Assembly (NCBI GenBank): GCA_033182465.1
Contig: CP137322.1
Location: forward strand, 1,426,001-1,490,000
DNA length: 64,000 bases
Direction: 5' to 3'
DNA from: Sanghuangporus weigelae
Taxonomy: Eukaryota > Basidiomycota > Agaricomycetes > Hymenochaetales > Hymenochaetaceae
Part shown: one piece after another, positions 1 to 64,000 of the stretch
Position numbering within the stretch: position 1 is the stretch's first letter
Layout: each line of letters opens with the position of its first letter
Made by a program: the position numbers and the translations under genes
The notes under the pieces: generated by a model
The model's database searches: none
The model's input: only the letters and a program-made list of their open reading frames with translations
Told to the model about the DNA's origin: nothing

Positions 1-1081
1 CAAGACATACCCTTCTGTACTTCGTCCGTTCGTAGGTTACCAGCGCTACGACGACGAGGGCAATAACAGAGATGCCAGCGAAGACTCCTAACCCAATCGG
101 GAGAACAGAAAGAGACTTTCCTGGAATCGCGAAGGGAGTAGCTGAAGCGCTCGCGGAAGAAGAAGCGTTCTCAGCGGCTGCAGTTCCGGACTGGGTCGTA
201 TCATCATCGGCCGTAGCAGTGGATGTAGCTGCTGTTGTGGAAGCAGCGGCAGCGGTGTCGGAGCTTGTAGCTGCAGAGTCCGTGGCACTAGCGGAGACGG
301 ATACCGATGCCGTGGACACATTGATAATAGCACCACCGGAGGATGAGACCGTGTCAGCAGCACTCGTAGCGCTCGCTTCAGAAGTAGAAACAGAAGCAGA
401 AGCAGCCGATGTGGCATCTGAAGACGCAGTAACGGAGGAAACAGGCTAGTACAGAAATTCAGACTTGAGAATGGTTCCAATGAAAAATCGAATAGACAAA
501 ACATACGTTTACGGATACGGCTCCATCCCCTGTTGCGGAAGCCGTTGCGGCTGCAGCAGTATCACTTAACGACACAGAGTCCACGCTTGTTGCAGATTCC
601 TCTGCCGCTGAAGTTGATGCCGCGTCTGTAGCTGACGCCGAGTCCGTAACTGATGCTGAGACGTCTGAAGCAGTATCAGTAGCTGATACGACGGCGTCCG
701 TTGACGATTCGACCGAAGATGTATCAGTTGCAGTAGCGGATGCACTGGCAGAATCCGCAGAGCTATTCGATGTGGTCACGACACATTGCTTTACTTGAAT
801 GACCTCGACGTTCCCATTCTCATCCGTGGTCGGCGTCAGGGTGATGGTGCAGACCTCTGTAGTGACTCCATCGGCACTGCAAGATAATGAATAAGAGCCA
901 AAGTTCACAAAGCTGTTGTTACGTACGTATCCGTTGTCGATGTTGTCTGCACCGTCTGAGGACCATCAAGCCTCTTTGAGATCTCCACTATATCGCGTCC
1001 CGACAAGTTAAGGCCATGAGGAAGAGCGAGTACCGGCGCCGAAAGCAGAACGCATGAGAGCAAGAAGACGGCAGGCCGCAT
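1..1081 (-). CDS. Ser/Ala/Thr-rich single-pass membrane protein, partial (C-terminus off the left edge)
   Basis: The start at 1081 opens with a hydrophobic signal peptide (MRPAVFLLSCVLLSAPVLA), followed by a short region with cysteines and then about 170 residues built almost only of Ser, Ala, Thr, Asp and Val, as expected for an O-mannosylated rod. A membrane segment (LGVFAGISVIALVVVALV) and a basic stop-transfer (YERTKYRR) lie near the left edge, so the cytoplasmic tail is missing. Two introns are inferred: one near 907-850 ending in cttgcag, and one near 507-450 starting gtatgt. This architecture resembles fungal Mid2/Wsc-like cell-wall sensors or SKG6-like proteins, but no family signature was recognised, so a sensor role is inference. 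The predicted start, signal peptide and membrane segment are seen directly. Confidence 0.7.
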
Positions 1082-1732
1082 TTATGAGATCTTTGTTGGA
1101 GGACCACAACGAAGGAGAAGTGAAAAGAAAGTGAATGGAGACCTGCTCCTTGCGAGCACGTCTGAAGGAGGTGCTCTTTAGAATTGAGGGTGTGGGATAT
1201 AAAGGAACGAAGAAGAGAGCCACCGGGGCAGAAAGGAAGGAAGTAATGGGCTGGAGGCAGAGCAGAGGGAGGACAAGTGGCAGCGGTTCAGTTGACCGTG
1301 GCAACTGGGCGCGGCTCCCGTTATCATCCCTCTTTGGGAAATTTCAGTCCGTGGGAACCGTCGGGTCGGCATCAGCTATGGCAACAATAATCACTTGGTA
1401 GCAACCGCTTTCATTTCATGGGAACAATATCCCCTTAGTCGAAAGAAAATACATACTTCATTTTATCTAAACATTACATTGAACAACAGACAACAAGAAA
1501 TAAAAGTACTTGATGTTGTATTCCTCTCATGATCGAGGTCCATGCTGATTGTGGCTCTCACAGGCAGTGCGAAATCTAGACATCATTGATGTTGCTGTTC
1601 AGTCTCTAAGCGGTGCCGAGGCCTATATCCAATTTCTCCTTTCCTTCTTAGATTCTCTACATGCAGACGAAATAATTTATGGCCCGAGCTCGGTCGTAAC
1701 GCACTTCTCTGCTGATCTGTCAGTGGTAGTTC
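1082..1732. other. Intergenic region between two minus-strand genes
   Basis: This holds the 3' flank of YPK9 and the promoter side of the Ser/Ala-rich surface-protein gene. A weak TATA-like stretch (gatataaagg on the plus strand, about 1196-1206) lies some 115 bp upstream of the surface-protein start. No coding region or RNA gene was recognised. Confidence 0.5.
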
Positions 1733-4700
1733 TCATCGCATCCCATGCTCCACGGCCTTGTACGTCTTGCCGTCCCGGATCCGCCTTCTGCTGCGCAGGT
1801 GTTCCATCGCGAATCCAATCAGCCCCGACACGGCGGCTGTACCCAGCTTCTCAAACGTCACGGATAGAATGACATTTATGACGACTGCCGCTATCAGAAC
1901 GAAACGTGCTGATAACGGCAGAATCATGAGCTCGAGGAGCATTAGAAGCGCTCGTGGGGGGTAGAGAATCAGCCAGACATTGATCAATGCGATTGCTGTC
2001 ATGGCTATCATGAACCAGCCTATGGCGATCCCTTCATGAGCTGAAGAAGAATATATAAATATTCAATAATCTCACCGTTGGTATACATGGATTTCCGGTA
2101 CGGTGGACCTATGCTGAACACCGCCGCGACGAGAATATACTGGAAGCACGACACGAGGAACAAGACTGTGTTCTCATAATTAAGTGCCTGAAGCTTGTCG
2201 CCTGCCGGGTCCGGCATCTTCTCGAGCGGTGGTCGATACCTGCAGTTTCAGAAGAAGAATACGTATACATCAATGTCTGACTTGTCCTACACGAACTGTC
2301 AAGTCGGGGCCTTACCAGCTCTGCGACCTGACCCAAAAGAAGGTCCAGAACTGCACGGCACTCGTTATAATTATCTGGCCGATGATACTGGCGAGAACCT
2401 TCTTCGAGACCAGGCTCGCCGTTGGTCGCTTCGAGTGAATCTGTGGGTACGGAAGCGAGCGCCCCACTAGAAAAACGAGAAGCGTGTCAAGAATCTTTCT
2501 GCTTCGGTAAGATCATCGAAGAGACTGACTGGTCACAGCAATCGGGATAATGATAAATAAATCTATGTAAAGAAACTGGAAATGGATTGACGTGAGGTGA
2601 CCCGCTCTGGCCCGACTCGGATCGATTATCAGTTCTTACCTGGAAATCACCCAGCGATGATGCGAAAGAGTACAACAGTGTGATTGTCGTGAACTGGATT
2701 AGCGAGTACAGCGCCCTGTTGATGACGGCAACCTCCTTCAACTATCTGGTTAAATGAAACAACTGGGAAACTCACATATATTTAAAGCAGCTGAAGCTTG
2801 TTACCAGAGCTGCTCGTCCTTCTTTAATTACATCAAGCACGCAGCTTATGTCGGGCGTCCGGCTTGTGAAAGGGGCAGCTACAGAAGCTTCGGCTTCGGA
2901 CAGTGATATCCCCACGTCGGCGGCCTTGAGCGCGGCACAATCATTCGCACCATCACCGCACATCAGGACAGTATACCCGAGCCCGTGAAGGCGCTCGACT
3001 ACTTCATTCTTTTCGTCCGGGGACATCCTTGCGAAGACTTGAGTTTTGACAAGCATCTACATAGATCGATAACGTCAATAATAGATCATTAATAACAATG
3101 AATAACTTACTCGCTGGACAGTCTCTAGAGGTGCATGATTTATCATCCAACGAAAGATGTCTCCAGTGAGCGCAATAGTGTAGTCGTTATATGAAATCTC
3201 CTCAGCAGCGGATTCCATGGTATGGTGCGGCGGAGGATCAAGAGGTTTCAAGCTATAGTCATCCAGTGTCCACGATGGATCGTCCATGCACAGCCAAGCA
3301 AGCTTCGCTAGAGGAGTCGATGCATTGCCTTCCCGAAATATCGGGCTGAAGACATGTGCGGCCTGATTAATGAGTCCACATTCCCGGGCGACGCTCACAG
3401 CCGTTAGTGGATTATCGCCCGTGATCATCCTGCATGCCATATGCGCTGAACGTAGCGCTTGAATTGCTGGAGTAGTGCCTGGTTTGATTTTGTTTTCGAA
3501 TATGACGAGACCCAAGAATCGAAGCCCAGATTCTGCCTGTTCACGTTTGAGACGTTGAGCCTTAAGCCAAGATAATCCCTCGATACTCTTTCCTGCGATG
3601 GCAATGACGCGATATCCGCGCTTCGTATAGTAAGAAAGTAAGTCGTCATAGTCGTCAGGGACTAGGAAGAGAGTCAACCGATTTCGAAGAAAAAAGATCG
3701 AAGAAATACTGACATGAATCTCTGTCGCAGATATCTTGCATGACCTCTGGGGCTCCCTTAACATAGATCTCCATACTTGAGCTTTTCAATCTCTTGACAA
3801 TAACGCTCATCCGACGTAGAGACGAGACAAATTCAAAAGTTCGAATTACTCCAAGTTCCAAGAAGTGTGCATGCTGAAATTAGTCACCGGTTAGCACAGC
3901 CCATTTTATAAGGCCACAACATTCAGTTCACTTACCCTCGCACCTCCTTTGAGAGCGTCTTCCACTCGAAAAGCGCCACTTCCGGGTGGCCGTACGATAT
4001 TCTGGACTAGCGCCGTCGAAGAACGTGATCCACTTGCTTTATCCTTGATAACGCCTGTACCAGCCATCTGACCCTCCTCTAATGTCCATTGGGTGAAGTT
4101 GAACATCTTAACATCTAAAGGGTCGCCCATTACTTCGCCATTTACAACTTGTAACATATGGCACGTCGCGAGGGCATGGAGGAATAGAGCTTTCCCCGAA
4201 CCAGCATCGGATGGCAGGTCGTGTATATCCTCGGTTAATTGGCCGAATTGATGAGCGTTTCGTTCTAGTCCTCGAATGCCCAGAATATCCAGCCCATCTT
4301 CCGTAAGCGTTCCCGTTTTGTCAAAGCAGCAAACGTTGATTTTGCCGCTCACGTTTACCCGATTCGGGGAAATGCAAAATATGCCTGACTTCCGGAGGCG
4401 ACTGAGAGCAAAACTCGTGCCAATCGATAATGTAGCAGGCAGAGCAGGAGGTACGACGACTGTTATCAAATCCAAAGCTCGCAGCAAGATGGTATGCCAA
4501 GGAATCTATTACATCTTTCAGGTACCAGCTGCAAGGAAGAAAACAGCATCTACTCACCCCAAGCCGTACAAATTGAAAAGCAGACGCGATAAATCCGAGT
4601 CCAGCAATACCTGAGAGAACCCCAATGAACCGCATAGAATCGCGATAGAATGAGAAACCAAGCGGCTTTGGGAAAAGCATGGAGCGGACAAGGGACCCCT

Positions 4701-7110
4701 TTGTGGTCTGAAAACCTTCACAAGAAAGTGTCATTGGCATTCCTGGATATCTAGTCACGTAACTTACCTGTTCGTGCGACAAGTGCGATACATGGACCAT
4801 CTGATTCGCCACTGGCAATCATAGCTCCTCTCAAACGTACTACACGTGTTCCCGCATATAAGAAGCTCTTTGTGATTTCGGCTGCATCAATATTCTCCTT
4901 CCATTTGGTTAACTCTACGTCTTTGACGGGAATCTTCGAGACAGGGACGCTTTCGCCGGTTAGCATGCTTTCGTTTACAATCGCATCTCCGGACAAAAGG
5001 AACATATCTGCTGGAAACAGAGAAAGAGCTGGGCTCGTAAGCGAAACCACGTCGCCAGGAATGAGCTCCGACGAGTCCCTTATTTTCCCTGCACAATAGT
5101 CAAAAAATGCTTCTCGTCTGTAGGTTGCGCTGCGACTTACAACTTCCACCGCTATAGACGTTGACAGGGCATGAAAAGCGAGACATTTGCCGCATCCGTG
5201 TCAGGTTCTTTGAAGAGAAATAAGAAAGAAAGTTTACAAGCCAGGTACGTACTACCCACCTTCTTAGTATCTATCAATGTGCTTGCAATACTCGACACAG
5301 AGATGAGCGCTATGCAAAAGGCATAGTAGTAATAGTCGTCCAATGACCATAGTATGATACTAGCAATTTGGAAAACGTAGAATGGATGAATGATCTGATT
5401 TGATCAGAACTCTGGCCAGATGCAAGTGTCGAGGACTCGTACCTCTTCGACTAGTAGGGACAAAGTAGATTTTTCTTCGATATCAATGATATTAGGTCCA
5501 AATAATTTAAGGCGCTGGTCATGTTGCCAATCTTCAAGGCCCCGCTGTACCGCCGGGACACCCGTCCAAGATGGATCTCGCCAATCACTGTAGTCTGAAG
5601 GTTACAGGGGCTAATGATCGCGAAGGAGATAAAAAGCTCGCCTGATAGGGGAGAAAAGACCACTCTTCGTATCCAGAGCAAACCTCAAATATCGATAGTC
5701 AAGGACTTTCAACGCAGAAAGTATTTCGAAGCTTTTCCCATCTGAATCTGCAATGTGATTGGCGCCATTCTTGGCTGTAAATACAGTTGACGAAGGATAA
5801 GGGTATTCTATAATCTTGATCGGATACAAGGAGATGTCCCTAAACGGAGTCTTAAAACTGGGCGTGAGCGTATGATAAATTCCTCCAGGAACTATCTGAA
5901 ATACCTCGACAACAACGAAGCCATTCTCGGCGTCCTTGAAAGATCTTTCGCGCGCAACTAGCCGCAACCAGATGCGCGGAAACCAATGCCCAAGTAGCCC
6001 CAGTAACCCTAATGAAAGAATGCAACAGATTCTCCAAAGCCATTTCCTCCACCCAATTGTTTCAAAACCAACAAGGCGGACCGTTATATCTTCGTCTTGC
6101 ATGAAAATATATTGGCGGCTCGGTGGCCCTGGGGGAGGAGGAGCTAATGGCTCAAGTTCCAGACCCATGTCTATCCTCGTATCGCCAAATACAGGATCGA
6201 GCGCCATGTTGGGTAAAGAGCCCGAAGGAGACGGAGGCAAGGAGCCATAATCGACATCGCTAGCGTCCGCTAGGTCAACTTTACCTCGGTCGTGTTTTAA
6301 TAACTCATCCTCTGATGAACTATCTTCCTCGGCGGATGTATAACCCCAGCGTTCTTCATCGTCGTCTGATACAACTGCATGTTCAGATACAACAGAGGAT
6401 GCTCGTGACCCTCGGCGGCGCCTTCGTGGCCGACGACTTGAAGTTGCCGAACGAGATGAGAACGAAAGCCGGTGTCCAGATGGTCCGTGGATCTGTGGCA
6501 CATTTGGTGCTCCCCTAAATAGCTGCGCCAGACTGTCAAACATTGATGTTTGCAATATTTCCGAAGAATTCGAACGTCGTCGTCTTCGGCGCACTTGCGG
6601 GGCGTCATCGTCCTCTTCCAGATCCTCACTTGTGATTTCTCCGCTATCTATCGAAATACTGTCCTGAGCTTCAGGACGGACGGGTCTCGGTCCATCCTCA
6701 CTTCTTCGCCTATGCCTTGAGTATCCACCTTGCGAAGAGAAATCGCTGCTCATGCGTCGCAAAGAACGTGCCCTCTCGCGACTCATCTCACGGTGACTCA
6801 TACGACTGACGCTGCTAGGGATTGCAGCGCTTCCTGGCCCGTCGAAGACAGCGCCGCTGCTTGCGTGAACATTCATTCCATTATCGTCATTGGAGCGTCC
6901 AATCTGCGAGTCGCGTCGGATGCGGCGGACTCTTCTAGACTCAGTTATAACATCGTCAATGTCGATAGCAGATGCGCCTTCGGTATAGTCATACTGTTCC
7001 CCTTGCATGGGCGAACTTGTCGACGGAACTGCGTGGCTTAGCTCACCAAGTTCTAAAGTTTCAGAATGTTGCCGTGTCGCCGTTGAGGAAGCAAAGCCGA
7101 GGCCTGCCAT
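1733..7110 (-). CDS. YPK9: P5B-type cation-transporting ATPase (Ypk9 / ATP13A2-like)
   Basis: A P-type ATPase of the P5B subgroup, which in yeast and animals sits in vacuolar/lysosomal membranes and exports polyamines or metals. The phosphorylation motif [12 protein letters not shown] (near 4320) is present. It is preceded by [11 protein letters not shown], and PPALP marks P5B rather than P5A. The actuator motif MLTGESVP (near 4970), the nucleotide-domain [10 protein letters not shown] (near 3420) and the hinge [18 protein letters not shown] (near 2940) are all intact, so the pump should be active. The N-terminus is a large disordered, acidic and Arg/Ser-rich cytosolic region of about 350 residues before the first hydrophobic segment. 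C-terminal membrane spans occupy roughly 1760-2750. At least eight short introns interrupt the gene. The start at 7110 ([14 protein letters not shown]) follows the BOS1 stop codon by only 82 bp. The family call is firm; the substrate is not shown by sequence. Confidence 0.93.
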
Positions 7111-7192
7111 ATTTGGACACTACGCGTCGCGACTCAGAAAAGGTAGACACAAATTATATATAGGTATATACGTATATAAATTAAGCAAAAAG
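7111..7192 (-). promoter_or_regulatory. 82-bp gap between BOS1 stop and YPK9 start
   Basis: The BOS1 stop codon and the YPK9 start codon on the same strand are separated by only 82 bases. The AT-rich stretch around 7150-7190 (atatacgtatataa) must serve both as BOS1 3' end and YPK9 5' leader or promoter, unless YPK9 is transcribed from inside BOS1. This is inference from spacing. Confidence 0.4.
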
Positions 7193-8158
7193 CTAGCCCA
7201 AATACTTCCAAATGAGAAAGAAACAAAAGAATGTGAGTATAGCACCGCCAAAGAAGATATACATATCCTGCGTGCTAGACGGCGATTAGTCAAGAACAGA
7301 TTAACACGGTCGTACATACCTTCGCCTCTCGATCCACCCAATGACATCTCTACTCAGACCCAGGGTATTGGCAGCATTCATGAGCCGTCGTTGTGTGCCT
7401 TTCAGTATATTCCGTTGGTCCACGAGATTATCCAACACTTCCCTACCCTGTGCGATAAAGTCGTCCAGTTGAGCACCAGCATTTTGAGTGAATGAATGTT
7501 CGCGCAATGCAAATGCTTCACGGTCAAGAGAGGATTCGGGTAAGACGGAGCCTTGAGGTGTTAGACTGCGATATGGCGATTCACCAATAAGTTCAGGGGG
7601 TGCGGAGCTACGGACAGGACCGTTGGCAAAACGTTGGCGTGCGGTACCTGCAGATGGAGGGGTGGCACTAGAAAATAACTCAGCCTTCTGAGCAGTTTCG
7701 CGCTGGAGTTCGGTTTGCGTGAGTTCTGCTTCTTTTAAGGTATGAATATAAGCAACATGCCTCTCTCTTAAGCCCGTTGAACTGTGCCATTAGCTCGGAG
7801 TAATCCGATCTGAATTTCTGTAGGCGCCTGCAGGTATTGTTTGCTGAGCTGAGCAGAGGAAGATAACATAAAGACGTTCAACCTCACATATGAGCTTTTT
7901 CTTGTTTTGCTTTCAGCATCTCTCTTCGCGCCATCGATTCATAGTCCTCGATGGTTCGATGAAGTGCGGCAAGTGAAGCAGCAATCTGCCCTAGCATACG
8001 AATGCGGAGATGATATATCATTTTTCAAGTAAGAATAAAAAGAAATACGCAATACACAGACCTTGCAAGGATGCACTGCTCTCACCCCCTCGCATTCTTT
8101 CCAAGTCAGCCTGTATAGATGACGTCTGACGAACGCCCAACGTATATAGCGAATTCAT
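7193..8158 (-). CDS. BOS1: ER-Golgi v-SNARE Bos1 (membrin family, Qb-SNARE)
   Basis: Bos1 is a tail-anchored SNARE on ER-derived COPII vesicles that pairs with Sec22, Bet1 and Sed5 for fusion with the Golgi. The N-terminus (MNSLYTLGVRQTSSIQADL) and the heptad region with zero-layer glutamine (FIAQGREVLDNLVDQ) are followed by the family signature NTLGLSRDVIGWIERR. Splicing across an intron that starts gtatgtacga near 7317 gives STQDMYIFFGG and one C-terminal membrane anchor ending IWKYLG, with the stop at 7193-7195. About four introns are present. A Pro/Ser linker (near 7560-7700) separates the N-terminal helices from the SNARE motif. Gos1 was considered, but the C-terminal signature fits membrin/Bos1 better. 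Confidence 0.88.
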
Positions 8159-8616
8159 TGTTTAACGAGAAACTTGAGCGAAGCCAGGCAAGACTTGTCT
8201 TTAGCACCTTCGATTATAAGCGGTAACGGGAAAAGGGATGTGTTCTCCGCATTGAACACGACAGAGGATTGTAGAGGGAGTCGTTCGCGTTCGCTTGCCA
8301 TCCTGGCACGTCCATATTGCAAATCACGTGCATTCCATTTGTTAGTTACAGAGAATGGAAGAAGAAATAACATATTTTATATAGAGAACATATATATAAT
8401 CCATTGGATGAAACGAAAGTAAATCCGAATAAGTTCCTTAGATATTAAATAAGACAGGATCCAAAAAATCCTGCAGCTCTCGCTCAGCGAGATCAAGGGG
8501 TAACGGGAAAAGGTATGAAAGGTGGCAAAGTACAGGAGTAAAAGTCCTCCGAGTCGAAACACGAGATCGGATAAATAACGAAATCTGCAAGCATACTATA
8601 GACAGGTTGGCGGCAG
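8159..8616. other. Intergenic region, tandem minus-strand genes
   Basis: 458 bases between the FAM72 stop and the BOS1 start. It should hold the FAM72 3' end and the BOS1 promoter. No gene or notable repeat is visible; the region around 8380-8450 is AT-rich. Confidence 0.4.
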
Positions 8617-9534
8617 CTAACGGCAAGCCATAATCCTACTAACACGCCCTCCATTTACAGGGTCAAACCGATAACCACGGGAAGCCCTTGCACGGACATC
8701 ATCGCGTACGCCGCCCATCATATCTCCAGAGCGAGCGAAATGGTGCCAGTAAAGAATCTCTCCGGGAGTCAATCTAGGTATCTTCGGCAAATGTGAGCCT
8801 GGCATCGATTGGATATGGTGAGAGAAGGCCGCAAAGACCTCCTGAGATCGGGCATCCCGACTGACATCTGGATCACCAGCTACATACAAGCGCTCCTCAT
8901 AGTCAACTTCTGACGCATGGAACACAAAACGATGGCCATTTGTATTCCGCGGAGGAGAAGGTGAATAAGGATTGGCCGGGGTGAAACTCATGCCTGGAGC
9001 GCAGCGTGCGCACGGAGCGACAATCATGTAACCTATAGCCGCTCCACATCCATGACAACAGAGTGTCTGGGAAAGGCACTCGCAAGTTCTCATCCTTGGT
9101 GAATCCGAGTTGATCTGGTAGACGGAGCAATTCACGGGCATTGCGTCGCTCGAAAATAAATGTACGTCTGGACGTAGAAGCAAAACGCACTGAAGCGAAA
9201 TAGATTAAGTTGACTTCAGTGGAAAAATATAGTAGTCATCAGCCACCTTCATGCCACGATTTGAAATAAAATTTCCACAGTGTTTGCAGTTTAGCATCCA
9301 AACCTTGTGAGCGACGTCATTGCTCGGAGGCGGCGGAACAGCAGAAGGGGTATGTACGTGAACGTGAGGATAATGCATAGGCTGTCTATCAGGCAATGAG
9401 AATTGAGCCAGATTAGACCAGTCATTAGGGTCCGCGACAGAGGGAATAGGCGGCGGAAGCTCACGCCCGGGAAACATAGTACCTCGACGTTGGTGAGAGT
9501 GGTCATGATGAGGAATTGGATGTCCTATGGCCAT
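8617..9534 (-). CDS. FAM72-domain protein
   Basis: The centre of this protein matches the FAM72 family: a Cys pair in VWMLNCKHCGNFISNRGMK, then LLLRPDVHLFSSDAMP, a Cys-rich segment (RTCECLSQTLCCHGCG), AIGYMIVAPCARC, and NGHRFVFH. The vertebrate member FAM72A binds and destabilises the uracil-DNA glycosylase UNG2; fungal members are, to my knowledge, uncharacterised. The protein has an N-terminal His/Pro-rich extension of about 75 residues (from MAIGHPIPHHDHSHQ) and a C-terminal extension of about 90 residues, so it is longer than the roughly 150-residue animal proteins. One intron at 9190-9246 (donor gtggct, acceptor cttcag) joins GMK to CVLLLRPD. The family assignment is by recognised motifs and the function is unknown. 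Confidence 0.82.
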
Positions 9535-9803
9535 TATTGGTGAAGGCTAACAGGATGTCCAGTTTCGTGAAGCTGGAATCTATTCGCCGGAAAGCATGGT
9601 ATAAATACGCCATGGTGGCTGGACATAGCAGTAGTAAGTGCAAAGAGTTTAGTGAGTGACGCGAAAGAGAATTAATTCTGGCTCTTTCACGCACGTGACC
9701 CCGAAGAGGGAAATCTCTCCGAAGGGCCTGATCCTCGGCTTCACTTCAATATCTCATCTCGCGACGCCCCTTTCTGCAAAGCGTTGGCCATTGCTCCTAA
9801 GCG
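9535..9803. promoter_or_regulatory. Divergent promoter region, FAM72 / RRP17
   Basis: 269 bases separate the two divergent start codons, so both promoters must lie here or overlap the neighbouring genes. No clear TATA box was found. Confidence 0.5.
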
Positions 9804-10614
9804 ATGCGGCGCTCGAAGAAGAATCAGATTGATTCTATAGTCTTTGACGATCGTGCTCGGCTGTGCGTCTCTCCACTCTGCGGCCATAGCGTGTCTATTA
9901 AACTTGAACTGTTTCGCCCAGGGAATTTTTGACTGGCTTTCGGAAAAGGAAACTGCTGAAAAAAGAGGCCGCAAAGAACAAAGCTAAAGAACGCGAACGG
10001 CAGGAACGCCTGCAGACAAGGAAGGAGCACCGTCAGGCCCTGAAAGAGAGGGCTGAAGAGAATGCGCGGCTCGTCGAGAGTGCATGGAAGCAAAGTACGT
10101 TTCCCTACAGTGAAATGGGTTATCAACTGTTTCTGACTAGATTCCGAAAGCTGTTGGAAATGAGTCTGATGATGATGACAACGTCGAACTTTCTGCGTAC
10201 GATAAAGGCAAGGGAAAGGCGACCCAAGAATTCGAAGACGAACAGCAGCTCGCGACAGTCACAATCGTAGAAGAAATTGATCCGGAGATTTTGCGACATG
10301 GCTCTCCGGGGCCCAAGACTACAGATGCTATACCTTTGGATTCAGAAGGCGAATCGTCCACAGGGGAAACACGTTTCAGGGTAAGGAAAGGCCCTGCTAA
10401 TCGCAATTCATTGACGAGTCCCGCGAAGAATAAAACAAGTCATGAAAAAGGGAAAGCACTTCCGGGAAAAGTTCCGTACGAAACTAAATCAGCCCGAAAA
10501 GTTGCAAGCCTCAAGCAGCGTGCGCGGAAGTTGGAGAAGGCAAACCTCGCAGCGAATCGGAGCGGAAATCGGCGGAAAAGCGAGAAAAATATTAAAAAAT
10601 CGAAGCGAAGATAA
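9804..10614 (+). CDS. RRP17: Ribosomal RNA-processing protein 17 (Nop25/NOL12 family)
   Basis: Rrp17 is a nucleolar exonuclease needed for 5' end processing of 5.8S and 25S rRNA in yeast. The ATG at 9804 reads MRRSKKNQIDSIVFDDRAR. An intron from about 9863 (gtgcgt) to 9927 (gcccag) leads into LEFLTGFRKRKLLKK, the conserved Nop25 signature. A very basic, Lys/Arg/Glu-rich helical region (KAKERERQERLQTRKEHR) follows. A second intron begins gtacgt near 10095. The middle is acidic and disordered. The C-terminus is lysine-rich (NIKKSKRR) and probably acts in nucleolar targeting. Length is about 230 residues, normal for the family. Confidence 0.85.
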
Positions 10615-11118
10615 CGTGTATGTGTGTAGTTTTCTGTAATGAGTCTGAATCTACTATCGGGTTATGGCAGACTTCGAGTCTTTACTCTATCTTTTCTGTA
10701 CATAAAAAGCACTTCATGTGCATGAAATTAAGTTTCAAACGAAATTCAATGTTTATCCCGAGAGTCACGTGCCCTCGTGAGTTATTCAGTCGAATCTTGC
10801 TTGCACATCAGTGACTACCGACCACGAACACAGTGGTTCAGAAATTACTGATTCAGCGAATTGCTTACACCTGGGCCGCCAGACTTCTCAGATAGGCTTT
10901 GATTCCTTGCCGAATCTCGTCTGCAAGAGTTCTCTCGAAGTGTCGGCAGGCTCGGATTGTTCACTGCTTCTGTGATCAACCGTGGATTTACAGCCTCACA
11001 TAATACTCTATCGCAAAATATATTTCACCGCACACGACAGAATCGATAGGATTCAACTCAATCAGGGTGTTCCTTAAGGATTTACAGTCACTTGGGCTTC
11101 GAGATTGTGCCGCACGCA
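10615..11118. other. Intergenic region RRP17-UPF2
   Basis: About 500 bases between two plus-strand genes. No protein-coding or RNA feature was recognised. A pyrimidine-rich TATA-less segment precedes the UPF2 start. Confidence 0.4.
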
Positions 11119-14100
11119 ATGGCCACGGAAGTGACGAACCCGGCACAGGTGCCAGGGACGAAGGATAAGGAAGATGAGGAGACTGCGAAGTGGAATCGCC
11201 GGAAGGCCCTGAAAGTTTTAAATCTAAAACCTCCTGAAGGTGAGGCCCTTCGCTTATACATATGTTGTTTCCAAGGCACTCATGGTTCTGGTTCCCGCAA
11301 TTCAAACACTTCTCGAATTACCATAGAGTCATCCAAGTCATTAGACTCATCACTCAAACGGCACACCGCCCTCGTCAAGCGTATGCGCCAGTCATTGGGA
11401 ACCGATAACAACGAACAGATTATGAAGGACGTTGCTACTTTATCACTTGAGAAATACATAGACGAACTGGCGAGTGCCGCACTCGAAGGTATTGCCCGTT
11501 GCAAGACGGAGCGGGATGTATGGAGCGCTGTCGAGGTACGCGATCCTAATGTCGTATCTGCATGCGTCAGCTAATGCTGCGGAACCGAAGATCATCTCCG
11601 CTTTGCACCGCCGTTTTCCAAGAGGATTCACTCCTGCCATTAATTCTCTTCTCAGCGCGGCCCTTCTGCCACCGCAGAGGGTTGCTTCCTCTAGTACGCA
11701 GGCCGCCGCAGTTCAACCTTCTGGAAGCATCGCCACTTCGACCCTTGTATCAGGGTCTGCGTCAGTAAGTCCGGAACAAAAGGAAAAGGAGGATTCCGCG
11801 CGCGTAACTCGACAGAGGCCTGTATTACGAGTATGTGCCGAGTTGGCTTTAGTCGGTGTCATTAGGGATTCTCCAGGCAAGAGTGGTGGAGAATGGATGA
11901 TGAAGACAATGAAGGACCTGGTGAGTACGACAGATCACATTCGCAAGTGAAGAGTGATGTTCAGCCCTCGTTGCACAGCTTTCAAATGATCCTACGTTAT
12001 CATCTCTGCCTCTGTTATCAACATTTCTGAAATCATATGCTCGTCCTTATCTTGGAATTATTCCTTCGGCACCTTCAAAAGGTCAAATACCTGAAAGCAT
12101 CCTGACAGGCACTCTTGCAACTGAGACAAGCCAAAATGTGGCTCTGTTCCCTCGGTTGGGAACGGACAATGAAGAAGATGAACTGGTCGAAAAAGACACC
12201 AGATCACGATTCAAAAGGATGTGCGAAGGCTATTTTGAAAGCGTTTCAAAGAAACTGGTCATCGAACATAAAGTATGTTTGAAATTATCTCACTTATTTG
12301 GAACGAGTCGACATCAGCTTTCTTTATCTGTAGCGATTACAAGAACAAGATCGCAAGAACCATGAAGCTTATATCAGATCGGGAGAGATATTTGAGGATC
12401 GCCAACAGTCGTACGAAAGAATGACTAGATCGTACGAGAAGCTGCTCTCAAGCTGTCAAACGTATCTTAGTCCAGCAATTTGAGCAAACTTGCGCTTACT
12501 GATTCAATAGGCTTTCTGAGCTTCTTAACCTTCCGGTACCGACATTGCCTTCAGCGACACAGAAGAAGGATGCTATTCTATTGGCTTCGGGAGGTCAACA
12601 GGTAGCACAAGAGGAAATTTTTTCGACAGGTGGCAAGTGGGAAGATGAAGAAGAGCGCCGCTTCTATGAAGAGATTCAAGATCTTCGCGATTTTGTTCCA
12701 AAGAGTGTTCTTGGACTGGACGAGGCGGATTCTGGCAACCTGAATGAAAAGTCGGAGCCAGACAAGGCCGCTGATGATCAACTGGAATGGGAAAGGAAAA
12801 AACAAGCGGAAGATGAAGCTAAAGAACTTGAGAAGGAATTGAAGAGGTTAGAGCTTGGGAACGAGACGGGAGAGCCAGTCTCGCGAACGAATGATAGCGT
12901 GAACACGGAAGAAGAGAGGTTCGTTTTATTTTCAAAAATTGAATGTGGCTAGTAACAGCTTGTAGCAATCCGACGCCAATTATCTCGCCCCCGAAGTCCC
13001 CTTCTCCGCCTCATTCACCGTCCCTTGCGCCTCAAGGACCTTCACAGCTTCTGACAGCGCTGCTCGCTCGTCTTCCTGATTGTACGAATCGCTCGTTGAT
13101 TGATTCAGCCGCAGTAGAGTTTGCATTTCTCAACTCAAAGGCCGCACGAAAACGGCTTGTCAAGGTTTGATAAACAGAGCGCGTGCATCAAGGTTTCTGG
13201 CTCATATCTCTTATCTTCAGTTCTTGACACAAGTCCCAAAGTACCGGTTGGATTTGTTACCTCACTACTCGAGACTTGTTGCCACCTTGAACAAGTATAT
13301 GCCCGATGTTACTGCGGAGCTTATTATTTCCGTGAGTTTCACGTTTAGCTGATTCTCTATGATGCACAATAATGCTTGATTACAGCTGGAAGAGGAATTT
13401 CGCTATCTTCAACGGAAGAAAAATGTTGTTAAAGAGCTTGCAGAGTCTCGTCAGAAGGTATGCCTATATCTTTTCCATTCTTTTGTTGCCGTCTGAAGAA
13501 TCCGAAGAACATATCTTTCTTGTCAAACCTGACAAAATTCGGGCTTGTTCCTACACACGTCATCTTGCACATATTCAAAGTCTGCTTAGATGACTTCTCT
13601 GGAGTGAATATCGACAATCTGGCAATGCTTCTTGAGGGCTGCGGCCGATTCCTCTTACGTAGCGACGAGACAAAGGATCGCTTTGTGACAATGGTTGAGG
13701 ACATACTTATCCGTCGTGCCTTCATCACTGATACTGTTCTAGATTGAACTGATGCGACGCAAGCAAAGTCTACAGCATCTTAACGAACGACAAAGTATGA
13801 TGCTTGAGAACGCATACTACCAGGTATAGTTCTTTATAGATTCTTTCGAACTGCACTCAATTCTTTCTTGCATAGTGCAACCCGCCTGAAAGAGCTCCCA
13901 TTGTGGAGAAAGAGCGCTCTCCGATGGAACTGTTTATCCGACACCTTATCTATGACGTCCTTTCAAAGAAAACTATTGATAAAGTGCTCAGACTCATACG
14001 CAAGCTCAACTGGGACGACCGAGAGGTGGTCCGCGCTCTGCACAATGCATTCACAAAGGCATGGAAGCTCAAATACAGCAATATCAGCTTGCTCGCCATG

Positions 14101-15625
14101 TTGGCGTACGATTTACAACGTTATCACCCTGAGTTTTCCATCGCCATCGTTGATCAAGTCCTCGAAAACGTCAGACGTGGGCTTGAGACAAATGCTTACA
14201 AAGCGAATCAACAACGGGTGGTGACGATAAAGTACCTAGGAGAACTATATATTTATCGTCTCATCTCTTCCAGCATTATCTTCGATACGCTTTGGAGCTT
14301 GGTGACCTTCGGCCATCGTAAGTAGCAGATGCTTGAAGCATCACTGAAAGTACTGATCGACTTCTGGTAGCTGAAGGGCGTCCGTTTCCGGGTCAGGTGT
14401 GTCCAATTGACGCGCCGGATGATTTTTTCAGAATCCGCCTCGTCTGTGTATTATTGGACACTTGTGGAATGTGTTTTGACAAGGGCTCTCAAAAGAAGAA
14501 ACTTGATAATTTCTTGGCATTCTTTCAGGTATGTCCTTATGAAAGTCGTCACATTGCATGGACATGTAATTTCTCCGCAGATGTACATTTCAGCGAAAGA
14601 TCCTCTTCCGATGGACGTCGAGTTCATGCTGGAAGATTCGTTGGAGGTGAGAAATTTCACTTCGAAGTCGTACTTCGTCCCTTCTCATTAGTAACAGGCG
14701 GTGAGACCGAAACTTAACCGATTCAAAAATTTCGAAGAAGCAGCAAGGGCTGTTGACGAGTTATTTACTCAAGTTCTCCAGAACAATAGTCCGTATATTA
14801 CCGCCTGGTTTGCTTGTTCGTTGCTGAACTTTTTCTCAGGCATAGAAGGGGACGGGGATGAAAGTGGAGAAGAAAGCGACGAGGAACATGATACTAAAGA
14901 CCGAATAGAATCCGAAGATGACGGTGAGGACAGGGAAACTGTGTCAGATACCACGGTAATTTCTGCCTTATCGAGAACACCGTGTTTCAGCTGATCTTAT
15001 TATCGTTCAGACCAACGTTCGTGCACCTTCTCCGGACACTTTGGTACTACTAAACGCGTCGGAGAATTTGGGCCCTACAGAAGAAGACGAGAACGAGTTC
15101 GCGAAGGAGCTTGCTAGGTTAGTTACCGATTCATCTGCGGAAGCCAGAAAGGTGGATAGGCGCACGGCCCAGGCGCTGTGGGATTCGGCAGTGGTGCCGT
15201 CTGGGCTTCGCAAGAAGAAGCAGGATATCAGCGATGAAGATGAAGATGCGTCGGAAGTTGGCGAGACTGAATCCCAAGAAACTATGAAATTTGTTCTTCT
15301 TACGAAGAAGGGGAATAAACAACAGGTATGAATGTCTCGGCCTTTTTATCTCGGGCGAATCTCAATTCGAGATACATTAGATGAGAAAGATTGCTATACC
15401 AGCGGATACTGCTCTAGCTGCTCAGACCCGCAATGCGCAGCTTCAAGACAAGGAAGAACAACAGCAATTGAAGCGGCTCGTTCTAGATTATGAGCATCGA
15501 GAAGAAGTCGAGGAATTGAAAGGTGTGTTTGCAGGTACGATACGCTACTATTCAATTCTTAAGAAACTCTAGCGCTAGAATCTCGGACCCGCAACGGAGC
15601 GATCAAGATTCGCTACGTCGGATAA
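11119..15625 (+). CDS. UPF2: Nonsense-mediated mRNA decay factor Upf2/Nmd2
   Basis: Upf2 bridges Upf1 and Upf3 on mRNAs that terminate translation prematurely. The N-terminus (MATEVTNPAQVPGTKDKEDE) leads into the first MIF4G helical domain (ALVKRMRQSLGT, LEKYIDELASAALEGI, ISALHRRFPRGFTPAI). The second lies around 13000-13800 and the third around 13880-14840, with VRRGLETNAYKANQQR before LGELYIYRLI. After MIF4G-3 comes an acidic stretch (near 14850-14950), then the C-terminal Upf1-binding region (MKFVLLTKKGNKQQ, EEQQQLKRLVLDYEHREE). The last intron (about 15512-15570) leads to the C-terminus GAIKIRYVG and stop TAA at 15623. More than ten short introns are inferred. The start at 11119 is the only ATG in frame with the conserved N-terminal helix. 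Estimated length is about 1,200 residues. Confidence 0.92.
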
Positions 15626-16144
15626 CGCTGGGTTGACCGCAATTACCACCACTCGACATGCCTTGTCGCTTTTACGACGTGCTACCTTAGCCGTGTGACA
15701 CGCATCGGCGACTTATCGTGTCCCTCACGCATATTCCCGCTTTGTTCCTGGACACCGAAGGGTTGACTGCCCTTCTGAGGCCAGCGCGACAGCATGCCAG
15801 TGGGCGTACGTTCTCATCTAGCATTAGTCGGGCTGGCTACGAACACTAGTATTGCATTACCGTTCAGCCTGGACCGTTCATTAGGGATGCTTGGTAGTTT
15901 GTAGAACCGCATGTTATCAGCTCAAAGTGTATGTACGCCTCACTATAAGAATGATAATATGAATACCTATTTTTCCGAGACTGTGGTTATGGAGACAACG
16001 CGTCTGTCACATAAGGTGACATTGTATCGTCTTTGTCTCAAATTATCATGTCATGTCAACATTCTGCAGACGTGACAAGTTTGCTCTCTTTCCGATACCG
16101 ATAGCCGCTCGATAAGAATCAGTGCCTTTTGGCTCGTCGTTGGT
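15626..16144. other. Intergenic region UPF2-ATRIP-like gene
   Basis: About 520 bases. No coding frame, tRNA fold or strong repeat was recognised. It presumably holds the UPF2 terminator and the promoter of the next gene. Confidence 0.4.
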
Positions 16145-19100
16145 ATGGATGATTCAGACGACTACTTTCAGGACTCTTTCCAACTCGACGAGAATGACCT
16201 CGCGGTACTGGACGCGGCAGAAGCTGAATATGTTGCAAGCATATCTCAGATCCCAGCCAGAGTTTCAGGCTCTCTTCCAGCCCAAAAGCGACAGAAAGTG
16301 TCCCATGACTATTCGTCTGACGAGATCTTAGACGTCTTCTTGCGCACAGACGGAACATATGGGGTTCTGGCAGAGCATCAGGACGCCGGGGCTAATGTCG
16401 CAGTTCCCGAGGGTTTGTTTGCAACGAGAAAAGAGATTATTGGTGAGCTAACAGATAATTATGGTAAAGTGCTCGAGACACTTAATCTTCTCTAGCCTGC
16501 CAAGTCAACGACGCCGTCTCTTCTCATGTTCGCTCTTCACAAAACCTAAGAGAACGTTCCTTGCGACGAAGTTCGAGCTGTACATTTCAAGAATGCGTCG
16601 GACAAGGGTCTACTGCAGCTCTCTCGGAGCAAATATGCCACGAACCCCATGAATCTACAGTTAGCCCGAATGTCCGCCCATCTTCTGATCTTCAGCGTGA
16701 GCTTCACGTGGAGCTTGTATCTTTGAAATCTACCGTAGAAATGGTCTGTTGTGTTGGTCTCGACGAATCTGGAAATTACACTGACATCGAAAAAAATAGC
16801 TCAAGCTCGAGAATGATAGGGTTAAATCTGCTCTTAAAGATGCGGAGATAGCTCGATTCGCGAAGGAAGGAGAAGTGACAATGCTGAGGAAGAAAGTTGA
16901 AAAGGCACTTCCCATGTATCTTCTACATTTATTGTCGCCTACTGACGTTATGCACCAGGCGGCCCAGCAACATGCAGATAACTTAGTCAAACTCAAAGAA
17001 GCGAAAGAGGCCGCTAATTTTGAACAGGCTCGGATCCAGAAAGACATGAAACAACAAATAGAGCAGTTACGTACCGAATACATCTTCAAGGTGCGTATCT
17101 TCGCGTATCGTCCTAGCTTTTATTCCTTTCTGATTAAAGTAGCAACATGAAGTTGATTCTTCCTCGCGAAAACCGCTGTTATCAATGCGGACGAGAAGAA
17201 CAGTCTTGGACTCACAAATGTCACCTGTTCCTGTCCCACCAGCCATGCGAGAATGGAACGCAATCCAAACTATTAACCCGAATAAGGCCAACCTTGTCAT
17301 GAATACACCGTCCATGAAGGGAGGTGTTGGCGAAAATCGTGGTGACGGTCGTGTTCGGACAGGAATGAAATTGCGGCCTTCTGTTCCGGAGATGAAATTT
17401 CCTGGCTTTGAGAATTCTTTCTTACCGTCGTCGCCATCGAACTCGCCCACACGCCCCCGTCATTTCACCTCCACGGTGCGCAATGATGCAGGCATTCGCA
17501 CCCCCACTAAATCCGATAAGGGCGGAGCTACGAACCCAGCTCCAAGCCGCGCCAGGAACGGGGTCCTTTCACCCGTCAAGTTACCGTCGCTGACCTTCAA
17601 GCCTCCGGCGGATACAGACTTTGACAGATTTCAAATGGATGACTGCATTCAAGACTTCGACGTTGACATTGGTCCAAACGATGGTAGTCCTCGGAGCCGT
17701 TGCAAGTCGGTCAGAACGGAAAGTAGCCCCACCACTGACCGCGGTCTGGACTCTGCCGGCGATCTTGGATTCTCGGATGATATGGATATGGATATGACTA
17801 TGGAAGGAGACACATTTGAAGGTATAAACTGGACCGAAGAGGTATGTCTGCTAGCTGGTTCTTCCAGTGTCATCTCTTGACAACGCTTCTAGTTACACTA
17901 TATGCTATTCTCGCATATATCTCCAGTCTCACATTCTCTGACTTTCCACTTTCTCTTGTGTGCCGATATTGCAGATAAAAGTTATCACCGATCATGCTCG
18001 GCGATACTTGAAGCGCTCGGGGCGAAGTACATGTTTACCATTTTGCCGAAGTTGATGGAAACGGTGGCTGGGAATCTAACTATGATGGCAGTTCTTTTGT
18101 GGGGATCTGATCGCGTATGTCTTCCTTCCTTAATGCGTTCCGGAATATCATTAACACGTACCGAAGTTCACGCACCTGAGAGCCCTTTTCGAGCTTCTCA
18201 GTACGACTATGGTCTATATACCCTCGTTCACGGAAGCGGTTCTCCAAGCTGGTTTCAAAGGGCAGAGCGCTGATTCTCCGTTGCTATGTGTCTTCTCCGA
18301 AGTCATTCTGAGAAGCTTGGACAAATGGAAAGATACAACCATCCGCGACGAATTCGCATCACTTCTTCACTCGATGTTAGCATTCCTGGAAGGGGTTGCC
18401 TGGACGGTTTCTGAAGATTCCTACTCTAGGTAAATCATCACCGTATCGTATATGCATGGCACTAATGTTAAGTTAGTCTGGTACCGCTTCTACAGTCAGA
18501 TCGGGTATTGTTGACCCTGCTGGACAACAAACAACCAGGTTCTCTGATATCGCATGCAATCAATGCACTGGTTGTGCTCGCAAGTCGTGCGTCTTATTGC
18601 TTTACTTTCTTCGGACGAATACAACATGGCCTGTCTATCAGATCCGTCGATATTTCAACCGATACTCTCGTGCCAGAATGAGGACACTGATTCCGAAGCG
18701 ACCAAGGATAATGCGAAATGTCCTCATCAAATACCCTTACTAGAGCGTCTGTCCAGTTTTTTAGTGGATCCTGGTCCATTTTCTAGCACGGTGAGTCATT
18801 AAGTGTGCGAGAAAGTTCGACTTCTGATGCATTGCTCAGGAAACGGATGATGAGTTATTCTCCGTGATTAATTTCTTCGCCCTACTCGTTGTCCAGAATT
18901 CGGATGGTAGGACAGCTTTACTCAGATCAAGTACATGTATTCCCTGCCTGGTTCATTATCTCTCGCGTCTGTCTTCTACGCTTTGGGAAGATGACGAACT
19001 TGTCATGACGTCTTCCAAACATGCCAAGAGGTAAAACAAACCTTTTTCCTGCTATTCATTTGTTTTACCATATGGGCATTAGTACCGTCCAAAACTTGAA

Positions 19101-19518
19101 GCATGCGCTACGTCTTCTACATCGACTAGCACTCTCTGCCCCGCAGGACGATCTGAAAACGCTAGACTTCGATTTCCGCCAGAAGCTGTTCTACGTACAG
19201 CATGCGATGTTCAACGGATTGCCTCACATGTTCATCGTAACAATTGGCCGACTGAGCTATGCAGATCCGCCTGATTGGTTAGATGGAGAACTCCAGACGG
19301 AAATTGAGAAATTAACAGGTTAGTATTCTGTCAGACTCGCTTGGGAGTTTGCTAATTCTGTGACCGTAGAACCGGCTAGAGATCTCATGGACTTAATCGT
19401 GGAAGGGCCAGAAAGTGACAGTGTTTGGGTGGCTTATCAGGATTCCGAAGGTGAAACCGTCATTGAGAATGATGATGAAACAGAGGCTCGCTTAATAGAT
19501 ATCGATGAAGATACTTAA
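16145..19518 (+). CDS. Probable DNA-damage checkpoint protein, ATRIP/Rad26/Lcd1 family
   Basis: ATRIP-type proteins recruit the ATR/Mec1 kinase to RPA-coated single-stranded DNA. The N-terminus is acidic (MDDSDDYFQDSFQLDENDL), as in Rad26/ATRIP RPA-binding tips. A coiled coil follows (near 16690-17090: ELHVELVSLKSTVE, QLRTEYIFK) and continues after an intron into QHEVDSSSRK, a position equivalent to the conserved FKxxE segment of ATRIP. Next comes a long disordered Ser/Pro region (17190-17800) containing FPGFENSFLPSSP. The remainder (17990-19320) is a helical, HEAT-like region with leucine-rich segments such as LLHRLALSAPQDDLKTL. The C-terminus is very acidic, ending at TAA 19516-19518. The architecture fits fungal Rad26/UvsD, but there is no catalytic motif and orthologues are poorly conserved, so this call rests on architecture plus short motifs. 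Confidence 0.7.
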
Positions 19519-19823
19519 AACAATCTGATCCTGCAGTGTACAATCTTTTTCGCATATTCAAGATCGTAAAGTTTCATTCATCTCTAGCACGGGACTTTAT
19601 ATTCAATGTTGTAGCCTTGAACATTCACACCTTTTTGTATTTGCATATCATTTTAAAGTAGCTCTTTAGCCCAACCCGTCATTACCTTTATAGCATGTAA
19701 GCCTGACAAAGTGGACACTGGAGTTTTATATAGCACGTACCTGCCTACATGTTTTCCTCAGCCATTGCGACTTTCTTGGGTCGACCTTGCCATCTACCGA
19801 TCGATCTTTCAATCTTTTGGCGG
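19519..19823. other. Convergent intergenic region
   Basis: 304 bases between the stops of the ATRIP-like gene and the GT49-like gene, which point at each other. AT-rich and without recognisable features; it should hold both polyadenylation sites. Confidence 0.4.
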
Positions 19824-21119
19824 CTAGCACGCACGATTCGTGCCTAAAGCGATTGCTGAGACGACGATGAATGATTTCCTATTTTCTTGTGAGACACGGG
19901 ATTTAGACATGACATGTGTAACTGCTACCTCAGAAGTCGCTGTCCCGCTGGCTTCGCTTTTACGTTGTGTCGAAGGGACTTTCCACCCGGCCCCTGGAAG
20001 TGTTGATAAATGCCCGTATGAATTAAGCCAGATCTGCCACAAGCACTCCTCCCAACTGTCTCCTCGCGAAGGTGCGCTGAAGAATCGTTCACTGCACCAA
20101 ATCGGATAAGACTGTTCAATCAGTAGTGGAGAGAGATGTGAGAATGGGACGGGATTGTTTGGTCGAAATTTGGATGGGGATAGAACAAGGGTGCCAGCCT
20201 TGCGAGCTGCATTGAGCTTGGTCGCGTGCATAGACAGTCTTCGGTATAGTTTGTCCGGAATGGGTGACGCTGGTGCTCCAGGGAAGATCATTACAAAGCG
20301 AGTCTGAGCGAAAAGCCTAGCGGAGTTCAGATATGAATTTGCCGGAAGCGTTTCGTTGGACATTCTTTGGACCATGTGTATATTCGCCTTATCCTTCAAA
20401 GATGGCAAGTTTTCAAGTTCCCTAATTATCCACCGAGCTTGTTGTGGAGATGAACTTGTGACAACCACGACGGATAAAGGTCCTTATTATCGTCGACATC
20501 AAATTATGCACTCAGCCAAAGAAATAGCCTTACCGTCCCAGTTCGTAGACCAGTATTCCAAGCGCTTGATTTCTTCTGCTTCTATCCATATGCATGCTGT
20601 AACATCCGTGTTTCGATAGGAGGAACGAGCGCTCGAGATGAACGGAGAGAAGGAACCAGGTCGAGGCTCAGACTGCAGGAGCTTTGAAAGACGGTAAGAT
20701 ATAGGCATATTGTTAATCGGAGAGATAGATCCGTCGTTTCGATTCAAGTTCCGCGTATAAATGGATTCTGGGATGGCAAAAAGGCGCACAGTAAAGAAAG
20801 CTACTGAGAGAAAACAGTACATAGCGAGAAGCCAGTGAACAGCTAATGCCGAATAAGACTTCTGTTGGGGAGCTTTTCCAGAGGAGTAAAGTAGTAGGTT
20901 TTGACTTTGCGGACTTGATGGCAGGCTATTCAGGATGGCAGGAGACTTGAGTTTGTCGTGTTGAGGAAGCTCATCGGAGTCTGGTTTGGACAACGCACGA
21001 AGACGACGTTGAGATCTCGCATTTGAAACGCTCAGATGACTATGGAATGAAGCCGACGCAGACGTGTTGAGAAGTACAGGGGACTTTGCCACCGATGAGC
21101 TGGAAGGTATGCTTTCCAT
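19824..21119 (-). CDS. Type II membrane glycosyltransferase-like protein, LARGE/GT49-related
   Basis: A Ser-rich cytosolic N-terminus of about 85 residues is followed by one membrane segment (ALAVHWLLAMYCFLSVAFF) and a lumenal domain, the layout of a Golgi type II transferase. One intron at 20483-20533 (gtaagg...aataag) joins STNWDG to PLSVVVVTSSSPQQA. The lumenal part follows the order of the LARGE/B4GAT1 GT49 domain: TACIWIEAEEIKRLEYW, then WDGPLSVVV, then HMVQRM, then LPANSYLNSARLFAQTRFVM. At the point where GT49 enzymes carry the metal-binding DxD (DVDF/DIDF), this protein reads MIFPGAP, so no DxD is visible. The ATG at 21119 (MESIPSSSS) is the first in frame. The GT49 relation is by eye; activity is uncertain. 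Confidence 0.6.
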
Positions 21120-21316
21120 GGGTGGCAAGAGACAAGACTCTCGGGCGGGTGGAATTGAAGCTAACGCGACCGCGTGACAGAAGCCACGTGCGTAGGTTTA
21201 TTGTTACCTGCCGCTATTAGTATTAATTTTAGTGCTCTGATATTGCTCTTATTGTCCACGGCTACAAATATGAAGCAATCTCTTTTCGCAACATCCTCGC
21301 TCTTCCCATTACTGTC
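21120..21316. promoter_or_regulatory. Divergent promoter region, GT49-like gene / cytochrome P450
   Basis: 197 bases between divergent start codons. AT-rich stretches lie around 21195-21260, but no confident TATA box was assigned. Confidence 0.45.
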
Positions 21317-23475
21317 ATGCTCTTCACTGTGCTGTCTGGGTGCCTTCTTCTCGTAGTTGCTTGGCTTGTCTACACGCTTTTCATCCAACCTCTCTTTTCC
21401 CCACTGAGAAATCTTCCTGGTCCAGATGCTAGGAAAGGTATCATTGGCCTTGGAGGTCACCTTAACTTGGTCCTCAAGTTCGTATTTCAAACCTCTACTC
21501 GACTGTGCTTTACGATTCTGAAATGTGAAACAGCGCTAGCTTGTCTAAGACCTCTCACGAGGATTTCGTCGCCACATACGGTAGGAATGTGAGAATTAAG
21601 GGCCTCGGAAACGTAAGTCGCCGTAGCCAACTACTTCATAGTTTGCTATCTTATGCCTCTGAACTAGTTCGAGGATCGTCTTCTTTCAACAGACCCCGTT
21701 GTAATATCCTATGTTCTAAATCACACCAACGAATATCAGAAACCCTGGCAATCACGCCGTGTCATTGCCAGACTTATAGGTGAAGGTACTGTCACTGTAT
21801 ACATTCTATACATAGTTTGTCTGAAATGATTTCCGGAAGGCCTGCTCGCCTCGGAAGGCGAAATGCATAAACGGATGCGGAGAGTCAGTTCTCCGGCCTT
21901 TTCCTCGCACAACTTAAGCGACTTGATGCATATCGCGATGAACAAGGCGTATGAGCTAAGAGACAAATGGTTCGCTATGGTCGATGAGCCGCAGGCTGGG
22001 ATGGAAGTGCGCGTTGATGATGCCACAAAAATTGATGTATGCCACTGGATTAGCCGTTCTGCTTTTGACGTTATTGGTTTGGCCGGTGGGTCCTCCCAAG
22101 ACAGAACTGGAGAAGTCTAACTAATTACTCACAAGGATTCAACTATAATTTTTCCGCGATCCAGAATGAGGAAAATGAGCTATTCTTAGCATACAGAAAT
22201 ATGTTTGAAATCGTCGTTTCGCGAGGCGAAACTCTCTGGGATATTGTTTGTATTTATTTGCCCTGGCTCGAGCTACTTTTCGTGCGTAATCCATCTCATG
22301 CTCTTAAGAATTTCATTCAAGTCGTACATTTCTAGCCTAATGAGAAGACACGCATGGTACAGAAATCGCAGAAGATCATCAACAGCATCGGTGGACAACT
22401 TATAGAGGAAAGAAAACGACGTCTCCCTGACAACGAAAAGCAAAATGAGACTGGTCGCCGGAATTCGGATATTCTCAGTCTTCTCAGTGAGTGTCTTAAT
22501 ATCTGATAATATTTCCTTTGCCTATCATCAATTTTAGTCAAGTCCAACTTCTCATCGGCAACGCCACCTTCTCAAAGACTTTCAGATGAAGAAGTTCTTG
22601 CAAATGTCAACACGTATTTCTTTGCTGGGTCAGACACGACATCTCTCACACTCACTTGGATTCTATATCTTCTCGCTATGCACCCAGAAGTTCAAGACCG
22701 ACTTCGAGCTGAGCTGTATACTCTTCCGAAAGAGATATCTCGCATGCCAATGATAAACGAAAATGGCGCTTGGCGGCACCTATGGAAAGACATCGATGAA
22801 CTGCCGTACCTGAATAATGTCGTACGAGAGACTCTTCGCTTGATCTCGCCTCTACATAGCTCCATACGAGTCGCCATGAAGGATGATGAAATACCAACTA
22901 GCGACGTTATTAAAATGCGAGATGGGAGCGTGCACCATGGCATCAAGATAAAGAAGGGACAGTTTGTACATATTCCTGTTGAATCTATGAATCTGGATAA
23001 GGCCGTGTGGGGAGAGAATTCCTGGAACTTCAAGTCAGCTCGTTACATTTGATGTTTTGTCTTTCCTTTCTGACGTCTCCTCTTAATCAGTCCGGACAGA
23101 TGGGATGACCTGCCTGACGCGGTATCAGAGCGGCCTGGTTTGTACAATCATATTTTGTCGTTCTCTGCAGGTCCAAGGGTGAGCTTATTCACCCATGTTA
23201 CCGTAGTTTATGCTAATTGGACCTGCACAGTCGTGCATCGGCATGAAATTCTCACTCACCGTAATTAAGGACTTTCTTTACGTCCTCCTATGCAATTTTG
23301 CCTTTGCTCCAGCCGAGGACGACCGCGTTTATGCGCAAAATGCGTAAGCTTTCCTCATTCACATCATATATACAATTTCTTGATTGGCACTTGTAATAGC
23401 GTTCTCATGCGACCGTACGTTTCTGGAAAATTCATGGAAGGGAGCCAATGCCCTCTCATGGTTACTCGAGTGTAA
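21317..23475 (+). CDS. Cytochrome P450 monooxygenase, microsomal type
   Basis: The ATG at 21317 gives an N-terminal membrane anchor (LSGCLLLVVAWLVYTLFI) followed by the proline hinge LRNLPGP. The I-helix oxygen-binding motif is FFAGSDTTS (near 22620), the K-helix ExxR is RETLRLIS (near 22828), and the haem-binding loop FSAGPRSCIGMKFS (near 23160-23250) is split by an intron just before the cysteine-containing SCIG. All key residues, including the haem-ligand Cys, are present. About nine introns are inferred; the reading frame continues across each. It belongs to the large basidiomycete P450 set; I cannot assign a CYP family or substrate. It ends tail to tail with maleylacetate reductase (129 bp between stops), and the quinone reductase lies just beyond, suggesting a role in oxidation of aromatics. 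Confidence 0.9.
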
Positions 23476-23604
23476 AGATTCGAATCGATGACGGAGCTGT
23501 TCTTATTAAACATTGTCTGCACGTCTTAATTGTTACTTATACATCTTGCTCTGCACGCACACTACTCTCCAATATACGGATTCATTGACAATATACAATG
23601 TGCA

Positions 23605-24794
23605 TCAAATATCGGACCGAGCGGGTTCCCCAGCCCATGCGCGCCTTATAACTTCCCTAATAGGATCTCTCTCGATTGGCCTTGGATTCCAGTACTTGTT
23701 CTTCAGAGCAAGGTCTGCAGCCCTGTCGATACCGTCCTCTGGCATACCAACTTCCTTCAGACCCCTCTTCACCTTCAGCTTCGTTAAGAGCACATTGAGG
23801 CCCTCAATCGGATCATCATGATTAAGTGCGCGAGCGAGTTTCTTCATGGCGTCGGGCACACTCGGTGCATTGTAAGCAATCGCATGAGGCAATACGATCG
23901 TATGTGTATCGGCATGAGGAAGGTTAAAGGTTCCTCCGAGGACGTGGCAGAGTTTATGGTGAATGCTAACGTTCGTCGATCCGAGACAGACTGCACAAAG
24001 CCATGCGCCGTAGAGCGCGTTGCTCCGAGCTTCACTATCGTCTTTCTTCTCGACTATGATAGGGAGAGAGTGGGCGAGAGCGCGGATACCTTCCTCGGCC
24101 ATAAGATCGATCACTGGGTTGGAGTTTTGCGCGTACAATGCTTCGACAGCGTGCGCAAGTGCGTTTACTCCGCTTGTTGCGCTCAGGCCTTGGGGAAGGG
24201 TAAGAGTGAAGTCGACGTCATATATAACGACCTGACGAGATTCTTTTCAATATACGGATCGAAGAGATTGTCTTCGAAAAAGCGTACTTCTGGAGTGACT
24301 TTCGGGGTGGTTTGAGTCGTCTTTACGCCATTTTCTGTCTGGCCAATAATGGATGTCATTTCCGAGCCAGCGTACGTTGTCGGAATAACAATCTGATCCA
24401 TATCTGTTCGCAAAGCGATAGCCTAACGAATGATCAACATGTGAAGAAATTCCCGATAGAAACAAGAAGCTGTGTCGACCTTCCCAAGTCCGATGGTAGA
24501 GCCTCCGCCGATAGCAATGACGCCGTCTGCCTTGCGGTTGTTAACGACTCCCAATGCTTTCTCTGTGACATCAAGAGGCGTATGCATGGTTGCATCATTG
24601 AATTGTCCAGCAGACTCGATGCCTCCTGATTTGAGAATTGATTCGACTAAATCAGCCTGCCCAGTTTGCTCTGGGGTACTGAGTACGAGAGGACGTTGTA
24701 AACCCAGGCGTCTAACCTCATCAGGGAGCTGCTTTATGGTTCCAGAACCAAAGACGACTCTAGCAGGGTTTGCAGTGTAAACAAAGGGCCGCAT
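23605..24794 (-). CDS. Maleylacetate reductase (iron-containing alcohol dehydrogenase family)
   Basis: Maleylacetate reductase (EC 1.3.1.32) reduces maleylacetate to 3-oxoadipate with NAD(P)H, the last specific step of the hydroxyquinol pathway for aromatic compounds. The N-terminus (MRPFVYTANPARVVFGSGT) is typical. The nucleotide-binding motif IAIGGGSTIGLGK is followed by IVIPTTYAGSEMTSIIG. The metal/active-site region has VNALAHAVEALYAQ, then HHKLCHVLGG and PHADTHTIVLPH. Two introns are inferred: about 24423-24477, whose donor is the unusual gtcgac, and about 24239-24292 (gtacgc...cgtcag), joining KVTPE to VVIYDVDFTL. Length is about 350 residues, full for the family. It is transcribed divergently from the quinone oxidoreductase gene at 25146. 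Confidence 0.9.
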
Positions 24795-25145
24795 TTCTAC
24801 TTGACAGACGACGCTGTGGGAGTTGAGAGAGTTGTGAAAGTGGGTACATGGTCACGAACCTTTGAATGACAAGACTCGGACGTGAATGATAAATATTTCT
24901 GCCTGATGGTTCTTATTGGCTCCGACGGATATAGTACTCATGCGGACGGAACGGATGAGATAATGAGAGTGATCGACATATCAGATAAGATAATGATCTA
25001 TCTTGATGATATCTGCCACATCAGTCCGGCTTCTCAACGGCCGTTCAATGGTATAAAAGAATCTCATGCGATTTTCTGCCTTCTCTCCTTCACCACAGTT
25101 ATCTCCCTCACCATACCTAATCTATCCGACACATCTTTCTTCACT
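24795..25145. promoter_or_regulatory. Divergent promoter, maleylacetate reductase / quinone oxidoreductase
   Basis: 351 bases between divergent start codons. A TATA box (gtataaaaga, 25051-25060) faces the quinone reductase and is followed by a C/T-rich leader up to the ATG. Clustered GATA-type sites (agataaga near 24983-24990, gataatga beside it, and tatcttga in reverse) lie near the centre, which could be GATA-factor sites. The sites are seen in sequence; their use is inference. Confidence 0.5.
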
Positions 25146-26613
25146 ATGCGCGCCCTCGTCATAACAAAGTACGCTCATCCTACTCAAATTCCTCTCAAGA
25201 AGGATGCTCCAGAGCCTAAGCCGTCGAGTGACAAAGTGATCGTGGAAGTCTACAGCGCCGGGTTAAATTTCTTTGATGTGAGTACGCCACTCTTCTTCGC
25301 AATATCTTCCGTCGCTGACTGGACGTAGATCTTACAAGCTCAAGGGTACTCTTCTCTTCTTTGCTTCTCTCGATTGCCTCCGTCACTCAAACTCTCGTTC
25401 CTCCCATGAAGCAAATATCAAACTCAGCCGCCGTTTCCCTTCACCTTGGGCGGCGAGTATGCCGGAAAGATCGCAGCTAACTCTCCAATCCCTGAAGGAT
25501 GTCCGTTCAAGCCCGGAGACAGAGTGTTTGGATTCGGTCAAGGTGCATATGCTGATCGGGTAGCGGCAAATTGGAAACAGATGCTCCCATTGCCGAGGAA
25601 TATGACTTATGATCAAGGAGCTGGCTTGCATATTACGTGGCCAACGAGCTACGAGGCGCTCGTAGGAAGAGGTGAACTGAAGCCTGGTATGTATTTGAAT
25701 ATTAACTGCTGATAATTGGGATCTCATGTGCATCTAGGAGACTGGGTGCTGGTGATCGCAGCCGCTGGCGGTGTCGGACTCGCGGCTGTGCAATTGGCGA
25801 AGGGTGAGCGCATCAACACCGAGTAATAATACATGAACTATATTCATTTGTCTCAAGCTCTTGGGGCAAAGGTTATCGGCGCCGCTGGTTCACCGGAGAA
25901 GATGGAAATCTGCAAACGTTACGGAGGTGCCGATTTTGCTGTAAATTACACTACTCCAGATTGGCAGAAGGAGGTCCGAGCCATTACAAATGGACATGGA
26001 GCGGATATAATATACGACCCTGTTGGACGCATAAGAGGTATGCTTTTAACATATATGACCTGAACCTGGATGAAAGACATGTTGACATTGATTACCATAG
26101 ATTCTTTAAAATGTATTGCTTGGAAAGGAAGAGCGATTGTGGTCGGATTCGCTGGTGGGCAGATTGAGAAGGTCCGTTGTTGAATCTAATCTAAGAACCA
26201 CACATTATGGGGTCAATTAATGTCTTAATTAGCTTCCATTAAACCTAGTCCTCCTAAAGAACATCGCCGTTACTGGAATTTACTGGGGTGCATATGATGG
26301 TAAGCGTCCTTCCATATTCGCAGGACTCTTAACTGATGTTCCTTTACAGTATTTGAGCCAGAGCGCTACCACACCGTTTGGAAAGAACTCTTTCAGTACG
26401 TCCTTCTTGTGTATTCGAATGTCAATAATGCCGAATAATCTCTTGAACAGAATGATAGAATCTGGAAGGGTAAAACCCGTCGTCTATCCCGAGATATTCG
26501 ATCTCGAACACGTCGGAGACGGACTTCGAGCCCTCGAAGAACGCAAAACATGGGGGAAAGCTGTTATCCGCGTCCGACCGGACGATAGCAAAGCCGCTCG
26601 CGCCAAATTGTGA
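25146..26613 (+). CDS. Zinc-independent quinone oxidoreductase (medium-chain dehydrogenase/reductase)
   Basis: NADPH:quinone oxidoreductase of the MDR superfamily. The N-terminal catalytic half starts MRALVITKYAHPTQIP and contains VEVYSAGLNFFD and FTLGGEYAGKI; catalytic zinc ligands are absent, as in the QOR subgroup. The Rossmann fold begins WVLVIAAAGGVGLAAVQLAK and continues after an intron into ALGAKVIGAAGS. Later segments are GHGADIIYDPVG, CIAWKGRAIVVGFAGG and NIAVTGIYWGAYD. The C-terminus is VVYPEIFDLEHVGDGLRAL. About seven introns are inferred; the QLAK/ALGA intron is 25805-25857. Length is about 345 residues. Such enzymes reduce quinones formed by oxidation of lignin aromatics. Its shared promoter with maleylacetate reductase supports a catabolic role, but the substrate is not shown. 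Confidence 0.87.
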
Positions 26614-27075
26614 ACCCTGCTAGAAGGTGATAAAATTTGTAGACTTTATCGATTCAGGACACCTGTCATGGAAGCCACTTCTGGGAGACTTCGTTAATGT
26701 CAGTTGATGCTTGCATGCTGGGTTGAAAATCAGTGTCGACCTATGACAAAAGTAGATATTTATGTAGTCGCTTGATGCTCTTGTTCTTGCATTGTGATAA
26801 TGCCGTTGTTCTTTTTGTGGGTCCACTTGCGGGGCTACCCGGATTCAGTGTAATAATCAGAGTCCCGTCATCGAGTGTGATACAAGATTGAGATATCAGG
26901 AAAGCAAGAGAGAAGGAAAAAGCGTGAACAAATTGTAGGTCTATGGTACGTAATATGGATGGTTTGATGTTGGTGTCTGAGGTCATGCAAGGTATGGTGG
27001 GGCCAAGTAGTTCCGGGAATAGGGAACAAAAGCAGAATAACAACCTTGAGAGAATTCTGATGGATTAGAATCAGC
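26614..27075. other. Convergent intergenic region, quinone reductase / GYP5-like gene
   Basis: 462 bases between facing stop codons. An open minus-strand frame here does not extend the GYP5 coding sequence, because that ends at a TAA at 27076-27078. No other feature was recognised. Confidence 0.4.
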
Positions 27076-29412
27076 TTATTTTGGAGCCGAGAATGTTGAC
27101 ATTCGATGCGAAGACATTGCATCTTCGTTCTGGTGCATAGCTTCGGCGTAACTACAGGACAATTATCTTAGAACAGCTGGATAAAGAACGATGGAACAAA
27201 AGGCTCACAGAAGTTTGTATCGAACAAGCTCATCTTCCGTCTCCTCGTTCTTTAACCTCATCATTACGAGGTCCTTCTGTATCGACCGTCAGTATACCTG
27301 AACTCCCGTAACTCAGATGTACATACAACCAGATCACAGTGCTCCGTGTTCAGCTGTGCAAGCGATGCTTCTAAATTTTTCCTGCGAATATGGCCTGTGA
27401 GGAAAAGGAAGATTCAAATAGATCGGAGTACTTACACTTGCGCACTTAATTGTCGATTAACATTCCTCAGCTTATCCATCTCAACTAAATGTGCCTCGCG
27501 AGTCCGCACAAGTTCTTCGTATTCGTGCACGTATGAATCCAGCATGAAAGGTGTTATTTTCAGCTGCAAGGCATCCATGACGAACTTATCAATGAGATAG
27601 GATGGAGATCCCTCATCGTTCAGACTATTGCGTGAAGTGTTCGGCTCATCGGGTCTTGTTGGTGAAGTAACATCCTAGACATAGGGGCAAAGTCAACCAT
27701 GCAAATTTCAAGAGGACGTCAGGAACGAACGATGTATGTTTCCAGTAATCTACTCTTCAAGAACGCAAGGATTTCGTCGAACTTAAGCTTCAGTATTGTC
27801 TCCTCGTTCTTTTGTAGCAATACGATGCTGAACCCAAAAATGGACTCAACACCAGAAGCCAGGACATTGTCGTATATCCGAAATACAATATCCAGAGGAA
27901 ATCTGTGAATAACATGAACTCGATGTAGCTCCGGTAGTAAGTCCAAATCTTACCGATAGCTGAAGAGCGTCAAAAACCACTGGGAACAGTACATACTTGA
28001 TTTGATTCCTTGTCGCAGGAAGTGTACATGCAAAACAGGTAGGAGCTCCTCCACTAAGCGATCAAACTTAAACAAATGAATATTAGAATGGACATTGTCC
28101 AGTGTGGAAGTACAACGTACTTGATACATTCGTAATTGTAGACCCGGCATCTCCGGAAGGAAATGTCCGCGTAAGCCATATGAATGCATCAATCGAACAA
28201 GAAGAGAAAAAGCTTCTTCGTCTGGCATCTATGACATGGTGAGCTTAAAGTAAAGAAAATAGACAAAAGGACGAACGTTAAGTAGCAAAATGGCAACAAC
28301 AAAAGGAAGACCTTGGCAGTAGCCCACTTCAGGATCGTACAACGAATAGGCTTTAAGCACATTAAATAGGTTTTCTTGTCCAATACCATGACCATCGGTG
28401 AAGTAGTCGTGGTGAGGGAATGTCCTTGAGAACGCATGAATAAAAATAGTCGGTGCTAAGAATATAAAACCTTACCTTCCTAGGTCACGCAGGATTGCCT
28501 TCTCGTGGGGACTGGTTTCCTTGAGAAGTCGAAGATATGTCGCCTCCAAATCCGCATCCTTCGACACAGACCTAGGAAACATTTAGCAAAACTGCGTTTA
28601 GAGCATAAGAAATTACTAACATGAGCTGCCACACCATTCCTCGCAATGACTTCGGGATGCCTCTTTCAATCGCTTTCGCAAGCTGTTCTGGATGATCCGT
28701 AGCGAACTGACGATAATCTGATCGAATAAGATGGGCCAATCCTTGAGCGTTAAGATACTTACCTGCTATGACATTTCCCCAGAAATCTGAGGATGGATTA
28801 TAATTGATAGGATAGAAGAATTGAAATTCGCATTCACGCACCCCAGTCGATACTATCTGCAATCTCAGCCTCCGACAGTACACTTTGGTGCTCATTCTGC
28901 AGCTTCGAGAATTCTTCTTGAAGACGTTGGTGACCGTTGAAGCTAACCCGACGGTTGGCATCGGTCTGGGACTTCTGCAGATCAAGCCGTTGAAGCAAGA
29001 ATGGCAGATTGCCGACAGATTCACGGGCAACACTTCCAAGAGTATAGCTAGACGCTGCCTTTTTGTGTCTTGAGGTCTTCGCGACTGAATTCGAGGACCC
29101 TGGCCTTCCCAGGGACACTGTACTCCGGCGCTCTAGCATGACAGAAGCCAATGATCCGCGGGAGTTCTCGCTTCCATTCAGCGTAGTTACCCCACTCAAG
29201 GGTACATTGGAGAAACGCTCGTCGTCGACCTCTGTCTCTACCTCTGTCTTAGCGTCGGCAACAGACTCGCGTCTTTCAAAGTTGGTGTCCTTTGCTGTTG
29301 GTGAGAAGAGCTCGTCCAGCGAGGCGGGAACGGCCGGAGGTTCGTCGGTGGACATGTCGAGGTCTACGACGCCGGAAGTCGATTCTGAGCGTTTCCGGGT
29401 GGGTGAATACAT
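27076..29412 (-). CDS. GYP5: Rab GTPase-activating protein with TBC domain (Gyp5/EVI5-like)
   Basis: TBC proteins accelerate GTP hydrolysis on Rab GTPases; Gyp5 acts on Sec4/Ypt1 in exocytosis. The N-terminus ([14 protein letters not shown]) is a disordered Ser-rich region of about 190 residues. The TBC domain then starts SIDWDFWGNVI. All catalytic motifs are present: [11 protein letters not shown], the arginine finger [11 protein letters not shown] (split by an intron near 28477), and the glutamine finger [11 protein letters not shown]. The domain ends with [16 protein letters not shown] and [14 protein letters not shown]-terminal coiled coil follows ([32 protein letters not shown]), as in the Gyp5/EVI5 group. 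The last exons read [17 protein letters not shown] with TAA at 27076. An upstream in-frame extension to 29493 lacks an ATG, so 29412 was chosen. The orthology within the TBC family is likely but not certain. Confidence 0.85.
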
Positions 29413-29668
29413 AGCGGGTGGAGAGAAAGGAGTTATAATATGAGAAGCATGTGTGGCCTTGTACGCAGTGACGCTGAAGCTTGATCGCTGCAAAGTTGTG
29501 TGTGCAAAACCGTGCCGCTCAAATCAAATAAACTCGCGCGAGTCGCGTCGCGTACGTAAGCAACCAATTCACCCGCCTGTCTGTCCTCGACACTCAACCT
29601 CCTCAACCAGAAAACCGAAAACTTGCTGTTTCATTCATTCTTGGTCTTGATCTGAAGTCTCAAAACGA
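29413..29668. promoter_or_regulatory. Divergent promoter region, GYP5-like gene / RPB3
   Basis: 256 bases between divergent start codons. The segment near 29570-29640 is C/T-rich, like a transcription start region for RPB3. No TATA box, consistent with housekeeping expression. Confidence 0.45.
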
Positions 29669-31187
29669 ATGGCATTACCTGAGCCATCCATCCGCATTCG
29701 GGAGCTCAAGAAAGACAGAGTTAACTTCGTTCTTGAGAATGTCGACATTTCGTGAGTCCTTTAACTTCATGGAGTTGTCTAGAATATAAATTCACCATTG
29801 GTCAGATTTGCCAATTCTTTACGGCGTGTCATGATGGCCGATGTGCCTACTATCGGTATGCTCCATATAAATCCTGACTTGTTTCGTGGCTCAATATCGT
29901 TCAGCAATTGACATAGTTGAAATCGAGACAAACACTTCCGTATTGCCTGATGAATTTATCGCACATCGACTGGGAATGGTCCCGCTTGTGAGCAAAAATT
30001 GCGACGAATCAATACGGTACAATCGAGTATGTCGTATTCCTGTCTCATCCTCTCCAACCTCTTACTAATGAACTTTAAGGATTGTACATGCGACGAATAC
30101 TGTGACTTTTGCTCGGTGAAGTTATTGCTGAACGTGTCGTGCACGGAAGGGAGCGGAAATCTTGACGTTACAAGCGAGCATCTCGACGTTGTTCCTCCGG
30201 ACTATGCCAGGATAGCAGAGAGTATTGATGCTGGTGACGAAGTTTCGAAACGCTCAGAAAAGTTCGGACATCCAGTGGGACAAGGTTAGTCTCGCTGCCC
30301 TCTTTCTTGCGAGAAGACACAGATAATGTTTCTTCTTTCCAGGTGATGCATCCATCAATCCGGTGCTGCTCTGCAAAATACGAGCAGGACAGGAAATCAA
30401 AGCGAGATGCATCGCGAAGAAGGTCACTGCTTTGTTTCGTCATTGTTTGCCCGTTGAATTGACTCTCTGCAGGGAATTGCGAAAGAGCACGCAAAATGGT
30501 CACCTTGTTCAGCAGTTGCTTTTGAATACGACCCACACAACAAGCTACGACATACGTCTTATTGGTACGAAGTGGACCCGAAAGCCGAATGGCCGCTCAG
30601 CGAGAATGCGAAAGAGGAGGAACCGCCACGGGAGGATGAGCCTTTCGACTTCAACGCTAAACCGGAAAAGTTCTACTTTGAGGTAGAGACTGTCGGGAGC
30701 CTGTCGCCGTCGGAAGTTGTCTTAAAGGTCAGTCATGTCCGCAGAAAATGACACGCAAAAGCTTATAACAGACACGTAACAGGGCATTTCCGAGTTACAG
30801 TTGAAATTGGCGAATTTGATTCTGGCATTGAAACCGGCCGATGCTATGTTTGACGCCGGAGGAGCTACGCAAGTGAACGGACACGACGCTGCTGTTGGTA
30901 ATACCTGGGGAATGGCAGGTACTAATCTCGCGACTAGTACGAATGCTAATGCTGGATGGGGAGGCGCAAGTCCACGGAACGCAGACGCAAGCTCTTGGTC
31001 TGCCTCAGCGGGCTCTGGCTCTGGCTCTGGCTCTGCCGGATGGGGTGGCGCTTCACCTGGAGGGTGGGGTTCCGGAGGTGCAAGTTCAGGGTGGGGTGGT
31101 GCTTCGCCAGGGTGGGGTCAAGGAGGTAGCCCTAGCGGATGGGGAGGGACAAGTCCGAACCGTACTGCTAACGGATGGAATGTATAG
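29669..31187 (+). CDS. RPB3: RNA polymerase II subunit Rpb3 with Gly-Trp repeat tail
   Basis: Rpb3 is the alpha-like assembly subunit of RNA polymerase II and pairs with Rpb11. The start [20 protein letters not shown] continues into [20 protein letters not shown], the alpha-motif for dimerisation, and [20 protein letters not shown]. The zinc-binding loop [10 protein letters not shown] (near 30082-30112) keeps all four cysteines. The remainder follows the family through [18 protein letters not shown] and the C-terminal dimerisation helices ([15 protein letters not shown]). After that the usual tail is replaced by about 110 residues rich in Gly, Trp, Ser and Ala with repeated GWGGASP units. Six or so short introns are inferred. 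The core is certain; the tail is read in the same open frame as the last dimerisation helix, with no intron needed. Confidence 0.95.
30954..31178 (+). repeat. GWGG(A/T)SP repeats in the RPB3 tail, with a (GGCTCT)4 tract
   Basis: Imperfect protein-coding repeats give seven Gly-Trp pairs within about 75 codons: [38 protein letters not shown] and GWN. Inside lies a pure hexamer tract, (GGCTCT)4 at about 31011-31034, coding for Gly-Ser pairs. The repeats have diverged at the DNA level, so they are not a recent simple expansion, apart from the hexamer tract. Confidence 0.85.
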
Positions 31188-31342
31188 TGTTTGTGTTTTT
31201 TCAGTATAGTACATATTTATTACTTACCATATAAATTGTGATGTATCAAGCGTCGATCATCGGCGTCGATCGATCCAAAATATTCTGATGGCACTTACTT
31301 CAATTGTTTCCGTCACCACTTCCTAAAACCTGTCTATGTTCT

Positions 31343-33934
31343 ATGCCCGTCCCTCTCCCCTTCTCTCGGGGTGCCAAAAATGCGTTTCTGTGTCGCTCAT
31401 GCTTTGTAAATAGTACAATAGGCTCTCGCTCCCGTCGTCCAAAGAACGATGCGAGAACGAAACAGATCCAAGCTTCATTTGTTCGGTACAGTTCGTCCAC
31501 ATCAGACTCTTCGCAACGCCGCCCCCGCTCCGAACTACTTCTCTACACCGGAACGTTGCTTGCCGTTGGTGGAGGTTTCTATGCCACGTATAGGACGAAT
31601 GAACCATTTCGTCACGCCTGTCTTGCCGCTGTGCGTTGCTCACGAGTAGCTCGTACGTTCATCGCTGACTACTGCTCCGCAACTTATTAAATAACTAACT
31701 CTACAAACAGATGCTGTGGTATTAGGTCTGTTATACGCTTCAAAGCTGTTCTTTATCGGGTCGCTGAAGTATCTTTCACTGCTCAGGAGCGATTGACTAC
31801 AAGTGGACGTTTGCAAAGTCGTATGATAGTCAGGAGAAGCAAGCACAAGCCTATTCGGACTGTCATACTCGAAGTGCAACGCGTGTTCTGAGTGCCCTTC
31901 TGGCAAATGGAGGTACATGTTATCCCGAGGTTGGATATGGGATTTAACTCAAATGCTGTATATAGGAATATTCATCAAGCTTGGGCAGCACATGTCTTCT
32001 CTGTACGTTATTGAGCCGATCGCCTTCCTGGAATGAAACTTACATTTACGGACCATCATCTACAGTTACATGCTTCCGAAGGAGTGGACGAGTACTATGC
32101 GACCCCTACAAGACCAATGCTACCCAACGCCATATGAGGGGCTCGAAGGTCTCTTCCTTGCAGATATTGGTGCACCTATAGAAGACCTCTTCGATGACTT
32201 CGATCCAACACCATTGGGAGTTGCTAGTCTTGCTCAGGTACACGTTGCACGGGATAAACGGACTGGGCAGCGCGTGGCGGTCAAACTACAGCATCCTCAC
32301 CTTGCCGAATTCTGTGACATTGACATGAGGACAGTGCAAGTATCGCTTCGTAAGTTTTTGTAACCACATCAAAGATAGAAGCGGGTTATATACGTGCTTT
32401 GAAAACTAGGCTGGATAAAGCGCTGGTTTCCCGAGTTCGAGTTTACATGGTTAGGTGAAGAGATGCGAGAAAACCTTCCGAAGGAATTGGACTTCGTGAA
32501 CGAGGCATCAAACGCAGAACGGGCCGCGCGAGATTTTGAAGGTGTCCGCACTTCACTGTACATTCCGAAGGTTTTGTCCGCTTTAAAGCGAGTCCTTGTC
32601 ATGGAGTTCATAGAAGGTGGAAGGATTGATGACCTGGAATATCTGGCTGAGCACAATATCGACAGAAACTATGTTGCGCTTGAAGTTCAACGAATATTCT
32701 GTCGGATGGTCCATTTAAACGGATGGTTCCATGCTGTTGGTTATATTTTCTTTATCGGAAAGCTTTTGACTGAAACGAGATCGCATTTGTTTCTAGGATC
32801 CCCATCTTGGTGGGTCTTCTGACGTCCTTGTAGACTTCTAATGCTTATGTGATTTCCATAGGTAACTTATTAATCCGATCGTCACCGAAAACATCAAAAT
32901 CTCCGTATAACTTTGAGGTCGTGCTACTTGATCACGGCTTATACTTCGACATCGATAGAGAGCTGCGAATAAACTACAGCAAACTCTGGTTATCATTCAT
33001 CGCACCTGCATCACCGAAGACAAATGCTGAAAGGAGAAAGTATGCTCAGCTAGTTGGAAATGTGAGCGAAGACCTGGTACGTGTATTCATGGTCACTATC
33101 CCTTAATTCTAATTCAAATAATTGTTTGTCCCTCTAGTATCCTGTATTTGAGACTGCAGTTACAGGTAAGCTCTCCAGGAGGTGATAGTGTAGGTTTGCA
33201 TTTAATTTCAGTTCTCTTAGGTCGTGTTGGCCTGGATGGGTCTTGGGATAGTCCGGAAATCGCTTCGGGAATGAAACGACCTACAAGCTTGGTTGACTTA
33301 ACACCACAAAGCGAGGAAGAAATGGAAGCAATCCGGAATGCCGTTATCCAGAAGGAAGGGCTTCTCATTTCCGTCTTCGACGTCCTTCGTCGCGTACCGA
33401 GACGGGTATTGATGCTACTTAAACTGAATGATCTGGTTAGGTGAGATATTGAATCGTTACTTGCTTGCAGACGGATGCTGACAGAAATACAGGAGCTTGG
33501 ATCGATCACTTTGCACAACACACTCAAGCGTAAGTCTGCGGTGTTTTAGTCTCTTGCAGAGCTTTCTTAGTATTGCTTGCACAGATACGTATCTTCTTGA
33601 TCACGGCTCAATTCTGTAACCGTGCTGTCTACGAGGACTGTAAACAAACATTGATCGACTCAGTGAGGAAACGAGGATCCTTCTCGTTCGGCCAACTCTG
33701 TAGTTACTTCGGTCAGTGGTGGTGAGTGATTATAAACTAGTTCACCGTAGTCCGTTATATTCTGACGCTATTGAAAAAAGGAATTATCAAAAGCAGTATC
33801 AACGTATACGACTTGTCGAGTTTGCATTAGACGCCCAGGCGTGGTATGTGATGACGAAAGCATGGGTATATGGTTTGTATCGTACAGGATTCCGCGGCGC
33901 GCATTTAGCAGCTGCTGGATTAAATGTAATTTAG
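31343..33934 (+). CDS. MCP2: Mitochondrial ABC1/ADCK1-family atypical kinase-like protein (Mcp2)
   Basis: ABC1-family proteins are atypical kinase or ATPase-fold proteins linked to mitochondrial lipid and coenzyme Q homeostasis; yeast Mcp2 and animal ADCK1 form this branch. The N-terminus (MPVPLPFSRGAKNAF, many Arg and Ser) looks like a mitochondrial presequence, followed by one hydrophobic segment (LLLYTGTLLAVGGGFYATY). The hallmark KxGQ motif is GGIFIKLGQHMSSL. Next come TPLGVASLAQVH, RVAVKLQHP, LPKELDFVNEASNAE, FHADPHLGNLL and VVLLDHGLYFDIDRE. The catalytic loop is assembled from three exons, the middle one only 13 nt (32797-32809). An apparent stop near 31792 disappears when an intron (31727 gtctgt to ctcag near 31784) joins AVVLG to AIDYKWTF. 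The C-terminus ends GFRGAHLAAAGLNVI. About ten introns. Confidence 0.9.
32797..32809 (+). other. 13-nt exon of MCP2 coding the DPHLG catalytic-loop residues
   Basis: The exon gatccccatcttg is preceded by tttctag and followed by gtgggt. It links CAT GCT (His-Ala) to GT AAC (Gly-Asn), giving HADPHLGN, the conserved ABC1 motif. Skipping it would remove the catalytic Asp and shift the frame, so it must be included for a functional product. Confidence 0.85.
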
Positions 33935-34093
33935 AGCACCTCGTATTATAGATCATTAATCGGACACTTTCTTGCCTCGAAAGAGATTGAGAGAGAATCC
34001 CAAGCGCAGAGTTGAAGCGGAAGACACGGACACGTGATATTATTAGCATGCAAAGAAAAAAATAGACAATTTCAATTTCGATTGTGCTTCACA

Positions 34094-35514
34094 ATGACCT
34101 TTGTGCAGTCATCGCATAAACGCCTTCTTACGCGCCTCACACTCCTTTTGCACTTTTTCATTGCCATAATAACATTTCTAGCATCTCGATTACCGTCATT
34201 CGACTCCTCTGCATCGCTCGTTCTCGATCATGAACCACTGAGATCCCTTCTGCGCTGGGACGTGTTTCATTATGCTCATATCGCAAAAGGTGGTTATGTC
34301 TACGAGTATGAATATGCCTTCTTCCCTGGGATCCCGATAATCATGCATATTTGTGGCAAACTGTTTCAAGCAGCGGGAGTGTTGACAAGAGACTTTGAAG
34401 GAGCTATGCTGGCTGGTCCGGTAGCGTCAGCAGTGATTGCTGTTGATGCAGTACATACGCTTTACGACCTTTCGTTGTATCATCTTCGGAGCCCACATGT
34501 AGCACTGCTAGTATCCGTTTTGTCGCTTCTCTCTTCAAGTCCGGTAACTCTTCGATATGCGCCTTCCGCGGAAATATTTTTCACCTATTTGTCTTACAAA
34601 GGTACACAAAAACTTTTCTTTTGAAAAATAGAATTGAGCAGACTTTCATAGGCATGCTACGCTCTGCGCAAGAGCACTTTGTTCAAGCTTCCGTTCTATT
34701 TGCTTTGGCCAGCTTCTTCAGGTCAAACGGGATGATGCTCGCTGGATACATTATGTGGGGGATGCTGATTAGGCCCGTCCTATACGGGTCTACCGCCGAC
34801 TTCACCATCCTTTCCCGGAATTTTATCCTCAGGACCTTCAGCTGTATTCTGCTTTCAGCTCTTCCAATCATGCCTCTTGTATGGCATCAGTACAATGGAT
34901 ATGTCAAGTTCTGCATCGACAATTCCGAAAACCATCGTCCATGGTGCGCCTGGAGACTGCCGTTCATCTATTCCTTCGTTCAGTCCGAGTATTGGGGTGT
35001 TGGTCCATTTCGTTATTGGACTTTACAACAGACACCAAACGTCTTACTTGGATCACCCGTACTGATCCTGCTAATTTACGGATCATTATCCCATATCCGA
35101 CATGTTTTAATGCCCAGAATCTCTGCACTCGTGCAAAGGGATACGAACCACATTAGATCAACTTCTTCCGCCGAATCCAAGAAGGATCCATTTTTCAATG
35201 CAACCTTGACTCCTCACGCCATCCATGCATTGATTTTCAGCCTCATCCTCCTCATTTCAGCGCATACACAGATTGCGCTTCGACTCGCCAGTGCATTGCC
35301 ATTTACATATTGGACTGCTGCATGGCTCTTCCTTCGCGAGCCGCACACTCAATTTGGTGACAAGCGAGCGAATATTACTGGACAACAGAACCGTAATATC
35401 CGAAATGGATTGAAACCCAGAATATCACGAGCAGCTCGCTTGTGGCTTGGATGGAGTATCGCCTGGGGTATGATTTCACTCGTCACTTGGGGTGTCTTTC
35501 TTCCTCCGGCATGA
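34094..35514 (+). CDS. GPI18: GPI mannosyltransferase 2 (Gpi18/PIG-V)
   Basis: Gpi18/PIG-V adds the second mannose to the GPI-anchor core in the ER lumen. The protein is a multi-pass membrane protein; the first lumenal loop holds the family signature with acidic and aromatic residues LLRWDVFHYAHIAKGGY followed by YEYAFFPGIPI. Later motifs include LRYAPSAEIFFTYLSY, FALASFFRSNGMMLAGY and FCIDNSENHRPWCAWRLPF (the conserved W-C-x-W-x-x-P segment). SFVQSEYWGVGPFRYWTLQQ and LPNVLLGSP-like QQTPNVLLGSPV are also typical. One intron (34602-34651, gtacac...catag) interrupts the gene. The start MTFVQSSHKRLL is the first ATG before the first membrane segment. The gene follows MCP2 by 159 bp on the same strand and is convergent with IND1. 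Confidence 0.9.
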
Positions 35515-35644
35515 TTTTTTTGTGTAACACCAGAGCATCGAATATATGTAAGAATCGGACTGTCCAGCCTTGTGAATGGTGTGTGATTGATTTAGATTCT
35601 AGACTAGAATACATGATGTTATACATCATGAGCCGAGCGGTGTA

Positions 35645-36959
35645 TCATCGAATCTCCAAAGAATCCGTGAGTTTAGAAGCCATACTGAGCATAGTGTCGT
35701 TCCATTCTTTTTCGGCTCTATCCAATGTTTTCGTCGAAGAAGAAAGGACGAACGGCACGCCCGTGTCTCCGCCCTTGTTTACTGCTGGCACCAGGGGCAG
35801 CTCTCCGAGAATGGGTATCCCGAGTTCGGTTGCTACTCGACGGAAGGAGACAGGACTGCCGAATATCTCGTGTGGTGTCTCGCATGAAGGACATAGGAAA
35901 TAGGACGTGTTCAGTACGAGCCCGGTTATCTTGACAGGTAAAGTATGTTTAGTGAAATGTAAACAATGGAGATATTGGACGTGCTTACCGGAATGGACAC
36001 CTTCCGGAACATGGCAACACCTTTCCGAACGTCGGATAGCGATACGTCCTGAGGTGTAGAGACTATGACAGCTCCTGTGTAATATAATGCTTTAGGACCA
36101 AAGGAGAGTTTTACTCGTAGAAGTGAAGAATAAATACCATCAACGTTCACTAACTGACCAACGGTGAGAGCTACGTCGCCAGTACCAGGCGGCATGTCAA
36201 TGATAAGCGCGTCCAATCCAGGACCAGCAGGATAAGGCCATCCAGCGCCGTCTCGCCAATCAACATCAAAGAGGAGTTGTTGGATTGCTTTCTGCACCAT
36301 TAATCCGCGCCAGACAACAGGAGTATCATTTCGTGAAGACACGGACGCCCCGGGCAACACAGTTTTCGGAAGCATAAATCCTATCGATATGCATGGTATG
36401 CCATGATTCTTGAGAGGGATGAGAGCACCAGCTAGTCCATTGTTAACTAGAATTAAAGGATTGTTTCGCAGAATTTTTGGACTGACAGTCTGTTAGTTCG
36501 GGTTCTTCGCAATCCTCCAATCCCATAAGCTTTGGCTGGGACGGTCCAAATATATCAAGATCCAAAAGGCCTACACGTATACGACGCTCCGAGTTACGGT
36601 TTTGCAAAGCGAGAGCCATAGCCAGATTCACTAAGTGCGAGTTAGGTAAGAAGGTGAATAGTCGAAAGCACAAAGTACGTACCAGCTACAGTACTCTTCC
36701 CTACACCACCCTTCCCACTGGCTACAACAATCACTTTCTCCACATTTGGTATGTTTCTCCGTGGTGGCAGCCCTCTTCGAGCTAGCTCTGGTGGTGCACC
36801 TGATCGAGGCAGACCCTTTGAGAATGTTAGTTGAAACTTGACGCTCGCTTCTTAGCTCACTAAAGGATTCTCATGGCGAACGACACTTGTAGTATGCAAC
36901 AAGGATTTCAGCTCGTGCAGGGTACGCGAGGGCAAACATTTTCTAGTCGCAAGCAGCAT
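35645..36959 (-). CDS. IND1: Mitochondrial iron-sulfur protein Ind1/NUBPL (complex I assembly)
   Basis: Ind1 is an Mrp/NBP35-type P-loop ATPase that delivers Fe-S clusters to respiratory complex I. The N-terminus (MLLATRKCLPSRTLHEL) is basic and Ser/Leu-rich, like a mitochondrial presequence. The deviant Walker A is VASGKGGVGKSTVA (near 36705-36745). It is followed by NLAMALALQNRN, LLDLDIFGPSQPKLMGL and the Walker B-like DALIIDMPPGTGDVALT (near 36150-36210). GAVIVSTPQDVSLSDVRKG follows, and the cluster-binding CxxC appears as YFLCPSCETPHEIFG (near 35880). The C-terminus ends TDSLEIR with TGA at 35645-35647. Six or so introns are inferred. The mitochondrial signal and the CPSCE motif separate it from cytosolic Nbp35/Cfd1. 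Confidence 0.92.
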
Positions 36960-37201
36960 AACATGGACTGAGGTAGGTGTGACTCAGACGGCTTTCCGAA
37001 GTTGAAGGAAGAACAGGCAAGATCGACGATCAAATAGAAAAGGAAACTCGTCAAAGTTCTAATCAGAAAATATTTTTACTTCCAAAATAATGTCATCAGA
37101 GCAGTATCTGAGAAATGACCATTCACAGCCAATAATTACTCGAAATACCCAAAGAGCTTGTAAACCCATTCCTTATTGGTGTAGATCATGAATCCCATCG
37201 T

Positions 37202-39100
<1,899 letters not shown>

Positions 39101-40411
39101 TCCTTCCCGTATATAGCGGGGAGTGGCCCAACCCATAAAAGTTATGTCTAGTAGTGTGAAGAACCATTACCGCATTTTGGGAGTGAGAGTTGGCGCCTTC
39201 TTCAGTCCTCTGATAGACAAACGACGAATAGCAGGGCTCCTTTTGAACAACGAACATAGGTAACCTACAGGCAAAGTTGTACTCGTGAGCAGTGCTATAA
39301 TACAAAGAGAGGCCTTTATCACGCACACACAGTGTGTCTGCGAAAACAGTCTGCAATGATGTCGTTTTGGTGGCAAAATGCAGAGAAAACAAGCAACTTC
39401 TTCAGCACCTACTAAATGCGGTAAGAATAATTTCCCCAAACCAGGAGAAATTTAGGTTTATGGTAGCTTCACCTTTTAGTGATCGTCTCCGCTTTTCTGA
39501 GACCCAAGTCCGTGTCGTTTTATCAGTTCACAAACTTTGAATGCTAGCTGTCGATACCTGCGTAGGGGGAGAGATCAGTAAGTTATTACCTTTCCGACCT
39601 GCCATCTAGTAGAAGAGGCTAGAGTTACTAGGAGCTCGCGGGAACTGGCTTGGCCCTTCACAATTCAATATTCGTAGATCTTCAAAGACGAATAGGAAAC
39701 CTAGCCAAGATGCTCCGAATTCAAACACACCAAAAGGTCAACATCATCTAGACTGTTGGAAAATCTCCCATGTCGCGGAACGTCTTAAGTATGAATACAG
39801 TTAAAGGCACAGTTTCCCACTCAACACTACGAGGCCCCCATCCTTTCTTCATTTCCGTGGGAGAGGAACAATGAAAGGAGCGCTTGGCATGGGAAGCCCT
39901 GAAACATGGAAGCTTTTGCGTGCGGCTGCGTTAGGAGAACCGGGGAGTGTCAAGGGTGAAGTCTTCCCAAAGTAGGGACCAATGTGTAGGGACTTGCCGG
40001 GAATGCAAGTTTGATGAATCGCAGAAGACGTCGGTGCCGGTAGAAGTTGCTCGTCACGTTGATTAGAACTGAACACTCTCACAAAGCTATCTTTAAGGTG
40101 TGAGAAAGTCATAGATAAACGTGCAGTGAACCTTGGCCTCAATGCCGATGCGTGTAGAGCACCACTGGAAAAGATTGCGCCATTTGGAATGCAGCCATGA
40201 AGTAGACGAGCAGGCAGATTGCTTATGCACACGGAGCGCTTCTTGTTCGTGATGCAAGTTGTCAGTTGGTGCATCCAGGGTTTCTTCACAAGGAATTAAA
40301 GGAGAAATCGGCCCATGAGCTCCGACTATCATCGTTGTTAGTTTATTCAAACCATCCACTAAAACACCTCAAGTGCAATAAGCCAATGCAAGCCAAACAA
40401 TCCCAACGTAC
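39101..40411. other. Gene-poor stretch between manganese peroxidase and SND1
   Basis: About 1.3 kb with no gene I can support. Two minus-strand open frames (38877-39392 and 39849-40289) have no recognised motif, no convincing splice partners and odd composition. The segment presumably contains the far-upstream part of the peroxidase promoter and the SND1 3' flank. Confidence 0.4.
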
Positions 40412-43400
40412 TCAGTCCTCATCATCCTCGATATCGCCAAACTCGAACATACCAAGGCGGTCGCGCTTCGCGCTTGTCACTGCCTCCTGGAGCTTCTTGA
40501 CAACCGCCGGATACACCGACAGATACTTGCAGCCCTTGCGGTCGATCAAAGCAAGACCTTCGCGCACAAGGTCAGCGTTGATGCACGCGGTCGGATCACT
40601 AGCTGCCCCAGGATCGCTCGGATCGATTAGACGAAGATGAAGAAGGTTGCTCTCTCGGAAGTCGATATTGGCAATGAGTTTACGGCCCTCGCATAAGCTA
40701 CGGAATCGGTCGACTGCCTCCTGATAGTATTCGCTGCTCGGGTCTACAAGCTTCACGAAACTGAAAGAGATGGCTTAGTTTATCCGTACACATCTAGCCA
40801 GAAGAATGACTAGAAGAATATAGCAGCTTTCTCACCTTAAACGAGCATCCTGAGCTTGACCAGGCAGCGAGCGGAATTTTGGATCTAATGGACGGATGTC
40901 CTTGAACGGTATGGTGTCTTGATTCCCATAGTCGATGAATGTGACCTCCGCCTCCTTCTTCAGCGGGGAGGACCGGCGGACCTTCGCACGATACCATGAA
41001 CCATCAGAGAACTTGGCAGAAACAAGTTCACCGCCTTTTGGAACGAAGTTCGCGAGAGGAGCTGCTGCGCGATGATGTAGGGAGAAGTCCTGCATTAGTT
41101 TCTCTAACGCCGCAATACCTAGGCATTTCTTGATAAGCTTGGTGCAATTTGCATGCTATTCACGAACAAACCTTCAGTGTTAAGGATCTGCACGGAGAAT
41201 GACAAACCATTGCGCGTTCGGATATCGCTGATGATAACGTCGAGATACTCTGCTTTTAAGGCTTGGATTTCTTGAGCACTCCGCTCCTCTTCCTCAGCAG
41301 CAGCCTCCGTCTCCGGATCGTAGTCTTTCCAGAGCTAAATTAAAGACGTATGATCAACGTGCCCAAATCCCGCATGAATAGGTAACACTTACACCACGTT
41401 TGTTTTGTTTCGCGTCCGCCTTATAATGATGCAGTCAGCACAAAGAAATGAACTCATTGGCATTTTCAGCATTACCTCCGCATCATAAAGTTGCTTTGCC
41501 CAAGGTAAGGTATCAGCAGAAAAGCTATGAACAGTAGCTAATCCTTCTCGCGCGAGCGTAATGGCAGCGTTTTCACTTTTGTTGAGGTACAGAGCACCGA
41601 TGAAACCTCCACTCTTGTCAACCGCGTCGATTTCGATTTCGACGTCGCGCTGCATGTAGCGCCGTGTCGAAAATTCAGCAGCTTCTGCACCGAAAGGCTC
41701 GCTCTTCTCATTCGGACTTCGTGTGGTTCGTGGTGCCCGAATACCTACCGAAAAGTTTATCTCAGAATTGTCATGATTCATCTCGGTTCCAAATGTCACT
41801 TACCACCGAGGACGAGCGTGATGGATTGATTTTCTTTTGGCAATAATATTCTGAAAGAAAGAAAAATCAGCTCGGATTCTCTACTCCGCAGAAAGAAACT
41901 TACTTGAACCGAGAGCCAGATGCGACATAATCCACTACAGCGGGCATACGTCCTAAGCGCTTATATCCGGATAGGAAAGAGTTTGCGCGTTGTGCCGACT
42001 GTACAAACACATAAACACGAGAAACGCGATTCTCACAAAAAAAGTAGTACGGACCTCAGATACATTAGTCGGTAGCTTTGGTGCCGCTTGTTCTTTCCCG
42101 GAATGTACGCCTTTCCCTTCAGCTGCGGCACTGAGATCAAACAAATCAATCCAGTCCCCAGTGCCACGTTATATGAAATGATAGGAACTCACGCCTGCTC
42201 TGCAGCCATTAACTTGTCATAATCAGAAGAACGGTCTTCGTCATCACGTTTATGACGCAATGCTGTTGCTAGGCCTTTTTCAATAAGCTGTTCGGCAATG
42301 TTTCTATAAGAGGATTGAAGTGATTGTCAAAACGTTAGGAAACGTGAAGAACAAATGTACTCACGAGTTGGCACCTCCGTAGCGGACCGTCACGCATTCG
42401 CGTTCTTCAAACTCGCCTTCCTTTGGACGGACGAAGTCAATGTGCACTTTGACGGTCTTGCCGATTAGTTTTTTGCGAAGGAACTGAGAACGTGCAATCT
42501 GATCAGAGTAAGAACCATACAGATAGCGAATAAGACGCACCTCGCGAGCTTCGTGTGCATAGAATGCTTGCTTCGGGTCATTAGCTCTAAAAAGAAAGTT
42601 AACGTTAGACTATACAGTTTGACACCAGAACTTGGAAATATACCTTGGTGCCCGTGTCGAGCTGAGTTGCAGCCTGTGCTCCTTCCCTCCGTCCTTCGGC
42701 ACAACTGAAATTTGGTCGCCACTCCATACACGCACCACAACTGCATCAAAATCGCGCACGGCTCCGTTGGTGGTTGATGCACCATTCGCTCGAGTGCTTG
42801 AAGAAACAGGATGGGAAGCGTATAAGCAAAGGCGCTTCTCCTTCGCGGATCTTTCAGATGCCCGAAGTCGCTCCATGCCGCCCCCTGCGGCCAACATGCC
42901 GGCATGCCAATCAACGACTCGTGCGAGACCACTTGCGACAAGATGTTCTGCGATATTTCCGACAGGGTGGAGGACTATCAAAAGAAAAAGTCTGGTTAAG
43001 ATTCGCTTTGAGAAGCGGAGGGAAGGAACGGCTAACCATTTCCAATGAATATACTCGCTGTTGCGGGCGGCGCTCCGTTTGCTATTGATTGGAACGGCGT
43101 AGCGGTCGGAGCGGGCAGAGATAGCAGTTGTACACGAACGGCACGTTGTAATAATCGTGATTCCGTGAAAAATCTTGCCTAACGCAAGGATATAGTTCAA
43201 TTAAACAAGTCGGTCATAGATCCAAAACGATCATAGATATATTCACCTCGTCACCCCACTGCTCTGCGTTCTCGCCTTGCTTGCCAGATGTTCGAGGACT
43301 ACGTACCCCGGCTAATGCAACGTTCACAAATTGATGATCACCTTCGGGCATCAGCAAACGAGCACGGACTGTCGAGCCATCCCGCACAGATTCGACGATT

Positions 43401-44505
43401 GCTTAAAATCAAGGAGTCTTAGTGTCCGATAAATTCCTTATAAATCAAACGATATTAGATATCATTACCATCAAGCGATTTGCCTTTCCACTCTTGAAGG
43501 AACGCCTGCGAGTTCTCCGGCATATTATAGTGCACCTGCCTCGTCTATACTTTTTCGTTATTAGTCAAGTAAAATATGTGTCGTGCATACAGACATCTAG
43601 TGCGTACCTTCGGTCCCTGCGGATTCCACATCCCACGGCCATTAGCTTGCGCATCATCTTCAAGAGCTTTTCTTTTCTCATCCTCTTCCGTCGGCTCGCG
43701 CTTCAGCTCTTTTGTCTTCGCCCAGCCGGCACGCAACAGCTCCGTTGAAAGGTCCACGGGAGGCGAAGCGACGAGTTCTGCGTTACCAAGGTCGCGTGGG
43801 ACGTCATCCGTACCTGGTGGGAGCGAATGTATGGACGTGAAGGAGACTTGCTTTCCGACGCAGAGAGAGCGGAGGAATTCGCGTGACTCGAATGCCCAGG
43901 GCTATGAAGCGGAAGTAATTTTGTGATTCCAGCGGAGGAATAGAATTAATGCGCGTGAATTTTCGAAATATCATTCCAGAGGGTTCCGTGCGCACATTTC
44001 AATTGTGAGTAGAGTGAAAGATGCGATGAGGAAAAGGAAGCTGAGTGAGCATTGATTCAGAAAGCTTGAGTTTATAGCGAGAGAGAACGAACCTCGTCTT
44101 CGCGTGACTGTGTCCCGAGGCGTGGTGCAGTGATGTCGGCGAGATGCAGGATTCTTTTGATCATAACGCGGAGCGTTGAGCAATTCACAAGTTGGCCATC
44201 AGAGACATGACTAGAGAGTAGACGTACCTCTCCTTGGGCGGTTGCCCCTGAGGTCCAGGAGATCCACGAAGAATGAGTGAGTCACCAGAGATGACAGCTG
44301 CGAAACGGGCAATTCAAAGTCGAGCGAGCGTGATCCATATGCGCGACGATGAGCAGTTCTTTAGATTGTAATTCTCGCTAGGACAGAGCACACAGGACGT
44401 ACACTTCACGATCTAAATGCAACGTGTCCAAAAACCCGACCTCGTGTCAATTTCTTCAGAGTCAGGACTTCATCAATGACTACAACATACCGCTTTCATC
44501 GACAT
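40412..44505 (-). CDS. SND1: Tudor-SN / SND1 (staphylococcal nuclease and Tudor domain protein)
   Basis: SND1 has repeated staphylococcal-nuclease-like domains and one Tudor domain, and works in RNA stability, splicing, stress granules and, in some organisms, RNA silencing. Joined N-terminal exons read [20 protein letters not shown], followed by [19 protein letters not shown] and [18 protein letters not shown], the first SN domain. Further SN domains follow ([20 protein letters not shown]-like segment near 42890, [21 protein letters not shown] near 41540). The Tudor domain (near 40850-41060) holds [15 protein letters not shown] and [14 protein letters not shown]. The last half-SN domain ends at 40412 in an acidic tail (FGDIEDDED). 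Around twelve introns are inferred, and the second exon is only 10 nt. The start at 44505 has an alternative in-frame ATG two codons later. Length is about 900 residues, normal for SND1. Confidence 0.92.
44403..44412 (-). other. 10-nt exon of SND1
   Basis: Between the start exon ending ATG AAA GCG and the SN1 exon starting CTGTCATCTCTGG there is an out-of-frame join. The segment ATCGTGAAGT, preceded by gcatttag and followed by gtacgt, restores the frame and gives MSMKA-IVK-SVISGDS, which is the expected SND1 N-terminus. The flanking introns are 44413-44490 (78 nt) and 44298-44402 (105 nt). Confidence 0.8.
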
Positions 44506-44820
44506 TTTGAGTCAGATTTATCAAGGTCAAATCAAAGAGATACGCGCAAGAAAGAGCTTGAGAGATGGTAGTAGGAGAGGAGTAAGTAGGTAAATGTTGC
44601 TCCGATGATTTCTCAAAAATTCCGTGCTCGTGTGCCGCGTTGCACACGCAGATCCATCCCTTGATCGCGTGTCATGATGCATGTGACTGTGTAATTTACT
44701 GGCTCGAAAAGGTATTCATTCGTGCCGTAAACCGATTCGTTTTGTTTTTGAAGTCCAGTCCTACTGTCCTTGAGCAATTGTCTTTCAGTGTCTACGACTT
44801 CACGACCAAAGGAAGTCAAC
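44506..44820. promoter_or_regulatory. Divergent promoter region, SND1 / MRP17
   Basis: 315 bases between divergent start codons. No TATA box was recognised; both genes are expected to be constitutive. Confidence 0.45.
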
Positions 44821-45592
44821 ATGCCACTCTACAAGCTGTTCTGCATAGCAGCTCATTATCCCGAATACGTGAGTCCTGCACTTCACTTTTTCTTCTTCTA
44901 GCGCGAGCCTGACGGAATTATTCACTCCTTTTCTCTCAAATCTGATGATCTCATAAAACCGCGATCTGAACGAACGGACAATATCAAATCGAATACTTCG
45001 ACATGGCAGCGACATATCAAAGACCTGGTGCAATCGAGTGCAAAATTCCTGCTCGACCAGGGAAGCGCCGTGCGCGAGATTCGATACCTCGGGCTGAAGA
45101 ACCTTCCCCAGAAGATGCGGAGACACAAGCATAACCATATCATCGGCGAGTGCGTCTTTCGTCTCTTCTTCTTGAGTTGCACCAACTAAAGCTAATACTA
45201 AATTCGTTTTATTTTGCGCTAGCTACTGGCACATGAACTTCGACGCCTCGCCCACCGTGCTGAAGCAGCTCAACGACCGAATGCAGGCAGACCACCGCGT
45301 CGTAAGATGGACGATGCTCAAGCTCGGCGAAAGGCTCGCCGACGTCGCCGACGCGACGACACGGGAGACCAACACGGTCTACCTCCGCCCGTCCGCGAGC
45401 TCGAGGGACTACTACGCAGCGAGTACGCAGGAAATGCCCGGGGAGGGCCTGGGGGTGCAGCCGTGGAGCACGCAGGGCCAAGTTGCTGGGCTTGGTGGTG
45501 GGGGGATTGGGGAAGCGGTGGATCTAAACCAATTCGAGAGAGATAGGATCACGGAGTTGGGCTCGAATCCGTATGGCCGGCGACGGGTTTAG
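44821..45592 (+). CDS. MRP17: Mitochondrial small-subunit ribosomal protein bS6m (Mrp17)
   Basis: A bacterial S6-type protein of the mitoribosome small subunit. Exon 1 reads MPLYKLFCIAAHYPEY. The intron 44869-45009 (gtgagt...atggcag) joins it to RHIKDLVQSSAKFLLDQGS. This follows the S6 fold: VREIRYLGLKNLPQKMRRH, then after a second intron GDYWHMNFDASPTVLKQLND and DHRVVRWTMLKLGERL. An earlier acceptor (ttcttctag, 44901) would insert about 36 residues that fit S6 proteins poorly, so the later acceptor was chosen. The C-terminal 60 residues are a Gly-rich extension ending NPYGRRRV. The stop codon is only 13 bp from the stop of the convergent HAD-like gene. Confidence 0.85.
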
Positions 45593-45605
45593 CATTCTGA
45601 GGCAT

Positions 45606-46925
45606 CTATACGTTATGTTCTCGCACAAACTGCACTACCTCATCTAAACTTGATATGCGCTTTATATTCTCATCCATCCGCATTGCAAGGTCTTCATCAA
45701 CCATTGGGTCTTCTGACGGTCTGCAAAGTAACAGAGCGTTCAACCCCGCCCGTGTCGCGCCATGATAATCACTGGAACGAATCCATCATAAACTTCACAT
45801 ACAATAGAACAGCAAGATTACCGATTGCTCACCATTCTAGCTCGTCCCCGACATGAACAACTTCCGATGGCTTTACACCAGCACGCTCGCAGGCATGCAG
45901 GAAGATTTCTCGCTGGGGCTTCTCAACGCCTTCGAGGTCGCTGGCGAGTATCGGGTCGAAGAACTTGAGCGCTTCAAGGTCATCTAGTGCCTGTACTTCA
46001 AGAACGCCAAGATAACAATAAGCACTGGGTTTACGAGCCAGGAGGGGAGCTATACGCACGGATTCGCGAATCACAGTTGGTGACTAACGCGGTCCTGACA
46101 CCCATCTCGTGGAGTGTTTTCACTAGTAAGGAAGATTGGACTTGGACCGCAGCATACCCAGAGGACACGCAACTCACGAGTCGGGATGGTGTCATCGTAT
46201 AACGCATAGCCCTCACGCGAACTAAAACGACGCAGAAGCTTCGGGACGACCGTTCCAATATGCTCATTCACGTCTTTGGTGCGAACCGAGCACGGGGGGG
46301 GATGAATTTATTGAACTAAGGGAATTAGAAAAGTTGATGGACGCACCGGATTCACGTGCACCCGCCCCAAGAGCCGTGCGAGAAATGACGGCTGCCCACC
46401 AGGATTCCGGGCCATCAGCATAAGCCGGCCGAGAAGTCTGCAATTCCTTGAGCGCTGCAGAAAAGAAGCACGTTCGTAATCAATATTTAGTCGATCGATT
46501 GTATAATGAAATCATAAAACAACAAGTAAAAGGAAGAACGGAAGAGTAAGCGACTCTGAGAATAGCGGAGCAAAGAGAAGAGTATTGACAGACGCCACAA
46601 GGGCTTGGGATTGATAAATGCGCGGTGACGGCAACAGCGCGGAACAGATCCATGGGAGTACCGGCGGAGGTCTCAGCCAATGTAGACAGGCGGCACAAGA
46701 GCGACATGCTGTCGCTTTTGCTCACGAACAAAAGCACCCAAAGACGTGATAGCATCAACTCAAGTGAGCTGAACGCTATGACTAACCGATCTTGAACGCG
46801 CTTTTGACCGCGTCAGGCGAGAGGTGACCGAAGAAGGGCGCGAATACTTCAGCGTATTGGACGTGGATGGGCTGACGGGGGCGTAGGACGGTGAGTAGCG
46901 CGTCAAAGGTTGCAAGGCGTATCAT
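45606..46925 (-). CDS. HAD-superfamily hydrolase-like protein (HDHD3-related)
   Basis: The protein has the HAD fold in order. Motif I is MIRLATFDALLTV, with the nucleophile Asp present but the usual second Asp (DxD) replaced by Leu. Motif II lies in MGVRTALVTNCDSRIR. The motif III lysine is in LEGVEKPQREIF, and motif IV reads VVHVGDELECDYHGA, with the last part supplied after an intron. The cap segment includes SPDAVKSAFKIG and LLRRFSSREGYALYDDTIP. The C-terminus ends DEVVQFVREHNV with TAG at 45606-45608. HDHD3-like proteins also lack the second motif I Asp, so catalytic activity is uncertain. An in-frame ATG 33 bp upstream (46958, MDASGSCYCC) is a possible earlier start. Four or five introns. 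Confidence 0.78.
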
Positions 46926-48143
46926 ATTGCAGCAGTAGCAGGATCCAGACGCGTCCATTCTGTCCTCGGCCTCGGCTTCACCCGCTGTGCCCTTCCAAAT
47001 TAGGATTAGTGCAAACTTTTCTTCCGAAGTTCTCAAACTTTGTTCTCAATGAACACCTTCTGTTTGCGGGTAGACGCGCTGGGCTGCTCAAGCTTGTCTG
47101 AAAAGCAGTTAACTCACGGGTGAAAATCGAAGGGTGGATGAGCACATGGATACGGACGCGCGATCTATTCTTAATTGATTGGGTCTCTCTGCCTTCCGGT
47201 TCGATTGCGAAGGACGACAAAGGGAGTGGACGAACGGAGCAACAAGGGAATATTGTCTGACAGATGGATTGGAAATTGGTTGTGGTTGTGCGGGTATACT
47301 GAAGTCCGGCTGCCTCTGCGATCGAGTATGGTCATTGGCTTTCCTGAGTCTGTCCTCCTGTCCTGCATGATTAGTCTATTTATAGCAGCCAGACAGGCGC
47401 TGGCGCTGGAGAGCTCGATTAATGCGCCGCCGATTTACTTGGCTGGAGCTTTGTTCCTTCATTTTGCGGTGCCCTGCCGATCTTCTTCATTGACCTTCTT
47501 CTCTTCTCTTACGCCCACTCGTACACTCGCTGACTGTGCATCTTTGGCTGCGGGACTGTTCCTTTTGTCCCGTCACTGACCCCTCGGCACGCGCACGGCA
47601 GGTAGCTGGGCCACATGTGTTGCTTAATCTGCCAGCTTGTTTGACGTCCACGCATCTCCGCCTGTCTTCGTGGCGGGTCCATCTTCGGAACCTGTTGCCC
47701 CAATCGAGTACTACACTACGAGTGATAGGGATAGCTTTATAGCCGTCGTCGGGAATAGCTGGTGATCGCCGTCCGTGACTTGCTGACGCGCCAGCTCGAG
47801 GACGAGTGCTTCGCTTCTGCTCCATCTGGCTGAAGGGAAATCGTTTATTAATCGATCCTTCCAGGCATCCCCACTCTCCACTTGCTCTTCTTGCGCCCCC
47901 GGCTCTCTTCTCTTGGGTCCGTTGCTCTTAAACTTGCTCTCCTCTCCTTCCTTCCTTTCATTCCTTGCTATCCTCTCTCGACTTGTCTCCGTAGACGCTT
48001 TGATTGTATCTGCTTATCAGACATGGTCCAGGTACATTCCGCTGTTCCTTTCCCTGTGCGTACTCTTCCTCTCCCATCGGAGCTTATGGGCCACATTATC
48101 ACTGATCAATCTCGTTTTATTCTAGACCTCGCCCTCTAGGACA
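46926..48143. other. Divergent intergenic region, HAD-like gene / MEI2-like gene
   Basis: About 1.2 kb. The last 250 bp (47880-48010) are strongly C/T-rich, as in basidiomycete transcription start regions. An ATG GTC CAG followed directly by gtacat (near 48023) may be an upstream short reading frame or a 5' leader exon of the Mei2-like gene. No independent gene was recognised. Confidence 0.45.
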
Positions 48144-51100
48144 ATGCATGCATCGCCATCATTGCCTAGTCAACGGTGCGCATCATGTTTTAAACGTCTT
48201 CCCTGTAATGCATCATTTATACCTCAAACAGGGACTCTCCAGCAAATCAGGTCGACTTCCCTCGTATGCGACTCTATCTGCTTTTGTCCTATTTCTCACC
48301 TCATTAACATTTCCTATCATTCTTATTGCAGAACTCTTCAACTCTCCGACTCCGACCCAAGCTTCTTCTTCTTCTTCTCAACAAAAGGCGCAACAGCAGT
48401 CGCCAGAAAGGCCCTCGCAGTCGCATACCCCTCTTACTCCACCTCTTACTCCAGCGTCTTCTGCTTCTGTGTCGGGTTCTGGATTTGTCAGCGGCGGAGA
48501 AGGTAACATAGCAGCAAGTAACCTGAGTTTGAGCGCGTTCTCTACCCCTGCGAGGGGACCGGCCGCGCCGCCTCCGACTCCTGCTTCTGCCGGTTTGTTA
48601 TCTCGCCCGGACTTGACGACTTCGCATATGGGGCCACCTTCTCCTGTCGCCGTCGGTACTACCTCAGGCATGAACAGCGGAGCAGGAAATAGATGGCCCG
48701 CTCCGTCCGAATCGCGCCGCATGCGACCACTTCCTCATCGCCTTGAGGTTGGTAGCATTGGAAGCGTCGGTTCGCCTCAGAGCGAGAGAAGCGGACGCAG
48801 CGATCTGGAGAGGGCACTTCCTGATGTCGATCGCGTCGTTGCTGACTTTAGATCTGCAGACGCGAACATGAGGGATGGCACTTCAGGCGGGGAGAGATTC
48901 TTACTTGTATGTCGGTTTCTGAGGCACTTCACTTTGGACTTGCCGATCATCGTTAATTTAGGTCGGGAACATACCAAAAGATGCTACGGAAGAACAACTT
49001 CGAGATGCTTTCGGTGTACGTAATGTATCCCCTGTTCAAGAATATTTCTCGGGTTTTTGACATATTTTCTTAGTCACTCGGGGATATAAGAGGAACCTGC
49101 GTTCGTTTCCAGGAAACTGAGGGCATTATAATCCTTGCGTTTTTCGATTGCCGTTGTACAGTGGATGTTGAGCAGAAGATACTCGCTCCTGGGCAGATCT
49201 ATTTCGGCGGGCGCAGGCTTCGTGTAGAGAGAATGGGATCAGCTGCTTTGACAAGGGTTTGTCGTTTTGCCTCGTTGTCTTAAGTTTATTGCCGCTGACT
49301 TTTTATTTGAAATTGAAGCTTATGGGAGACGATGAGTTCGTCAATGAGACGGAAGGCGAGGTGGTCGTGACAGCAGATGGAAACATAGACGCAAACTCGC
49401 TTCAGTCAATCATCAGCAGCTTTGGAGAGTTGCGCGCCTTCAGCCAGGCGACTCTTCCAAATGGACAGGTAAGATTGCTTTGGATGCAAATCCTTCCAAT
49501 CCATTGATATTAACAGTAAATTTCAAGGCATATATTGCAGAGTTCTGCGACTGCCGCAACGCCAAATCCGCTATGGAAGCTCTCAACGGACGTAGCATCT
49601 TCGGTATCCGACTTTGTCTTATCCCTCGACACGCTGCACCCGCAGACCTGACAGGCCGCATTCCCTTCCCGCTGAGTTCGGATAATACAAGGCAAATCGG
49701 ACGTGGAGGGTCACAACCGACATCCCCACTTGCCTCGAACAATTCCTTTGCACGCATGTATCCTGACGGTTTCTCCTTGTCTTCTCATCAAGAGCATCCG
49801 GCGGAAAGGAATGAGGCGAGCATCAGCGCTGATACGTCCAATTCGAGTCCCTTCCATGGTTCGCGCGCATTACCACTTGTTTCTCCTCTTTCGCATTCGC
49901 ACTCCATTACTTTACATGCCGGCGGTAGTCGGCGTATCTCAACGGGCTCAGTCAGCGTGCTTCCGGGATTGCATCAGAGTACGAGCGAGCAAGACTTGAG
50001 AAGGCGTGCAGCGGTGAATAACGTGTCAGGTATCAATTCGCGAGATGGATGGATTACCGACCACGCAAGGCGAACGAGCGACACGTTCTGTTTCGATGCC
50101 CTCAGGCGGGTTGCAGGTGACCTTTCCGGTAATGTTACACAAGCTGTACACGGAGGAATGGGTAATTTGGCGCGTCCGAGGACACGTGCGATTAGCGAGT
50201 CGAGCGCGTCTCCGAGGGTCGTTTCGCCGAGCGAAGGGTTTTCCACCGCTGGAATGGACGTTGGTCTGCCTGGGCAGATGTCTTACAATGAGCCGTCTAC
50301 CTCAGAACATAGCACGAGTAACGGCGCGTCGAGTTATTATCACGAAGACCGTGATCGGGAGAGTGAGCCGGAGCATAGCACGCATGTACACTCTCGCATG
50401 CCGACAGCCAGTGACTCGTCGCTCGGCGGACCGCATACACCACCTCCAGGACCGGTATCGTACAATGTCGCTCCCTACTATGCGAACTCTCCTTCTGTGC
50501 TTGGAATTCCTGGTATGCTGGCGCCGCCTCATCATGGCACAGGGCATTGTTATCTCGGATCTCCTCTCGGTGTGGCTACGAGTCCTGCGGGTATGCGCTA
50601 CGGGTACTCTCCGCAGAGTGCCGGGTACAGTCCCGGAGGACTGAGTGTTCACTCCGCCGTATCTTCGCCTTCCTCGCTGCATTCTCCATCTCATGTGTCT
50701 GTTCTATACTCACCTTCGCATCCCATGCATGCACAGTTGCATTCCTCCGCACGCAGTGCTCTCGATGTAGTTCGCGACCCGCCTTCGGAGCGCAACCAGA
50801 TAGACTTGGAGCGCATTGCTGCGGGTCTCGATACGAGGACGACGGTGATGATCAAAAACATTCCGAATAAGCTATCGGACAAGGACTTGGTTGAGTACAT
50901 CGGTCGTGTGTGTCCTCGCAAGATTGACTTCTTGTATCTGAGAATGGACTTCCAGAATGGTGAGTGCACAGGCGTTGTCTTGTTCTCATGTTGATACTTA
51001 GTCGTTTGTCTGCAGGGTGTAATGTTGGCTATGGTATGCGAGACTTTGCTAGATTCATTCTCGCTTTCTGACGTTTCGTTAGCGTTTGTGAACTTCATCC

Positions 51101-51624
51101 ACGTTCAGGATCTTTTGCTTTTCGCCCGCACAAAGCTTGGAATCAAATGGTGAATACTTGAAGTTATATTTTGTCCGCTTATCGATCATCGCTGACGGTT
51201 TATACAGGAACATGTATTCCTCCGAGAAGGTCCTTCAAATGAGTTATGCCAATTATCAGTACGTCCTCATTCTTTCCTCTAAGATGCTGTGGCTGACTAG
51301 CGAACCGACCACAGAGGGAAGGAAGCACTCGTCGAGAAGTTCAAGAACTCCTGCGTCATGGACGAGCGCGAATCCTGGCGTCCGAAGATCTTCTATAGCG
51401 GTGGTCCGAACCAAGGTCTTCCTGAGCCGTTCCCCGCTCCTACTCATTATAGGCGCAAGGAGCGTTCGGCCCAGAACCGTGGAGCTTTGTTTCTGCATAG
51501 CGCCCACTCGCATGGTAGCAATACGGGCGGAGAAGGACGAGGAGCGGGATCCGGTATGCTTGGTGCACCGTTTCGGAGACATAATCAGCATCCGCAGAAT
51601 CTTGCGAGGCAGGAACGCTTTTAA
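48144..51624 (+). CDS. MEI2: Mei2-like RNA-binding protein with three RRM domains
   Basis: Mei2 of fission yeast is an RNA-binding switch for entry into meiosis; its C-terminal RRM is a special type (RRM_2). That domain is clear here: TRTTVMIKNIPNKLSDKDL, IDFLYLRMDFQNG, CNVGYAFVNFIHVQDLL and MSYANYQGKEALVEKFKNS. Two N-terminal RRMs are recognisable after splicing: VGNIPKDATEEQLRDAFG with SLGDIRGTCVRF, and SIISSFGELRAFSQATL with AYIAEFCDCRNAKSAMEAL. A long Ser/Pro/His-rich linker (49650-50770) and a Ser/Gly-rich tail flank the last RRM. The RNP1 core is coded by an 18-nt exon. The 5' end is uncertain: exon MHASPSLPSQ, a possible 19-nt exon (48240-48258) and the long exon from about 48390 keep frame together. 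The symbol is by homology; whether it controls meiosis here is unknown. Confidence 0.85.
51016..51033 (+). other. 18-nt exon in the RNP1 motif of the Mei2-like protein
   Basis: The exon ggtgtaatgttggctatg lies between tctgcag and gtatgc and supplies CNVGY of the RNP1 core CNVGYAFVNF. The frame is correct on both sides (phase 1 in, phase 1 out). Confidence 0.85.
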
Positions 51625-51934
51625 GACGGCGTGCCTTTGAATACGCCATGCGCTTGCACTTGCGCGAGCGATGCTGAGTTGAACGTGTAGTGGCGTCCTC
51701 GAGCTTGAACGACTTGCTTATTATTTGCTTTATTGGTGTTTCAAAACCTGATTATAACCCGCTTAATGTGGCTCTCTTCCTTTCTTTCATATCCTTTTAC
51801 TCTTTCGGCTTTGATACGTAGATTCGCAGAAGCCTGAGCACGACTTCTCCGCCCATGCATCCGCATTATAATACGGCATCTATTATTCACCGGGCCTCAT
51901 TCCACTCTCCATAACGCTAAACGGCGTCTCTCTC

Positions 51935-51964
51935 GAAATCGAAATCGAAACTGAAACTGAAACT
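51935..51964. repeat. Hexamer simple repeat (GAAATC)n(GAAACT)n
   Basis: Two and a half copies of GAAATC run directly into GAAACT copies, forming a 30-bp purine-biased tract about 310 bp after the MEI2-like stop codon. Confidence 0.75.
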
Positions 51965-53936
51965 CACTCGGGCCGGCGTTTTATTCGAGGCTTTATTGAC
52001 CTCGTGTCTACTTTCTTCGTCTTCATTCGTCCGCGATAATAACAACGGAGCTCTCCGCCGGCTTATATCCGCATTCTCCTTTGATCGATTTTCACGGACC
52101 CGAAGAAAATTAATAAAAACGGCTGAGGAGGAAGGGATTGCCGTCGCCGCCGCCCTTTCGCCGCTCATTTCTTCAGTGTTTCAATTTATCGCGGATTGCT
52201 GCACCGCCCCTTGCGCGAAGCTTTCTCTTCGTCGCCGTCGTTATGATGCGCCCTCCGGACCTTCCCTCAGACCGCCACTGAATGGCGCGCAGTCGTTTTC
52301 GTACCTGTTTCAAATTATATCCTTTTCTCTTTTATGATGATTTATTTATTTATTTTATTTGACACGATATGCGCTTATTGTCCGCCAGCCACTTGACTCC
52401 TCCCGCTCTCCTTTTGTCTATTCTTTGCTGTTTATCATGTAGATTGAACCTCGACGGTGCCTCCTGTCTGGAGTGGTGTTGTTCGCCTGCTTCGCGCCTC
52501 GTTTTATTTTCTTATTATTTTCTAATTGCTGCGCTTGTAGGTTGTGTGGATTGTGACCTGCTGAACACTATTTTCATTGCTTTCCATCGTCGTTTCTTTC
52601 ATTCCTTTTCGTGCACATTCGTCTGCTCGTCTCTCTTTCCCTTGACGAAGTCTTCATGAGATCGGACGTCCTCAGTATTCAACACAAGTCGTGTGTTCTT
52701 AAAAATTCCCTCACCGCTGTCTCCTGCTCTGCCTTTTCTCAGTGCTGTTTACCGATTTGATCGTCCTGCTCTCATCAGTATTTATTTTTCTTTCGCTTTA
52801 CTTTTTATTATCGTATTACTGTAATGACTACATGCAGATTCTTCTCCTTTTCGTCTCTGCATACATATTGTACTGCATATACTTATTTGTATTCCTTCCC
52901 TCTCTCCTTTTTTATGTTTTATGAATCTGCAGAATCTACAGTACTTACGCGCTGTACATAGTTCGAAGTCCAAGTCAATTTGTTTTTCGCCATTCTGTTT
53001 TTTTCCCGCCGCTTTCTTCTCTTCTCAGAGCTGGTTACGTGCTGTGTCTGGGTAGGTTTGTATCCAATGTCATGAGTATATCGTATTGCCTTTTGCAAAC
53101 GTGCTTAGTCGATGTTACTTACCCGATACCTAACATGACAGCTCACTCCACGCCGCAAGCAACCCTGAAGAAGAGCCATATGCGTATGCATATGTGCAGT
53201 ACTAGCAGTTTATCCGCTGATATGTATCTGAAATACGATACGATACGATATGATATTTGAGAGCTCTCGGGTTTCCCCCTTACCTTCCAAGCAAATCACA
53301 GCTAGTCCTATACTAATCTTGTCCTGCGTGCTCCGCTCTGCTCTACGCTTTGTTCTGTCGGATAACTGTCATTCGCTGTCCAAATCTTGCTTTGTTCTGC
53401 TTTGTTCTTTTGCTCTTTTTTAGATGATGTTTTGATGACATATGGTACTGTCGCTAGTGTCGAGAAACGAGCTTGTTTGCGCGAGCTTCTCCACCACATA
53501 TGGTCGACGCATTTTCTTCGAGTTCTTGACGGAAATGGGTATGAGATAGCGAGAAGAGATGGTGTGGAGGCGTTCACTTCACTTCCTTCCTCTTCTTCTT
53601 TTCTTACCTTCCCTTCTCTGCACCTTGTCTGCGTATGTCCGAAAGAAAAGCGAGCCTTGCGGAGGGTGAGTTCTTCTGATTTGCGAACTGTCAGGATTTA
53701 AGCTGTCCCGCCCCGCCCGATTCCGCGGGCTAATGAGTGTATGCGTTAGTATTCTTCTCCGAACTCGAAGAAGGGTCTCCTTTATGTTTGTTGCTGGCGC
53801 ACTTCGGTTCGCGGGAACGAAGTGAATCACTGGATGAATCTTAGATCGAATCGACAACACAACACAACGCTCAGTTTAGTCGCTGAGGAAATACAAGAGG
53901 ACCGCGTGCTCGGTGCTCGTCGCTGTTTGCGGTGAC

Positions 53937-53956
53937 GATGATGATGATGATGATGG
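53937..53956. repeat. (GAT) trinucleotide microsatellite
   Basis: About six GAT units in a row in the non-coding tract. Confidence 0.8.
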
Positions 53957-55811
53957 TATGATATGATTGATTGAGTTGTATTCTGACGTGTGAAGTGATG
54001 CTTTCGATGTGTATCTTCCGTTCGTCCTTTCTTCGTATCCTGTGGTTACATGGATGACGGAAGAGAGTTGGCATGAAGGGCGAGGGCGATAGGGATGATT
54101 ATCCCTTCGGTCTAGAAGAGTTTATCCGCGTGGGGTTTGACGTGCGCTGGGCTAGGACGGGATATGCACTCACTCGCGCTGTGGATGAACGTTTCAGTTA
54201 CTGGAGTACGAGAGCTCGGAGGATAAATATGAAATAAATGTAATATATTTAGGCGGAGGATGAGCGATGGACGATTCAAGGGGACGCTAAATGACGCAAG
54301 CACGGTAAGCATTCATATGCCAGAAGGCAGAAGGGAAAGGATTATTGTAATGAACGAACGCTGATCCCGACGAGCGCTTTACGAACGAACGAACGAGTTA
54401 TCCCATCTCATCTGAGTCTCAGATCAGATTGATTGAGTTATTGAAATTTAATCTACGCTGAGCCGCGACGAGTTTTACGGAATGAGTAGCGCACCGGCGG
54501 GGAGACAGAGAGATTCTCAGAGATCGTGCATCGCCCGCGGGAAGCTGGCATGAATATGTGATGCAGGGAATTCGAAGCTCTCTTCGAGATATTGGCGAGG
54601 TGATGGGATGATTATGGGAGTTATATGTATTCCCGAAAGCACAGGGAAGGAAGATACGCTCCATGCGTGCTGATCTTTTCATTATCTGGATATGGATATG
54701 TGGTCGACGAGAACGGGCGTGGATCAATGAGAAGATTCTCTGTTTTCCGATATCAGCCATATCATCTATCGGACGTGCGATGAGTCGACTAAGGAAAGTG
54801 ATGGGTTTCTCTTCGGACGTTGGAACGATTATTATGAGAAGCATGCCGAGTTGACTTGGGAGGCGGAGAGTACTTTCAATTTGTCCAGAGAGAGAAGTGC
54901 TTCTTTATGTCTTTTGTGTACGTTGTAGACGAGCAGGTGTCGAGGAGAGCACGTGTCGAAGTAAGCTAAGCTATCAGGAGGTTTGAATGACTAGGAAGGA
55001 AGGGTGGGTGGGGAGAGAGTGGGAGGCGGCCGGAGCGCGGGGGACGTCAAAAGGCGCGAGGTGGCCGTTGAGCCGATGACAATGGGAGGAAATAACAGAA
55101 AGGGAAGCCGGAGAAAGGGGTAATCGGATGCGGGATAGGATTGGATCGTTGACACAGGCTGTCATATAGAAATGAGAGAGATTGATTGCAGAACAGAGCG
55201 ACGCACGCCGACGAAGGCAGGGACTTGAAGAGGAGAGACCTAGGCGCGCGGCTTTAGCAACGGCAAGAGAAGAGCAGAAGAAAGGGCCGATCTCGGGCAG
55301 ACATCATCTATAGACGCGTATAGAGCTTGCGGTCCGTGTCGTGTCAATGCACCTGCCACTAGTGCTGCCAGCGCCTGCCCACTGCTGCCACAGAGAGGGG
55401 TCGCAAGCAGCTGGCAGATCAAATACGTTCCCGAAGAATACAAATTCGCGGGAGAGTGTATGATTACCAAATATGGGGAAGGACACGCTGTATTCGGTAC
55501 ACGCGCGAAGCTGTCACCGTCAGTGCCACCATCATCGTAAACTCGATTGTAATATGTCAAACAACGTCACTGTTGAACGTGTCCGCCGGGACATCCGACT
55601 CCGGCTCTATGCGGCGCGTATAAAAGTCTATATGATGTGATGTTGCCCGCTTTGGGTGATCCTCTCCTTCTCCTCCTGGACGAACGTGCATATATAACTC
55701 TGGAGTCAGAGTCAAAGCCTATTCCAGTCCAGTCCAGTCGGCCTCCTTCTTTGGCCATCACTCTCCTTCTCTTCCTCCTCTATCTTCGCACCTCGTCGGT
55801 CTTTACTCGCT

Positions 55812-58800
55812 ATGCCTCGTGCTGCAGCACCCGACGCGCAGTTCCCGTCTGTGAACAGGCCAGTACCTCCTCCCCTCCCTCTGCACGCAAAGCACGACGC
55901 CACTCGTACTCCGCGCTTTTGGCATGCAGCCGTTAGCGCGACTAAAGGTTTATTCAACCAGCCTACTCGAACTGCCCTCGAGGGTGCTGTTGAGAACACG
56001 CCACCGTACGGTTATTACACTCTGCGCTAGGTAACTGGGTACTTACAAGTTGGCTCTTATTTAGCGTGCCACCCGCGGAAGATAGGTACAAGCGCGTGCG
56101 CAGATCTACATCAACTCCGGCCCTCAGAGCCATAGCGAACGCGAGTTCGAGCAATCTTCGGCGCGAAATGGCGAACAACCCTTCCCCAGCTCTACCTTCG
56201 CTCTTTTCCACAAAACGCTCCTTTGATCAAAGTCCGCGGAAACTCAAATCCAAGGCATCTGCACCCTCGCTTGCTGCCCGCCGCCTTGCCATCTCTTCTC
56301 CGTCACTCCCTAAGCCTCTGGACAGTCTTGATTCTCCACATCCTAAACTCGCATACCCGCTATCTCCAATGCCTTCGCCCGTAGGTTCGACATTTAGCTT
56401 GAAGACCCCAGGTCCTCAGCCGACGTCCCAATCGCAACTGTAAGTATTGTGGAGTTGATTTGTGCTTCAGCCACACATCAATTTATTTTTGGCTGATTCA
56501 TGTTGCTTGTTCGTTCTATAAAGAGCACAAACGGACGGCGTCTCTAGCACAAACTCTGATTCCTGCAATGGGACTCGGCCGGTTCGGAGGTTTGTGGACA
56601 TCTTGAATTCAACCAAGGCATATAGTGACGTATTTTACCAGGAGGACTAAAAGTTCACCTGGCGCTAAGTTTGGCAGACGCTCGCTTTTCTCGCCAGCTC
56701 TCGATCCTGCTACTCCGTCAATTGAGTCATCGTCCCCAATCGTTATTGAGTAAGTTTACCCTTTTCTTCAAGCTTCTGACATTTTTCACCGGCATTCTAA
56801 CCACTGTCTATGCTGTGCAGTATCGCCTCACCCAGCATTGCGTCTCCTGGTTCTGCTGGTTCTCTTCCTTCGCCACCTCTGGAAACTCCCAAAATGACTC
56901 CAGACTATTTCACGCACAAGTCAAGCCCGCTTGCGCATGTGGCTTCTCCGCGTAGCTTTACCTCTGTAAAGCGCAAACCGGTTCCACGCCACCTCTATAT
57001 GGACCCACCGGAGCATGACGCTTCGGCTCCGTGCACACCTGTCCTTACACCGATTCCCAGCTCTTCTCCTAATATGAATGTCTCGTCTAGTGTTTCCAGG
57101 ATGGAAAGCTCGAACACCCTGCATACTCCTCTGCTTCCCTCTTCAGAGTTGATTCTGAAGGCATGCGATCCATCTCGTCTGAACAGCCGAGGCCTCAACC
57201 TCCTTCCGATCGGGCAAACAGCATCCGCTAGCAGCGTTCGCAGACAGCACCGACGCAGTGTTAGTGAACAAGGCTGTCGCCGATTCCTCGGTCCAGAAAC
57301 TCTCCCTAGCCCGTGGTACACGACCAACTCCAGCGGGTCGATGACACCTTTGATAACACCGGCTGAGGAACAACCACCGTTTTCCTTTGCAAATGATTTG
57401 TTAGTGCTTTTCCCTTTCCGCTACGTTTCTTTCGTCCCCTGACTTGTTTTGAAATTCAAGGCCAGCAGCCCCTCGAGTCCTCCAACAATCACCACCTCAA
57501 ACCCCGGACCACATCATGGAAGAAGTCTCCGCATTTTCGGACAACACGTCAGTTCGATCATCTGTCTGCCGCAGCGGTGCTCTGTCCCCGCTAACGGACG
57601 ACGAAGTCGATGCAATCCAAAGCTTCCTCCGTCGGCACGCCACAGGTCACCGTGCACGGCAACGCCGCAAAGCCGTAAAGCTTCGGAGCTCGCACTCACG
57701 AGACACATCCGTAGCGTCCTGCTCATACGACATGCATACGCAGATTCTTGAGTCCTATGCAACCGATGATGACGAGGTCTTCTCTATAGACTATTCAGGG
57801 GACGATACGGATGCAGAAAGTCATCTGCCTACGTCGGCCTCAGAAACTCACTCGATGTCTACTGTGTCTGCAGATGACGGTGAGGTTGGTGAAGGAACAA
57901 CGGACTTTGATGTCGAGACACCCATCATCCGAGACGAGATTGAGACACCCATTGATACAGGTAATCGAGGAACGTTTGGGTATTACGGTACACCAGTAGT
58001 CCGTAGGCCGAGTTCGTGCCGAGAAGCATCTGCAGCATATGCTCGCATTCCCTGTGACGGGGGGATGGAGTCGCGACCAAGTCTTCCCGCCGAGTGGGTG
58101 AATCATGGGGACACCGAGGACATGTCAGAAGTATCGAAGCCATCGCGGGAGGAAGGGAACGCTCAGTCAGGGGAAATCGAATCTGATACCTTGGAAGGCG
58201 CGTCAAACATGACACCTGTTGCCGGCCCAGTACGATCATCTTCGCTATACTACCGTTCGTCCTCGGACTACGCTCAACGAAGTGACGATGATGACGGTCT
58301 GTCGTACCTTCGCGCCAGTCGCCAGCCTCTGGTCCCAAGGATGATAAGTTCGGACTCAGAGAACGATCGTCCTATATCTTGCTCGACGTCTTCCCTCTCC
58401 ACTTCAAAGTCTACGGGACGTTCAGCCTTTGCGTCTGGCATTGGTTTGGCGATTATTCCGCCGGAACACTTCGCTTATTTTGACAAGTTTGCCTATGAGT
58501 ATATTGCTCCGTACACTCCGTCAGAGTTTGGGACGGATGGCTCTGAGGGATCGGTGACAAGGCTTGAATTTGCTTCTCCTCAGATGCAGCGAGGATGTGG
58601 CATGAGGTGTAACAATTCGTTTGACGCGTTGAAGACCGACCTTACAAGTCTTCAGACTCAGAAAACTTCTGTCTCGGATGCGAGGTCCGGCACGAACCTT
58701 GCAGCATTAGTGCTCAAACCTGCATTGCAAATTAATGCGCGTAGAGCAGGCGAACCGAGAATTATCCAGCTGCCTTCCCCGACAGACACTGTAGAGGATA

Positions 58801-59003
58801 CGTATCCGCCGCAGATTTCCGTCAACATGCCGCGCACGGCAGCCTGCAGTGCCTCTGCAGACGTGGCCTTGCCCGAGAATGTCAAGTCATTCATGAATCT
58901 CACTCCTAACGAGCCGAGGCCGAAGCGTACTCGCGTGAAGCTGCGACAGCTATTCTCCCGCAGTAATTTGAAGAGAGCAACAGGGCGGAACGTCTCTGCA
59001 TAG
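55812..59003 (+). CDS. Large Ser/Pro-rich, mostly disordered protein, unrecognised
   Basis: The start MPRAAAPDAQFPSVN follows a TATA box at 55619-55626 and a C/T-rich leader. Four introns join all exons in frame: one near 55999-56063 (gtacgg...tttag) giving TPPV-PPAEDRYKRVRR; then three near 56442-56523, 56593-56640 and 56750-56820, with another near 57401-57462 leading to LPAAPRVLQQSPP. The protein, close to 950 residues, is rich in Ser, Pro, Thr and Asp, with many SP/TP sites (SPSLPKP, LSPMPSP, TPVLTPIP) that could be kinase targets. The C-terminus is basic (RPKRTRVKLRQLFSRSNLKR). No enzyme motif, membrane span or known domain was found. Consistent splice junctions and length support a real gene; it may be specific to basidiomycetes. 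Confidence 0.75.
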
Positions 59004-59961
59004 GCGGAGCTCGAATCCGATTAATATTCTCTCCTTTTATTTCTCTGCACACTCTTTGCATTCATTATCAACACCTTCACTTTTCGTGTTCGTTTGTCTC
59101 TCTTCTCATCGCACTTTTTAATCTTTCGCCGCATTTTTACTTTACTTTGATTCATCCTTGTGCATTTACAATTGAACTTTCACATGTACGGCTCCACACA
59201 ATTCGCATTCCCACATCTTGCATTGTCTCCTAGTCACACACTCATTCAAAGCCTTCGATTCTCCCTGTTTTGGATTCTCGGTATAGTACGCGTATTCTTA
59301 ATGCCTTACAGTATTCTCTCGTTCCGTTTGGGACGTTAATATGTAGATAGTGATGTTGTGGCGTCGCGTCTTTTGCTTCGTGCTTCCTCCTTCCGTTCAT
59401 TTCATATGGCGATCCTTCATTCATTCATTGTGCACTTCGTTCACCATTTTATTTTCCTTCGAGACTGTGTTGCATGTTGTACTTTGTCATTGTTCAAACT
59501 CCTTGAAGCACACTAAGCGTCCCTGGCCCTGGCCCTGTCTTGTGACCTCCGCAATATAGTTCCCTTTGATACGATACGTATTGTTTGGTGTGATCGGCGT
59601 TTTCATGATACAGTGCGAGGTTTGGCTTGGCGATGGCAGAAAGTAACATAACGTCAAAAGGGCTGTAGTAGGGCGAGGCGTGGTCTGGACCCGACGGCTG
59701 AGTCTCGAACAGGAACATTCAACACCGAACGAAGTCAAACTCTAGTTCAAGATTAATATCAATATTGTCATAGAGATTGCAAACAAATAAAAGAGATATC
59801 TAAATATTTATTTATTTAGGTTTGGTATAGCGTTTCAGCCCTTGCGGACAGGAACTAGATCCCTTCGTTCGTTATGCCTTAATCGACAGGTCTGCGCGCA
59901 GTAAGTTAGGTTTGCGGTGGCGTCGGAGTGGAATATCGCGGATGAAAGACGGATGAGAAGT
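59004..59961. other. Convergent intergenic region, orphan gene / MTS1
   Basis: About 960 bases between facing stops. T-rich 3' flank of the orphan gene (59020-59200). Alternative splice forms of MTS1 could extend its coding sequence to a stop at 59879 or 59835. No other feature seen. Confidence 0.4.
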
Positions 59962-61815
59962 TCATTGGATCGAAAATAGAGACGATGGTAAGTCAGAGTC
60001 AGTTTTGTACCTTGCGGATAAAACGGATGATTAGGAAAGGGGGAGGGAGGGGAGACGTACAGGCAGTCGGTTTTGCGTATTCCGTAGAGCGAAGTATGGC
60101 TTGGGATGCCTTCGATACGGTGTACGGCGTTTAGGTTCTTCCGGAGGGTGAGTTGGAAAAGGGAGAAGGAGCCTTGGCTGAAGTAGTAGTAACTCGTGTC
60201 AATCTTCCTTCTTTGCTTTCTGGGCTAGAGGGTTCAGATAGGATGAAGACGTACCGAGAGATGATGGTAGAATACGCAAGGAAGAAGACCCAAATACGGT
60301 ACCAGCGCTCTCCATACGCCTGGATGACCTTATCCTTGTTGGATACCCAATTCTGGTACCAGCGGTAGATCGTCGCGGAGTAATGCACGCCCAGGACGTC
60401 GATATTCTTGACTTCGAAGCCGGCTTTTTCGACTTGGTTGACTACCCAGCCGAGGGAGCAGGACGCGTCGGCTCCGGGGAAGATGTATTTGTTCATGAAG
60501 AGACCCCAGATGAGGTCCTCGAATTGCCAGTCTTGGCGGATACCGGCAACTTGGAGGACGAAGGTGCCTTGCTCGTCGAGGAGGTCGTAGATTTGTTTGA
60601 GGAAAGTGCCGTAGCGGCGGATACCGACGTGCTAAAGGAAAGGGAATAAAAACTGATCAAAATCCATGACCTGTTCAGTTCGGTAGGTAGGACACTCACC
60701 TCAGCCATCTCGAGCGCAACGATCTTCGTAAATTGGCCAGGACCGCCAGGGATGTCGCGGTAGTCGCAGCACAGTATGCGCGCCTTGTCGGCACTAACAC
60801 CGTTATTCTTGATGCGTTCGGTGCCGAAAGCCGTCTGGTGCTTACTGAGAGTTACTCCAGTGGCATCGCAGCCGAAGTTCTTCGCGGCGAAGGTGACTAG
60901 GGTTCCCCATCCACAACCAATATCGAGCAGACGGTCTTCGGGCTTGAGGTCGAGCTTGTTGCATACAAGAGCCAGTTTGTTATCCTGGAGTTCCTCAAGC
61001 GTCTCTGTTCTTGTTGGATCGAGAATGACACCGGAGGTATAGACCATCCTCGGGCCCAAGAACCTAGTCTAGTCAGTATCTCAGATCGTCTAAAGTTATT
61101 GGGATCATACGAACCAGCTATAGAAGTCATCACCGCCTGACGAGGGAACCAAGGCATGTTTTAGCCAATAATATTCGTAGCATTACACAATTGATTTCAC
61201 TTACGGTCATAATGGTCTCGGACTTGTGTTTCGTCTTGGCTTTGAGTGTGGAAAATAACATCGGGAATGAGACTCGTGAAGACGTATTTGAACAGCTCTG
61301 GGGTAAATTGGAAGCTAGCCCAGTCATGGCGCATCTCCATGATATCAAGAACGTCGCCTAAAAAAGACACGTCAACGTTTACGAAAAGAAAATAATTATT
61401 ATTTTAACTGGCCTTTAAACTCGATTTTGCCGTCAAAATAAGCGTCATGGAAGACCTGCATTGGGATTTTCTCCTGGCCTCCGTAGTACTTTGTGAGATT
61501 GATGTCAACGAAGCGGATGTAATGCTCGACGTCTTTGCCAGGAAGTTTGACTTTCTCGTTCTTGCGCTTCCCATACGTGCTCGCATATGACCAGTAACCG
61601 ATTGTGATAGGAAGAGCGAGAAGAATGACGAGGAACCAGTAAGTTTTGAAGCCCCCGTATCTGACTATGGGGATCCATTTTTTGAGGAAGTAGGGGACGC
61701 CGAGGATGAGAGCAACGAGGACGCGGTTACTGAAATTACCGTTCCCCTCCGCCAAACCTTCCAGCGGAGCGTTCTTTATAGCTGGACTGTTTGTGACCTG
61801 CACGGACGACGACAT
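59962..61815 (-). CDS. MTS1: Sphingolipid C9-methyltransferase
   Basis: MTS1 methylates C9 of the sphingoid base to give the fungal 9-methyl glucosylceramides. The N-terminus MSSSVQVTNSPAIKN is followed by two hydrophobic segments (VALILGVPYFL; YWFLVILLALPITIGYW), as expected for the membrane-bound enzyme. Family motifs are intact: KLPGKDVEHYIRF, IPMQVFHDAYFDGKIEFKG, SQDETQVRDHYDRGDDFYSW, the SAM-binding LLDIGCGWGTLVTF, GCDATGVTLSKHQT, EMAEHVGIRRYG and MNKYIFPGADASCSLGWV. The overall fold matches cyclopropane fatty acid synthases. One intron (61358-61412) appears to use a GC donor. The 3' end is uncertain: a normal-sized 50-nt intron (60011-60060) puts the stop at 59962, while other acceptors would give slightly different tails. 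The start at 61815 precedes the family N-terminus. Confidence 0.92.
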
Positions 61816-62045
61816 GGTGGGACGTGGCCGTCGATGTTGTTTGAGTGAAAAGAGGGAAAATTCGGCTGTTGCTGGCTTCTCTTCTTCTTCTGGATGGACT
61901 TCCAAGAACTTACGCGACGGCTTCGCGACGCGCCGATTTAAGAGCACGTGAACGAAAAGGACACGTCTTCGAAAAGCTCGCTTCAATTGAAAGTCTGCAG
62001 TGAAGAATCACCTAGATTGGAGCCTCCCTTTGCTTAGACTTGATA
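61816..62045. promoter_or_regulatory. Divergent promoter region, MTS1 / YIF1
   Basis: 230 bases between divergent start codons. C/T-rich near the centre; no TATA box seen. Confidence 0.45.
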
Positions 62046-63338
62046 ATGTCTAGTCCTTATATTTCTTCATCCAGGTCACCACCACCTTTGCAGCATCCGG
62101 TGCCAACGCATCCTGCTTTCATTCCGGAGCCTCCATCGACGCCCAATTCTCCTCACGGATACATGCGTTTTACTAGCTCACCTTCAAATCAGAGCGTACC
62201 TCCAGCAAACTTTTATGGCCCTCACCAGCCTCCTCAGCCGCAGCCAGTCGGTGGATTTGCGTCATCTCAATTCCAAGGATTCACTCCAGGTCCTGGACAA
62301 GGTCATCATCCAACTCAGCAACAGCAGCCTTTACCTCAAAGCTTTGACTTCACGCAGTGGGGTGTAAACCCCGCGACAGCACAGATTGGCATGCAGCTTG
62401 GCCAGAGCGCTGTCGCTGCTGGACAGGAGTATGTGCAGAAAAACGTCAGTCTTGTTATGCTTCTTCTTTCAGCTCAGTCCATCCTGATCCTTTCCTGTGT
62501 AGTTCGGGTCCCATATTCCAGTCCCTCTGCTAAAACATCATTTCAACGTCTCCAACTCATACGTTATTCGAAAACTACAGCTTGTACTGTTTCCTTGGCG
62601 TCACAAGCGATGGACGCGAGCCAATAGACCGACAGAGCAGGGCCAAGCACAGTGGCTGCCACCTAGAGATGATATCAACAGTCCAGACTTATATATCCCC
62701 GGTAAGACACAATGAGATTTCGGAAAATGACGTTGGTTCGCTTAAAAAAGCATCTCCTCAGTGATGGCATTCGTGACATACATTCTCCTTGCCGCCTGGT
62801 ACTCCGGAGTTCAGGATCGATTCCATCCCGAAATTCTTGGTCGAGTCGCTTCACGAGCACTCGTAGTCGTGCTTGTGGAATTTGGCTTCATCAAACTGGG
62901 ATGCTATTTGCTAAACATATCTGGATCGAGTCAGGTCACCGACTTATTCGCATACAGTGGATACAAGTTTGTTGGGTAAGTAATTCCGCTTTTCGCAGGA
63001 CATCTGAATTTGAAACGTCATGGCTCTGCAGTGTGGTATCGACCGTAATATTCGCTTTCTTGAGCTCCAGTACGACGGTCTATTTGGCCGCTTTCTTGTA
63101 CTGTTTCTCCGCGAACGGATTCTTTTTGGTGCGTATACCGTAATTATACTGCTGCGCACCGTCCTTATACTTTAATCAATAGCTCCGAGCGCTGAAATAC
63201 GTAGTCTTACCGGATCCGCGAGATACTTCTCAGCATGTTGGGACTCTTTCGCCTGGCCAACGCAGTAGACGAATCTGGTTCTTGTTCGCTATAGCACTAT
63301 CACAATTCCTGTTCATGGGCATTCTTGTGCGTATTTAG
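62046..63338 (+). CDS. YIF1: Yip1-interacting factor Yif1 (ER-Golgi transport)
   Basis: Yif1 forms a membrane complex with Yip1 and Yos1 that binds Ypt GTPases for COPII vesicle fusion. The N-terminus is Pro/Ser/Gln-rich (MSSPYISSSRSPPPLQ) and cytosolic. The conserved region is QIGMQLGQSAVAAGQEYVQK, then after an intron FGSHIPVPLLKHHFNVSNSY and QAQWLPPRDDINSPDLYIP. Five membrane segments follow (from MAFVTYILLAAWYSG to IWFLFAIALSQFLFMGIL). The GYKFVG motif between spans is typical. The stop TAG is at 63336-63338. About five introns. Confidence 0.9.
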
Positions 63339-63492
63339 ATCGCATGTCTGTAGCGTAGTATCTTCTGTTTCCTTGTCGAAATCGAACTCTGACACGACCG
63401 ATATAGCTAATAATTCAATTTGACATCACTGACAAGAGAAAAAATAATAGAATACAAGCAGATTGATCAAGCCAAGATGAAAGATGGGATAT

Positions 63493-64000
63493 CAAGTTTG
63501 CAGTTTCTTTACAAGACCATCAATAGTGTCTGCATTCGCCTTAAGTTCGGCCCACTAAAGTAACTAACAGTTCAGGACTGTTATTTTTGTAAGAATGGCA
63601 AGGTCGTACCTGTTCTGGCGACAAAGAGATACCCTTCTTGCCCGGCTGGAGGTCATCATCTTTACCATAGAACTCTCGGATATCTACCAGTACGGAGCCT
63701 ATAACATCTCCTATAAGTGAATGAGGTAGTTCTGAGTCTGAATGGCATAGACCTTTGAAGCTGCGAACTGTAACGCGTCTCTTCTTCCCCAGATCAACAA
63801 ACTTTTCGCCATCTGAATTCGTGAAGACTTTCGGCAGAGTTAGAGAGAAGCTCTCATAAGTGAGGAAATTGATTTACCATTCTGCAGGTAGTCACGTCAG
63901 ACAGGGCCTTGGAGGACGAAAAGACTCGGGATAGCTCACTTTTGCGACACTCCCCTTCTTACCCGACGAACCAGATGGTGAGGACTCTTTCGTCGAGCCC
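63493..64000 (-). CDS. SUB1: Transcription coactivator Sub1/PC4, partial (N-terminus off the right edge)
   Basis: Sub1/PC4 binds single-stranded DNA and supports RNA polymerase II transcription. The C-terminal DNA-binding domain is complete: [17 protein letters not shown], then across an intron (gtctat...cttatag) [33 protein letters not shown], and after another intron [20 protein letters not shown] with TGA at 63493. The upstream Ser/Lys-rich region ([16 protein letters not shown]) is typical of the disordered N-terminus. A 4-nt exon (63878-63881) between two introns is needed to keep frame between SVAK and [10 protein letters not shown]. The start codon lies beyond the window. Confidence 0.9.
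63878..63881 (-). other. Candidate 4-nt exon of SUB1
   Basis: Direct joining of the exon ending GTC GCA AAA to the one starting TCTTCACGAATTC is out of frame. The tetramer AATG, preceded by acctgcag and followed by gtaaat, restores it (K-N-V-F-T-N). An exon this small is unusual, so an alternative start or a different splice form should be considered. Confidence 0.5.

Follow-up and report, generated by a model that had tools for sequence, protein, structure and literature searches.

The window analyzed here, a stretch of 64,000 nucleotides from Sanghuangporus weigelae (contig CP137322.1, positions 1,426,001 to 1,490,000), carries the gene for RPB3, a core subunit of RNA polymerase II (Pol II), which ends in a long tail of Gly-Trp repeats (Table 1). 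Its exons were spliced by hand, with GT-AG introns of 49 to 58 bases and an open frame throughout, and the resulting protein scored over the Pfam cut-offs for both RNA_pol_L (76.3 bits) and RNA_pol_A_bac (61.9 bits). The presence of both the Rpb3/Rpb11 dimerisation domain and the insert domain identifies it as the Rpb3 of Pol II, and its best relatives in the PDB are solved fungal (yeast) Rpb3 chains, with a best E value of 2.4e-87. The last exon completes the dimerisation helix and adds a tail of 112 amino acids that contains nine Trp residues, and the RPB3 tail with its Gly-Trp repeats is a real feature of an intact gene. Elsewhere in the window, an open frame at 49348-50994 has a region rich in Ser and Pro, followed at its end by the initial part of an RRM_2 domain.

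Table 1. Position of the RPB3 gene and of the features of its C-terminal tail (window coordinates).
Feature	Position	Strand	Basis or detail
RPB3 gene	29669..31187	+	7 exons, 399 aa
RPB3 exons	29669-29751, 29806-29855, 29905-30026, 30080-30284, 30343-30422, 30473-30727, 30783-31187 (stop included)	+	
34-residue linker that follows the dimerisation helices and includes one TWG (Trp codon 30906)	30849..30950	+	Translation
Gly-Trp array	30951..31184	+	Translation, shuffles
Starts of GW pairs in the array	30954, 31038, 31062, 31089, 31110, 31137, 31173	+	
Single SW in the array	Trp codon 30996	+	
Stretch with four GWGG[AT]SP units (starts 30954, 31038, 31089, 31137)	30954..31157	+	Codon list, DNA repeat families D1/D2
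(GGCTCT)4 run, Gly-Ser spacer	31011..31035	+	Tandem Repeats Finder, 4.2 copies, 100% matches

The original prediction had described seven Gly-Trp pairs in about 75 residues, set in a Gly/Ser/Ala background, and its coordinates and count are correct: positions 30954-31184 translate to 77 residues with 7 GW and 6 WG, followed by the stop codon (31185-31187). The composition agrees as well, as the array counted with its preceding Ala comprises 78 residues, among them 8 Trp, 26 Gly, 17 Ser and 11 Ala, and includes 6 GWG. The array had also been placed directly after the dimerisation helices, which is not the case, since 34 residues with a further TWG intervene. Successive Trp residues along the array are spaced by 13, 15, 8, 9, 7, 9 and 12 positions, and the protein terminates in NGWNV. 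Few residues of the array are charged (4%, with 1% acidic). Every proline of the flagged 77 residues (five of five) stands in a Ser-Pro pair; the tail contains GGSPSGW, and [ST]P followed by Trp within at most two residues occurs three times.

These motifs exceed what the composition of the array would produce. Residue shuffles (n = 100,000) had a mean of 2.66 GW pairs, with seven or more in 0.16% of them, and at least six GWG arose in 0.001% of the same number of shuffles. Of 50,000 shuffles, 0.026% had Ser-Pro at all five prolines and 0.18% had three occurrences of [ST]P near Trp, both motifs having been picked only after the tail had been read. One seven-residue word is present four times in the array with no more than one mismatch each; four such near-identical heptamers were found in 0 of 2000 residue shuffles and in 31 of 2000 first-order Markov sequences, so that the repetition is partly a product of neighbour bias itself.

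Comparison of the repeats at the codon level speaks to their age. The four GWGG[AT]SP units, which were selected for protein identity, have a pS of 0.72, near saturation, and a pN of 0.14, itself partly due to the two separate codon blocks of Ser. Codons at shared residues of the four units are identical in 9 of 33 cases, and codons shuffled within the tail are no less alike (P = 0.26). Near-saturation at synonymous sites implies that the units are not a fresh DNA expansion, and a recent microsatellite expansion as the source of the GW units is ruled out on this ground. Of 2000 neutral simulations taken to an equal pS, none had a pN under 0.24 and the mean was 0.64, and all four unit Trp were retained in 0.15% of runs, though the low observed value is favored by the choice of units, because they were picked for agreement in protein. 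Across all six GWG sites, pS was 0.64 and pN 0.30, compared with 0.68 and 0.55 in the linkers around them (outside GWG) and with 0.66 and 0.60, or 0.61 and 0.64 (five sites), in two other linker registers. Random windows of the tail gave a pS of 0.78 and a pN of 0.61, and the pN of the six GWG sites was lower than in any of 2000 sets of such windows, a comparison with some circularity, given that GWG is what defines the sites. A fair reading is that the GWG units are old, some of them agreeing beyond GWG, and that the linkers wander within a Gly/Ser/Ala/Pro alphabet. The (GGCTCT)4 Gly-Ser spacer is probably a recent product of slippage.

Low-complexity drift, in which slippage and relaxed constraint left a functionless Gly/Ser/Ala/Trp tail, had been put forward in the original prediction as the simpler explanation. 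It describes the linkers around the GWG sites well, where pN is near pS, and can draw on the perfect hexamer run within the array and on the heptamers that also arose in Markov sequences. It is weakened by the GWGG[AT]SP residues that were kept despite near-saturated synonymous sites, an outcome of 0 of 2000 neutral simulations, albeit for units picked for their agreement. A further point against drift comes from the Rpb3 paralogue in the same genome, an RNA_pol_L match that we read as AC40, whose last exon is free of Trp. Drift of the whole tail is thus an explanation that we take seriously and consider unlikely.

Four other Rpb3 tails, all from solved structures, were available for comparison: three are fungal, all from yeasts, and the fourth is human. 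The tail of Saccharomyces cerevisiae ends in NTGSGGYDNAW and that of Schizosaccharomyces pombe in ..EMNWSPYQNGEENTW, with a final ENTW, so that both proteins terminate in N-[AT]-W. In Komagataella phaffii (PDB 5x4z chain C) the tail contains five Tyr-Gly units (TAYGG, TAYGG, TVYGR, TSYGG, TNYGD) and ends in YNAP plus one undisplayed residue; extending the query by a Trp at that place did not lengthen the alignment, so that this residue is probably something other than Trp. Human Rpb3 ends in QSDVLTIN and has almost no tail. With tail starts set by the analyst's choice, Trp residues number 9 in S. weigelae, 2 in S. pombe, 1 in S. cerevisiae and 0 in both K. phaffii and human, and Tyr residues 0, 1, 2, 6 and 0, respectively. 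Aromatic residues are therefore present in all three yeast tails, and an array is absent from two of them (S. cerevisiae and S. pombe). The K. phaffii tail resembles that of S. weigelae in its position on the same subunit and in its repeated aromatic-Gly units, but uses Tyr instead of Trp, spans about 40 residues instead of 112 and has no Ser-Pro. Its Tyr-Gly array raises the question of whether fungal Rpb3 tails are aromatic arrays in general. Used as a query against its own genome, the S. weigelae tail matched nothing but itself, and scans of prokaryote and viral collections returned no fungal relative; the sole relatives in them were 41 archaeal loci, which are uninformative on a fungal tail and were left aside. 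A search of the literature on Rpb3 with GW repeats, with a Trp tail or with Rba50 found no title on such a tail.

A second comparison is offered by the C-terminal repeats of the elongation factor Spt5. The S. pombe Spt5 tail consists of 18 copies of TPAWNSGSK, in which Thr1 is phosphorylated by Cdk9; an effector of these repeats is Prf1, the Rtf1 homologue, and alteration of the tail changes RNAi-dependent heterochromatin (excerpts of PMC10659198). In the S. weigelae genome, the Spt5 tail includes TPAW twice, TPSW, ASPQW and ASPKW, and its five instances of [ST]P near Trp were reached in 0.03% of shuffles. Both it and the RPB3 tail thus carry repeated Ser/Thr-Pro near Trp, in each case at the C-terminus of a protein bound to Pol II, but the RPB3 array sits on Rpb3 and has a GWG core, compared with TPxW in Spt5. 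We regard the shared grammar as suggestive only. The Pfam CTD family (PF12815) gave no match in the RPB3 tail, while the Spt5 tail of the same genome reached 22.5 bits, itself below the cut-off of 25.4. Membership of the RPB3 tail in the Spt5 repeat family is ruled out, given its location on RPB3, the presence of a separate tail on Spt5 and the lack of a PF12815 match. A Plus-3 domain, the reader of Spt5 repeats, was found once in the genome and under the cut-off (E = 1.2), and a role for an Rtf1 Plus-3 reader was dropped for that reason. The site of this match (C12:482500-487000, L051) has frames that look like RTF1 by eye.

We favor the explanation that the RPB3 tail gives Pol II a multivalent arm of aromatic stickers and spacers, akin to the CTD and perhaps phosphorylated, and we give it an even chance of being right, ahead of drift, then of docking to Argonaute, and last of a handle for polymerase assembly. 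The tail would be an enlarged form of the C-terminal arm carried by the fungal Rpb3 proteins compared here, with GWG stickers spaced by Gly/Ser/Ala linkers and five Ser-Pro sites among them. Tethered to the polymerase, it would most likely serve as a weak multivalent arm for docking or clustering, much as the repeat tails of Rpb1 and Spt5 do, with the Trp residues making the contacts and proline-directed kinases possibly tuning them. The model starts from what is observed, namely the sequence, the array, the agreement of residues among the four units against synonymous change and the aromatic residues of the three yeast tails; to these we add a presumably disordered tail, its putative phosphorylation and a partner that would bind it. 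Support comes from the excess of GW and GWG, the Ser-Pro statistics, the low pN of the units, the aromatic yeast tails, the grammar in common with Spt5 and the Trp-free last exon of the AC40-like paralogue. The case is weakened by the linkers, where pN is near pS, by the constancy of GWG at six sites, which holds by construction, by the lack of a Pfam match to the tail and the sub-threshold Plus-3 domain, and by a comparison of three yeast tails of which two have no array.

NRPE1, SPT5L and GW182 are proteins that bind Argonaute through GW/WG motifs, and the original prediction had suggested that the RPB3 tail might be a platform of this kind. Its Trp residues would insert into PIWI-domain pockets of a nuclear Argonaute, which would thereby be recruited to Pol II during transcription, by analogy with NRPE1 and SPT5L, which do so for plant Pol V. 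Part of this proposal stands: the repeats are real (seven GW in 77 residues), and the genome holds 34 exon-level Piwi matches and 19 RdRP matches, as a small-RNA reading would require. The tail also resembles the known platforms (NRPE1, SPT5L, SPT6L, GW182), as far as sequence likeness goes, in that a protein of the transcription machinery has multiple GW/WG within a region rich in Gly and Ser. Unlike them it gave no Ago_hook match, either as the whole RPB3 protein (E up to 1) or as the tail (E up to 10), although a second GW protein encoded in this genome comes near in one of its parts, and no family in all of Pfam matched the tail up to E 10; a match of the tail to Pfam Ago_hook is therefore rejected. 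It is also poor in charged residues, with 4% in the array against 19% and 39% in two trimmed parts of that other GW protein, encoded on C4.

One Argonaute of this genome, a putative partner, was aligned to human AGO2, onto which the pocket residues of Caenorhabditis elegans ALG-1 were mapped by what we take to be a constant numbering offset of 143. Joint replacement by Ala of K803, E838, P733 and F802 in ALG-1 abolished GW binding (excerpts of PMC5147811), and their counterparts in the aligned Argonaute are Leu, Ala, Pro and Leu, one of four kept, the Ala adjoining a three-residue gap. At the pocket-3 residues Pro700 and Cys691 (PMC9262622, in part), the proline is kept and the cysteine is replaced by Phe. 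Neurospora QDE-2 likewise differs at the ALG-1 and pocket-3 positions in the same alignment, which makes the missing residues a weak argument against docking; the Trp pockets of fungal Argonautes may be built differently.

Two or three Trp are enough for one AGO, and the plant Pol II elongation factor SPT6L has an AGO-hook; plant AGO-hook proteins carry tens of motifs compared with the seven GW of the RPB3 array (excerpts of PMC10991848). Each site in TNRC6 comprises at least two Trp that are ten or more residues apart (PMC9262622, in part). Neighboring Trp in the RPB3 array are 7 to 15 residues apart, and every second Trp would fit that spacing. Among the four fungi, the comparison of species with and without Argonaute that accompanied the original prediction goes partly its way, in that the Trp count falls with RNAi, from 9 and 2 in the two Argonaute-bearing fungi to 1 in S. 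cerevisiae and 0 in K. phaffii, which is not known to have an Argonaute. S. pombe has a single Argonaute (PMC10659198) and S. cerevisiae is without RNAi (PMC4778953; PMC5499181), all as given in excerpts of these sources; among basidiomycetes, Ustilago maydis and Cryptococcus deuterogattii are listed as having lost RNAi (PMC4778953). Against docking, the terminal Trp persists in S. cerevisiae despite its lack of RNAi, K. phaffii uses Tyr, and human has Argonautes yet almost no Rpb3 tail; four species are in any case too few to carry an inference from Trp number to RNAi. Docking of Argonaute on the tail seems to us quite improbable. The poor discrimination of the Ago_hook profile and the built-in constancy of GWG each weaken an argument, one on either side, and leave the ranking of the explanations as it was.

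The RNAi genes themselves have some features of note. Three Argonaute-like matches lie within 70 kb at C2:3221865-3290225, and the two that were read (L003, L005) show RAG in place of the catalytic RDG. The same two-piece Piwi match recurs with equal or nearly equal scores at C5:2744322, C8:256739, C9:1460395 and C13:1519847; at each of them one piece contains two TGA (stops or introns), and the four places look like copies of one element. The RdRP matches at C1:2694708 and C1:2699220, separated by about 4.5 kb, have almost equal scores and are probably a tandem pair.

The C4 protein is of interest in its own right. At about 996,311-998,052 on the minus strand of C4 (L040), a GW/WG-rich protein is encoded in two or more open frames. 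The first has 388 residues with 9 GW and 10 WG and the next 240 residues with 3 GW, and we infer that they belong to one gene (12 GW in total). Against Pfam Ago_hook, the 240-residue frame reached 23.1 bits, under the cut-off of 25, and the GW-richer frame (388 residues, trimmed to 356) matched no Pfam family, so that little can be concluded about a GW array from its failure to match this profile. A search of the genome with the PF10427 profile returned nothing, a result we distrust since the direct scan of the C4 frame gives 23.1 bits. The C4 protein and the RPB3 tail are alike in their GW/WG repeats, but the former has its 12 GW spread over two frames and is richer in charged residues. In the basidiomycete Cryptococcus, Gwo1 and Gwc1 are dedicated RNAi GW proteins (PMC4778953, in part), and Gwo1 is located with Ago1 in P-bodies (PMC6643885, in part). 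The C4 protein is a candidate GW182-like or Gwo1-like RNAi protein, and if this fungus has a dedicated RNAi GW protein, the C4 gene is likelier to encode it than RPB3.

The C4 protein came to light in scans of the whole genome. A pattern of three TGGGG gave 182 matches against 49 in a reversed control, and most of the matches listed fell into repeats of 17 bases close to the ends of contigs or into a dispersed repeat. A stricter GW pattern, which demands particular codons and so misses GW arrays written in others, gave 34 matches against 15 in the reversed control. Eleven of these 34 have three in-frame Trp and no stop: three lie in RPB3, one in the C4 GW protein and one in a minisatellite-like sequence at C6:2705951, and the other six are without a GW array inside the matched stretch. 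Tandem repeats of about 17 bases with GCACAGCCCTGGGG, at C1:1589-2061, C5:19978-20374 and near the starts of C3 and C6, are probably subtelomeric. A near-identical stretch of 71 bases starting with TGGGGCGAAATGATCTGCC is dispersed over C1:777187, C1:1001428, C2:930470, C2:1032997 and C3:2358895 and is probably part of a transposon. At C4 about 2,424,105-2,425,007 (L041 3106-4008), a further frame has a start that we read as WW-like and a long region rich in Gly-Tyr, Gly-Trp and Pro.

The least probable explanation, that the tail and chiefly its end Trp are recognized by factors that assemble Pol II, for instance Rba50/RPAP1 and Gpn2, fits the N-[AT]-W ends of S. cerevisiae and S. pombe Rpb3, the NGWNV end of the protein in the window and the action of Rba50 and Gpn2 on the Rpb3 subcomplex (PMC8136413, in part), but it is hard to reconcile with the end of K. 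phaffii Rpb3, where the last residue is probably not Trp, leaves the seven GW unexplained and finds no link of the Rpb3 tail to Rba50 or Gpn2 in the excerpts of PMC8136413.

Repeat tails of Pol II are the main known coupling of transcription to RNA processing and chromatin. We propose, as a doubtful extension of the sticker-and-spacer arm that we favor, that the Pol II of this lineage has, in addition to the Rpb1 CTD and the Spt5 repeats, a third CTD-like tail, on Rpb3, whose GWG stickers and Ser-Pro switches recruit partners, Argonaute being a candidate, to every Pol II, unlike the situation in plants, where a specialized polymerase is used. With an array rich in Trp, a core subunit would offer one more handle of this type, here in a fungus whose RNAi genes are numerous, and its Trp residues allow a clean mutational test of the tail. 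If the tail bound Argonaute, ordinary Pol II transcription would be joined directly to small RNAs; a general sticker arm would still be evidence that aromatic tails evolve on Rpb3 in a lineage-specific way.
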